A DNA stretch of 64,000 nt from Muricea muricata (Eukaryota > Cnidaria > Anthozoa > Malacalcyonacea > Plexauridae): assembly GCA_963855995.1 (NCBI GenBank), contig OY979719.1:6820001-6884000 (forward strand). The letters are read 5' to 3'. The notes under the pieces are model-generated. The model did not search any database, was not told the origin of the DNA, and saw only the letters and a list, made by a program, of their open reading frames with translations. Made by a program: the position numbers and the translations under genes. This document shows, piece by piece, positions 1 to 64,000 of this stretch (within the stretch, counting starts at the first letter, position 1; each line of letters opens with the position of its first letter).

Positions 1-628
1 GGTCTATTTTGTAATCCCATTGGCTCATTCAAACTGTCAATTAAATCATTTAAGAGTATAATTTATTCATAAAATACAACTGAAGAGAGATTTAAATCAT
101 TTAAACCCTTTGCTTAGTTTCTTTATGTAGCTTTAAATCACTTATTCGGCTGACTCTTAACACTCTTCGAATAAAGTCATATACGTAGAATATCCGTATG
201 CTTCATTATCGGAATTTGATGAAGGCATAGGGACAACTTATGCATGTTATCAGCTCACACACAGCAATCTTCTAAACAAGTTTTAACTGTATTATACCTA
301 CTAAGCACTTACTCTACCAGGTTTAACACATTACTTTATTTCATTGGGCATTGTAGAGTCATATATACAGCCGAAGATGTAGAGCCAGCTACAGTCCGTA
401 CAAGGTTGCTTTTATGGGAAGCTATTTACCTTAAAGCTAGCTGTATTGCATATAACGTTAAAAATTACTTCTCTGATTTATTATTTATGCAAACACTCAG
501 AGACCACAGAAATTAACATATTCTTACACCCAGATATTCTGAGTGTCATGTGACCAGCCGACGCCAGGGCCTTTTCCCTTCCCTAATTTAAGAAAAGGCC
601 CTGGGATCGAGGTTGTCATTTTTCTTAC
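1..628. other. ERCC2 intron sequence, no coding exon recognised
   Basis: This lies downstream of ERCC2 coding exon 23 on the minus strand. I looked for the next XPD block (the GRGAILLSVARGKVSEG-type motif) and did not find it, so this is probably intron. A donor GTAAGA follows the exon at 628. Confidence 0.6.
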
Positions 629-3600
629 CTTTTGGTAATTATGCAAAGCCAAACTTGTTTCGGCAGAATCTTGAGTCTCGATAAACAGCAATTTGTTTTT
701 CTGAATATTTCCGATTATTCCCTGAAGAGACAAACAGAGAATTAATAATCTATCAAGAAACAAATCATGGAAGCAGATGTGATACGAATATTGGGGCCAC
801 CTGGTCGTTCCACGCGGACACAACAGTTTCCTAAAAGCAGACACAGAGAAAAATACTTTAGGAAAGGTTTAATGGAGAATTTCATACTAGATTAAAGGTC
901 GAACTATAGGCAGGAAGAACGAAATCTTTAACAACAGCTAGAAAGACGATCTTAAAATGAGAACAATTGCAACGCTTTGAATTGCACGATTTACGATATT
1001 CCGACAGGAACTTATACAGTTCTTTTGCCAAAACTGAATATTTTAAAAAAATGTATAGGCTACAATGGAGCTAAATTATGGAATGAACTGCCCAGTGAAA
1101 TTAAAAATGGCGAGAGCATAGTACGTTTCAATTCTCTCTTACTTGCAACTAACTTGTTAATTAATAATCTTACAAATAGTTTTAAATTGTACTTCTGTAT
1201 TTCTGTTTTTCACGCCCCTCTTGGAAATGAGTTTTTAACTGTAGGGGTCAGGATGATTAGATAAAGTGTACCGTGCCGTACCGTGCCATACGCTTGGTGG
1301 TAAAATGTTGTAAAATACGGGAAATATAGCGTTTCAAATTTTGTATGTATTTGTATTACGCATGGAAAAGCCTACCATTTTCGCTCAAAGTTTAGTAGGC
1401 TTTTTCACGCTTAACACAAATATACACAAAATTTGTAAACGTCTCAGGGCAATATATTTTCCGTATTTTACAACATTTCGCCACCAAACTTTTGACTTTA
1501 CTAATCTTAGGACCCTTTTTTAGCTGTAGTAAAAGATTTCATGCTACTTGTCTAGTAGGATACAAGAACAGTTATTATGCAAATTGTCCATTTCGAATAA
1601 CATTCACTTGTGTAGCGATTATAGGCCTACCATGTAATGATAGCTTGGGAAAAAACACACAACTCCATCGGGCACGGCGGTAGAAAACTCGGCCAATAAG
1701 ATTCCATAGTTACGAATTACAGCTAAAAATCAATCTAATGTCGTTAGCAAGGATTAAACATGGCTAGCTTTTGCACAAGTTTACATTGGTTTCTCAAACT
1801 CATCAATAAGTCATGATGAAAACATAACATAACACACATTTCGGTGTTTTCGTTAATAAACGCTTGCTCGTTGCTTAAAGGGAAATGGCAACAAAAAATT
1901 TTATTGTCTCAATTGAAAGAGACCCTAAAACAATAAATAGAAGTCTATTGCAAAATTTTTATATCTGTTTTACTTCGGGAGATATTCTCATCTAAATGAT
2001 CGAACTGTCCGCCATCTTGGATTAATTTTTAACCTCATCAACAATGTTTTGGTGACGTCACAACAGGGATAAGTCTGTCGAAAATCCTCCTAAATACCTA
2101 CAAACAATCAAATATTGTTTGAAATCTTCTCAATCCGTGCTGAGATCCAAAACACCTGCCCTACATGCGGTTATGAGAGCATATTAACCATTGTGTCGTA
2201 AGAAAAAAAATCGCGTGATCCCAGTTGTGACGTATCGTGCATATCCACAAATATCCAAGATGGCGGACAACTAAAGATTGTTGCCATCTCCCTTTAACAT
2301 AAAATATGACATACCCATGTCTTCCCTTGTTTCAAATTTCGATGATATTACAACTTGATCATTGCCACGACTGACAATCTAAACGAAATAAAAACTAGTA
2401 AGGATAATGCTTAGAAGTCTTCCTAAAACAGTCAATTTAAGAAAAAAAAAAGCATTTTCCGTGTTTCTATGCATGGAGTCATGAGAACATGAGGAGGAGT
2501 TGAGAGAAACGAGAAATTGCGCAATTTCGAGTTTCTCCCAAACTTCTGAGTGTCTCTATGAACTCTATAGAAACACGGAAAATATTTTCTATTTCCTTTA
2601 TCAAACAGCGTTTGAAAAACAAAATTTACTGTAACAATTGCGTTTTAATTCAAAAAAATTAAAACACGGATATTTCGAGCTTTACACTAGTCAGCGATCA
2701 TGTTTTCAAAAGATTATTTTATAAACTAATATTTCCAATACTAACCAAAGGACACACGCATGTTCTGCTGAGAGTCATTGTAAACGTAGCCATAGTAACT
2801 GGATTGAAATCCAACATCTTTGGATACATATCAACCGGGGAAAGAGTCTAAAGTTGAACACAAAAAAAAACTGTGTTAAATTTGAACAATCGTATATCAT
2901 GGTTCCTTTCAGGCTTTCTCTTGGGTCCGCTGGGATTTTTTGGCAGAGAAGATTGAGCTTAAGTAAACTGAAGGAGGCCTGAAGTGGTTGACGGGCGAGT
3001 CCTGGTAATTTTATACGATGAGCATGCACTATAATGGCGTATTTTTTATTGTGTGTGAAATGATTTCCAGCCAAAAGAGATTTTTATCCGTAACGAACTT
3101 AACTCAAACAACTTCGTTTCAACTGCGCTGAACGTTTTGGTGAGAAGATCGAGTTTCAAAACTCAATTCAAGGTCGAGTTTTTGGGTACGAAATTATCAT
3201 TTCAAGATAAAGACGGTCCTAAAAATTCCCTCATAAAACACTAGGTACATTACTAAAGATTAACAAGTAAAGAATAACAACTTACACCAGACGTGATCAC
3301 CACAGACTGAAAGCGATCAAAAACGGGTTTAATTGCAATCGAGGCGTCCATGCAGCTAAAATCAATAAAAAATAAACGAAATATTTTGCGATTTTTGTAT
3401 TGAAGGCTTACGTTCTTTAGTGAAGAGCTTACGACACTAAATTTTGTCCTACTATTTTTTATTGTCAGTATGATTTTGTGAAAACACCACGTAAATTTAT
3501 CATCGCAAAGCTTTCGATCCTCAAAGCTCGGATCTTTATCCATGCTAAGAAGAAGAGTAGCAGTAATGAAGATCCGAGCTTACAGATCGAAAGCTTTGCG

Positions 3601-6600
3601 ATGATAAATTTACGTGGTGTTTCCACAAAATTATACTAACATTTACATATAATTCATCAGCTTGGTGGCATCATCAGACTTGTTGCAAGGTTGTTCGAAC
3701 AAATCCGGTACAGTTACGATATAATAAGAATGTCACAAAGTTGACGAAACAAGGTTGTAACAATATTGTTATATCGTGATTGTAACAGATTTGTTGGATC
3801 AAGCTTGTGACAAGTCTGAAAAAATCAGCAAGGATGTTACAAGTTATCAACAAGTTGTTCCAAACTTGTTGACAACTTGGGACAAGCAGTAGCGAAGCCA
3901 GCCCGACAATTTGGTCATGCTACGCAAATTTAAATCATTATCATTATTCATTTCTTTAGAAATTCATTCCTTATACGGTTAAAAACACAGAAAAAATTGC
4001 ATTTGCACGACCAAATGTCGAGCTGGCTTCGCTACTGGAGACTAGCAGTGCTTTCTACAAATTGTGAGATTTTTACGTATGTAGATGCTTGTGTTATCAC
4101 GTCAGCACCACAGTTTTTCTTGAATATCTTGCATTTGCTTCGGTGATCTTTTTTAAACTTTGTAAAACTGTTAAGCTAAATGATTGGCAAAACATATCTG
4201 AATTTTGACAAAAATCTACAAATGAGTTTTTCTACAATCGAAATTCGTGAATATCTCTAAAACTTATCAGTAAACTACCCTTCAAAATTGGATATGTTGT
4301 TTTCCTATACTTTAACCGAAGAGAAAAAAGATATGGTCGATTAATGTAAAAAATTGATGATAAAAGAGCAAAAGATAAATCGACAGTTGCCATGGCAACA
4401 CTAAGACTGTACTGTTTTTCTAGTTTGACAGCTGAATACTATCTAACATTCCTGCAAGTAATCATATTTCCCAGCGTTTAGTGTATTCGTTAGCTATATA
4501 AATTTGGCAGAAAGCGAATGTTGCATAAAATTTCAGATAATTGTAGAGAGCCACCTTAACAAATACTTGGCTAAAATTTCATGTCACGTGCACTTTAAAT
4601 ATCAGTCATTTGTCCTTGGTGGGTATACCTACTGTTAATTATATGTGTCGCAAAATATGTGTCTGGCATACATGCAATATAATTTACCTGAACTGCAGTA
4701 TTGGGTTGGGAATAGTTGGCGTTCGGTCATCAAAAGGCTCAATAATCAGAATGAAACCTGAAAAAAATTATTGCCCAGGGTTAGTGTGATATCTCTATGG
4801 CACGCAGACTATAGTCAACGTTGGCGGATATTACGCAGGCTATCGTGCTTCCATATTAAAAGTTTCAGGGAAGACTCAATCTCGTAGGTTTCCATGCGTG
4901 TATGGGCGCAATGGACAAAAATATGAAGTGAGTTTGTTCCATAGACAAACTGGGGAGGGGAATGCAGCAGGGTGCGGCCCCCTTAATATTAGTTAGAACC
5001 CAAAACAAAATGTTCATTTCTCCAAAAATATTTTAAGCCTACCAAATTTTCAGCATAACAAACATTGCGTATATCATGTGGTTCCCATTTGCTTGCAAGC
5101 AACGTTTGAAACTTTCTTAAGAAAGACCTGACCAGATTAAGCTTTAAGCCTGGTTTTTAGATTAAGCTTTACTTAGCATATATTCTAAAGGTAGGACTGT
5201 GAGAGGGAGTCTAGAGAGCAGAAAACATAGCACCCCCCCCCACAAATTTATGGCACCCCCTGGTAAAAATATAAACTCTGTCTATGGTTTCTCCACAGCA
5301 ACCAGGTGTAATAATTCTGTTACGTTCATTACTCTGGTCATGTTTAAACGAATACCACGCCTGGTCAAATTGCATTCACAGCATGATACTGCAACATCAA
5401 TCAGATCTCCCCTAATGAAGACACCATAGCGGAGTGTCAAAACGTAAAAAAAAATCAATGGTTCAATCAACAATACCTACCTTTAGAATACGTACTGACA
5501 AGCGTTGCAAAGTTAGCAATAAGTCTGAGAGATCCATAATCTGCAATATCAGGGAGTTCCAAAGTGTATAACAGCGATTGAAGTCTTTCCGAACAAAACC
5601 TGAATTGATAGGGGCATCGTAAGTTACTCATATTAGGTATCAATAAAAAAATACAAATTAAGAGTAAACTGTGTTAACCTAACCTACTGAAGACCAATTA
5701 CCGTAACGGCTTTTTCTCAATGCAAACGTGCTGGTAAATATGTTGGAGGAAGGACAAAGGTGTTTCTGACACAACATGGTGTATTCGTAACCTCGTCTAA
5801 AACATTTATATTATCAGCATTATTTCCATGTATTTCGTGCCGTGCATTAAATTGATGGGAAGAAAAATCCTAATTTACCTTCAAATATTCTATAAACCTT
5901 CTCATAAAAGCGACGAAATGTTCAGCTTTACGAATATTGCCAGGAATTGCCTCTGAAAGAAGAAATTGGTTTAAATCAGTGTTTAGCAAAGACCTCATGC
6001 AATTTTTCACATAGTTGAAGTCAAATTACTGACTTTCACTTAGGTAAACGCAAAAATATTGCTTGAAAATTTTACTTAAGCACAAGAGAAGTATTGGAAA
6101 AATATTCTTAGCTGAAAGTGCTACTGAAATAGAATCTAATAGAATATTTATATATTAGGGGCTATAACCTGACAGAGCCAAGCACATTGTCGCTAGGCTG
6201 CTCACCACTGATTTCGCTTTGAGGATAACTTTACTTCGACACAGTATTACAAAGAAACGAAGTAAAAAAGTAAGTATTAAACAAAAAATACTCCATTACA
6301 AGTATATAAGTACTGATTTTTTTACTTGAATTTACTTCGTTACTGGCTAATACTGGTGCAAATTTTATCATTAAAACAATAAAGTTTCAGAACACTTATC
6401 AAATGTTACGAAGAGAACGAACAGTTTTTAAAAGTCAAGACTAAGTTGTGGTATCATAAAAACGTACCGTCGTTTCAGAACTCTAATAATAATTACCTTG
6501 AAGAATATCATCAGGTAACACTACAAAATAAGTTTAAAATGATATTGAAAAAGTGTACATGTGCTTGCATGGTGCATCGTGAACATGTATATAGAACAAT

Positions 6601-9600
6601 GAAATATGCTACCTACATTTCGCTATACAAAACGGTTGAAGTGGAAAATGTCCTTAATTAATGGATCGTTTTAGACGTTTTTGCATGTTGCGTTCCATGC
6701 GATTAGTAAACACTGAGTCAAATCTTTTCATTTCTTTGTTTGCAATGCAACGGCCAAAACGTGCCTGATTAGTACAGTAAACGTCTCTAATGAAATCGTA
6801 CCAGGATTAGCCATAATTTGACCTGCTTCACGAGCTACATTGGCTTCTCGTAGACCTGCATGTACAACAGAAAAAAAACAATATGTATTGTCACTGTTAT
6901 GTTTAACTATGGAGGTTTCTGCACTTAAAACTACATGGTTCAAATCAAGTTACAACAGCAGGGTACCACTTAATAACAGTTTTCGCTTTGTTGTTTTCTC
7001 AATAATTTAGCATAGTTATTTCACGTTGTTTAGCTCAATATAATCACTAAATAACGTGCTATTAACATAACATGTTCACTGCATGCGAAGCACACACAAC
7101 AATATTTTTACTATAATTTTATGGTTTAATGTTGTCAAAATACTATCCACTTGTCTCTAACGAAATAACGTCTTACCACACTTCAAGAATAAAAACAGGG
7201 AGGTGTGCGTGTGTGTGTGTGGGGGGGGGGAGGGGCAAAACACCCCCTGTTCTTTTAAAGTATTCCCAATATGAAGTAAAATTTAGTAAAAACGACATTA
7301 AACACGTTTGCATATTTTCAGCCACATTGCTTACTATTTAACAAGGGGTTTGATACCTGCCAAACTAATCTCTTAAAAAAAGGCCCTGAACCCAATGGAC
7401 CTTTAACCTTTTAGACGAAATTTTGAAAAAAATCGAAATAGGAGAAAATATTACCACAGCTTGAAAGAGCTTCCTAAACTTAGTAAAATTGCAAAGTTTG
7501 GTTGTAAAATGTTGTAAACTATAGAAAATATAGCCTTGCGAAGATAGCAAATTTTCTGTAGTTTTGTATTATCCGTGAGAAATGAATACCCAAGGGTATT
7601 ATTTTCCAACCGTAATACAAATGTATGAAAAATTTGCCAAATTCGCAAGGCTATATTTTCCATATTTTAGAACATTTCACAACCAAACTTTGCAATTTTA
7701 TTAAGTTTAGGATGCTCTTTCAAGATGTGGTAATATTTTTGCCTGTTTCGAATATTTTCAAAATTTCGTCTAAAAGGTTAAAGGTCCATTGTAAAATTGT
7801 AATTCAAATTTGATAAATACCCAGAGCTTTTCTATTTGTCAAAAAATTCCTGTTTGATTTATGCGTTTTTTTGTACAGCTAGACGATAGTTTTCTACCCC
7901 GGAAATACGGGGAGAAATTAAGGGTAAAAATGCTAAATGCGTTAATACAGTATCCACTCAAAAACACGTTGGTAGAGTACCTTCTACAAGCTGGTTGTAT
8001 TCTTCTCGCAATCTTTCTGTATCTGACATTTTTAAGCTACAAAATATCATTAAAAACGTTTGTTTTTTCATAGCTGTCATACTGCAGCCGATATACTGGT
8101 AAACCATAGCTGATATACTGGTAAACCATAGCTGATATACTGGTAAACCAATGATAGCCGATATACTGGTAAACCATAGCCAATATACTGGTAAACCATA
8201 TATACAGCTGGTATACTGGTAAACCATATATATAGCTGATATACTGGTAAAGCATAGCTGACATACTAGCGGCAGCTGATATGCTGGTAAACCATAGCCA
8301 ATATACTGGTAAAACATATATACAGATGATATACTGGTAAAGCATATATATAGCTGATATACTGGTAAACCATAGCTGATATACTGGTAAACCATAGCCA
8401 ATATATGTTGTGTTATGAATTATGTTAAGCTTATAATTTATGCTATGTTATTTGTAATTTATGCATGAAATGGCGGGAAAGTAAGATAAAAAATTAAAGG
8501 AGATGAGCATGAAAGCAACACGAGTGATTGAGTGAATTAAAACACAATATTGGCGACGAGAGAATGGCTACAGGACTCGATTTGTCAGGAATACAACAAT
8601 TCAGCCCATATGAAGATCCGACAACGCTTAGCAATCGCTGGACAGTCTGGTTGAAACGTTTCGAGCGCTTCGTTGTTGCCATGGACATTAAAGATACAAC
8701 TAGAAAGCGTAGTTTGCTGCTCTATCTTGCTGGCCCCGATGTTGAAAAGATTTTCGAAACTATCCCGGATAATGGCGAAGAAAAGGACTATGATGTTGCT
8801 GCCACGAAACTAACGGAGTATTTCGCCCCTAAGAAAAATATGTATGAAATTCATCTATTTCGCAAAGCACAACAACGCCAAGGTGAAACGCTTGACCAGT
8901 TCTACACGCGTTTGTGTCAGCTTGCAAAGACATGCGAATTTGCTGATGAAAAGCATGAAGTAAAAATACAGCTTATCGAACGGTGCTCATCAACCAGGGT
9001 TCGACGTAAAGCTTTACGCGAGGAAGCAATAACACTCGATGGCCTATTGAAATATGGACGCTCTTTGGAACTTTCTGAGCTGCAAGCAGGTGAGCTAGAA
9101 AAAACAAATGAACATTCTGGTTCTATTAATGCCTTGAATAAAAACACCGATCGATTCAAAAAATCATATCCATGGGGTTCATACCCACACCCTGGTGGCA
9201 AGACATCATGTCCTGCCTTTGGAAAGGAATGTGGGGGGTGTGGCCGCCTGGGTCATTTTAAGGAGGTGTGTCGAGCTAAACACACAGGTCGGTCAGGTTC
9301 ATTTAGCAGTAATCGAAGAAGTGTGAGGAAACGTATAAACCAAATGAATATTGCCAAGCAACCATCACATGAACAAGGGGGTGCCCAATCGTCTACCTCG
9401 GTCTCTAGTGACAGTGAAACCGACAACGAATATGCCTTTGTTGTGGAACCACAAAGCAATGTGGTCAACCATCCTACAGTTATGAAAACTGATACATCTC
9501 GAGTTTCCACTGCAAAATCATCACCACAAGCCCATCTTAAGATACACAAGACCAATGTTAATTTCTTGATAGACTCCGGAGCGACAATTAATATCTTAGA

Positions 9601-12600
9601 CCCTCGTGATTTCCAAGCAATATCGCAGCACTACAAAATTTTATTAACGCCCACACGCACCAAAGTCAAAGCATTCGGTTCTGATCGTCCAGTTGAGCTA
9701 TCTGGAAAATTTGATGCCGTTGTCGAGAGCAAGAAGCGCATGACTGTTGCAACATTTTATGTCACAAAACAAGAAAATGGATCCCTGCTCAGTTGCAACA
9801 CATCTCAAGAGCTTGGGCTAATTCATTTTCCCTGCATGCAGTCGGATTCTTCTAGCAAAAACCGAAGTGCGGCTGTTAAGCTAAAGAAAGCATCTAGGAC
9901 TACAATAACACGAAACCGTAATCCTGAAAGTAAATCGCAAACACCTGTGGTAGCTGAGGTAAAAGGAGCCTCCAAATCCGGCTGTTTTTGAAGGCATCGG
10001 GAAATTACAGGGTCATGAACAAAAGCTACATCTCGATGAATCTATTCCCCCCGTATCGCAGACATACCGTCGTACCCCTTTCCACCTCCGCAAGCAACTA
10101 GACATGTGGCTGGATACGTACCAAGCTGATGACATCATCGAGCCAGTGACTGATGAGCAGACAGACTGGGTAAGTGGCCTAGTTGTTGCTCCCAAACCTC
10201 GCAATCCGAAAGAAGTCCGAGTATGCGGTGACTACCGACAGGTAAATCAAGCAATCAAGCGTGAACGCCATCCAATACCGACGCTTGATGAGCTTCTTGA
10301 AGAAATGTCGGGTTCCAAAGTCTTTAGCAAAGTCGATCTCCGCGCCGGATATCATCAGATTCCCCTAGCGGCAGAATCACGACCAATCACTACGTTTGTC
10401 ACTCACCGTGGCCTTTTCCGATTTAAGCGTCTTCCCTTTGGTGTCAACTCAGCCAGCGAAGTCTTCCAGCACGCAATTCAAAATGCTCTTCGAGGGCTTC
10501 CTGGTACACGTAATATTGCTGATGATATCATCGTATGGGGGAGCAGTCAACAAGAACACGATGAACGCTTAAGTGCCTTGTTCCACCGTTTACATGAAAA
10601 GGGACTAACGGTTAACGCCGACAAATGCCTTTTTGGCCAGTCCTCCCTGTGGTTCTACGGATACACACTCACATCGAATGGTCTACAAGCAGATAAGAAA
10701 AAGGTCGAAGCTATCAAGCATACATCAATCCCGAAGGACGTTTCACAACTTCGTAGTTTTCTCGGACTGGCGAATTATTGCTCGCGATTCATTCCTGATT
10801 TCTCCACAATTACCTCACCACTAAGACATCTCACCCAGAAGGGAGTGAAATGGTCATGGACAGCCGCCCAGCAAACGGCATTTGACAACGTGAAAGCAGC
10901 CATTAGTCATGATTGCATCATGGCTTACTACGATCCCGCTAAAACAACTCGCTTGACTGTTGATGCTAGTCCCTATGGCCTTGGGGCTATTTTGTCCAAC
11001 ATCGATCAGGACGGCGCGGTGCGAAATGTTGCCTACGCTAGTCGTTCCCTCACACCCACTGAACAGAGGTACTCTCAGACCGAACGGGAAGCATTGGCCG
11101 TGGTATGGGGGTGTGAGAGATTCCATATGTACCTCATTGGAACCCCATTTGAACTTATTACTGATCATAAGGCCCTTGAAATTATCTATTCGCCAAAGTC
11201 AAAGCCTTCTGCTAGGATCGAGAGATGGGCTCTCCGTTTGCAGCAGTATGAGTATAAAGTCATTTACAAGCGAGATGCTGAAAACCCAGCAGATATTTTG
11301 TCTCGAATGCCCCTACCAACTCGCAAGTCCACACCTAATGTTGCAGATGAGTATGTGAACTTTGTTGCGCATCACGCTGTGCCCAAAGCCATGACATTAG
11401 AAGAAGTTGCTCAATCAACTTTGAAAGACAATGTGTTGCAAGCAGTCACACAATCAATACAAACAGATAAATGGAATGACGATCTTTTAGTTGCTCCATT
11501 CTACAACGTACGCAATGAACTGACTGTCACCATGGAAGGCGTTGTTCTACGTGGTCACCGTATTGTCATGCCAGAAGCATTGAGAGATCGCACTCTTGCC
11601 ATCGCACATCAAGGTCATCAAGGGATTGTAAAAACCAAACAATTGTTGCGGACAAAAGCTTGGTGGCCTAAGATTGATCAACACGTGGAGAGCCTGATTA
11701 AGAATCGCCTTGCTTGCCAATCGGTTGCACCGCCCAATCCAACTACGCCGTTGTGTGAAACGGAAATGCCTTCAAAGCCATGGAGTTATCTTCATATGGA
11801 CTTATGCGGCCCATTCCCTTCAGGCGAAAGCGTGCTCGTGGTTATTGATGCATATTCTCGGTTCCCAGAAGTGGACATTTTAAAATCAACCACCGCACCC
11901 TCCATGATCAATAAGCTAAACCGGATATTTTCTACGCATGGATTTACAGACAGCGTAACGTCAGACAACGGTCCACAATTTACCTGTCATGAAATGGCAG
12001 ACTATTTTTCCCAACGTGGTATTAAGCACCACCATGTTACACCACTATGGCCTCAAGCGAATGGCTTAGCGGAGTCCTTTATGAAACCTCTCAATAAAGC
12101 AATTCGAACTGCTCATGCTCAAGGACAGGTATGGCAAAAAGAACTACCTAAGTTCTTGCTCAATTATCGTACGACGCCACACACCACGACAAAAGTGCCC
12201 CAGCACAGCTGTTATTTAATCGAGTGGTTAACAATGGGATCCCAGCAACTGCAAACCCGAATCTTCACCCAGTTCCTACACAAGAGCATGCGAAAGCCCA
12301 ACTTTGTGATGCTGAGCGTAAGAAGAAGAGTAAGATGTACGCGGATATAAAACGACATGCAAAAGAAACACATATTAAAGTTGGGGACATAGTACTTCTC
12401 AAGCAACCGAAAGAAAATAAGCTTTCTACACGATTCAGTCCAAACCCATACCAGGTGGTGGCCATGAAAGGTCACATGGTTACTGGCACTCGTGGTGGCC
12501 ACCAAGTCACTCGGCACACTTCATTTTTCAAAAAGTTCGTGGGAAAAGTGGGTAAGAAACCAATTGAAGATGATGTATCAGAAGATCAGGACGAGGAGGC

Positions 12601-15600
12601 GCCATACCGTTATGCACCAGAAGAAGCAGAACCACCTCAAAGGAGATATCCAATGCGAAATAGGCGCCAAACATCTTTCTATGAAGCTGTTCAAGGAGTA
12701 TCGAAGGCTAAGACACAAATATTCTAGAGAAGTATGAAAATAGGCTTTGTTGAGTTTTGTTATCTCATAAGTTAAAAGGAACGTGTGAAGACTTTGCTGA
12801 ACGGCAACTTGATATTGCTTTGTTTTACTAGTTTTACCAATATTAGGACACGTATAGTAACTGCGTTATTAGGGATAGACATTGAGTCTAAAAACAATAG
12901 GGGAGATGTTGTGTTATGAATTATGTTAAGCTTATAATTTATGCTATGTTATTTGTAATTTATGCATGAAATGGCGGGAAAGTAAGATAAAAAATTAAAG
13001 GTGATGAGCATGAAAGCAACACGAGTGATTGAGTGAATTAAAACACAATAATATACTGGTAAACCATACATACAGCTGATATACTGGTAAACCATAGCTG
13101 ACATACTGCAGCTGACATGTTGGTAAACGATAGCCAATATACTGGTAAAACATATAAATAGCTGATATACTGGTAAAGCATAGCTGATATACTCATAGTA
13201 AACCATAGCCAACACACTGCAGCTGATATGCTGATATACTGTCAAACCATGAACGATATAATGGTACTTTTAACTATAATTGTGTTCTTGGTGACAATGT
13301 GTAATGCGGATTGGTCGCTCGCAAACCAATCAGAAGACTCCTTTGGAATATAGTTATGGACTGGAACTTACTTATTTATAGTTTGTGAAAGTGACTCTAC
13401 GTTATTGTGCGCTCTTTCTAGCGTTCTTCTCGTAATGTTTACACTCATTGATTCTATACACACATTATCTAAAAGAAATTTGAGAAACATATATAGTGCT
13501 ACTTCAAGGACTCTTAATGATATGAAGATACTTACAACACCATACTGAAGGCTATGAATAACGTATCATTCACAAGAGGTAACGGTAAATGTGCCTTCAA
13601 CTCGAAATGAATTCATATATAAGTCGAAATTCAAAACATCAAGTAAAGGCAGAAATCAAACCTACGCCCGTGCAATGCTCAGACCACTAAGCTACGGGGG
13701 TAGCTGACAAAAACATGCGTAATTTAGATGTATGCTAGGCTGATAACACCTGCGAATCGGTTGAGGGTCAACCAATAACATTATTGTGTGGTACTTTGAA
13801 TTTCGACATGTGTATGATTCCTACATGACATTAAGACAAATTTACCCTTTAAAAGTATGATCAAAAATCGTGTGCTACATAATCATACTAAATTATTTAC
13901 ACTCAACTCGCTAACACACATTACCGTACCCAATCTAATATACACATTTCAGAATCATCCTCAGATATATGAAAACTAGATTCATATTAATCTGAAACTG
14001 CAAAGAGCAACGAAAACTTCGATGTCTCGGACTGGATTCGAACTCACATCTTCGGGTTTCTGGACCGACGCTCTACCAATTGAGCTATCGAGCCATTTTC
14101 ATATCTCTGAGCATGGTTCTGGAATAGAATCGAAACACTGCCCGTCCTCAAAAACAAGGTCACATAATTTGACAATTACATGAATAGCTCTTGCTCATGT
14201 CAAATACCTCCGTAGCTCAGTGGTCAGAGCGACGTACGATTCCTGTCGGGGGACCAATAGCTCATGATGAATTTTTGTCCATTAAAACATATTTACTCGC
14301 TAGTAATACTTCCCACATTGCTTCTATGTGGCATCTCATTTCCTCACCTATATTGTGAGCTTCGTCAAACACCACAACAGATGATTTGGCCAACTCTTTG
14401 GATACCAAGTCAGCAATTTTTGGATCAAGTAAGTAGTGATAGCTGTAGACGACCACGTTGGCGTAGTATATCTAAATATCGAAACACCACGTGATTTCAT
14501 CGTCGCCACAAGAGCAGCGGCATGCGACAAGGGCAGAGGCATGGCACAAGGGCAGGGGCATGAAACAAGGGCAGGGGCATGGCACAAGGGAAGGGGCATG
14601 GCACAAGGGAAGGGGCATGCCACAAGGGAAGGGGCATGCCACAAGGGCACCGGCATGCCACAACAGCGTGAGCCAACTACCGCGGGTCCTTATCCCCGAA
14701 CACTCTCCGTCACCTTTCCCCGTGGGAGGAAGCCAGAGCGCCTCGAAACCCACGACTTCCGGCGGAGCATTGACTCTTTTCACACGCGGGCTGCGTTCAA
14801 GTAAGCTCGAGAAATTCTAAGTGAAAATCGAACCCGCGACCTTAAAGGCGAACGGCAAGTCGTCTAACCAGGGGCGGGTTCATCAAAGCTGGATTAAAAT
14901 TTAACCCACTCTTTTAGTTTCTTTATTTCAAAAGGTCCTTTTTTGAAACTCGAGACAAGAAAAATTCAGTGAATCCAAGCAAGACTTATGAAAAATTTTT
15001 TTCATTCTCTCTGAATTTGGAGTTAACCCAGGCTTAACTATATAACCTACTTTTGAAAACCGGCCGCACCATTGAAAGAAATTAACTTTTTGTGTATAGG
15101 AAAATTCTGCTGTCCATATGTCACTTACCGCATATCTTGCCAGAAAGTAAGAACACCAGCCCTTCTCTCTACCAACATCCTGCAAATCGCCCTAATGGCA
15201 ACACGGAAAAGATTATTTCGCTAGCCTCAGAATGACAGTTTGTCAGTGCATAATTTTAGGTGATAGTTATAATTCGAGCGACAGATATGGATCATGGGTA
15301 TTTGGAATAGCAAGACCGCAGTCGTTCATGCTTGACGTTGCAGGTTTGAATCCCAACCTTGCCTCGTTCTTTTAAACTAGTCTTTATTTCTACGTGTCTC
15401 CTTTTTCTAAGTGTTTTTTAAAACTTTTTAAACTGTAGGTGTTTATGTTGACTGTTGATTCTTGCTTTGTTCTTCTTCAGTAAATGTTGCAAAACGGCTA
15501 ATGTGCGTTATATCGACTACTGTCATTCTAAAGTAAGCGAAAAAACTTCTATATCGGGCAACACTTTCATTGCTCTAGGTCGCCCAACACTGTTTGTGTT

Positions 15601-18600
15601 TTTGATTGATTCAAACATCCATTCAGCTTCACATTGCGGCCTGTGGAGTGATGTATGAAAATGAATGGATGTCTGAATTTATCAAAAACACAAACAATTT
15701 TGGACTACTAGGGCATTACTGGCAAATACAGAACTAACATCGATAACGAATTATCAAGCTGCAGTGACTGGCATTCTCCCAGTAATGCACTGCGGTCGAA
15801 AATGTTTAAAGAAAGCGGAAAGAATAGACGTAACACAGAAGGTCGATTTGTTTATTTTGCTCAATTTCTCATCATTAGGCGATCTTGTGCCATCTTCATT
15901 CAGTAATTTCCACTTTGCGTTAGCAATGCATTTTGCAAAATGAACATGCCACATAGGTAAAGAAGACATAGATGTGAAACTCGGGGTATTTCTTGTCTTG
16001 CGTGTATGTCTTATTCGGGTCATACGCACACTCATTTCTGTGAATTAGACTTGCCAGATTTTCTAAGGAATTAAACAGAGAAATGTCAAATGAACGACAA
16101 TCTTGAAAAAAACTTGCCGCAAGAACGCGTGTGGATATGAACCGTACGAAAGCGAAGTAACAGTTGCACATCTATGTTTACTTAATCTATGTCCTGGATT
16201 ACTCACAAGATTATAAACTCCAGGCGCCAATTGTTGCTCTCTTCCACAGTTTTCAAACTCCTAAATCGAAACATAAAATGCTAATTGTAATAATTTAATC
16301 TTCAACAAGTGCATATATGCTACCAGTTCACATTAACTTCGATTCCAAACCTCGTAAAAAGAACAAACTGGAACTCTGTTATCATGTTTATGCCTTGCTC
16401 TGATATAAGACGCTGTCAATGTCTGGCACTTGGCATCCACTTTTTTACCATCTCTGTCAACGTTTACCTGTCCAAACAGAGTGAAACGTAAAAATATCAT
16501 AGACCAGTTTGGAGATAGAATAATACAGGGTGAGTAAAAAAAAACTGCTGCCATTTCAAACTCAAATTAGCCGCGAATTTCATTACGGTTTATTCCCATG
16601 GGTCTACAGAGAACATATCGTGACTTAGTATACAATACAGGGTGAGTAAAAAAACTGATACCTTTGAAATTCAAACTAGCATCATTGCATTCTTGCAATT
16701 TGACAGACGTTGATGTACACGGTATAACAAAATCTAATTCCTAGTGAAAGTTAAAATGCATAATTCTAGCCGTGCTAGATTAGTCAGAAGCAAGACAAAG
16801 TCAGAAACAGGACAACAATACAGACCCATGGGAATAAGCCGTATTATATTAGACGGAATTGCCGTCTAATTTGAATTTGAAAGGGCATCAGTTTTTTTTA
16901 CTCACCCTGTATATGGTTTGGAGACTTACTAACAAAACAATAGACTGAACTCATTACCCATGTCCAGGTTTATGAAAAAATCGGCAGCTATCTCCTCACA
17001 TGTCTATTCTACCTTTATAGCGTAAACAACCAATAGCTGAATGTTGGACTCAACTGAGAACAACTCCATTGTCAAACACGACATCATTGTTGGCTGGGCC
17101 TTGGCTAAATCGCAGTAAGTACAATATACACGTGACGTACGTGATAGAAGCTGTATTTTTGCATGAACATATATAAAATAATAAACTACATGATTGTGTT
17201 TTTTGTAACATACATAATAAACTTCACTGTGTTTTTTCTGAGTCAGCAACCATCACTTTATTGACTGTGGCATGAGATCTTTATATAATACGCAAGGCAC
17301 AGTCGAGCGTATTATACCTGATAAATCACGAACTGTGGGTATTTTGAGTCAGGTTAAAAAATAAAAACGTTAACTTTCTGATTGAATTTTAAAAATTAAA
17401 TAATCAAAAAAAAATAAAAAATGCTGGTAACTAAACTATTCGTGTTTGAACCATTTTACAAGTCATGATTGTCCTGCCTTTAATCTCATCAAAAACTTAT
17501 AACCGGGATCAATGAACAGAGCATTCTTTATTGTAACATAAAAGTATAACCCCAGAAATTTATCAAAATCTAAACTACTAGGTACGGTACTAATTCAACT
17601 ATCACCATAAAATATTCTTTGTCTATAAAAAATAACAATTATATATCCAGAATTTCTGATGAAAGTCTGCAATTGTCAGATATTTCAAAAGTGTTGGGAG
17701 CTAACTTACTATATAGCTAATTCAATAAAGGTTGTCCTTCAATTTGAAAATGTAAACACTAAACTGTAAACAATGGACATGTAAGGGTTGATGGGCTATT
17801 GCTTATTTTTACCTCTAAATGCGAAATTATTTCTTTCAAACTGCATTGGGGCACTTAGGAAACCAATGGCAGCAAATTTACCTGCTACATACAAAGGTAG
17901 TTCCCTGAGTATCACGTGCCTAAATGAACAACACATCATCCCTTGCATGCTCATAGTTCACAGTTCATGCTTTTGAAAAGACGTTGTCAACCAGTGACCA
18001 GAGCGATAAGTGAGGGGGACATATTCATATACTTGTGTTCTGCACAATTAATTTCTTTTGAAATCTAATCAATTTCAATAGAAATGAATTGTGATGCAGA
18101 ACACGAATATATGAATATGTCCCAGTCACTTATTGGGCTGGCGACGCCACTGTTGTCAACCTTAATTGAAGTGGATCTATATTTACTTACCTCAGGATGA
18201 ATGCACAAGTTTTTCCTGGAACTTAAACCAACTCCAACAATTTTAGGTTTTTCACCACTTTCTTTCTCATAATACTCAAGTAAAACTTTCAATTCCTCTA
18301 AAACCTTATACAAGATATTATGCAATTAAGTTTATTTGGTCATTAAACACACAAAGCTCAAATGGAAAAAATGAACAAACTGGACCAAACCTTCTCCATT
18401 TCTGGTACTGTCCGTGAACAGTATATTAATTTTGTAAGCTCCAGTGGCTTGTTCTATAAATAATATAGTAGATGACAATGAATCAGTCGTGAAGTTCAAA
18501 GTTATATAATTCCTACAAGTTGTTTTTCTTTTAATGAGTCGTTTTTTCTGCCAATAGACTTTTTAACTTCTGGTTATGTGTTCAATATTTGTATTAATGT

Positions 18601-19910
18601 GCACATTGTGTGTCTTTTTCACATTGTGTACCTTTGGTATTCATGAAATGCCATGATAAGCTGTATATTTTGTTCTTTTGTGGGAAATGAATAAAATACG
18701 TTTATATAAAAAAATAACTACCCCTCACTGCTTGAGAGAAAAGCAAATCATCTCTGAATATTAAGCAAAGTGTTCCATAGTAGAAATTGTTAAATACATG
18801 GGTCCATCATGCATTATTGCATTATGCATCTAACCACAAAAAACTAGTGTATAAATTATATGATTGTATAACAGAACTTTCCCAGCTCACTACTCACTAA
18901 TGAAATTCATTTTGCTCCCCCCCCCCCCCTCTCCATAACTTTTTGCATTACATATTCATTGCTATCAAGTTACCTACCATCAAATAAGCAATAATTAAGG
19001 ACAACAAAGATATTGTCTTTCCCGTTCCTGATGGCATTTCAAGCAGGCAGTGACCCTAAAGTCAGATGAACTGCATTTAACTAATTGAGTCGCACAGTCT
19101 TAGCCAGCCAGCCAGCTGTGTTTTTGATGCCCATCATAAAATGTTGACAGTCACATGGGATTGCCATGCTCAGAGAAAGCTTCTCGATACATGTAATATA
19201 TGGACTCAATATGTGATATCCATATCCACACTGCCATAGGCACACACTGCCATAGGCAGGTTTCATAGATGTCTGAGGAGTGTGCTTGTCCCAAATGATG
19301 TAATCAGCAGTCAATTGTTTGCCCCAAGTGGATGGGCATCAGAGATATTCCCAGGATTTGACAGCTTGGTGAAATTTCCACAATATAGTTGTCAATTCCT
19401 ATTGGTATACCCAATCCCTCTAAAGGGGCAAACCAATGACTGGTGCACAATGTTGATTGAGTAAAGTCTTTGTACTATAGAAGCCAGATTCCTGACGCAA
19501 TTAAGAAATGCCAAGATGCAACATAAATCTGATATTTGGGAAGGCAATATCAGACCCTGCTGAGTTGTAAGTGTGGTCATACAATCATTAAAACCAACCT
19601 TGGCATCTAATGATCGCTTCAGTTCAAACATATACGAGTATTGCTCAGGATAGATGTAGTCATAAGGAAAGTAAACCAACAAGCCATCGATATTTATCCT
19701 ACAATAAAAAATTTAAATATTTTTACAACAAATTTTATATCCAAGCATGTAATATAAACGTACATTTTGTAATATTTGTGCAGTGTTTAATAATACTGTC
19801 ATATAACGCTCTTCTAATATTATAGAAAAACATGTGGTTGTTTCATTTCAGAGCATCTTCTAAACGTATTTAATATCGTGCTTGAGATTAAAAAGGTAAA
19901 CCTACTTCAT
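629..19910 (-). CDS. ERCC2: ERCC2/XPD, TFIIH DNA helicase (3' end beyond window)
   Basis: ATP-dependent 5'->3' DNA helicase subunit of TFIIH, acting in nucleotide excision repair and transcription initiation. Coding exons, 5' to 3': 19906-19910, 19599-19698, 18978-19055, 18391-18453, 18191-18304, 16351-16467, 16207-16260, 15129-15191, 14348-14471, 13372-13468, 7981-8036, 6802-6855, 6497-6520, 5879-5952, 5702-5796, 5481-5599, 4688-4757, 3286-3355, 2746-2847, 2315-2378, 1631-1722, 801-830, 629-721. All have AG/GT borders and compatible phases, summing to 1758 nt (586 codons) with no stop. Visible: Walker A PSGTGKT with Lys48, DEAH at 234-237, Fe-S cysteines 116/134/155/190 exactly as in human XPD, and [14 protein letters not shown] and LLFIETQD blocks of the second helicase domain. 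The start is ATG at 19910; the 5-nt first coding exon plus exon 2 gives [20 protein letters not shown]. Motifs V-VI must lie left of position 1. No damage is seen, so it is probably functional. Confidence 0.96.
960..1264 (+). mobile_element. LINE (non-LTR retrotransposon) 3' coding remnant
   Basis: The translation contains [20 protein letters not shown] followed by a short run to a stop. This is the conserved extreme C-terminus of metazoan LINE reverse transcriptase ORFs (pattern GAKLWNxLPxEIK). Only about 95 residues remain; the catalytic domain is absent. It lies in the ERCC2 intron between the 30-nt exon at 801-830 and the exon at 1631-1722, in the opposite orientation to the gene. Confidence 0.7.
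1290..1545. repeat. Foldback MITE, family FB1, partial copy
   Basis: The left arm (GTTGTAAAATACGGGAAATA and onward) is repeated in inverse around 1430-1490 with a short spacer. The same arm sequence occurs at 7393-7791 and 21440-21830, defining one family. The outer termini seen in the other copies are missing here. Confidence 0.6.
1875..2297. mobile_element. TTAA-flanked MITE (piggyBac-like)
   Basis: Both ends are TTAA, and the inner termini are inverted repeats of about 16 bp: AGGGAAATGGCAACAA on the left and the complement of TTGTTGCCATCTCCCT on the right. TTAA target duplication is typical of piggyBac elements; no transposase is present, so it would be non-autonomous. The right end lies only 18 bp from the 3' border of the ERCC2 exon at 2315-2378. 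Confidence 0.65.
2454..2587. repeat. Short foldback MITE
   Basis: Inverted arms ATTTTCCGTGTTTCTATG and its near complement CATAGAAACACGGAAAAT-like enclose about 95 bp that itself holds a second short palindrome (GAAATTGCGCAATTTC). It lies in an ERCC2 intron and has no coding capacity. Confidence 0.6.
3473..3637. repeat. Foldback MITE, family FB2
   Basis: The arms read AACACCACGTAAATTTATCA and continue through ATCGCAAAGCTTTCGATC; the inverse complement follows after a spacer of about 60 bp. A second copy with the same arms is at 63752-63867, and a one-armed relic is near 20335. It lies in an ERCC2 intron about 120 bp upstream of the exon at 3286-3355. Confidence 0.75.
3640..4687. other. ERCC2 intron with GTTGTAACA-rich repeat, no gene seen
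   Basis: Positions 3660-3900 are rich in short degenerate words such as TTGTTACAA, CAAGTTGTT and their complements, suggesting an old dispersed repeat. The rest is ordinary AT-rich intron with no long open frame. Confidence 0.5.
7393..7791. repeat. Foldback MITE, family FB1, full-length copy
   Basis: The terminal inverted repeat is essentially perfect: CAATGGACCTTTAACCTTTT at the left end, and its complement ends at 7791. Internal arms (TTGTAAAATGTTGTAAACTA and so on) are also inverted, so almost the whole element can fold into one hairpin. It lies in the ERCC2 intron between the exons at 7981-8036 and 6802-6855. No open frame longer than about 70 codons. Confidence 0.75.
8083..8405. repeat. 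Minisatellite, unit GCTGATATACTGGTAAACCATA-like (left part)
   Basis: Tandem units of about 22 bp with variants of 26-31 bp where TATATA is inserted. The array is split by the Ty3 element and resumes at 13051. Long minus-strand open frames here ([12 protein letters not shown]-type repeats) come from the repeat and are not regarded as genes. Confidence 0.9.
8406..8549 (+). repeat. 5' LTR of Ty3/gypsy element
   Basis: 144 bp beginning TGTTGTGTTATG and ending ACACAATA, repeated at 12907-13050. It is unusually short for a gypsy LTR. The sequence directly after it, TTGGCGACGAGAG, is in the primer-binding-site position. Confidence 0.92.
8564..9991 (+). CDS. Ty3/gypsy Gag with protease domain
   Basis: 475 residues from the ATG just after the primer-binding region; an upstream in-frame TTG lies inside the LTR and is not credible as a start. 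The capsid-like region (about residues 20-200) includes [15 protein letters not shown] and [11 protein letters not shown] blocks. A perfect CX2CX4HX4C zinc knuckle, [14 protein letters not shown], is at about 223-236. An aspartic protease motif [12 protein letters not shown] is at about 333-344. Gag would form the particle; the protease processes it. The frame ends with TGA at 9989, right after a run of five T, and pol continues in the +1 frame there, so Gag-Pol expression would need frameshifting. Confidence 0.9.
   Translation: MATGLDLSGIQQFSPYEDPTTLSNRWTVWLKRFERFVVAMDIKDTTRKRSLLLYLAGPDVEKIFETIPDNGEEKDYDVAATKLTEYFAPKKNMYEIHLFRKAQQRQGETLDQFYTRLCQLAKTCEFADEKHEVKIQLIERCSSTRVRRKALREEAITLDGLLKYGRSLELSELQAGELEKTNEHSGSINALNKNTDRFKKSYPWGSYPHPGGKTSCPAFGKECGGCGRLGHFKEVCRAKHTGRSGSFSSNRRSVRKRINQMNIAKQPSHEQGGAQSSTSVSSDSETDNEYAFVVEPQSNVVNHPTVMKTDTSRVSTAKSSPQAHLKIHKTNVNFLIDSGATINILDPRDFQAISQHYKILLTPTRTKVKAFGSDRPVELSGKFDAVVESKKRMTVATFYVTKQENGSLLSCNTSQELGLIHFPCMQSDSSSKNRSAAVKLKKASRTTITRNRNPESKSQTPVVAEVKGASKSGCF
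9987..12200 (+). CDS. Ty3/gypsy Pol: RT, RNase H, integrase
   Basis: The open frame starts at the T-run overlap with gag ([16 protein letters not shown]), upstream of the first ATG at 10104. RT motifs: [27 protein letters not shown] and the catalytic IADDIIVWG. RNase [14 protein letters not shown] and TDHKALEII. Integrase: an HHCC-like finger in which one expected cysteine is arginine (KNRLACQ), then a DDE core with [16 protein letters not shown] and NGLAESFMK. The VADD/IADD-type RT motif resembles the K02A2.6-like gypsy group common in invertebrates. The frame is broken near 12197 and the integrase C-terminus continues in another frame. Confidence 0.9.
12201..12727 (+). pseudogene. Integrase C-terminal part, displaced by one-base frameshift
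   Basis: The reading continues directly from pol after loss of one base near 12197; the first residues in this frame are [17 protein letters not shown], the expected continuation. It contains a GPY/F-like module ([25 protein letters not shown]) and a basic-acidic tail ending at TAG 12725. It lacks a plausible start of its own. It would be the DNA-binding end of integrase in an intact element. Confidence 0.85.
12895..12906 (+). promoter_or_regulatory. Polypurine tract of Ty3/gypsy element
   Basis: The purine-rich stretch ending AGGGGAGA lies directly against the TG of the 3' LTR, the position for plus-strand priming during reverse transcription. Confidence 0.75.
12907..13050 (+). repeat. 3' LTR of Ty3/gypsy element
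   Basis: Copy of 8406-8549 with one substitution seen over 144 bp. It is followed by ATATA, the target duplication, and then by the resumed minisatellite. Confidence 0.92.
13051..13255. repeat. Minisatellite, continuation after Ty3 insertion
   Basis: The same ATATACTGGTAAACCATA-type units as at 8083-8405. Removing the element and one ATATA restores an ordinary repeat unit, showing that the array predates the insertion. Confidence 0.9.
13980..14097 (-). mobile_element. tRNA-derived SINE, family I
   Basis: On the minus strand a tRNA-like head carries an A-box (GATAGCTCAATTGGTAGAGC) and a B-box (GAGTTCGAATCC), followed by a tail containing CAGATTAATATGAATCTAG-like sequence. The same head and tail occur at 27708-27830 and 28056-28190, which argues for a SINE and against a single tRNA gene. 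Acceptor-stem pairing is poor. It lies in an ERCC2 intron. Confidence 0.7.
14515..14668. repeat. 19-bp minisatellite (GGGCATGGCACAAGGGAAG-type)
   Basis: About eight units of 19 bp, with changes such as GGCATGCCAC and GGGCAG. Because 19 is not a multiple of three, one array is read through all three frames and stays open on both strands, giving spurious histidine/glycine-rich open frames. It sits in the ERCC2 intron, about 40 bp upstream of the exon at 14348-14471. Confidence 0.9.
14665..14880 (-). mobile_element. tRNA-derived SINE, family II
   Basis: On the minus strand a tRNA-like head (CGCCTTTAAGGTCGCGGGTT, B-box GGTTCGATTTTC) is followed by a body with a GTGGGAGGAAGCC block, ending in a CTCACGCTGTTGTGG tail. 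A second copy in the same orientation is at 51112-51345, where the GGAGGAAACCGGAGTACC block is better preserved. The head resembles tRNA-Glu-type SINE heads. Confidence 0.65.
15553..15737. repeat. Foldback MITE
   Basis: The left arm includes TGTTTGTGTTTTTGATTGAT and CAAACATCCATTCA; the right arm is the inverse after about 35 bp. It lies in an ERCC2 intron, with no coding capacity. Confidence 0.65.
16524..16911. mobile_element. MITE with TACAGGGTGAGTAAAAAAACTG termini (nested)
   Basis: A complete element spans 16636-16911 with inverted termini TACAGGGTGAGTAAAA at the left and ACTCACCCTGTA at the right. A second terminus of the same family at 16524-16615 is an inverted copy of the right end, sharing the CCCATGGGAATAA block, so the structure is a nested or foldback composite. 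No transposase. It lies in the ERCC2 intron upstream of the exon at 16351-16467. Confidence 0.75.
16912..18002. other. ERCC2 intron, no gene recognised
   Basis: AT-rich sequence between the exons at 18191-18304 and 16351-16467. I see no coding block and no clear repeat beyond short A/T runs. Confidence 0.5.
18003..18155. repeat. Foldback MITE
   Basis: GGGACATATTCATATA and GTGTTCTGCACAATTAATTT are repeated in inverse after a short spacer, reaching AATATGTCCC at the far end. It begins about 35 bp from the donor of the ERCC2 exon at 18191-18304. Confidence 0.65.
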
Positions 19911-21435
19911 TTTTGTAGACGGCTGCCTCACAAAATTTTGCCAATCTACGATATTCAAAATACAGCTCCTTGCTCCGCCATATTGTCTATAGATAGAACA
20001 TTGACATGTGGTTGGTTGTTCCTCTTGATCAGTTATATATAAGTTATACTGGTTATACGAGCACTGGGGCGGGTTGTCTAGCCAGGTTGGCAAAAGGTTT
20101 AGCCAGGTCCAAGTTTCTGGATTTCTAACAATTCTGTTTACTTTAAAACTTCCATTGATCCAGATAAAAGATATCTGGAGAAATATTTTCCCGGCGTCTT
20201 GAATTTAACAAAAATTTCCAAGCTTGGAAACAAGCGGCTTGGAAAAGTTCTTCGATGTTTACGTTAAACGCATTTGGGGCCGGTTGTTCAAAAAACGTAA
20301 AATTCAAAGAAAATTTAAACCCAAGCATAATTTTGCGGAAACACCTCGTACATTTATTGTTGCGTAAAAGTACTAACTACCTTGCTTTAAACTTTGATTG
20401 ATATTCATCATGCAAACATACAAGGAATGCTGTAAGAGCAGCATGTTTATAAGCTTTAAAAAATTTCTCTGGAAAAATTGTCCAGATCAGCAATAGTTTT
20501 AGTTTCTGAAGTTTTGGAAGAAAAACGGAGGTGTAGAAATGCAGAAACTAAAAAAGTGGGTTCTGCAGTGCGTCTAGTATAAGTGGGGCCACTTACTAGA
20601 CAACACTAACCAATCACATTGAAGAACGAAAATAGAAAATCGCTCAAAATGGCACGTTGACCAATCAGCGTAGCGGAAAAACAATGTCAATTTCACAATA
20701 AACATACAGTAACAAGCATAAATTTGAAAAAGTCAATGAATTAACTATTATCGGAAACTGTAATAGTCATACACTGACACACAGCCTTCACACAGCATGT
20801 TTCCACATCTAAACCTCGCTATCAGCAATAGCGTTAAACTATACGCTATAGCAGACGCAAGGTAAGTGCCAACCGATCTTTGAACAACTGGCCCCTGCTT
20901 TAGAATGATTGGCTCAACTAAAATAATATATAGCAGCACCCTTCTAGAAAATACTAGTAAACATTTTCTACGAAAACAACATACGAATGCTATGAAAATT
21001 ACCATTTAATTAATCATTCGGCCTCCTTTTTTTCTTGGAAGCAATAAATTATAAATCTCACAAACCGATAAGGCCTATCTACAATCTTCAGGAGAAATCT
21101 GTGTTGTAAGCAATATTTACAGGAAGAAAGATGTCTATTTTCTATAACGCGAGTACATATCAATCTACAAAAATTACAAAACAGATACAAATTTAAAATG
21201 TACCACAAACGGGCGTAGAATGCTTTCACAAGAAACATGCAGAAGAACCGCATTCCGAACCCGAACAAAGACTGTACAATATGAATATCATCAAACACAA
21301 AAGCCCATTGTTTTGAAGGCCTGTTCCACCCCAAGCAACATTGTCATAGAAGACTGTATAAGAAGTCCGTTCTGCGTTTCGGTACTGCCCATAACTAAGG
21401 AAGGACGTATAGATAAACAAATTTCGTATCTTTTC
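19911..21435. other. Upstream of ERCC2, no gene recognised
   Basis: This holds the 5' flank and probable promoter of ERCC2 (no TATA box is evident near 19911-20050). A one-armed FB2 relic is near 20330-20365. No convincing coding exon on either strand. Confidence 0.5.
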
Positions 21436-21439
21436 AGCT

Positions 21440-21830
21440 TTTAGACCATTCCCCAATTAGACAAACTTTTAAATTTGAAAAAAATGTTTAGTACAGTTGG
21501 AAAAAGCTTCCTAAATTTAGCGAAATTGTAAAGTATTGTAAAATGTCGAAAATATAGCAATTTTAAGTTTGCGAACTTTGTACAGATTTGATTTGCGCGG
21601 AAAAAAAGCGTTACAACATTCCCACATGGTGGTAACGCTTTCCGTGCGTAATGCAAAAGTACACAAAATTTGCAAAATTTACAGGACTATATTTTCCACA
21701 TTTTACAATATTTTGGAACCAAACTTGACAATTGTATGAAATTTAGGATGCTCTATCCAGCTGTGCTAATGGATTTTCCGAATTCAAAAGTTTGTCTAAT
21801 AGGGGAATGATCCATTAAGATTTGAGACTG
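21440..21830. repeat. Foldback MITE, family FB1, third copy
   Basis: Outer arms GACCATTCCCCAATTAGACA and the inverse near 21795-21815, with inner arms sharing TTGTAAAATGTCGAAAATAT with the copies at 1290 and 7393. The centre holds a second palindrome (GCGTTACAACATTCCCACATGG and onward). Confidence 0.7.
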
Positions 21831-21974
21831 CTTTATATTATTTATGCGAATAGCAAACCAGAACAGTGTCATATTTTCCAAGCGTGAAAGCTCAAAATGC
21901 AAACAAAGCGTGTGTTTACATTACATCAGATCTTTAATGTTTGACCAACAATGTCAACAGTGTTAAATGGACAT

Positions 21975-22132
21975 TATTACCAAACAACAAAACGAAACAA
22001 TGAAACGAACAATGGATCCCAAAAGCGAAACAAGCAAACGAAAGAAGCAAACACAATTCTTCTTTTCGTTCTTTCGATTTCTTGTTTCGCTGTTTCGATT
22101 TATTACTTTGCTGTTTTGTTGTTTAGTAATCT
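21975..22132. repeat. Imperfect palindrome rich in GAAACAA/TTGTTTC
   Basis: ATTACCAAACAACAAAACG on the left pairs with GCTGTTTTGTTGTTTAGTAAT on the right, with further pairing of AAGCGAAACAAGCAAACGAA to TTTCGATTTCTTGTTTCGCT. No coding evidence. Confidence 0.6.
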
Positions 22133-22831
22133 TGCATCATGTTAGGTGAAAATTTAAACAAACTCAAACAAAATCGATCGAAATAATCCAACACAGTGTT
22201 CGAAGGAGGCTAGAAACGAGGCGAACATATACGTGTCTGGTTTACGGTATTGCATGGCTAGTTTTAACAGGCCTTATGTGAACATAGCATGAGCAAAGTA
22301 GAGGGTAAGTATGTACAATACTATATAACATGATTTGAGACACATCAGATCAGTGGCATAGCCATGCAGGCCCCCAATTTAGTCCTGCTATGCAAAATTG
22401 ACATAGTTACAATTATTCATTTCTTTACTTTAGAGATTCGGTGTTTTTTCAAAGTCGACGAACACGAAAATACAAGTATAACAGGGCAATCTTTAGCTCT
22501 CTAGTTCTCATATTTCTACAGGGTCTCCCGGTGAAAATGTAAAGCACAGGGTGTTTAATAAGATGTTCAGATTTCGACAACGAATTAATTTTGATGGTGT
22601 ACTTTTAACAGATGCATCTGTGAATTCAAATTCTAAAAGACCATTATTTTTGGTATACTTTTTAGAGGAAAACCCACAGACCGAATAACATTCAATATAA
22701 AGTAATGTACATTTTACCCTCACCTCAAAGCTCTGCACAGCGAAATGATGTGCAACGCTCTCATTATGTTTGATATAAATTTACATTTTACGTGCTATCA
22801 CTTGGAATATAAACATTTACCATTCCACCAT
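22133..22831. other. Intergenic or 3' UTR stretch, no gene recognised
   Basis: Downstream of the stop at 22832 of the acidic protein gene (minus strand); it may include its 3' UTR. Nothing else is supported. Confidence 0.4.
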
Positions 22832-24625
22832 CTACAAATTGTTCTTATGTAGAAATGGATTATCCCACAGTCTTGAAAACTTCCCGAGAAGCCTCTTTGT
22901 CTGTGCCTTTTCCGCCTCGATTTCAGCTTCTAAATGTCTCAGGTAACGCTCATCTGCCGCAGCTGAAGAAAAATAACTGTCGTTCGTGCTTCCTTGCTGG
23001 GCTAGATTGACGGGAACAGGGTCTGCCATGAAAACGTTCGTTGTCTGGTAACAATTAGTGTCATCATTTCTTATCGTTCGTTTGATATCATTTGATGAAA
23101 CGTTATCCACTGTTATGAACTCATTTATTTGATTATTCAATTTTCTCTTCTCCGTCATTTCAAAACTATCTGAGGCGTAGGTAACATTTGCATTGCTATC
23201 TTCGTTGTCGCATATTGTATCTTCGTAATCTTTAATGACTGTAATATTCATTTCTAAACCGTATTCTGGAGATTTCTCATTTGCAGTGTTCTCCTGATCT
23301 AAACATTTTTTTGACATGTCATTCTCGACTGTACTGAGCACGTGTTGATTTTCATCAAACTCGTCTGTCCTTACATGGCCTGTTCTCAGATGGGTGCCAC
23401 ACATGTCATCGCGCATGTCCTTTATGAACGCGTCCTTTAGATTGTGTTCATTGCTGTCGATCGTGATTGTGGCATCTTCAAGGTTGCCGTCGATGTGGTT
23501 CGATCGAGTTCTAGAGTCATTGCCGTTAGCGAGCATATCGTTGCCACATTCATCAGCTGCATGCTTACCGAGTTCAAATTCGACGAGTCTGTGAGTAAGT
23601 GGATTCTGATGACATGTACCACTGTCTATGCTGTGTTCAATAATCAATGCATTGTCTGCAGTACTTTCCGTCTCAGTACTTGTTTTCGAAGTCTTTTCCG
23701 TGACTGCCGATTCGAACATTTCACTGTCCCCCGCTTCTTCGGAAAGATCATTTTTTCTTTGATGACACAGACTTGAAGCACGGATCGTTGTTGCATCCAT
23801 GGCAATATCTTCGCCATCATTCTTCCCCATCTCATCACTCGCGGTACATTCTAATCTCTTCACCTCTATGTCTCGCACGCCGCTTGTATCAAGGGCACCT
23901 TCGTTGTCAATGCCGGGATCGTCGATGTTAATGCATTTTATTGCGCTCTCAAATGTAGTCTGTTTCATAGGTTCTGTCCTACTTGGGTCGCCTTGGGTTA
24001 CTTTGTCTGTCGCAATTTGATTACCGCTAGTTTTTTCTGCTGTACTCTCATCTGTAATGCTATGAATTACTGAATCAACGGCGAGATGGTGAGTATGATC
24101 ATTTGCTTTGAGTGAATGTTCCATGGGCAGGAGGATGTGGCCGTTAGCTCCGCTTAGATTTTCGCTGTGCTGCTTGCTTTCAGAGTCTTTGCTTGTCTCA
24201 TCGACTGCACGTTCTGATGAATTGCGGTTATTGGCAACACCAACAGATCCTTGTTCAGCAAAGGCATTCAAGCAACCGCCATACTCGGAAAATACATCAC
24301 TTTCGATATCTGAGAACAACGCAAAGCTTGGTCCGGCAGAAGGAAACAGTTCAGAAATTTCTCCGGTGAATCGAAACAATGGCGTCTTCTTTCCCAAATT
24401 TGTCAGAGTTGCCTCGATTTCAGCGAGAGTACTGGAGACAGCTGACGTACCACCGCGGTCAACATTGCAAGCAGATATGTGGTCGCAACGCTCTAAATCT
24501 TCATTACGCTTGCCCATTAGGATTTCCTCGCCAAGTAATGAATGACCGGTCAACCTCGGTAGGGTATAAACTTTCTTTGTTTCCTTCTCACAACCATCCA
24601 GTATTTGCTCATTCTCCCAAGTCTC
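22832..24625 (-). CDS. Unidentified acidic Ser/Thr-rich protein, terminal exon
   Basis: A single exon of 597 codons plus stop. It is open from a TTTTTTTGTAG acceptor at 24626-24627 and has no internal ATG near its start, so it is the 3' exon of a longer gene. Most of it is low-complexity and acidic, rich in Asp, Glu, Ser, Thr and Asn, and probably disordered. The first part has short hydrophobic motifs (PLFRFTGEISELFPSAG, DIESDVFSEYGG). The last 45 residues form a probable amphipathic helix (LRHLEAEIEAEKAQTKRLLG) followed by SRLWDNPFL. I do not recognise the family. The clean 1.8-kb frame, together with a conserved-looking helical end, argues for a real gene. It lies 2.9 kb upstream of the ERCC2 start, on the same strand. 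Confidence 0.72.
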   Translation of the reverse strand, partial: ETWENEQILDGCEKETKKVYTLPRLTGHSLLGEEILMGKRNEDLERCDHISACNVDRGGTSAVSSTLAEIEATLTNLGKKTPLFRFTGEISELFPSAGPSFALFSDIESDVFSEYGGCLNAFAEQGSVGVANNRNSSERAVDETSKDSESKQHSENLSGANGHILLPMEHSLKANDHTHHLAVDSVIHSITDESTAEKTSGNQIATDKVTQGDPSRTEPMKQTTFESAIKCINIDDPGIDNEGALDTSGVRDIEVKRLECTASDEMGKNDGEDIAMDATTIRASSLCHQRKNDLSEEAGDSEMFESAVTEKTSKTSTETESTADNALIIEHSIDSGTCHQNPLTHRLVEFELGKHAADECGNDMLANGNDSRTRSNHIDGNLEDATITIDSNEHNLKDAFIKDMRDDMCGTHLRTGHVRTDEFDENQHVLSTVENDMSKKCLDQENTANEKSPEYGLEMNITVIKDYEDTICDNEDSNANVTYASDSFEMTEKRKLNNQINEFITVDNVSSNDIKRTIRNDDTNCYQTTNVFMADPVPVNLAQQGSTNDSYFSSAAADERYLRHLEAEIEAEKAQTKRLLGKFSRLWDNPFLHKNNL

Positions 24626-24814
24626 CTACAAAAAAATTTTCGTGTTAACATAATGATCTTTAGTGCGTCTTTTCATTATATTTAGTAACTTTTTCTACTT
24701 CATGAAATCCTTAAAGTAATAAAGACCTTAATTAAGACTGACTTTTACGGCAAACGACTGATACATTGTTTGCGATCAAAACAAAATCAATGATTGTGAA
24801 ATATTTTACCTATA

Positions 24815-25000
24815 AGATTTATTGAAGTAACCGAAAATGCGCGCACAGACGCCTTCTTTGATTGCCGAAACTTGTAAGTTGATGTTCAATAATTTTCTGT
24901 CCACGGGCTTGACATTCGACTTGTAGCGTTTAAACGTCAACCTAAACGTCGAACGATTACCTGAACTATTGCTCATCAGTGATAACTTTCCAGTGGTCAT
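24815..25000 (-). CDS. Possible 5' exon of the acidic protein gene
   Basis: ATG at 25000 opens about 62 codons (MTTGKLSLMSNSSGNRSTFR, later LNINLQVSAIKEGVCARIFGYF), ending at a donor-like AG/GTAAAA at 24814. It is placed and oriented to be the first coding exon of the gene at 22832-24625, 190 bp downstream. The donor is phase 2 whereas the next exon needs phase 0, so a small intermediate exon or another donor would be needed. The function is unknown. Confidence 0.4.
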
Positions 25001-25954
25001 TCACAGTGCCTCAGTGCAGCAGTTCAGATCCTTAATAAGTCGTGTGGCATTGATTCGGATGATTTCGATTTTATTACAATGGTAATAACCGAGGTTAGCC
25101 GTTTGGCGTAAACGGCAATCTTAAGGTTTATTGCGTACAAATAAGTGTTGTAGTCACGTAAAACTTTGGTGACTTCAAAGATTTTAAAACCTCATTTGCG
25201 TCTGATATTGAAGAAGGAGTTAAATATTTGTAATGCAAAGATGGTTAAGTGAATCAAACACAAGCAAGCATAGCTTGACCTCAACCAGAGCAAGAGATCA
25301 TCATGTTCCAGTTCGCTGACTGCAACTTGATTGTGTTCAAGAGGCGGAGAATTACTGACAGAAAGAATGGATCTGGTAGAATCAACAAAACTATGGGTAG
25401 GACTGTCTGAAGAAGTAAAAGGTTGATGGTCAATAAGAGGTAGAGAGAGATGGACTAGGAGAAGAAGTTGAGCAAGCGATTGATGCAGTCAATACCAAAG
25501 AGGTTGCTGGCGTTCATTGATGCTGACAGAAGGCAGACACCCAAAGAGGATCATTTCATATGTAATAGAAGGAATAGGATGAATTTCTGCGTGAAATTCC
25601 ATGTAACAGACATAATCTCAATTCATTTACATTTTACCCCTTAGTAAGTACCCCTTAGAGCGTTGATTTTGCCTGGAAAAACACACAACTTTAAGTGTTT
25701 ATGCAGTTTTGTCTAACATTGTGTTGATTGCATAGCAAAGATCAGTAAAAATTAGTAGAATTTTTGTAACTTTCCTTCTTATCGAGACATTCAACTTCAC
25801 TACCAAAATACACAACCACCGACCAACCTAAAATGTGGTTCATTAAGGGGCCCAAACTTCTCCCTTCCCCAAATGAACATCGGCATACTGACCATCTGGT
25901 CAGTACCAAAGAGGGGAAAAATAAATTATAGATATGGCAGCATGTTAAACTCAC
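25001..25954. other. No gene recognised; CDYL 3' exons expected but not found
   Basis: The rest of the crotonase domain of the CDYL-like gene should lie here on the minus strand before the next gene begins. I could not find it. The sequence around 25280-25560 is purine-rich on the plus strand and without a convincing frame. Confidence 0.45.
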
Positions 25955-28900
25955 CTTGTCACAAATCATATCAAACAGTGACAACAACATAGCAGTGATT
26001 CCTTGACATGGTTGGGAAACCAATGCAATCAGAAGTTTTGGATAATTTGTCAATGTTTGCACCAAGTACCTGAAAAACATTACCAGAAATAAATATTTTA
26101 TGAAGCCTATTATGAGTCAGTCGTGTTGTTCGGCGTTCTTGGTACAGCAATTTGCGTCCAATCACTAAGAGCAAACATTTTCGCGAGGTTTTTCACGTTT
26201 GTAACGTGACGTTTGGCCGTTTGAAACGGAATACATTTAGATGCAAAACCCGACCATAGATTAAGGATACATAGGTGTGCAACTATGCGTGTATAGCTTG
26301 GGTACGTCAGACGCGCACTCATTTCTAGCTGCACATGCGACGCTTTATAAGGAATTAGATAGGGAAATATCAAATAAACGGCGATTTTAAGAAAACTTTC
26401 CGCGAGATTGCCTTGATTCACAGAAATGTATAAAAAGAAGTTTCTCTGTATATATCAAGCAACAAATGAAGTTATGTTTTTGTCCTGGTTAAAAAACGGC
26501 AGAAACCATTCTTCCGTAAGACATTTATATTGAAATTCGAACAAATGTACTTGCCAGAAATGCGTGTGGATATGACGTAATCCGTGAGACAGCGAAATCA
26601 TAGGCGAAGTATCCCCATTTGCACATCTATGTATCCTTAATATCCCGTTTTGTAACTGCAACTGCCACGTTATGTCACATCTATTACATGCGTATTTTGA
26701 TGCATGCGTATCTACAGCATTACTGTAGATAAATACTAAGAAACTAAAATATATGAGAATCGTAAACTATCATCCAGATATACAAAGAGATTATTCGGAC
26801 AAGATATTACACCAGAAAGACAGAGATCATTCCGACAATAAAAAGAGATGATCTCTCCATACATTTGGGTATCACATTGTTGAAATGACCTCTATATTTC
26901 TTTCTACACCTGGAATATCATTTAAAATTCTCATATGTATTTTAGGGGTTGTTTTAGTATTTCAACTCGGTTAACCACAGTATAGGGAATAAACAGCAGA
27001 GCCACTGAGCAGTGCAACATGTCCCCCTATTTTTATGCAATTTACTGACCAGAATAATGGCAGAACAGCCAGTTCAGCGTTTCTATTGGCCAGAAAAGAC
27101 AACTGACTGGCCAGAACCTGCATAATGAACATGCATAATGCGACATTTATGGCAACACAAACTTCAAAGGTTTCGACTCAAGTGGCTCTTCTGCTTATTT
27201 TCTATTCTGTGGTGATACTATAGAGACACAGAAGAGCATACAGAAAGTCATCTTTAATGATTTTTGCATTAGAGCTATTGCATTAGAGCCCACAGCACAT
27301 GCCCTAAAAGGAAGCATCCTCCTAAAGATATTCAAAAACAGTAGATCTCCAGGGAGCGACAGCTTCTGTTTTGGGCACCCTCTCAAGGACTAATTACGAC
27401 GAATGGCACTTTATGAAAATCATTGAAGATAGTCTTCCGTATTACTTTTCTCTATAAAAAAATCAAGACTATAGACAAAAAAAGAAATGCATAAAAAATA
27501 TGAAAACAACTGGAATCTTATAAAATACAGCAAATTTCCTTAAAGCTATAAGGTGCTTTTCTTTTATCAAATACAACTTTTTAATAGCTTCTATTTGATA
27601 TATGGCCTGATTTTTTATGCTAAGTATTTGAACTCAAAACTCAGAAAAACTCGATCAAAAAGTCTTGCAAAATTTTGGCATATTTCAGAACCTTCGAGAT
27701 ATGACAAACTAGATTCATATTAATCTGACACTGCAGAGAACAACGAAAAATTCGTTGTCTCAAGCGGGATTCAAACTCCCATGTTCAGGTTTCAAGACCG
27801 CCTCTCCACCAATTGAGCTATCAAGCCAACTGGGATTGGTAGTGAGTCTTATCCAATTTAATTAAGTGCACAAAATATTTTTCGACAATTTAACGCTTGT
27901 CTTTAAGAAACACTGAAATGCTGTGCATCCTTAATTTAATCTTTAAGAAACACTGAAATACTGTGCATCCTTAATTTAAAGACAAGCATTAAGTCATCAC
28001 AAAAATATTTCATGCACTTAAATTGGATAAGACTTGCTACCAATCCCAGTTGACTTGATAGCTCAATTGGTAGAGCGGCGGTCTACAAACCTGAAGATGC
28101 GAGTTTGAATCCCGCTCAAGACAACCAATTTTTTGTTGTTCTCTGCAATGTCAGATTAATATGAATCTAATTTTGGCACAATTTTATGAACTTTATTCTT
28201 CAGTATGGAAGCACTGCATTTCAGTGTGGAAGCACTAATTAAAGTCAGGGGGAATCCCCCTCCCCCAAACAGAAATCCTTAGATATTTGGGGGGACTTCC
28301 ACCCAACCCCCAAACTCTTAAATATGCCTGAATAAATACCACAATATTGAATTTTAAAATGCTGCTATTTGCAATCTACCGTTAACTGTGACCAATCAAA
28401 TGTTTTGTTTTATGTTTAATTACTTGACGTTTGGGCACGTAAATGTCACGTTTTATAATTACACATTTTCTTGCTTATTTTAACTCTTAATGTCATTTTA
28501 AATAAACTAAATGACATTCCCTATAATCCTTCTTCATTGTGATAAGTTTTTATGATACACTTGTCTTCAACTATTTGAGTGAGCAAATGTCAACAATTGT
28601 TATTACAAAACATGACGTTTACGCGCCCAAACGTCAACAGAAATAAACGTAAAACAAAGCGTTTGATTGGTTACAGTTAAGGTAGATTGCAAATGGTAGT
28701 ATCACCAGAGGCAAACAAGTTGCATAATACCTGGCTTGAGATAACATGAGATTTTCTTTTTCCACTCCTGTTTTGGACATATCATCAAGTTTCAAGCCAC
28801 ATAACACCTCACTTTGCAACCCATGCACAACTACCGCCTCACAATTGCTTGTTGCTGCATCTTCCAATGCTGTAATCAAATCTTTCATTATCTTCAGGCA

Positions 28901-30829
28901 GGTATTTTTACGCTTACATGTTTCCCGATTTATCGTGACATAACAGATGTTTTCCTCGTATTCAACAGCTACATCGTTTTGCTGTTTCTTTGGGGAGGTT
29001 ACCGGTGGCTTGCAAACAGTCTTTTCCACTTTGCCTTCAACACAAAGCATTTTCCTCAAAGCTCTCTTCGACTTTGGCACGTTTCTACATTCCTTCAAAC
29101 TAAGACTGTCACAACAATAGGCCTGGAATGGCACTCTATTAACCACCGACACATCTTGTTCATTTTCAACAAGATATTCACGTAAATAGTGATTATGTTT
29201 GTCTGCAACAACGTCCTCAGATGACACCCAACAGCTTGTTCCATTTTGCCACTGAACAAGAAATTCATACACTGCAGTAGCACTTTGACGCATACCCAAA
29301 ACTCGATCGAGATCTTGTGAATTCTGTGACGGTTGTTTTGCCCCTGCAGCTTTTATCTTAGTCCCTTTATTACAATTCCTGTTCACCTTGTTAGTTTTTT
29401 TCACCATTTTCCCAACATCTAGCTTACCAAGAACTTTCTCCTTAACTTTGCAAATGAATCCATTTTTTCTATTTCTCTTCAAAACATCGTTCTTTTCCGT
29501 CTTCTCGCTTCTTCGAAGCTGCTTTTGCTTCAATTTCTTAGCAAAAGCCTTCCTCATTTTTAAATCTTTCAAATCCTTCAGTCCTTCTGTCCGAGGTAGA
29601 AGCAAATTATACCCAGAGTTCTTTACACTGTCATTCAATGCGAGCTCGTCACTTGACCTATTAGTAGACTTTACAAGACGTTTCTTCTTTGGAAATTTGT
29701 TCCTAATACCACTAGATATTTTGGCACAGGATTCATACTCATTGTTTTTAACACAATTATTGCATTTTTTGTTGCCGTTGTGAATTGCACACGACACTTC
29801 ACTGTCTTTTAAAATTCCTATGGGGCTGACGGTTTGTGTCGCTGACGAATCTTCTTGTAATAAACTTTTGCGTTTACAAGGCGTATGTGAACGCGTTGCT
29901 GAAAATGTTTCAAGTGATTGTTCGTTTCTATGATGCGTTTCGGCCGTATTTTCTTCTCCTGAACATTCAAAGCATACACTGGCATTGTTCTTGCTTGAAA
30001 TATCAACACAACAACAACAAGAGCTTGTTAAAGAATGTTGTGCTTTTTGCTTTGATTTTGAGACGAAATTATCCACACCTACGTCTTCGCTTGACGCAGC
30101 GAGCGCTTGAGAAGTCTCTGAACACATTACGTTGTTGCTAAGATGATGATTTTGGTGCTCTTCGTTTCCATCTAGTGTTTCGTGAGCGACATGTGAAATT
30201 TTCCCGTTCGAAATTGGAGAGGTATTTTCGAAAACATCGGGATAGTCCACACTTGCAAAGCATTCGTGTTCATCTGCTATTGCACCGACCTCCAAATCCT
30301 TTACAGATAACACGAAGGCATCTTCGCGTTGTTTAAAACCATTTGCAAGCAATTTATCAGTGCTACATGGCAGCTTTCTAGTCATCCGCCGGTTTCGTTT
30401 AATTTTCAATCTACTTTGGCCATCTTTCCTCACACTTCCGTCGCCACTGTCCGAATCCGTATCGAGATATCGCGAAGGAATTCGCGAGATCCTCCCTTTA
30501 TAAGTATATCGTTGTTTCCTTGCTTGTGGAAAACCATTACACGAATACGAATTGCGTCTCTCTGGACTGTCGTTGTCGTTGTTATGCCTGAACGGCCATT
30601 GCTGAGGGCTGCTGTTGACATTGCCACTTTGCTTAGCTTCAAAGGTTTCGCCTTGATTGCTACATGAACCATTAGTGAATTCATTTTCAACGTCATCGCC
30701 AGCATTGCAAAAAGCATTTTCTACAGGTAAATCCATCGTATTACTTAGAAGGGAATCATATTTAGTCGCTTTACTACGGCGATGAACAGATTTTAAAGTT
30801 TGTAATGTGGACAATAGCTGAGTTTTCAT
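25955..30829 (-). CDS. CDYL-like: chromodomain plus crotonase fold (3' end not found)
   Basis: Exons 28731-30829 (699 codons plus 2 nt) and 25955-26069 join in phase across a GT-AG intron. The first half is Ser/Asn/Lys-rich and disordered with very basic clusters. A diverged chromodomain is at about 503-557 (VYEFLVQWQNGTSCWVSSED), keeping two Trp and one Tyr of the methyl-lysine pocket. A crotonase-type region starts near 625 (ICYVTINRETCKRKN, EVLCGLKLDDM) and continues in exon 2 (TNYPKLLIALVSQPCQGITA). Chromodomain plus enoyl-CoA hydratase-like fold is the CDY/CDYL corepressor architecture, which reads methylated histone H3. The usual GPAIGLG-type loop is replaced by QPCQGIT, so catalysis is doubtful. 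The start is ATG at 30829. The C-terminal half of the crotonase fold is missing from what I can see. Confidence 0.82.
26120..26700. repeat. Dispersed repeat in CDYL intron (GTAACGTGACGTTTGGCCG family)
   Basis: The block at 26190-26250 (AACGTGACGTTTGGCCGTTT, then ATGCAAAACCCGAC) recurs at 55640-55710 and 58485-58540. Its partner block CTGCAACTGCCACGTTATGT at 26655-26680 recurs in both. The longer spacing here suggests an insertion between the two halves. Confidence 0.5.
26976..27211. mobile_element. CACAG-ended MITE, copy 1
   Basis: About 236 bp with inverted ends CACAGTATAGGGAATAAACAG and the complement of CTGCTTATTTTCTATTCTGTG. It contains several TTGGCCAGA words. Copies 2 and 3 are at 31865-32422 and 49239-49472. 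It lies in the CDYL intron. Confidence 0.8.
27708..28192. repeat. Inverted pair of tRNA-derived SINEs (family I)
   Basis: A minus-strand SINE head at 27735-27830 and a plus-strand head at 28056-28135 share CTCAATTGGTAGAGC-type A-box and GAATCCCGCT B-box sequence. The flanks (TTAATATGAATCTAATTT) and inner arms are also inverted, so about 480 bp form one large palindrome. The centre has a direct duplication of about 46 bp (TCTTTAAGAAACACTGAAAT). Confidence 0.75.
28362..28701. repeat. Foldback MITE next to CDYL donor
   Basis: The left arm includes TTTGCAATCTACCGTTAACT and TTACTTGACGTTTGGGC; the right arm is the inverse at 28610-28700. It ends 29 bp from the splice donor of the large CDYL exon. 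Confidence 0.65.
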
Positions 30830-31864
30830 TCAGTAAGCGCGTGCGCCATTATTTAAATTCCAAGCATGTCCTTTAAACGGCATACCGCTGACTAAATATA
30901 TACGATTAATGAACAATAAACAAAGCCGATGTCTAAAGCTGATTTATAATTATAAACATTGATTGGATTTAAATAACTAATGTATAATTTGAATGTACTT
31001 ATCATTAGTAGAATCATACTAGTATACTATTGCAATTGATGTCATTTGATTGGCCACTCTACTCGTTATAACCCATTTCAGTTGACCTTCAAATGAGATC
31101 ATGCATGAAATCTGGAGAACAACTTGAAACAAACCGCTCAACAGAATGTGAGTGAATATCCTCCAGATTCTTTCATTATATGCAAAGTTTTGCTACGGGT
31201 CAATAAGCCCATGGGTCTATAGCGAGTAGCAAAAAATTTTCCTGCTGGTGTATTTTTATGCAATAGACAAAATCGGCTGACGTTTGTTTATCCCAATTCA
31301 CATTTTAAGATCACTCACATGCCGAGTTAACATTCTATTAGCTTGAGGCAGCGTAACGAAGAACAGAAGTAGCTACGCATGTATAGATGGCCATGAGTGA
31401 ATAACTTGTATTCATCATTCGTATAATCTAAAGTGGGAATTCGTTGAAAACGGGGTAAACAAAGTTACAAACGTTAACCGATTGTGTCTATTCAACAAAA
31501 TGGCTTAAAAATTATCTCTCATTCTACTAAAACAATTCGCCCTCCTGCCTCCTCAACTATCCTGTTTACACGTCATTGCCCCAGTATCATTGTTCAATTA
31601 TTGTTCCACTAGCACGTCACTGTCCCTGAGCAACACAACAATATATAGCATGGTTTGAAAGCTTGTTTTGTTATAGTTCAAACGATTTTCAAACACCGAG
31701 AAAGGCTGAAAATACGAGGTGAAGTCGAGTACTTTTAACGAACTTCAAAGTGTTTTGAAATCGGAGGAATTAGTCCTCCTTGCGAGTGTTTGAACGTACT
31801 TCTCAAACGAACCAGTATTTTGTGAGAAAATGGCCGATTTCCAAACGTCCTCCACGGTATTGCT
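30830..31864. other. Upstream of CDYL-like gene, no gene recognised
   Basis: 5' flank of the minus-strand CDYL-like gene. No coding exon or obvious core promoter motif could be supported. Confidence 0.45.
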
Positions 31865-32422
31865 CACAGTATAGGGGATGGACAGTAGGGCCACTCAGCA
31901 GTGCAACATGGCGCCCTATTATTATGCAGTTTACTGGCTGCCGCCAGCCAGTTCAGCGTTCTTATTGGCCAGAGTTGCAAAAAAGCCACGGGTATGCGGG
32001 TATTACCCGTGAGGAAGGTTTGCAAAATGGGCAGTCGGCGAGGAAGGTTTCATATCAACACACTACATAATGTATCCTAAACATTGACTTAAAAAAGTAA
32101 CAGGTGATGAAACGGATGATCTATTCCAGAAATCATAGTGATTTATGATATAATAGTGATTTATTCTCAAGATTCATCCTGATCTCCTGGTTGGTAAGCC
32201 CAACTTTACAATATTTTGAGGAAGGTTTGCAAACTTTGAAAATTTTGCCCGGAGGAAGGTTGAACGCTTTTTGCAACTCTGTTATTGGCCAGAAAGTGCA
32301 ATTGACTGGCTGAATTCTCGAACCCATGGGCCGGCAGGCATAATGGTAATGGTTATGGTACTGCGATATGCGTGGACACACAAACTCCAATTGAGCGGCC
32401 ATACTGTCCATTCCCCATAGTG
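31865..32422. mobile_element. CACAG-ended MITE, copy 2, interrupted by another element
   Basis: The outer ends match copies 1 and 3 (CACAGTATAGGGG ... CCCCATAGTG). The middle is split at TTATTGGCCAGA by about 300 bp that begins GTTGCAAAAAAGC and ends GCTTTTTGCAAC, an inverted-repeat insertion; TTATTGGCCAGA or a variant is present on both sides. Confidence 0.7.
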
Positions 32423-33550
32423 TTGTACTGAGTTTTCTTTCCACTTTCTCATGAATTATTAATGATTTAGAATCACATTTCACAGACGTTCATGACTCTG
32501 AAAATCGAGAAATTTGTAATAGGGGGGAGTCGGTAGGCTTACAGATCGCGAATTTAAGCTAATACGGATTATGGATTTTGTTAAGATAGGGCAGATAGGG
32601 CCGCCTTGTAATTTCTTGTTAAAGCATAGAAATCGTGGATATTTTGGGATATCTTCACAGATCCGGATTTTATCCAAAAATATTTTCGGATTTGCTAAAC
32701 ATTTTGAGGATTAGCGGATTTGGCTAAGCCTATTCATCCCTCCCCCTGTAAGGTCACCGGCTTTGAATACAAAACTCTTTTTCTTTTTAAAAACCAATAC
32801 TTATAGGTTACAGTCCTTTCTGCGCATCCTCGACATCGGTAACAAACATACTAAACATTGTAATCAGAACAAACATTGTAAACAATGTCCAAATTTTGCA
32901 TCTTCCCAACTCTTTTGAATCGAAACACTGGCAATTTTACAAAACAACTGAAAGTAGACAACGTCAACAAAGTCCTTCGCACTCTAATCAATCATCGACC
33001 GATTTTCCTTGAAATAGGAGACAATTTGATGGCGTCTTGCGGGGGGGGGGGGGCACGTCAGTTGGGTCATTGCTAAATTTTAAATGCAAAATTTGCAAAT
33101 TAACAATTATTTATTTCTCTTTTCTAAAAACAGTTTAATCCTCGTCTCTGGAGAAAAACAGAGAACTTTATGCGATGTGTATTTTAGTTTTCCATTTTGA
33201 CTGTTGTGTGGAGGGGGACAGGGACGGAAACCCGGGAGAATAATGGCGGGAGGCGGGCGGAAGAAGACAGAGCGAGATGTGGGAGTAGTTCGAGGTGCTA
33301 AAAAATGAGGATAGGAACGCCAATTTTTTAATGACTGTCGGTCCGAAATCAAAACCAAAGGATATTAACTATTCACTATTTCTACGAGAATTAAACTTTA
33401 TCGTCAGTCAAGAGTCATTGGAGGCATTTTTGTCTTTTTCATGTTTACAAATGGCATTCAAGTTATATCCGTCATGAGCATGATAAGATAGGACAGCTTA
33501 AAATAGAAAAGTAGCCAAGTCAGCCGTAGAAAAGGACGAGAGATAGGAAA
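32423..33550. other. Intergenic, no gene recognised
   Basis: AT-rich with G-runs (33042-33053) and a purine-rich stretch at 33210-33290. No supported gene. Confidence 0.45.
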
Positions 33551-33554
33551 TAAT

Positions 33555-33700
33555 TTACGACAAGGTACGTGAGCATAAGAGGAGGTACGGGAGCACAAGA
33601 GGAGGTACGGGAGCACAAGAGGAGGTACGGGAGCACAAGAGGAGGTACGTGAGCACAAGAGGAGGTACGGGAGCACAAGAGGAGGTACGGGAGGCGGGAG
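33555..33700. repeat. 20-bp minisatellite (AGGAGGTACGGGAGCACAAG)
   Basis: About seven near-identical tandem units. Minus-strand open frames reading LLLCSRTSSCAPVP derive from it and are not considered genes. Confidence 0.92.
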
Positions 33701-34394
33701 ATGCTGACCCTCTGTACCTCCATGTTGTGAAAACGCTGGGAAAGGATACATCTACACATAATCTAAATCATCGGGCTACCTACGTCACTGCTCACATGTC
33801 GCACTCAAATATCTTGATTACACATACAACATTTGCACTATTATTTTGTTCTGTTTGATGGTTTTTTCACTGGGTTATTCAAAGGGTATATACCTCGTGA
33901 CCAATAGATCGTTGTTATCGGCATAGTTCAGAGAAATTATTAATGAATTTGAGAAGTGCTCTTGACTTTCGAATCCGCTTTTAATCTTCCAGCTCTTCGT
34001 TGCCCTCTTTCCCATTTTTAATCTTCATTACATTAAAAAAATTACCGATCGAGCGCCTATTTTCAATCCTTTTTTGCTGTTTTACCTTGGTTTTACTGAC
34101 GGACGCCTCATGGGCTTACAACAAATCCCATTTCGCGGCACCAAAATCAAGCATTTCACATTTCACACGAATATATATAGATATTAGCCAATCACGGCTC
34201 ACGGAAATACCTTTTACTACCCTCAGTTTTAGTCAAAGAACATATGTTTTGACTGTTTTATAATTCTTTGTGCCGTGACTTTTCCATGCTACATCCTCAG
34301 CTTAAAAGTTTAAAGTTATGCAGAGAACATCCGCATGGTTATTACTTATGCATGCTTTATCACGTGTTATATATCGAACAAATTAGTAAATCTA

Positions 34395-34500
34395 GAAGCT
34401 TCGTTTGACTTCTAACTAAGATAGATTTGTCCACCGGCTGGGGTTGCCGAGTCCTTTCTTGTGATTGGCTAGACTCATGCATAGCACAGTAAAGATGTAT
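34395..34500 (-). pseudogene. Fibrinogen-like 3' end relic
   Basis: AAGATAGATTTGTCCACC followed by GTGATTGGCTAGACTCATGC matches the last 25-30 codons of the fibrinogen-like exons (sense end: NHKKG..NPGG.IYLR). Similar isolated tails occur at 42108-42180 and 44670-44742. Upstream (33990-34330) is the same 3' flank as at 41275-41990. Confidence 0.6.
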
Positions 34501-35990
34501 TAATAATAATATATTTTTATTTTTTGTGCTGTTTTTTCTGTTCAATTGTGCGTACCGATGCAGTGTTAACAAGACGCCAGCTAAGGCGTTCACTCCGCCT
34601 GCCAAAACGAAAATGGGCACAAGGCTGTAACTAGAGTGTTCATTGGGGGGGGGGTATATTCACTTATTTCTGTTCTGCCCGACGAACTCCTTTTAAATCA
34701 GTTATTATTAGGGTACCTTCCAAGGTATTTTAAGACATTGCTAGCACATCTAATGTAATCACTAAAATAACCAAAAATCAATGTCTGAGTGACTCTGCCC
34801 AGAGTCCTAGTAAGATTGCATTTTTTAGAATTTAATTTAAATTAAAGACTTTCATAGTACATATATTAAACAAGATTCTTTTGTCATAATACAACCAACA
34901 TATGGCTGTTTAATTTTTAGGTAGTTGCAAGTAAAGAAAATTTTACTAAAAGTGTATACAATACATAAATATATTAACCTGCATCATTATATAGCATCAT
35001 TTAAATCAATTCTGTAGCACACTGCCTGAAGTCTCCACGATATAATTTGTTGGGAACTTTAGACTAACATACGTATTTCTGGAATTGGAATGTTAAATGT
35101 CTCTGACCTTTTATAAATGTATGAGATCCCACAAGCAAATAAATCATTGTGCACGAAATATCAGCATCTCACCATAGGTATAGAAAATCAAGGAAAGAAA
35201 TCACAACAAATACTTCGTGATTAGAATTAGGAACACATTTCCTAGACTCACTCCTTGATCATGGAATGATGGAGTCTATCAAAATTTCCCGTTTTAAAAC
35301 ATTTCTGGAGCAATGTTTTGATAAAGAACCTTCCTTTCTCTTTTTGTTCACTATTACATGTTAAAAATTGTGTTTTGTATATAGATATTTTAGTAGAATT
35401 TGCGTTTGATTCTTGTGTAGAAATTTGTAAATTTCTTATAAAGTGGAAACACAACAGAAAATGACGGAAACACGCTCTCAAAACTTCACCGCGATATATT
35501 GCTCCTCGGTAAAGTTTCGCGGTGGAATTTGTCAATTTAAAACATTTTGCATGGGAATCTTTGCGCATAAAACCTTCTTGCGGTTTAGATGTTCTAGAAT
35601 ACATGTTTAAATGCGTGTTTTGTTGACATATTCCGCTAGAAATTGAGTTTAAACGCCGTGTTTAGGTCGGCTCACGCGGCTTGTGCCAGCGGTATCACCC
35701 ATGAGCGCTGCGTCAACTTGCGACACCGAAAAAAAACCCAGAAACGGGGCGAATTTAAAACTCCGCCTAGCCTACGGCAGGCGGAGTAAATATTAATAAG
35801 TGGAAGGAACCAATGGCTATGCCTTAGGTGTTCTCTATTTTTTTGTGTTGTGAGACTTTTATATTGTGCGTATAATACAAATATTTAGTACAGATGAAGT
35901 GTTAATATCATCTTAAAAGTTAGAAGTTATATAGAGAAGTTATCTATGTGGTCACTACTTGTGCATGTTCTATCGTCGAATGTAAAAGTT
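34501..35990. other. Intergenic in gene cluster, no gene recognised
   Basis: No convincing exon. A short palindrome CTCCGCCTAGCCTACGGCAG with its GGCGGAG partner lies at 35760-35785. Confidence 0.45.
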
Positions 35991-37667
35991 TGACTTCTAG
36001 CGAAGATAGATTTGTCCCCCAGGGCTGCTGACACCTTTCTTGTGATTAGCTTTACTCACGCCACAAGGATCATGTTTTGGCCAGTCAAAATCTGTGCTTC
36101 CTTCAAAGTAATAATAAGCCTGATCTGAAGTGCGGAGAACTGGTCCATGTACGTTCCACCTCAGAAAATCTGGTACCACACCGCTACAAGCTGTCGTCAC
36201 GTTCTTGATATTCTCACAACTAACTGACCACCTTGCTTTGTGATTATACTTCCACCATTTGGTTCACAAACAATCCAATCATTAACGGTTGATTTAACCA
36301 TAAACTCTTCTCCAACATCTTTCCATACTTTCCAGTCGAGAGCCCCAAGTGATGACTCGCTGAGTGGAGGAGTGGTTGAGATTAGGACATTGGCTTTTGG
36401 GGCAGGCCAGTTTGGGCGGGGGGTTACGGCATTGCGGCGTGCCTCAAAACTGTTGTAGTTTGTAAAGCTGTAGCTGTAAACCAAGGTCCAGCCTCCCCCG
36501 TGAGTTTCCATATCACAGTAAACTTGAAATGGTTTACTGCATGCATGCTGGATCCAGTAAATCCTGGAAACTGCAAATCTATTTGCTGCTTGGACATCTT
36601 TACAAGATTATCCCGGCTTCAATTGTGACTCGCCTAAAATCATCTAAATAAAAGTAATGAACATTTTATAAGAGGCTTTATTTCTAAACAATAATATTAC
36701 TGATGATAAGAATATCTTCTAATATTAAATCAAAATCACTCACAGTTGCTCGCACATCTTGATAAAACTTCCACTTTCCAGTTTTTTTACTTTTGCCATT
36801 CCTTTTTTCGTGAGTTTTCTTGCTGAGTTGACAATTCACGACGTATTTATTTGACTTGGTTCTGTAGTTGAAACCCACGCATGTTGATTTTGAAACACAT
36901 CTCATTGAACATTCAGTTTGAGAATGAACAGTATGATTGGATATAATATCGTCTGGATGCAATGAGGAGCCTAGTTTAAAAAAGGGATAGTCTTTAAGTC
37001 ATATATTGCAATGTGAGGATACGTCTATACCTACTAGCTCGGTTTTCTGCGGCAACGGAGCTCACATGATGAGCTGAATCTTACGTAGCAAGAGCTTCAG
37101 AGGCAAAGCACTACACGAAGTCAAGTTGAATTTCAGTATTTTTTACTGCCTTCTTTTGAAAGCTTGCTAAGATTTAGCATTTATATCGCTATGCATCGAA
37201 AGGTAATTTAGGAACTAATCTTAACCCATCCTCTCTGACCAATCCTGTCCCATTATTTGTCGGAAACCGCCGAGTATTTGAGACAAAACGTGGACAAATA
37301 CTTCACGCAAGTGTCATGCTTGTGTATGGAAAATGAAGAACTCTGAGCAGACGAAGGAACGGAGTTTAAACAAAAATTTTTACATATTAAAATTCTCAGT
37401 ACATTTAGTACAAATTCTGTCTGTATATATTGCAAAAGGTCTATGTACTTGGCTCCATATTTTGAAATTTTTTAAAATTCCGTTGACAAGACCTTTTTGC
37501 GTTTAATTGTGTTGACATTGCCAAGAGGATGGCTAAACTTTCGAGAAGAAATAAAATATAGGAAAATGAGATCCATTATTTATTTATTTCTTTCCTTTCA
37601 GAATTTCACTGAACAAAACCTGTTTTATATTTATATTAGCTATATTTGCGTTATGAGTTTCCAATAC

Positions 37668-38149
37668 CAAGCACGTAGCTAGGATGCAAAATTTGGGGGG
37701 GCAGCACTGTTTTTTGGGGGGGGGGCAGTTGTCGACGTAAACCAAAAATGTTGACACTAATACAAAAAACCCCGGCACTCAAGGGCTATTTATATTTCTT
37801 GTTATATTTTGTAACGAATATTTGTAATTGTGTAATTATTAACTGTTATTGTGCGCTTTTTGCAGCCTGAGCTATAGCTTATGTTTTTTGAATGCTTTAT
37901 AATTAAAAAGGGCAAAAAATTTTAAATAGAAGAACTAAGAACTTGCTGGTAAAATGCTTGTATCAAGTAGCTCCAAATTATATCCAAAAGCAAGGGATTA
38001 TTGCATATTATGTATTTCTAGTCTAATCATTAGAAATTTTGGCAAATTTAAACGATATTTGAGACCACCTCAAAAATTTTCTTGGGGGGGCGAGAACAAA
38101 TTTAGGGGGGGCGACGGCACCCCCTCGCACCCCCGTAGCTACGTGCCTG
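37668..38149. mobile_element. hAT-like MITE with 8-bp target duplication
   Basis: The inverted ends are CAAGCACGTAGCTA and the complement of TAGCTACGTGCCTG. It is flanked on both sides by TCCAATAC (37660-37667 and 38150-38157). The same site is unoccupied in paralogous DNA at 46463 and 61240 (GAGTTTCCAATAC), confirming the borders. It contains long G-runs. An 8-bp duplication is typical of hAT elements. Confidence 0.88.
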
Positions 38150-38199
38150 TCCAATACTAAATTATAATACAAATGTTTAGTGCATGTTTATATCATGTG

Positions 38200-38405
38200 T
38201 TAAAAGAAAATGTTAAAGTTTCCTTTTTAACGAAGATAGATTTGTCCACCAAACATAAGTACAATTTACGACAAATTCAATTGACTTAGTTCTGTAGTTC
38301 AAGCCCACACACAGTTAATTTTTGAAGACACATCAAGGAGGATTCATTTTGGGAATGGACAGTATTATTGGATATGATATCGTCTGCATGCAATGACGAG
38401 CCTGG
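38200..38405 (-). pseudogene. Fused fibrinogen-tail / PAN exon fragment
   Basis: The end of a fibrinogen-like exon (AACGAAGATAGATTTGTCCA) runs straight into the middle of a PAN exon (GTTCTGTAGTTCAAGCCCAC ... GATATCGTCTGCATGCAATG). Everything between has been deleted. An identical junction exists at 46535-46735, so the deletion predates the segmental duplication. Confidence 0.7.
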
Positions 38406-38539
38406 TCTAAAAAAAAGTGATTGATTGATAAACTTTATTTAAACAGGATTAACACGTAACAGTAAGCGATGCTACTGACAAACTTGTGGCCTTACTAAAT
38501 TTACCTAATAATTATATGTTATAAAATAAAACAGACCTC

Positions 38540-39510
38540 CAGTCGAACTTATAGCTGGATGTGAATTGTCTTTCTGAGTGGTTTGTACAAAACCACACGG
38601 TATTAAATGCGTACAAAACTAAATCAATTTTGTTATCTGGAAAAAGATTGCGACACTATCTAGACAATTCTACTTTAGATCTGCAAATAAATGGAACAAA
38701 GATTGAACAGGTTACAAGTCATTAATTACTTGGTGTTACTCTAGACGAAGAATTAAGTTTTAAGGAACACGTGGAGAAACTTGGTAAGAAATTGAGCCAA
38801 AGAAATGGTTTGCTAAAGAAGATTCGTTCGTATCTACCAATACAGGAAAGAAAATTGTATTATATAATGATGATAATAATGATGTACGGAAGTCCAGTAT
38901 GGACCTATTGTTCAACTGAAGAACTCAAAAGGGTTTTTCGACTACAAAAAGGTGCAGCTCTTATGATACTTCAAGTGGATACAAGATCAAGAACGGTAGA
39001 TAATTTTACGAAATTGGGTTGGATGCCATTCTATGATGAAGTAAAGATGAACAAAACTCAACAAATGTATATTAATTTTTAAAACGTTAAATGGAGATGT
39101 CCCGTCATATATTGACGAACTTTTTATAACGAATAAGTCTATACACAGCAGGCAGACAAGGCATGGTGGATATAATCTTGTCTGCTCTAGGTACAATCGA
39201 AGTAGTGAAGTAGGTAAATCTTTTACAATTAGTAGCATTAAGTCATGGAACAGTCTACCTCCTGAAATAACTGAAGAGAAAGCAAAGTATTGCTTCTTTT
39301 AAAAGTGCCCTTAGAAAACATTTTTTGGTAACATCGATTCTTTTAGTGTAGATATGTAAATGTCAATATAGTTTAGTTTATATATTTGGTTTACATAGTT
39401 AGTATACAGTGTATAGTATGTAATTTAAATAGAATAATTAGGAGGGTCACTGGTTTATCAGCTTCAGGTGTTGTGTGTTAGCCTCTTGAAATAAAGTTGA
39501 TTTGATTATC
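38540..39510 (+). mobile_element. LINE remnant, copy 1 (CR1/jockey-like RT C-terminus)
   Basis: Translation in pieces gives LGVTLDEELSFKEHVEKLGK, LLKKIRSYLPIQERKLYY, MMYGSPVWTYCSTEELKRVF and IKSWNSLPPEI, the conserved region after the RT catalytic domain of CR1/jockey-type LINEs. Several stops and frameshifts are present. A 3' end with AATAAAGTTGATTTGATT is near 39490. Its twin is at 46860-47835. Confidence 0.75.
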
Positions 39511-40825
39511 AATGTTTAAAATATTTACAGATTAATTCAAATCAATAAAAAAGACAATAATTTGGAATGCTATATATTTAACCGAAAACATCTAAGGGTA
39601 AATCCAGTCTAGGTTAAAGCAAAGCCCCAATCATTTCCATTTAAACAAAATTCGAAAATCTCTCCCTTACAACACTATAATAGCATAACTTTTCTTCATT
39701 TAAAAGGTCCTTATAAAGGCCCGTTTAAAATATCCTACAGAAGCCTGACTTCTGAGAGCAATCTTAAGTGCATTCCACTGTGCAACCGCTTTCTGCTTCA
39801 CGATTGTATCTATCAGTTACTAAATTAAAGTTATTGTAACGTGTGCCTCTACTATGAACGTCACAGTGATAATTTTAGGTGTCAGCGGGGCTCACATAAT
39901 GAGCTGACTCAAGGTTTTTACTTCAGAGGCAAAGAACTAAGGCCAGGCCAGAGAACAAGTTAGGTTGTTATTTAGGTTGCAATGCAACGATCATTAGTAT
40001 CTAATCTTAGCCATGCTCACACGTTATTACAAAACGTTGCAAACGTTTCACGCAGGTATCACGCATGTGAGGAATGAAGAGCAGGCGAAGCAAAAAATAC
40101 TCAGTTTTATTAAGCTACCCCCATTGTTTTGCCATGGCAACGAAGTTTAAATAAAATATAGTAAAATTTTCTAAGGAGTGTAAGAAACCAAAGTTTAGGG
40201 AGCAATTAAGGCCAGTTTTTGGAAGTTTTTATAGAAAACTACTGCCTTCTTCTAAATGGTTTCTAAGAGTTTAACATTTATGTTGCTATGCAAAGGTCAG
40301 CTAGTCTTAAGTCATTCTGACATATTCTCTCCCGGGGAAGCCGGAGTATTTGAAAAAAAACGTCGCTCACTCTTCATGCTTGTGTCATGCATGTGAGTCA
40401 GAAATGAAGTTCTCACAGCCAATGAACCAACAAAAAACAATAAGTTTTATTCCACGCCACCCACACAGGGTTTTTCCATGGCAACGAAGTTTAAACACAA
40501 ATTTAACATCGTAAAATTTTGAGGAGAGCAATGTAAGGGATTGAAGAGCCTGGAGAGCAGAGAAAATAAAGATTGCAGAACGTCTATATGCTTACTTCCA
40601 TATTTTGACATTTTTTGGAAATACGTTTGCGTTTGACTATACTGACATCTTGCGTTTGATTGTGTTGACATTGCCAAGAGGATGAGAAAAGTTTCGACCA
40701 GAAAGAAAATGTAAAAAAAGACATCCATTCTTTCTTTCTTTCTGAGAATTTCACTGAACCAAACTTTACTCTTTTGCTTCGACGACGCTGCAAGGACGAT
40801 AACTGACTGTCGGAAATCGCAAAGT

Positions 40826-40835
40826 GCTTATAAAA
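40826..40835 (-). promoter_or_regulatory. Possible TATA element of copy A
   Basis: TTTTATAAGC on the minus strand about 100 bp upstream of the signal-peptide ATG. It is conserved at the same distance in copy C (49190-49199) and in the inverted copy on the plus strand (58159-58168). Confidence 0.45.
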
Positions 40836-40903
40836 CTTAGACTAATTAGAATATGTTTAAATGATACAATCTTTTTTATTTCCCTATTATTACCCTACTT
40901 ATT

Positions 40904-40987
40904 ACCCTAACCCTAACCCTAACCCTAACCCTAACCCTAACCCTAACCCTAACCCTAACCCTAACCCTAACCCTAACCCTAACCCTA
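40904..40987. repeat. Interstitial telomeric repeat (CCCTAA)14
   Basis: About 14 uninterrupted CCCTAA units, preceded by degenerate CCCTATTATTACCC units. It directly adjoins the upstream flank of copy A, where the twin flank of copy C at 49231 carries a MITE instead. CCCTAA/TTAGGG is the ancestral metazoan telomere repeat and is used by cnidarians. Confidence 0.97.
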
Positions 40988-41377
40988 TCCGCTGACTAGG
41001 AGCCCGTACTAGTATGAACGAAACGTTAGCGAAAATGGTTTTGAACTCTGGGTTTTTACAGACACCCTTTCAGATGCGCTTGAGATTAACTGTACATCAG
41101 TTAGGCTTGAATATTTTCAGCGCAAACCCTGTATTTTACTCTATTGGAACACTAATTTAAGTTACTATCGGGAAACACAAAGGACTAATTAATCCAGGGG
41201 AGGGGGCTTAAATGTAAATTCCACATTTTATCGACGAAACAAATTTCATTGACCAATTTAGCGATCATTTTTGAGAAAATTACCGATCGAACGCGTATTT
41301 TCAATCTGTTTTTCTGTTTTACCTTGGTTTTACTGACAGATCGCCAAAAACTGGGGGACGGGGGGGGGGTGAATGGT

Positions 41378-43680
41378 GACGGAGTGACTGATTCTGTGTC
41401 AGTGAAATAAATTATTTTCAATAAAAGAACACTCTGAAAGCTCTTTTTTATATACACCCGTATGCACATATTGATTATTCTATTGTCAAAATTTACTTAC
41501 AAAGGGCGGGGGGATCACGTTTCACAGGGGGGGGGGGGCAGTTCCATAATTCACGTGTCTTAAAAAAGCAGCCTCACGTTCATCTACATTACAGTTTGTT
41601 TAAAGACTTATATCACGTTCCTTTTGATAGACTAGATCTAATTTCTTCAATATGTATAATCCTCCAATATGTATTCATCTCTGAAAGCCCTCCGAAGAAT
41701 TTTTACTCTTATTTGAACAATCGACTCATAGTTCAGGAGCTTAACATCTACTATTCTCATTTCACAGAGCAATTCTATTGAAAGTCACGCCTCACGGGAG
41801 TAGAAAAAATCACATTTCGCGCTACCAAAATCAAGCATCCCACATTTCACACGAGCAGATATTAGCCAATTACGGCTGACGAAAATACTTTTTACCACCC
41901 TCAGTATTATTAAGTCAAACGACATATGTTTTGACTGTTTTATATTTCTTCGTGTCGTGACTATTCCATGCTACATCTTCACCTTAAAAGTTTAAAGTTA
42001 TACAGAAAATTTACATGACATGCAGAACATCCACATGGTTATTATATTTATTACTTTATCACGTGTTATATCGAACAAATGAGTAAATTCAGAAGTTTGA
42101 CTTCTGGCTGCGATAGATTTGTCCACCAGTTGGGTTTGCCGAGTCGTCTTTTGTGATTGGCTAGACTCATGCATGGCACAGTAAATATATATTAATAAGT
42201 AAATATTAATAAGTTGAAGGACATATCGCTACGTAATATTTTTTTATTTTTTGTGTTGTTTTTTCTGTTATTGTGCCGATGCAGTGTTAACAATACTATT
42301 TCAAAAGTAAGTAAGTAAGTAAGTTATATAGAGAAGTTATGTATATGGTCATTACTTCTGCATGTTCTATCACGTGTTATGTCGAATGTAAAAGTTATAT
42401 TTCTAGCGAAGATAGATTTGTCCACCAGGGCTGCTGACACCTTTCTTGTGATTAGTATTACCTAAACCACAAGGATCATGTACTGGCCAGGCACCATCTG
42501 TGCTTCCTTCAAAGTAATAAAAATACTGCTCTGAAACACGGAGAGCCACTCCACGTGGCCACCACTTCACTTCATCTGGTACCACACCGTTACAAGTTGT
42601 CGCCACGTTCTTGATATTCTCACAACTAACTGATCCATCTTGTTTGGTGACTATACTTCCACCATTTGGTTGACAAACAATCCAATCATTTACTGTTGAT
42701 CATGATTTGACCAGAAACTCTTCTCCAACATCTTTCCATACCTTCCAGTCGAGAGCCCCAAGTGATGACTCATTGACTGGAGGAGTGGTTGAGATTGGGA
42801 CATTGGTGTTTGGGACAGGCCAATTTGGACGGGGGGTTACGGCATTTGTGATTTCCTTAAAACTGCTGTACTTTGTAAAGCTGTAGCTGTAAACCAAGGT
42901 CCAGCCTCCCCCGTAAGTTTCCATATCACAGTAAACTTGAAATGGTTTACTGCATGCATGCTGCATCCAGTAAATTCTGGAAACTGCAAATCTATTTGCT
43001 GCTTGGACATCTTTACAAGATTGTCCTGGGTTCAATTGCGACTCGCCTAAAATCATCTAAATAAAAGCAATGAATATTTTATAAGAAGCTTTATTTCTAA
43101 ACAATAATGTTGCTGATAATAACAATATCTTCTAATATTAATTCAAAATCACTCACAGTTGCTCGCACATCTTGATAAAACTTCCACTTTACAGTTTTTT
43201 TACTTTTGCCATTCCTTTTTTCGTGAGTTTTCGTGCTGAGTTGACAATTCACGACGTATTCATTTGACTTGGTTCTGTAGTTGAAACCCACGCATGTTGA
43301 TTTTGAAACGCATCTCATTGAACATTCATTTTGGGAATGGACAGTATGATTGGATATAATATCTTCTGGATGCAATGAGGAGCCTAGTTTAAAAAAGGGA
43401 TAATGTCATATATTGCAATGTGAGGATATGTCTATACCTACTAGCTCGGTTTACCGCGTCAACGGAGCTCACATGATGAGCTGAATCTTACGTAGCAAGA
43501 GCTTCAGAGGCAAAGCACGACACGAAGTCAAGTTGAATTTCAGTATTTTTTACTGGCTTCTTTTGAAAGCTTGCTAAGATTTAGGAATTATATCGCTATG
43601 CATCGAAAGGTGGTTTAGGAACTAATCTTAACCCATCCTCTCTGACCAATCCTGTCGCATTATTTGTCGGAAACCGCCGA
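41378..43680. repeat. Tandem duplication unit 1 (2.56-kb period)
   Basis: Carries gene copy B. Landmarks recur in the second unit at a nearly constant offset: GTGACGGAGTGACTGATTCT at 41378 and 43932; fibrinogen stop 42403 and 44965; PAN end 43157 and 45713. Offsets are 2554-2562 bp. Confidence 0.85.
42403..43383 (-). pseudogene. PAN + fibrinogen-like copy B (broken, no signal exon)
   Basis: PAN exon 43157-43383 and fibrinogen-like exon 42403-43056. The second exon carries a 6-base insertion that repeats TGATCA at about 42700 and creates an in-frame TGA (VKS-stop-STVNDW); otherwise the frame is open through NHKKGVSSPGGQIYLR. The duplication joint at about 43680 cuts off the region where the signal exon should be. 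THGGG is changed to TYGGG. Confidence 0.85.
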
Positions 43681-43931
43681 AAGAACGAAAGAAAGCAAGA
43701 CGCAAGAAAGGATTAGTGAAGTGAACTGTTTATTTTCTGGGTTATGTGTACATTTTTACTTTCAACCAAAAAAAGAATGTCTTGTCTAACCCATCAAGTT
43801 TATAATACTGACATCGGATTTTCACGCAAATTAAATGTTCTTGTTTGGTAGTGCGTGAAAAGACTGGGTACGAGTGGCTTCAAATCTCCCGCCAAAGGTA
43901 GCCTTCCAGTTATATTGAGTTCAATGCTGGT

Positions 43932-46260
43932 GACGGAGTGACTGATTCTGTGTGAGTGAAATAAATTATTTTCAATAAAAGAACACTCTGAAAGGTCTTT
44001 TTTATATACACCCGTATGCATATATTGATTATTCTATTGTGAAAATTTACTTACAAAGGGGGGGGGGGGGGGGGATCACGTTTCACAGGGGGAAAGCAGT
44101 TTCATAATTCACGTGTCTTAAAAAAGCAGCCTCACGTTCATCTACATTACAGTTTGTTTAAAGACTTATATGACGTTCCTTTTGATAGACTAGATCTTAT
44201 TTCTTCAATATGTATAATCCTCCAATATGTATTCATCTCTGACAGCCCTCCGAAGAATTTTTGCTCTTATTTGAACAATCGACTCATAGTTCAGGAGCTT
44301 GACATCTACTATTCTCATTTCACAGAGCAATTCTATTGAGAGTCACGCCTCACGGGAGTAGAAAAAATCACATTTCGCGCTACCAAAATCAAGCATCTCA
44401 CATTTCACACGAGCAGATATTAGCCAATTACGGCTGACGAAAATACTTTTTACCACCCTCAGTATTATTAAGTCAAAGGACATATGTTTTGACTGTTTTA
44501 TATTTCTTCGTGTCGTGACTATTCCATGCTACATCTTCACCTTAAAAGTTTAAAGTTATACAGAAAATTTACATGACGTGCAGAACATCCTCCACATGGT
44601 TATTATACTTATTACTTTATCACGTGTTATATCGAACAAAATGAGTAAATTCAGAAGTTTGACTTCTGACTGCGATAGATTTGTCCACCAGTTGGGTTCG
44701 CCGAGTCGTTTTTTGTGATTGGCTAGACTCATTCATGGCACAGTAAATATATATTAATTAGTATATATTAATAAGTTGAAGGACATATCGCTACGTAATA
44801 TTTTTTTATTTTTTGTGTTGTTTTTTCTGTTATTGTGCCGATGCAGTGTTAATAATACTATTTTAAAAGTAATTAAGTAAGTAAGTTATATAGAGAAGTT
44901 ATGTATATGGTCATTACTTCTGCATGTTCCATCACGTGTTATGTCGAATGTAAAAGTTTGACTTCTAGCGAAGATAGATTTGTCCTCCAGGGTTGCTGAC
45001 ACCTTTCTTGTGATTAGTTTTAGTCATGCCACAAGGATCATGTACTGGCCAGCCACCATCTGTGCTTCCATCAAAGTAATAAAAATACTGCTTTGAAACA
45101 CGAAGAGCCACTCCACGTGACCACCAGTTCAATTCATCTGGTACCACACCGCTACAAGCTGTCGCCACGTTCTTGATGTTCTCACAACTAACTGATCCAT
45201 CTTGTTTGGTGACTATACTTCCACCATTTGGTTGACAAACAATCCAATCATTTACTGTTGATTTGACCAGAAACTCTTCTCCAACATCTTTCCATACCTT
45301 CCAGTCGAGAGCCCCAAGTGATGACTCACTGACTGGAGGAGTGGTTGAGATTGGGACATTGGTGTTTGGGACAGGCCAATTTGGACGGGGGGTTACGGCA
45401 TTTGTGAATTCCTTAAAACTGCTGTAGTTTGTAAAGCTGTAGCTGTAAACCAAGGTCCAGCCTCCCCCGTGAGTTTCCATATCACAGTAAACTTGAAATG
45501 GTTTACTGCATGCATGCTGGATCCAGTAAATTCTGGAAACTGCAAATCTATTTGCTGCTTGGACATCTTTACAAGATTGTCCTGGGTTCAATTGCGACTC
45601 GCCTAAAATCATCTAAATAAAAGCAATGAATATTTTATAAGAAGCTTTATTTCTAAACAATAATGTTGCTGATAATAACAATATCTTCTAATATTAATTC
45701 AAAATCACTCACAGTTGCTCGCACATCTTGATAAAACTTCCACTTTCCAGTTTTTTTACTTTTTCCATTCCTTTTTTTGTAAGTTTTCTTGCTGAGTTGA
45801 CAATTAACGACGTATTTATTTGACTCAGTTCTGTAGTTGAAACCCACGCATGTTGATTTTGAAACACATCTCATTGAACATTCAGTTTGAGAATGAACAG
45901 TATGATTGGATATAATATCGTCTGGATGCAATGAGGAGCCTAGTTTAAAAAAAGGGATAGTCTTTAAGTCATATATTACAATGTGAGGATGCGTCTATAC
46001 CTACTAGCTCGGTTTACCGCGTCAACGGAGCTCACATGATGAGCTGAATCTTACGTAGCAAGAGCTTCAGAGGCAAAGCACGACACGAAGCCAAGTTGAA
46101 TTTCTGTATTTTTTACTGCCTTCTTTTGAAAGCTTGCTAAGATTTCGCATTTATATCGCTATGCATCGAAAGGTGGTTTAGGAACTAATCTTAACCCATC
46201 CTCTCTGCCCAATCCTGTCACATTATTTGTCGGAAACCGCCGAGTATTTGAGACAAAACC
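43932..46260. repeat. Tandem duplication unit 2 (2.56-kb period)
   Basis: Partner of 41378-43680; carries exons 2 and 3 of gene copy C. G-run length and small indels are the main differences. Confidence 0.85.
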
Positions 46261-49093
46261 TGGACAAATACTTCACGCAAGTGTCATGCGTACACATGCG
46301 TTTTACATATTAAAATTCTCAGTACATTTAGTACAAATTCTGTCTGTATATCAACGTGTATAAAATGAAGAAACTTGTACTTCTAGATTACTGTAATGTA
46401 CTGTATTGAAAAACCCATGGAGCAAAACCTGTTTTATATTTATATTGGTCATATTTGTGTTATGAGTTTCCAATACAAAATTATAATACAAATGTTTGGT
46501 GCATGTTTACATCATGTGTTAAAAGAAAATGTTAAAGTTTCCTTTTTAACGAAGATAGATTTGTCCACCAAACATAAGTACAATTTACGACAAATTTATT
46601 TGACTTAGTTCTGTAGTTCAAGCCCATACACAGTTAATTTTTGAAGACACATCAAGGAGGATTCATTTTGGGAATGGACAGTAATATTGGATATGATATC
46701 ATCTGCATGCAATGACGAGCCTGGTCTAAAAAAAGTGATTGATTGCTTGATTCATAAATTTTATTTAAACAGGGTTAACACGTAACAGTAAGCGATGCTA
46801 CTGACAAACTTGTGGCCTTACTAAATTTACCTAATAATTATATGTTATAAAATAAAAACTGAGTCGAACTCAGTCGAACTTATAGCTGGATGTGAATTGT
46901 CTTTCTGAGTGGTTGGTACAAAACCACATGGTATTAAATGCGTACAAAACTAAATCAATTTTGTTATCTGGAAAAAGATTGTGACACTATCTAGACAATT
47001 CTACTTTAGATCTGCAAATAAATTGAACAGGTTACAAGTCATAAATTAGTTGGTGTTACTCTAGACGAAGAATTAAGTTTTAAGGAACACGTGGAGAAAC
47101 TTGGTAAGAAATTGAGCCAAAGAAATGGTTTGCTAAAGAAGATTCGTTCGTATCTACCAATACAGGAAAGAAAATTGTATTATATTTAAAACGCCCTTGT
47201 TAAACAAACAATGATGTATGGAAGTCCAGTATGGACCTATTGTTCAACTGAAGAACTCAAAAGTGTTTTTCGACTACAAAAAGGTGCAGCTCCTATGATA
47301 CTTCAAGTGGATACAAGATCAAGAACGGTAGGTAATTTTACGAAATTGGGTTGAATGCCATTCTATGATGAAGTAAAGATGAACAAAACTCAACAAATGT
47401 ATATTAATTTTTAAAACGTTAAATGGAGATGTCCCGTCCATATATTGACGAACTTTTTATAACGAATAAGTCTATACACAGCAGGCAGACAAGGCATAGT
47501 GGATATAATCTTGTCTGCCCTAGGTACAATCGAAGTAGTGAAGTAGGTAAATCTTTTACAATTAGTAGCATTAAGTCATGGAACAGTCTACCTCCTGAAA
47601 TAACTGAAGAGAAAGCAAAGTATTGCTACTTTTAAAAGTGCCCTTAGAACACATTTTTTGGTAACATCGATTCTTTTAGTGTAAATATGTAAATGTCAAT
47701 ATAGTTTAGTTTATATATTTGGTTTACATAGTTAGTATACAGTGTATAGTATGTAATTTAAATAGAATAATTTGGAGGGTCACTGGTTTATCAGCGTCAA
47801 GTGTTGTGTGTTAGCCTCTTGAAATAAAGTTGATTTGATTATCAATGTTTAAAATATTTACAGATTAATTCAAATCAATAAAAAAGACATTAATTTGGAA
47901 TGCTATACTGTATTTAACCGAAAACATCTAAGGGTCAATCCAGTCTAGGTTAAAGCAGAACCCCAATCATTTCCAGTTAAACAAAATTCGAAAATCTCTC
48001 CCTTACAACATTATAATAGCATAACAGCCTTTTCTTCATTTAAAAGGTCCTTATAAAGGCCCGTTTAAAATATCCTACAGAAGCCTGACTTCTGAGAGCA
48101 ATCTTAAGTGCATTCCACTGTTTAGCAGCTTTAACTACAAATGTGCGACCGCTTTCTGCTTCACGATTGTATCTATAAGTTACTAAATTAAAGTTATTGT
48201 AACGTGTGCCTCCACGATGAACGTCACAGTGATAATTTTAGGTGTCAGCGGGGCTCACATAATGAGCTGACTCAAGGTTCTACTTCAGAGGCAAAGAACT
48301 AAGGCCAGGGCCAGAGAACAAGTTAGGTTGTTATTTAGGTTGCTATGCAAAGATCATTTAGCATATAATCTTAGCCATCCTCACACGTTATTACAAAACG
48401 TTGCAAACGTTTCACGCAGGTATCACGCAGGTATCACGCATGTGAGGAATGAAGAGCAGGCGAAGCAAAAAATAGTCAGTTTCATTAAGCTACCCCCACT
48501 GTTTTGCCATGGCAACGAAGTTTAAATAAAATGTAATAAAATTTTCTGAGGACCAAATTTCAGGGAGCAATTAAGGCCAGTTTTTGGAAGTTTTTATAGA
48601 AAAGTACTGCCTTCTTCTAAATGGTTTCTAAGAGTTTAACATTTATGTTGCTATGCAAAGGTCAGCTAGTCTTAAGTCATTCTGACACATTCTCTTCCGG
48701 GGAAGCCGGAGTATTTGAAAAAAAACGTCGCTCACTCATCATGCTTGTGTCATGAATGTGAGTCAGAAATGAAGTTCTCACAGCCAATGAGCCAACAAAA
48801 AACAATAAGTTTTATTCCACGCCACTCACACAGGGTTTTTCCATGGCAACGAAGTTTAAACACAAATTTAACATCGTAAAATTTTGAGGAGAGCAATGTA
48901 AGGGATTGAAGAGCCTGGAGAGCAGAGAAAATAAAGATTGCAGAACGTCTATATACTTACTTCCATATTTTGACATTTTTTGGAAATACGTTGGCGTTTG
49001 ACTATACTGACATCTGGCGTTTGATTGTGTTGACATTGCCAAGAGGATGAGAAAAGTTTCGACCAGAAAGAAAATGTAAAAAAAGACATCCAT
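44965..49093 (-). CDS. Secreted PAN + fibrinogen-like protein, copy C (intact)
   Basis: Proposed exons: 48961-49093, 45713-45939, 44965-45612, joining in phase to 335 residues. Residues 1-25 are a signal peptide (MDVFFYIFFLVETFLILLAM). The PAN/apple segment follows ([20 protein letters not shown] with paired cysteines to [10 protein letters not shown]). The third exon is a diverged fibrinogen-type domain with the hallmark FQVYCDMETHGGGWTLVYSY, then TPRPNWP and a C-terminal HDPCG. It resembles the cnidarian family named after Acropora skeletal organic matrix protein 5. It is likely a secreted extracellular matrix or recognition protein; that role is inference. The 3-kb first intron holds a LINE remnant and a PAN fragment. 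Donors and acceptors are canonical. The assignment of the signal exon across this intron is inferred by symmetry with copy A. Confidence 0.78.
46535..46735 (-). pseudogene. Fused fibrinogen-tail / PAN exon fragment (twin)
   Basis: Same deletion junction as at 38200-38405, inside the first intron of copy C. Just right of 46390 the decayed signal exon present in copy A (37476-37600) is deleted here. Confidence 0.7.
46860..47835 (+). mobile_element. LINE remnant, copy 2
   Basis: Twin of 38540-39510, at an offset of about 8320 bp, with the same truncation. It preserves RSSEVGKSFTISSIKSWNSL and PPEI, and has an AAACGCCCTTGTTAAACAAA segment lost from copy 1. It spread by segmental duplication, not by a new insertion. 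Confidence 0.75.
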
Positions 49094-49189
49094 TCTTTCT
49101 TTCTTTCTGAGAATTTCACTGAACCAAACTTTACTCTTTTGCTTCGACGATGCTGCAAGGACGATAACTGACTGTCGGAAATCGCAAAG

Positions 49190-49199
49190 TGCTTATAAA
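49190..49199 (-). promoter_or_regulatory. Possible TATA element of copy C
   Basis: TTTTATAAGC on the minus strand, about 100 bp upstream of the ATG at 49093; conserved between paralogous copies. Confidence 0.45.
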
Positions 49200-49238
49200 A
49201 CTTAGACTAATTAGAATATGTTTAAATGATACAATCGT

Positions 49239-49472
49239 CACAGTATAGGGTATAAACAGTAGGACCACTCAGCAGTGCAACATGTCCCCTATTTTTATGC
49301 AATTATCTGGCCAGAATAATGGCGGAACGGCCAGTTCAGCGTTCCTATTGGCCAGAAAAGGCAATTGACTGGCCAGAACCTGCATAATGAACATGCGTAA
49401 TGAGACATGCGTAGAGACACAAACTTCAAAGGTTCCGACTCGAGTGGCCTTTCTGTTTATTTCTATTCTGTG
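49239..49472. mobile_element. CACAG-ended MITE, copy 3
   Basis: 234 bp, inverted ends CACAGTATAGGGTATAAACAG and CTGTTTATTTCTATTCTGTG. It is flanked by CAATCGT at 49232-49238 and 49473-49479. Paralogous flanks without the element (ATACAATTATTTTCATTTAC near 55125) show the empty site, confirming the borders. Confidence 0.88.
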
Positions 49473-49479
49473 CAATCGT

Positions 49480-51110
49480 TTTTATTTATGTAAATTATAT
49501 AATAATGAGAGTTCATGCTTGATTTTCATTGGTGGTGGCTGTGCGTTATTACAGTATAAACGAAAGCACTAATGGCCATATTGAGTCAAGTTGGCAATTT
49601 AAAAGCTCACAGTCGCGTTGTTGTTAAGTTTAAAGTCAAATTAGAAAATAAAACAAGCAAAATCTACATATTTACCCTGCAGTAATTGAAAAACAACGCC
49701 TATAGAAGTGAAAAAAGTTATCAATAAAAACTAAAGAGAAAAAAATATTCGTTAAAATTATTTACCCGCTTTGGGTTTGAAATCAACGTCACTAAGAACA
49801 AGCAGGCACGTGTCTTACTGGCCTCGTCCCAGAGCTTTCTTGTGTGGTTTTAGTTTCTCTTGCTCAGTTTTAAAACAGCAGCGAAGACACGAAACAGCAC
49901 AGAGACGGAGAAGAAACGAGCGTTTCTTCAAGAAAAACCTTGACGACTAGAGCAATGCCTCACTGTTTGCGATAATTGTAAGCTCGCTAGAATTCATCTT
50001 AAAACAATTGATTATTGATTGTTTCCCTCGGCTTCGCCTGGGAATACATCAACATTCTCGGCTCTACACATCAAACTATTTCTCGAGGACACAGTCAGTA
50101 AGTATTTTATTATATAACAAGAGTCGGAGAACGACAAAATAAAGCGAACTACATACGAAAATACATGAAATGCTGTATTACTAAAATTAATGACGTTAAA
50201 TTTAATTCTGGACACAAGAATGCCGATACTGTCCACCAGTGAATATAACGCATAAGCCCGTTTTCCACTAGCCGAATTTATTCGCGCGAGCAGAAAAAAA
50301 AGTAGGAACGGTTCCTACTTGTTCGCGGCGAATTTTTTCGCCAACCAATGTTAGATCAATGACACAGATGACAAGTGAAACTTTGATACATACGAAAACT
50401 TTGCTACATAGTAAAACATTTTATACCGCCCGTTTTGAAAATGCGATTATCTGCTTAATTCACAGCATCAAGCCTTGAGTGTTTTCCCCACAGAGCGTTC
50501 CTCACTGAGTCTCTCAGCATTAAAACAATAAAGAAGTTAGAGGCCATACTGTTGTACTCTTCAAAAAATATACTTAAAATTATTGGCGGCCATGCCATCA
50601 ATGAAATTGACTTCCGTGAATCACTTAAAGGTATTGGCAGAAATGTGAAACTTGTTATTGTTTCATGGGAAAGAACAGGAAAAATAAGCGATGGACCATT
50701 TACTGTATTCCTCTCTTTATCTGTTTTGTTTTGCAGAATTTGCAATACATAAATTACTGTTTTAGCAAAAGTTGTGAAGTTGCTATCTCTTTAAGGCAAT
50801 TTTATATAGATATCATTAACAATATATGGCTTAAAGTCCAGGTCCGCAGACGAGTGTCACACGTAGGGGAAGCGGTGGCAATCAAATCCGTTGTTTGCTT
50901 ATTTTGACTATTTCATATTATACCAAAATTTGGGTACTAAACTGTCGGTAAATTGTTTGATTCACATCAATGTCCCCTCTCGACTCTCTTGAGAGTGTTG
51001 TGGAGGGATAAAGACGGAACTGGATTTGCCTGCAATGTTGGCTGAGAAATGGGATTCATGCACTGGGAGTAAGATTTAATTTTTATTTTTATTTAGCTTA
51101 GCCACAAGGG
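49480..51110. other. Intergenic in gene cluster, no gene recognised
   Basis: The first part is the upstream flank of copy C (ATAATGAGAGTTCATGC). A small palindrome AAGTAGGAACGGTTCCTACTT lies at 50310-50330. No supported coding exon. Confidence 0.45.
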
Positions 51111-51111
51111 C

Positions 51112-51345
51112 AGGGTCACCACAACAGCGTGAGCCAGTTACTGTGGGCCCGTATTACCTATCCCACGGCTGTCAACTTTCTCTGTGGGAGGAAACCGGAG
51201 TACCTGGAGAAAACCCACGACTTTCGGCAGAGCGTTGACTATACTCTTTTCACATGAGGACTGGGTTCCTGTCCACCTTACTGGCGATCGAACTCGGAAC
51301 CTTAGGGGTGAAAGGCGAGTGGTCTGACCACTACACCACCGAAGT
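51112..51345 (-). mobile_element. tRNA-derived SINE, family II, copy 2
   Basis: Minus-strand head GGTGGTGTAGTGGTCAGACC with B-box GAGTTCGATCGCC, then a body with GTACTCCGGTTTCCTCCCAC in sense direction. It matches 14665-14880 along its length. The GGAAACCGGAGTA word also recurs in decayed form within introns of the PAN/fibrinogen genes. Confidence 0.7.
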
Positions 51346-51546
51346 ATAAACATTCAAATTTACGTCAAAACATATAAGGGAGCAAAACAATGCGACAAGA
51401 TAGAAGAAGATGAGCATTGCAATTGACTGTGACTGATATATGTAATTGTGTAAAAGTAGTATGGCCGATGGCGATCGAGCTAAACAGTTAGAATTGTTAA
51501 TGGCACTTTTTGTGACTGGTCAATTTTTCTCTTTCTTTCAACATTT

Positions 51547-52002
51547 GCCCCCTTGAAAATAAATGCCTTACAAAAAGCATCGTTTACAAGGCAAGTGTCA
51601 CCGAAGAAAACAGCAACGACACGAAAGTTTACATTGGCAGCACGTCCACGACATTCAAGGAGCGGTTTCGAAATCACAAGAAATCCATCGCCAACCCCTT
51701 GTATGCAACTAATACGGAACTATCAAAGTACGTGTGGTCTTTAAAGGAGAAGAACAAGGAATATAACATCAAATGAGACATTGTAAAGCAAGTGCCGTTA
51801 TACAAGTCAGGAGGGAAACAATGTAGCTTGTGTAGCAATGCGAAGCTATACATCTTGAAGGCAGAAAAATGGTCAATCCTGAACAAAAGAAGTGAACTTT
51901 TCTCGCGTTGCATCCACCAAAGAAGGTTTCTCGCGGGAAAATTTAACCGCGCGAATTCCACCAGCGCACCAAGAAACCTACGTGACGTAAGCAAACAATA
52001 AG
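51547..52002 (+). pseudogene. Penelope-like element GIY-YIG endonuclease end, copy 1
   Basis: The frame opens CPLENKCLTKSIVYKASV, then KVYIGSTSTTFKERFRNHKK, ELSKYVWSLK and CSLCSNAKLYILKAEK, ending LNKRSELFSRCIH. This is the cysteine-rich linker plus GIY-YIG nuclease typical of Penelope-like retroelements. One TGA replaces the tryptophan codon near 51774 (NIK-stop-DIV). The reverse transcriptase part is absent (5' truncation). Confidence 0.85.
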
Positions 52003-52019
52003 CAACGGTCAACAACTCT

Positions 52020-52071
52020 TTAGTTGTCTGATGATTGCCTGTAATGGCATGAAACTCTGAGTAACAACTAA
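52020..52071 (+). ncRNA. Hammerhead ribozyme 1 (Penelope-like element)
   Basis: The conserved core is complete: CUGAUGA at 52028-52034 and GAAA at 52051-52054. Stem II pairs UGCC with GGCA. Stem III is a minimal CUC/GAG hairpin. The cleavage triplet is GUA at 52061-52063. Stem I pairs UUAGUUGU (52020-52027) with ACAACUAA (52064-52071), eight perfect pairs. Such type I minimal-stem-III hammerheads are known from Penelope-like elements, where they process tandem transcripts. It lies between two tandem element copies, as expected. Confidence 0.9.
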
Positions 52072-52073
52072 TT

Positions 52074-52565
52074 GAAACTTCTTTGAAACAACTTTGCAAC
52101 TGTAGAAATGCAAACGAGTGTCCACTTAACAATATGTGCTTAACGAAAGATTTGGTTTACCAAGCTGAAGTGATAACAAAAGAAGACAACGACATAAAAA
52201 CCTACATTGGTATGACAGCGACAACATTTACAGATAGATACAGAAATCACAAGAAATCATTCGAAGATATCAAACATGAGAATGATACTGAACTCTCTAA
52301 GCATGTTTGGAAATTAAAGTTAGACAAGAAACAATTTAGTATATACTGGTCGATTTTATCCCGAGCAAGTTCAATCAAAGCTGGAGGAAATAGTTGCAAT
52401 TTATGTCTAGAAGAGAAATTGCAAATACTCCGTAATTGTAATTCTAGGTCTTGTTTAAATAAACGTAGCGAACTTTTCACGAAATGCGTGCATGCGTGCA
52501 AATTTCACGCGGGACGATTCAAACGAACACGCGTCAGCAAACATACCGCGAATAGTATAACGTAA
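52074..52565 (+). CDS. Penelope-like element GIY-YIG endonuclease end, copy 2 (5'-truncated)
   Basis: About 160 open codons to TAA at 52563, from CNCRNANECPLNNMCLTK through VYQAEV, KTYIGMTATTFTDRYRNHKK, ELSKHVWKLKLDKKQFSIYW, CNLCLEEKLQILR and LNKRSELFTKC. The nuclease nicks DNA for target-primed reverse transcription. No stop interrupts it, but the upstream reverse transcriptase is missing and there is no proper ATG, so the element is not autonomous. It starts immediately after hammerhead 1. Confidence 0.85.
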   Translation, partial: ETSLKQLCNCRNANECPLNNMCLTKDLVYQAEVITKEDNDIKTYIGMTATTFTDRYRNHKKSFEDIKHENDTELSKHVWKLKLDKKQFSIYWSILSRASSIKAGGNSCNLCLEEKLQILRNCNSRSCLNKRSELFTKCVHACKFHAGRFKRTRVSKHTANSIT

Positions 52566-52586
52566 CAGCTCAACCGTATTAGTAAT

Positions 52587-52629
52587 GTTGCCTGAAGATT
52601 GCTTGTTGCATGAAACTTAAAGTAGCAAC
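52587..52629 (+). ncRNA. Hammerhead ribozyme 2 (Penelope-like element)
   Basis: CUGAAGA (52592-52598, allowed by the CUGANGA consensus) and GAAA (52612-52615). Stem II UGC/GCA; stem III CUU/AAG; cleavage triplet GUA at 52622-52624. Stem I GUUGC (52587-52591) pairs with GCAAC (52625-52629). It follows the stop of the GIY-YIG frame by 22 bp. Confidence 0.85.
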
Positions 52630-52656
52630 TTATTCAATTGAAAAATTGTATTAAAT

Positions 52657-52738
<82 letters not shown>

Positions 52739-52739
52739 G

Positions 52740-52811
<72 letters not shown>

Positions 52812-52844
52812 ATAATAATTTAATACAATTTTTCAATTGAATAA

Positions 52845-52887
52845 GTTGCTACTTTAAGTTTCATGCAACAAGCAATCTTCAGGCAAC
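52845..52887 (-). ncRNA. Hammerhead ribozyme motif 3, inverted copy
   Basis: Minus-strand mirror of 52587-52629: CUGAAGA at 52882-52876, GAAA, cleavage triplet GUA and a GUUGC/GCAAC stem I are all intact. Confidence 0.8.
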
Positions 52888-52904
52888 ATTTTTACGCGGG
52901 ATGA

Positions 52905-53100
52905 TCATAGAAATAATAGATATAGAATGCGTGCTCCTATGGGGACGATTCAAACAAACACGCGTCAGCAAACATACCGCGAATTGTATAACGTAACAGC
53001 TCAACCGTATTAGTATTGTTGCCCTGAAGATTGCTTGTTGCATGAAACTTAAAGTAGCAACTTATTCAATTGAAAAATTGTATTAAATTATTTTTATTAT
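52905..53100 (+). mobile_element. Third Penelope-like tail with altered hammerhead
   Basis: 52938-53100 repeats 52501-52660 (GGACGATTCAAAC, ACACGCGTCAGCAAACATAC and onward). The hammerhead at 53018-53061 has one additional C between stem I and CUGAAGA, which should disturb the junction. Confidence 0.75.
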
Positions 53101-53178
53101 TATTATATGCTCTACAATTGTGTCTTGTATTGAGCACTCTTTATTCTTGAAAACGAGAAATAATCAAACGATATATAT

Positions 53179-53475
<297 letters not shown>

Positions 53476-53529
53476 ACAAGAGACAATACCTTGCTCAGCT
53501 GAAGTAGAACCATTTGTAGTAGGTAAATA

Positions 53530-54209
<680 letters not shown>

Positions 54210-54255
54210 ACATAAAATGATAAAATAAATAATAATAAAAAGCTGTTTGACTCAC

Positions 54256-54990
54256 AGTTGGTCGTACATCTTGATAGAACTTCCACTTTCCAGTTTCTTG
54301 ACATTTGTCATTCTTTTTTTCGAACGTTTTCTTGCTGAGTTGACAATTCACGGCGTATTTATTTGAAACCCACGCATGTTGATTTTGAAACACATCTCAT
54401 TGAATGTTGGAACTTTTTATGGCATAGTATTAGATTCTTTTGAAATGTTTCTAAGATTTAATGATGGTTTATAAGACGACAAAAAGGCCATTTTGTATGT
54501 TAGGAGATAATCGATATCTTAAACCAATCTCTCCCCAAGGAAACCGGAGTATTTGAACAAAACGACGTCATCTCTTTACGCGCGAAGTGCCATGCATATG
54601 AGTCAGAAATGAAGATCTTAAAGCTGACGGAGCAACAAAAAGTAGTAACCCACCCCACCAAACACGATTTTGCCATGGCAACGAAGTTTAAAACAAATTT
54701 AACATGATAAAATTTTGAGGAGAGCGTACAAAGCAAAAAAAAAACTTCTACTTTTCTAGATTACCCAAATGTAGTGTGTATTGAAAAACCTATAGTCACC
54801 ATAAATCATGCGTGTCATAAGGCAAATAAAGACTGCAAAACGTCCATAAACTTACCTCCATATTTTGATATTTTTTTAAAATTCCTTTGACAAGACTTTT
54901 TTACGTTTGATTGTGTTGACATTGCTAAGAGGATGGATAAAGTTTGGAGCAGAAAGAAACTGCTAGAAAATGACATCCATTCTTTCGTTC
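54256..54990 (-). pseudogene. PAN + signal exon relic, copy E
   Basis: The PAN exon fragment 54256-54405 ([30 protein letters not shown]) has lost its 5' half. The signal exon at 54860-54985 has TAG at codon 6 in the normal frame; a shifted frame then reads LSILLAMSTQSN. No fibrinogen-like exon follows; TA repeats are there instead. Confidence 0.75.
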
Positions 54991-55009
54991 TTTTGATAAT
55001 TTCCTTGAG

Positions 55010-58000
55010 CCAAACTTTCACTCTTTTGCTTCAAGAAGGCTGCAGATTGGGCGATAACTGGCGCTTGTTGGCAATGGCAAAGTGGTTATGAAACAAATTA
55101 AAACCAAGAAGAATGTGTTAAAATTATACAATTATTTTCATTTACATAATAATAAGAGTTCATTGTGGTTTTTCATTGGTCGAGAGCTGTACGTTATTAT
55201 AGCACAAAGAAAAGCAGTAATAGTCATGTCGTGAGTCAGCTTGCTAATTTCAAATCCCGCTGTGAGGTTCTTCTTAAGTAAAAGTGAAGTTAAAAAGAAG
55301 AGAACCGCAATTGACTCTAAATAAATTAGCTCTCTCTTGCGGTACTAAAATTTTACAACAATATCATTTACATTGAGCAATTTATGTTTAAAATAAGCAT
55401 AAAAAGAGATCGTTTGATGGATTTGTGCTACCATGCAACCTTCTAACACCAGACGCGGAAATTTCAATTGTCGATTCGTAAAACGTCTTGTCGACTCGTC
55501 CATCAGTTTTGACGAACGATGGTTGTCTAATATTGGTGATCAGAAACGATACCTGTCATAAACTTTGTCAAACACTAGTACTATGGACGACTTGGCAAGT
55601 CCTTTAACGAACAACAGTTCAAATGTACGATTTGCGGGGTTTTTTAGGTATGTAACGTGACATTTGGTCGTTTAAAACGGAACCATTTACATGCAAAACC
55701 CGACGGTTCCGTAACTGTAACTGCAACTGTCATGTTATATCATGTTTTTGATGCATGTTTTATCAATTTTTATCATAATTTAAATGATACAAAAGCGATG
55801 AAACTTGTAAATAATCGTTTCTTACGCCAGAAACGGACTTGGTCAGTTTTGATCATTTTAAACAGTAACAATTATAGCAGTAATTCTGTTTATTATATAA
55901 ACGACAGGTTTTCCACCAATATAAAATGTCCAGAAGCTATGATTGGTGATTGTTTGAAAAGCGATAATTTTCACATGTGAAATTATCATAAATAATCTCA
56001 CATGTGAGATTATCCGTTTTATCAGCCCCCGAAATCCTTATAAAGCACTGTACTTTATATAATAAAAAAGGAATAATCTTTAAGTCATATATTGCAATGC
56101 GAGGATACGTCTATACCTACTATAGCTAGGTTTACTGCGTCAACGGAGCTCACATGAGCTGACTGTTACGTAGCAAGAGCTTCAGAGGCAAAGCACGACA
56201 CGAAGCCAAGTTGAATTTCAGTATTTTTTACTGGCTTCTTTTGAAAGCTTGCTAAGATATATCACCATGCAACGAAAGGTAATCTAGGAACTAATGTTAA
56301 CCCATTCTCTCTGACCAATCCTGTCGCATTATTTGTCGGAAACCGCCGAGTATTTGAAACAAAACGTCGACAAATACTTCACGCAAGTGTCATGCTTGTG
56401 TGTGAAAAACTCTGAGCAGACGAAGCAACCAAATCAAAAATAGCAAGTTTTATTCTACCCCGCTGCATACGGTTTTTGCCATACATGGCAACGGAGTGTA
56501 AACAAAAATTTTACATTTTAAAATTTTCAGTACATTTCGTACAAATTCTGTCTGTATACCAACATGTGAAATGGAGAAACTTGTACTTCTAGATTACTGT
56601 ATAATGTAGTGTATTGAAAAACCCACGGAGAGCTACCTTAAATCATACGTGTTACGGGGAAAATGAACATTGCAAAACGACTATATATCTACCTCCATAT
56701 TTTGACATTTTTTTGAAATTCGTTTGTCGAGGCGTTTTTGCGTTTGATTGTGTTGGCATTGCCAAAAGGATGGCTAAACTTTCGAGCAGAAATAAAAAAT
56801 AGAAAATGACATCATCCCATTATTTATTTCCTTTTGAGAATATCACTGCACCAAACTTTACGCGTTTGTTTCGGGAAGGGTGCAGGTTTGGTGAGAACTG
56901 ACGCTTGTCAGCAATGAAAAAGTGCATATAAAACAAACTTAAACTCACTAGAATATGTTTTAACAATACAATTATTTTTATTTATACATCGAGAGTTCAT
57001 TTTGGTTGTTCACTGGTCGAGAGCTGTGCGTTTAAAGTTAAGCAAGACGCCTGCTAATGCGTTCACTCCGCCTTTCGAGACGATAATATGGACAAGCTGG
57101 TAACTTTTTCAAAAATATATAAATAAGTGACCGGCACAGGCACTCAGAAGACTTAAATGTCGTTGACTATTCCTCTAAGGGGCCAGTGACGCCATTGTAC
57201 TGTGCCAAACATTTCTAGTATCCTGAGCTATAGAATAAAATACAAAGTTTGCTGGTACATGTGGTACTACTCAATAAAATGTACACAAAGTTGCTGCTTT
57301 GTAAGAAACGTCTATACGTTTCCTACTCTCCACGTCATTTGGATCAATTATTCTTAGCAAACCTAAACCTGTTATATTACGTTTCACGTTCAGGTTGAAT
57401 TTTAACGCCGCACTTATACTTCTGCATATCTTACGGTTCCCAATGCACTACTCACTGGTTTCAATCTCCTTTATAATTGCCTCTACTATATTTCTTCTAT
57501 AAATGGCGAGGAATTCTTATCGTTTAATCTACGCTTTAGATCCAAGCGAGGTTTCTTTTCTTTTTACTTGCCTAACACACAAATAATCTTTACCGTCAAT
57601 GAACTGAAACGAACGTACGAAACGAAAGCTAAGGAGGTGATAATATCATCCGGCCGCTTACCCGGGTTTATACATGAAGCGTAACATGATTTTGTGGTAT
57701 TGAATTAAGTCATAGCACATGCTAAAAAAATTTAATTCTTGATTGCTTGAGGTTTTGGTTTTGCCGAAAATCGTCCTTGACGAACGATTTGTCTGATATT
57801 GGTGATCAGAAACGATACGAGTAGTGAAGTTCGTCGAACACTGTTTAGACGATTCGTAGGAGTCGACAAGCCGTTTTACTCGCTTGCCAACTGGCGAAAA
57901 TGCTAAGCCGTAATTGTTGATTGTAGATTTCGCGTCTGAGTATCAGGAGGATTGTATAGCACAAATCGATCCAACGATCTATTTTTATGCTTAACATGAA

Positions 58001-58264
58001 CAGAAATAGTTTAATTTGAAAAATAAATTATTTTGTTAGGAATTATTAGTCTCATTTTTTATACTTAGAGTTACTGATGAAAAAGCACAATGAAATCTTG
58101 TTATTATGTAAATTACAATAATTGTATAGTTCAAACATATTCTCATTAGTCTAAGCTTGTTTTATAAGCACCTTATTATTGCGGACAAGCGTCAGCCTTC
58201 TTGAAGCGTAGAGTTTGAAGTCAAAAGAGTAAAATTTGGTTCAAGGAAATTATCAAAAGAAAGA
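55010..58264. repeat. Head-to-head inverted flanks of copies E and E'
   Basis: Upstream sequence of copy E (55010-55640, e.g. ATTGGTGATCAGAAACGATA at 55530) appears in inverted order beside copy E' (57740-58260, same 20-mer at 57798 in a surrounding inverted block). Decayed signal exon F is on the minus strand at 56700-56815. Intron-1 type sequence lies at 56060-56560. The remaining 56950-57740 shows nothing recognisable. Confidence 0.55.
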
Positions 58265-60535
58265 ATGGATGTCATTTTCTATGTTTTCTTTCTGCTCGAA
58301 GCTTTAGCCATCCTCGTGGCAATGTCAACACATTAAAACGCAAAAAAGTCTTGTCAAAGGAATTTCAAAAAATTGTCAAAATATGGAAATAAGTATAATG
58401 GACATTAAGGTGACTCTCTGTTTTCTCAATCCACAACATTACGGTAATCTAGATGTAGTAGTTTCATCGGGTTTTTTGGGTATGTAACTTGACATTTGGC
58501 CGTTTGAAACGGAACCATTTACATGCAAAACCCGACGATTCGATCGGTAACTGCAATGTTATGTCATGTCTTGATGCACGTTTTATCAATTTTTATTAAA
58601 AACGTACCAAATTCGTGTAGTAAAAGTTTGTATAGGATTTAAATGATACAAAAGCAATAAAACTTTTGAATGATCGTTTCTTACCACAGGAACAGAATAA
58701 GCCAGTTGTTATAACGGCGAACGTCGCCTTTTAAACGCAAACAAACCCGATAGAATGTTTGCGCTTATAGTGATTGGACACAAATTGCTGTTGTATACCA
58801 GCAAAATCTGCATGCTCTTCTGAAATTTTGATATGTTAAATTTGTGTTTAAACTTCGTTGTCATGGAAAAATCGTGTGCAGTGGCGCAGAAAACTATCTC
58901 TTGTTGCTTCGTCGGCTCTGAGATCTTTATTTTTAACTCATATTCTGATGTGCATGACACGTGGGTGAAGAGTTTGCATCGTTCTGTTCAAATATATACT
59001 CCAATTTCTTCGGAGAGACAGTGTGTCGGAATGGGTGAAGATTAGCTTCTAAGTTATAAATAGAGATTACTTCATGGTTGGTGAGTGCGTACGATTTTTA
59101 TTCACGAGTTGTGAAGGATCGTTAAACGAACGAGTGAGCGCAGCGAACGAGTGAGTTTAGCGATCCTTCACAACGAGTGAATAATAAAAATCGTACAAAC
59201 GAACCAACCATGAAGTAATTTGTTTATTATATGAGTATAAAGATGAGTGTATAAAGATACGGATATATCTTACTGACAAAAACAAATACTTAAGCAAAAT
59301 ATTAAAATGGAATTTCTTACTATTTATTGCTTTGTTTTCTTGCTGAAAATGAAACCATGAGGTTTATTTCAAGTTAATGAGGCCACGAATGTCGTCGTTA
59401 TGATTTTACGTGGTTGTTTTATCAGTGAAATTGTCTTAAATCTCTCTTTTCGGTGAGTTAAAAAATACTTGTAAAATCAGACTCCATGTTTACACTAGCC
59501 TGCGAGCAGGTGTTGCAAGTTCGGGTCAGCCAATCAGAACACTGAACGATAAATTTTCACTGGTGAAAAAACATCGTTCGTCCAATCAAAGGCCGTGAAC
59601 GATGATTTTTCACCGAGTGAAATTTTATCGTTCTTGATGCCGATTGGCTATTGCTAATTTGGAACGATTATTACGCACAGCCATATCGATGAATAAATCT
59701 CTATACTCATGTAATAAATGGCATTTCGTAGCTATGTATACTGCGAGTAGTCCCTAAAGGAAAGGAGTTGATTAAAGGTGGGACTGCAGAATACACAGAA
59801 AGAAAAGAAATGCGCGTTGCTCACTCAATGCGTTGCCCATTTCCTTCAGAGACTTATTGTATTCTCAAGCAAGAAAACTCACGAAAAAAAGAATAGCAAA
59901 AACAAGGAAGTAGAAGTTTTATCAAGATGTGCGAACAACTGTGAGTGAAGGGACAATTTTAAACTAATATCAGAAAATATTCTTATATAATATCACTTTT
60001 TTATTGAAAAATATTTATAACTTTTGTCGGCGATTTTAGTCAAAATCCAGCACACATACAGTAAACCATTTTACCTACATAACCACGTTTACTGTAATAT
60101 GGAAACTCACGGGGGAGGCTGGATCTTGGTTTACAGCTACACCTTTACAAACTACAACAGATTTAGGGCAGGCAGCAATGCCGTAACAGGCCTATCCCTG
60201 ACGCCAATGTCCTGATCTCAACCACTCCTCCACTCAGCGAGTAATCACTTGGAGCTCTCGACAGGAATGTATGGAAAGACGCCGCAGAAGAGTTAATGGT
60301 CAAATCAACAGTTAATGATTGGATTGTTTGCAACCAAATGGTGGAAGTATGGTCACAAAGCAAGGTGGATCAGTTAGTTGTGGCGACAGCTTGTAGCATT
60401 GAAGTGGTCGCCACGTGGCCCAGGTCTCCGTGTTTCAGGGACGAATTATTATTTGTTTGAGGGAGGCACGTATGTACTATAACTGGCCAAGAAATGATCC
60501 TTGTGGCATCGGTGAACCTAATCAAATTTAGTTCC
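58265..60535 (+). pseudogene. PAN + fibrinogen-like copy E', inverted and broken
   Basis: On the plus strand: a signal exon from ATG 58265 (MDVIFYVFFLLEALAILVAM) hits TAA at 58334, and its donor GTAAGT has become ATAAGT. A PAN remnant lies at 59868-59950 (KKTHEKK...). The fibrinogen-like part 60031-60535 keeps YCNMETHGGGWILVYSYTFT but is frameshifted after NAVT. It ends abruptly against a minus-strand fragment. Confidence 0.8.
59067..59222. repeat. Foldback MITE in copy E'
   Basis: ACTTCATGGTTGG, GTACGATTTTTATTCAC and GTGAAGGATCG are inverted at 59160-59215 with the loop at GAGCGCAGCGAACGAG. Further weaker inverted blocks (TTTATTATATGAGTATA and TATACTCATGTAATAAAT) extend to about 59715, suggesting nesting in a larger element. 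Confidence 0.75.
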
Positions 60536-60905
60536 ACGCTTCTATAAGCTGTCGCCACGTTCTTGATATTCACACAACTAACTGGTCTATTTTGCTCTGT
60601 GACAACATTTCCACCATTTGGTTGACAAACAATCGTTCACGGTTGATTTGACCATAAACTCTTCTCCAGCATCTTTCCATACATTCCAGTCTAGAGCCCC
60701 AAGTGATGACTCGTTAAGTGGAGGAGTGGTTGGCTTTAGGGGAAGGCCGTTGCTGACTGAATCAAAACTATCAGTGGTCTGTAAACATTTAGCTGTAAAC
60801 CAAGGTCCAGCCTCCCCCGAAATTACTATATCACAGTAAACTTGAAATGGTGTTGGATCCAGTAGACGGACCCAGTAAATTTTGGAAACTGCAAATTTAT
60901 TTGTT
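60536..60905 (-). pseudogene. Fibrinogen-like exon fragment, minus strand
   Basis: It includes the complement of NVATAYR.., GGNVVTEQ, the DWIVCQPN region with deletions, SSLGALDWNVW and the GGGWTLVY end mutated around 60820. It abuts the plus-strand fragment at 60535 tail to tail. A decayed signal exon of the same series lies at 61060-61165 (minus). Confidence 0.75.
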
Positions 60906-61314
60906 GCTAGGATATAGAAGCTTGTACTTCAAGATTACTGTTATATAGTGTATTGAGCCACCTTAAATCATACGTTTTATGAGAAAGTAACGATGGCAAA
61001 ACGTCCATATACTTACCTCCATATGTTGAAATTATATATATTTTTAGATATATATTTTTTGAAATTCTGTTCACATGACTTTTAATTGTGTTGACATTGC
61101 CAAGAGGATGGCTAAACTTTCGAGAAGAAATAAAATATAGAAAATGAGATCCATTATTTATTTATTTCTTTCCTTTCAGAATTTCACTGAACAATACCTG
61201 TTTTATATTTATATTAGTTATATTTGTGTTATGAGTTTCCAATACTAAATTACAATACAAATGTTTAGTGCATGTTTATATCATGTGTTCAAACAAAATG
61301 TTAAAGTTTCCTTT

Positions 61315-63187
61315 TTAACGAAGATAGATATGTCCACCAGGGTTGCTGACACCTTTCATGTGATTAGCCTTGCCCATGCCACAAGGATCATGTATTGGCC
61401 ACCAATAATCTGTATTTCCTTGAAAAAAATAATAGATCTTTGAAGCACGGAGACTCGGTCCACCTGCAAGCCACTTCAGGCGATCTGGTACCGCACCGCT
61501 ACAAGCTGTCGCCACGTTCTTGATATTCGCACAACTAACTGATCCATCTTGCTGGGTGACTATACTTCCACCATTTGGTTGACAAACAATCCAATCATTT
61601 ACTGTTGATTTGACCATAAACTCTTCTCCAAAATCTTTCCATACCTTCCAGTCGAGAGCCCCAAGTGATGACTCGCTGAGTGGAGGAGTGGTTGAGATTG
61701 GGACTTTGGCGTTTGAGGTAGGCCAATTTGGACGGGAGGTTACGGCATTGCTGTCTGCTGTAAATCTGTTGTATTTTGTAAAGGTGTAGCTGTAAACCAA
61801 GGTCCAGCCTCCCCCGTGAGTTTCCATATCACAGTAAACTTGAAATGGTTTACTGCCTGCGTGCTGGATCCAGTAAATTCTGGAAACTGCAAATCTATTT
61901 GTTGCTTGGATATCTTTACAAGATTGTGCTGGGTTTAATTGTGGCTTGCCCAAAATCGCCTAAATAAAGGTTATGAATATTTTACTACCTCCTCCGCAGG
62001 CGTTTTACGGATTACGGGCTGAGAAAGTTTGTGGGTCCACTTACCCTATTCTCAAATTTCACACCTGCAAATTACTCCCGCCCGCACCGAGCCTCCCGCA
62101 CGGAAAGGCCTGCGGAGGAGGTAGTATATTTTATAATAGGCTTCACTTTTTAACAATAATATTAATGATAGTAAGAATATTTTAATTTGAAATATTAATT
62201 CAAAATTGTTCTTTGACTCACAGTTGGTCGCACTTCTTGATAAAATTTCCACCTTCCAGTTTCGTGACATTTGTCATTCTTTTTTTCGAACGTTTTCTTG
62301 CTGAGTTGACAATTTACGTATTTATTTGACTCAGTTCTGTAGTTGAAACCCACGCATGATGATTTTGAAACACATCTCATTAAACATTCAGTTTGGGAAT
62401 GAACAGTATGATTGGATATAATATCGTCTGGATGCAATGAGGAGCCTGCATGGTTTAAAAAAGGGATATTCTTTAAGCTATATATTGCTATGTGAGGATA
62501 CGTCTATACGTACTAGCTCGGTTTAGTGCGTCAACGAAGCTCGCTGACTGTTACGTAGGAACAGCTTCAGAGGAGACACGAAGCCAAGTTGAATTTTAGT
62601 ATTTTTTACTGCCTTATTTTGAAAGCTTGCTAAGATTTAGCATTTATTTCGCTATGCATCGAAAGGTAATTTAGGAACTAATCTTAAGCCATCCTGTCAA
62701 ATTATTACTCGAAGGAAACCGCGGAGTAGGTGAAGAAAACATCGCAAATTCCTCACGCACGAAGTGTCATGCTCATGAATGAGAAATAAAATCGCATAGC
62801 CCATCATTATAAAGCAACAAAAAGTAATCAGTTTTATTCTACGCCACAAGGCACGGTTTTGCCATGACAACGGAGTTTCAACACAAATTTATCACATTAA
62901 AATCTTGAGTACATTTAGCACAAATTTCGTAGGTAGGTAAATATGTAAAACGAACCTTGTACTTCCGGATTACTGTAATGTAGTGTATTGAAAAACGCAT
63001 AGAGCCACCTTAGGTCATACTTGTTACGGGAAAATATCGATTGCAAAACGTCTATATACTTACTTCCATATTTTGACATTTTTTTGAAAATCCTTTGACG
63101 AGACCTTTTTGTGTCTGATTGTGTTGACATTGCAAAGAGGATGGCTAAACATTCGAGAAGAAATAAAATATAGAAAATGAAATCCAT
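61315..63187 (-). CDS. Secreted PAN + fibrinogen-like protein, copy D (intact)
   Basis: Exons 63064-63187, 62222-62445, 61315-61959 give 331 codons with the stop, that is 330 residues, with canonical splice sites and matching phases (1 and 0). Signal peptide MDFIFYILFLLECLAILFAM. PAN/apple part with HTVHSQTECLMRCVSKSSCV and [12 protein letters not shown]. Fibrinogen-type exon with FQVYCDMETHGGGWTLVYSY, NAVTSRPNWPTSNAK, DWKVWKDFGEEFMVKSTVND and HDPCGMGKANHMKG, ending GGHIYLR. Compact introns of 618 and 262 bp. It is the most self-consistent member of the cluster. A secreted matrix or lectin-like role is inferred from domains only. The second intron contains an inverted-repeat insertion (61987-62125). 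Confidence 0.9.
61987..62125. mobile_element. Small MITE in intron of copy D
   Basis: The ends TACCTCCTCCGCAGGC and GCCTGCGGAGGAGGTA are perfect inverted repeats. The flanks ATATTTTAC and TATATTTTAT suggest a target duplication of about 8-9 bp; paralogous introns (for example 45635, GAATATTTTATAAGAAGC) lack the element. Confidence 0.8.
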
Positions 63188-63751
63188 TGTTTCTTTCTTT
63201 TCAGAATTTCACGGAAGCAAACTTTACTCTTTTGTTTTGAGAACGCTGCAGGTTGGGCGATAATTGATGCTTGTCGGCAATGGCAAAGTGCACATGAAAG
63301 AAACATATGCTAAGTGCAGAATATGTTTAAATTATACAATTATTCTTATTTAGATATTGAGAGTTCATTTTAGTTTTTCATTGGTCGGCAGTTGTGCGTT
63401 TAATGTCAAAAAAGACGCCGGCTAAGGACAATCTCTTCCTTTGGCCATCGGTAGCAGAGACTACTTGAGAAACGAGTGAGCGAGTAAGGAAAAGGCTCTT
63501 GGGACGTAAGCTCCTTGTATGTGCGCATGGTAATTATAATATAGCATTCGTAAATTATGAACGCTGATTGGCTAAGAGCCGTGTTGATATAACTCTATGT
63601 CAACACGGAAAATTTACCGCCACTCTTCTGTTAAAGTTCTTTGTGCTATTTTCACACAATTTCTCGTTTTTCCAATTTCCACTCGTGTTGATATAACTGT
63701 ATATCAACACGGAAAATGTTTTATATTTCTTAAATATCAAATTAAAATATA
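63188..63751. other. Upstream flank of copy D
   Basis: Paralogous upstream sequence (CTTTACTCTTTTG, GTTGGGCGATAATTG). Further right, two copies of ATCAACACGGAAAAT-type words in inverted setting at 63596-63720. No gene. Confidence 0.45.
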
Positions 63752-63867
63752 ATTTTGTGGAAACACCGCGTAAGTTTATTATCGCAAAGCTTTCGATGCG
63801 ACTGATGAAAACCCGAGCTTACGGGTCGAAAACTTTGCGATGGTAAACTTACGTAGTGTTTCCGTTT
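63752..63867. repeat. Foldback MITE, family FB2, copy 2
   Basis: GGAAACACCGCGTAAGTTTA, then ATCGCAAAGCTTTCGATG, inverted to CTTACGTAGTGTTTCC. Same family as 3473-3637. Confidence 0.75.
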
Positions 63868-64000
63868 TAATAACGGACGTCTCATAAAATAGAAACCTTT
63901 CCGTTGCATGGGCTAAATATTTTTGTGCGGGGTTCGCAGGAACCCATACAAGTGCAGGACAAAATGACAAGCGTGCTTGCAGGTAATTTTCATTAGAAAT

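Follow-up and report, generated by a model that had tools for sequence, protein, structure and literature searches.

Positions 52020-52071 of the window, the 64-kb stretch of DNA analysed here (C4:6820001-6884000 of a 453-Mb, 74-contig genome), form a complete hammerhead ribozyme motif of the minimal type I kind. The best explanation for its presence, and one that we hold to be probable, is that an insertion of a Penelope-like element (PLE), now dead and truncated at its 5' end, carries it as its 3'-terminal hammerhead. On this explanation the motif would cut poorly alone, and the RNA that served as template for such insertions would have been uncut, or re-joined, at the cut site. Cleavage by the RNA of this motif after NUH is a predicted activity, read from sequence.

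The original prediction listed the conserved hammerhead elements as CUGAUGA, GAAA, a GUA triplet and stems II and III, and all of these are read in the sequence (Table 1). Its eight-pair stem I, formed by strands 36 nt apart, pairs as stated, and the observation of a complete motif is confirmed. The features are those of the minimal hammerheads of PLEs: a CUGANGA ... GAAA core, three stems, an NUH cut site and an open stem I. By analogy with known hammerheads, the cut is predicted after 52063 (52063/52064). The two strands of stem II (52036-52039 and 52046-52049) are flanked by a U.U mismatch at 52035/52050. Stem III has three pairs (52054-52056 with 52060-52062) and a 3-nt loop in the motif alone, and eight pairs in a double hammerhead, where two copies of the motif join.

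Table 1. Parts of the hammerhead motif and of the surrounding element fragments, in window coordinates.
Feature	Position	Strand	Basis
Family-1 PLE fragment, 5'-truncated: endonuclease frame end, 3' untranslated region, hammerhead, cut-off tail	51536..52080	+	copies up to 98% identical
GIY-YIG endonuclease remnant, in-frame stop 51774-51776	51537..51965	+	Pfam, translation
Minimal type I hammerhead ribozyme motif	52020..52071	+	sequence reading, descriptor scan, simulated-window control, covariance model
Stem I, 5' strand	52020..52027	+	descriptor scan
Core CUGAUGA	52028..52034	+	descriptor scan, covariance model
Stem II hairpin, 4 pairs and 6-nt loop	52036..52049	+	descriptor scan, core-type table
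GAAA	52051..52054	+	sequence reading
Stem III ACUCUGAGU, near-palindrome	52054..52062	+	core-type table, two-strand fold
GUA triplet	52061..52063	+	sequence
Stem I, 3' strand	52064..52071	+	descriptor scan
Junction, family-1 tail / family-2 interior, short unassigned stretch	52081..52085	+	family matches
Family-2 PLE fragment, 5'-truncated; short tail into (TA)n	52086..52657	+	copies up to 98% identical
Family-2 hammerhead, 5-pair stem I	52587..52629	+	descriptor scan, covariance model
Family-2 hammerhead, left arm of head-to-head insert, short tail	52845..52887	-	descriptor scan, covariance model, tail reading
Family-2 hammerhead core, right arm of same insert, long tail	53024..53056	+	sequence, covariance model, tail reading

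That the motif is a chance match to the hammerhead consensus is hardly credible. A descriptor scan of the two strands of the window finds three hammerhead motifs, and a slightly tighter descriptor again finds three, compared with none in 300 first-order Markov windows. In the whole genome, a pattern for the core of family 1, the PLE family of the motif, has 62 matches and its reversed control none; L042, one of these matches, has a different sequence and is not family 1. A generic pattern for minimal hammerheads has 738 matches, compared with 13 in the reversed control. Further evidence against chance is provided by a covariance model trained on nine other core types of the same genome, with family 1 excluded, which matches 52028-52063 at 39 bits (E 7e-8). 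Eight matches of this model are listed. Three further strong ones are motifs of family 2, which is itself part of the model, and the remaining four have E values of 3.9-5.7.

A chance match would agree with the results from Rfam, in which no hammerhead family reaches its gathering score for 52020-52071. The best score is that of type III (RF00008), with 19.3 of 48.5 bits and E 0.05 in a 131-nt search. The type I family of Rfam is absent from the matches even at E up to 10. A relaxed-threshold Rfam search of a wider stretch gives a list filled by AT repeats. We take the sub-threshold score as a limit of the Rfam models for minimal variants.

Pieces of two PLE families lie between 51536 and about 53170. 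The hammerhead is linked to the 3' end of a PLE by the endonuclease remnant just upstream (Pfam PF01541 on 51540-51773, 24.5 bits with a cut-off of 22.6, E 3.5e-5), which bears out its description as a Penelope-like hammerhead. A longer family-1 copy in locus L012 has the same layout, with a PF01541 score of 20.2, below the cut-off of 22.6. The GIY-YIG domain at the C-terminus is recognised in family 1 by Pfam and in family 2 by 49% protein identity to family 1; Pfam finds no match on the open endonuclease-end frame of family 2 (52086-52562). Among the listed genome matches the two families form separate sets, with 91-98% identity for family 2 and 88-98% for family 1. A telomerase-like reverse transcriptase is absent from the truncated window copies. 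Beside a family-1 copy in L010 lies a frame that presumably resembles the PLE reverse transcriptase; Pfam gives no match for it at E 0.01. In the right-arm family-2 hammerhead of the window, an additional base (53023) separates stem I from the core.

The original prediction placed the motif between two tandem Penelope copies. Both flanks are indeed C-terminal endonuclease parts of PLEs, but they belong to different families. They are joined 17-22 nt beyond the cut site, within a family-1 tail that has been cut short: it measures 17 nt here compared with the usual length of about 37 or 109 nt. Family 2 begins inside its frame, at 52086. The fusion most likely has one of two origins: reverse transcription that had started on family-2 RNA switched to a family-1 template, or family 2 was inserted and target sequence was lost. 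The first of these, a template jump between RNAs packaged together, is somewhat favoured over an insertion with target loss, although the junction has no clean microhomology.

A second mixed-family fusion is found in L013 (1518-3344), where the tail of a family-3 hammerhead is joined to a family-1 fragment. This junction lies 24 nt past the cut site and has AAAT at the joint; a family-3 hammerhead in the opposite orientation is found 1.3 kb away.

The remainder of the window is eukaryotic by content, with an LTR retrotransposon and fibrinogen-like and PAN domains, and the host genome is probably that of an animal. The LTR-type retrotransposon (8528-12727) has a gag-like frame, reverse transcriptase, RNase H and integrase by Pfam, and is flanked by related short tandem repeats at 8086-8405 and 13065-13209. 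Repeated gene copies with PAN and fibrinogen-C-like parts occupy the minus strand at 36197-36998, 42403-43405, 44965-45994 and 60587-62503; Pfam was run on three of these frames, and the others are alike by eye. Fourteen perfect copies of ACCCTA form a telomere-like repeat inside the contig (40904-40987). Rfam tRNA matches occur at 28051-28127 (47.5 bits) and 14023-14094 (36.3 bits), of which the first alone is called by ARAGORN, as a tRNA-Cys (anticodon aca). Both are possibly tRNA-derived repeats.

One model for the function of the hammerhead, that of the original prediction, is the cutting of tandem PLE transcripts into unit-length, perhaps circular, RNAs that are then copied. We consider this model quite unlikely. 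It predicts same-strand neighbours, and the orientation of neighbours (hammerheads under 5 kb apart) was counted among 99 listed sites, those in the first 51.5 Mb of C1 out of the 738 genome matches, with one overlapping duplicate dropped. All 24 adjacent pairs of the same type are divergent; adjacent hammerheads of different types comprise two convergent and two same-strand pairs. For the exact family-1 cores of the genome, counted on 61 of the 62 pattern matches (L042 was dropped), 18 of 19 adjacent pairs are divergent. The remaining one, a same-strand pair 2.4 kb apart on C3, is the only family-1 tandem seen and counts in favour of unit cutting. Same-type neighbours are thus seldom same-strand tandems among the sites counted, and the neighbours in the window are of different families. 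The tandem-unit picture does not describe most elements seen, and family comparison and orientation counts rule it out as a reading of the window. The claim that the motif sits where tandem copies are cut into units is accordingly not supported, and neither is a unit-cutting role for the window hammerhead.

The window motif does not belong to a metazoan retrozyme either, as the window has no array of 150-450 bp tandem repeats with canonical hammerheads and its fragments are coding PLE. One small insert, L043 1501-1596, is little more than two divergent hammerheads with their tails. It is a perfect inverted repeat over the 144 bp compared, centred on GAATTC.

Evidence for how the inserts were made can be found in their ends. 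The family-1 pattern reaches only to the cut site. Thirty loci were examined among its 62 matches: in 29 the sequence goes on into the family-1 tail, and the 30th is L042. Most of the ends shown run into (TA)n. A BLAST-based survey of tails gave 68 rows, 44 of which make up 22 divergent inserts in which the 3' end could be read on either side: 18 belong to family 1 and four to family 2, one of the latter in the window. The 24 rows left out have no partner within the stretch examined, are partial matches or represent the window's cut family-1 end. The ends C2:12494949 and C3:7926878, ambiguous to the script, were judged short by eye, and the insert at C7:8978637 spans 200 unread bases.

In every one of these 22 inserts, the two 3' ends are found beyond the cut site. 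Since the inserted DNA thus runs across that site, the RNA that was copied had been left uncut there, or re-joined. Family-1 ends are either short, about 37 nt past the cut site, or long, about 109 nt (counted by eye). Twenty of the 22 inserts pair a short tail with a long one, one has two short tails and one has two long tails. When the same ends are paired at random, 231 of 1,000,000 trials reach 20 mixed inserts (2.3e-4). These counts suggest that each insertion uses both ends. We read the two recurrent downstream ends as reverse-transcription start points. Inserts that run across the cut site would equally be expected from a ligated circle, as unit cutting allows; against this, the recurrence of ends at two places beyond the site fits a pair of start points on uncut RNA.

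The two arms of an insert are probably derived from one source locus. In a permutation test on the 18 family-1 inserts, which skipped inserts whose arms were too short or under 85% alike, partner arms are more alike than re-paired arms over 190 nt (10 inserts, 0 of 20,000 permutations) and 130 nt (11 inserts, 2 of 20,000). The likeness is weak over 70 nt (17 inserts, 1223 of 20,000) and 440 nt (five inserts, 309 of 20,000). Gene conversion between the arms is a possible cause of the likeness.

A different kind of evidence comes from comparing the hammerheads themselves. Twelve core types were tabulated, chosen by eye from the listed generic-pattern sites and the window; three listed sequence types that are probable chance matches, as well as minor variants, were left out. 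Covariation was measured on the nine types other than family 1, which include two pairs of close variants. The alignment omits f1, its variant, and f10, a type in which only one stem II pair forms. In the nine types 91.7% of 72 cells are paired, compared with a mean of 79.3% in shuffled alignments, and none of 500 shuffles is as high. If the partner is slid by 1-3 columns, at most 58.1% of cells are paired. Two-sided changes occur in four of the eight pairs, which 12 of 500 shuffles reach, and the fourth pair of stem II is present in only three of the nine types. In the usual hammerhead, positions 10.1 and 11.1 form a base pair next to the core; here they are U.U in 11 of the 12 tabulated types and C.A in one.

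Stem III reads ACU-C/U-N-G/A-AGU in the 12 types. The search pattern imposed its outer three pairs, which are therefore uninformative, but left the fourth pair free. Across a single-base loop, this fourth pair is CG in six and UA in three of the nine aligned types; the types with UA may share ancestry. In a hairpin with a one-base loop, a fourth stem III pair is not expected to form. Among the listed sites it is broken at C1:6049969 and a wobble at C1:51351387. A very short stem III of this kind, near-palindromic and with a covarying fourth pair, would be able to form a double hammerhead. The pattern fits the double hammerheads reported for PLEs as a class, for which a palindromic stem III is said to be needed in the part of a review available to us (PMC6466107). 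The same part names a tandem genomic arrangement as a further need of eukaryotic double hammerheads, which is not a structural criterion of the ribozyme, whereas close same-type pairs are head-to-head here.

Folding of the motif within 79 nt of context predicts a minimum other than the single-copy hammerhead (-13.7 kcal/mol, compared with -10.3 for the hammerhead), and the predicted pair probabilities are 0.067 for stem I and 0.05 for stem III. This is partly because the 5' strand of stem I can instead be taken up by an upstream stretch (52012-52027), in competition with the hammerhead. The hammerhead fold is not the predicted minimum for the motif alone either. In the usual family-1 sequence the predicted probability of stem I is 0.239, compared with 0.067 in the window copy. 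The minimum fold of two strands of 52020-52071 is a double hammerhead (-31.3 kcal/mol); no double hammerhead is the minimum for the family-2 motif or for a stretch of family 3. The energy gained by dimerisation is matched by 39 of 300 shuffles for the window motif and by 276 of 300 for family 2, and it was rejected as evidence for a double hammerhead since shuffles do as well. Because this gain is not exceptional, the argument for double hammerheads is carried by covariation and not by energy.

The motif could also be an inactive fossil, present only because the copies are young, with the closest about 97-98% identical. In favour of a fossil, the window copy lacks its 5' part and has a frame broken by a stop, and the monomer fold is disfavoured in context. 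We nevertheless judge this reading unlikely, since the core and stem II are kept across families with compensatory changes, which points to selection in active lineages even if the window copy itself is dead.

The mechanism that we prefer, with a template uncut or re-joined at the cut site, can be outlined as follows. In longer copies of the family, the hammerhead lies downstream of the protein frame and upstream of two places at which inserted DNA ends, read here as start points of reverse transcription. By analogy with published PLE hammerheads, the motif would cut poorly alone and mainly as a double hammerhead through its palindromic stem III, or with the help of protein. The template is probably not produced by the cutting step, because the inserts derive from RNA uncut (or re-joined) at the site. 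More likely, it would remove the start region from RNAs, or act after copying.

A variant of this mechanism, which we regard as decidedly unlikely, is that stem III first links two template RNAs as a dimer and cuts only secondly. One linked RNA would then be copied from the near start point and the other from the far one, each primed on a different target strand. If true, such linkage would account for head-to-head inserts that carry a short tail on one arm and a long tail on the other, for mixed-family fusions, and for the motif being kept despite copies made from uncut RNA.

Several known systems resemble the families described here. Minimal type I hammerheads of PLEs were reportedly described by Cervera and De la Pena in 2014 and by Lunse, Weinberg and Breaker in 2017. 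Hammerheads in PLEs were already published as a class, as the original prediction said, and they share with the window motif the core, the short stem III and the place by the PLE endonuclease end. A close parallel is PAc, the Poseidon element of Anolis carolinensis, described in the portion of PMC11167929 that we consulted. Like the present families, it is a GIY-YIG PLE with a hammerhead and with a tail, 3' of the cut site, that is delimited by two start points; it has AT-rich targets, and both target strands are cut and extended. According to the same portion, both start points were found in vitro and did not differ between strands, the hammerhead is protein-assisted, and hammerhead mutants still insert. 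The hammerhead of PAc is stated there to overlap the frame start, whereas here no plus-strand frame of at least 90 codons spans the hammerhead. The tail of family 1 is about 72 nt long (counted by eye), compared with 30-40 bp quoted for Penelope in that portion.

Another example is the Penelope families of Adineta vaga, for which an excerpt of PMC3846280 describes head-to-head inverted ends, a tail optionally on one inverted end, and palindromic junctions, all shared with the present inserts. That excerpt deals with individual copies and proposes self-priming on an antisense template, whereas the combination of short and long tail is counted here in 20 of 22 inserts. In Acropora millepora, over 6000 type I motifs form 16 families, mostly of the minimal PLE kind, as given in an extract of PMC7229834. 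The 1508 canonical members in that extract lie in 220-240 bp tandem repeats (retrozymes), unlike the window motif. The count of short and long tails was not met in the literature searched, in which older Penelope papers are little covered, and we make no claim that it is unpublished.

Within a known class of ribozymes the window motif is an ordinary case, carried by a dead copy of an element. The pairing and tail counts are a more interesting by-product, worth following. A review (PMC7761336), in the section seen by us, calls what minimal hammerheads do in PLEs unknown or a mystery. Many young copies record their own making in their ends, of which there are two beyond the cut site, in most cases a short one and a long one. 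Whether the template was cut or not, and whether one RNA or two took part, thereby becomes countable in any PLE-rich genome.
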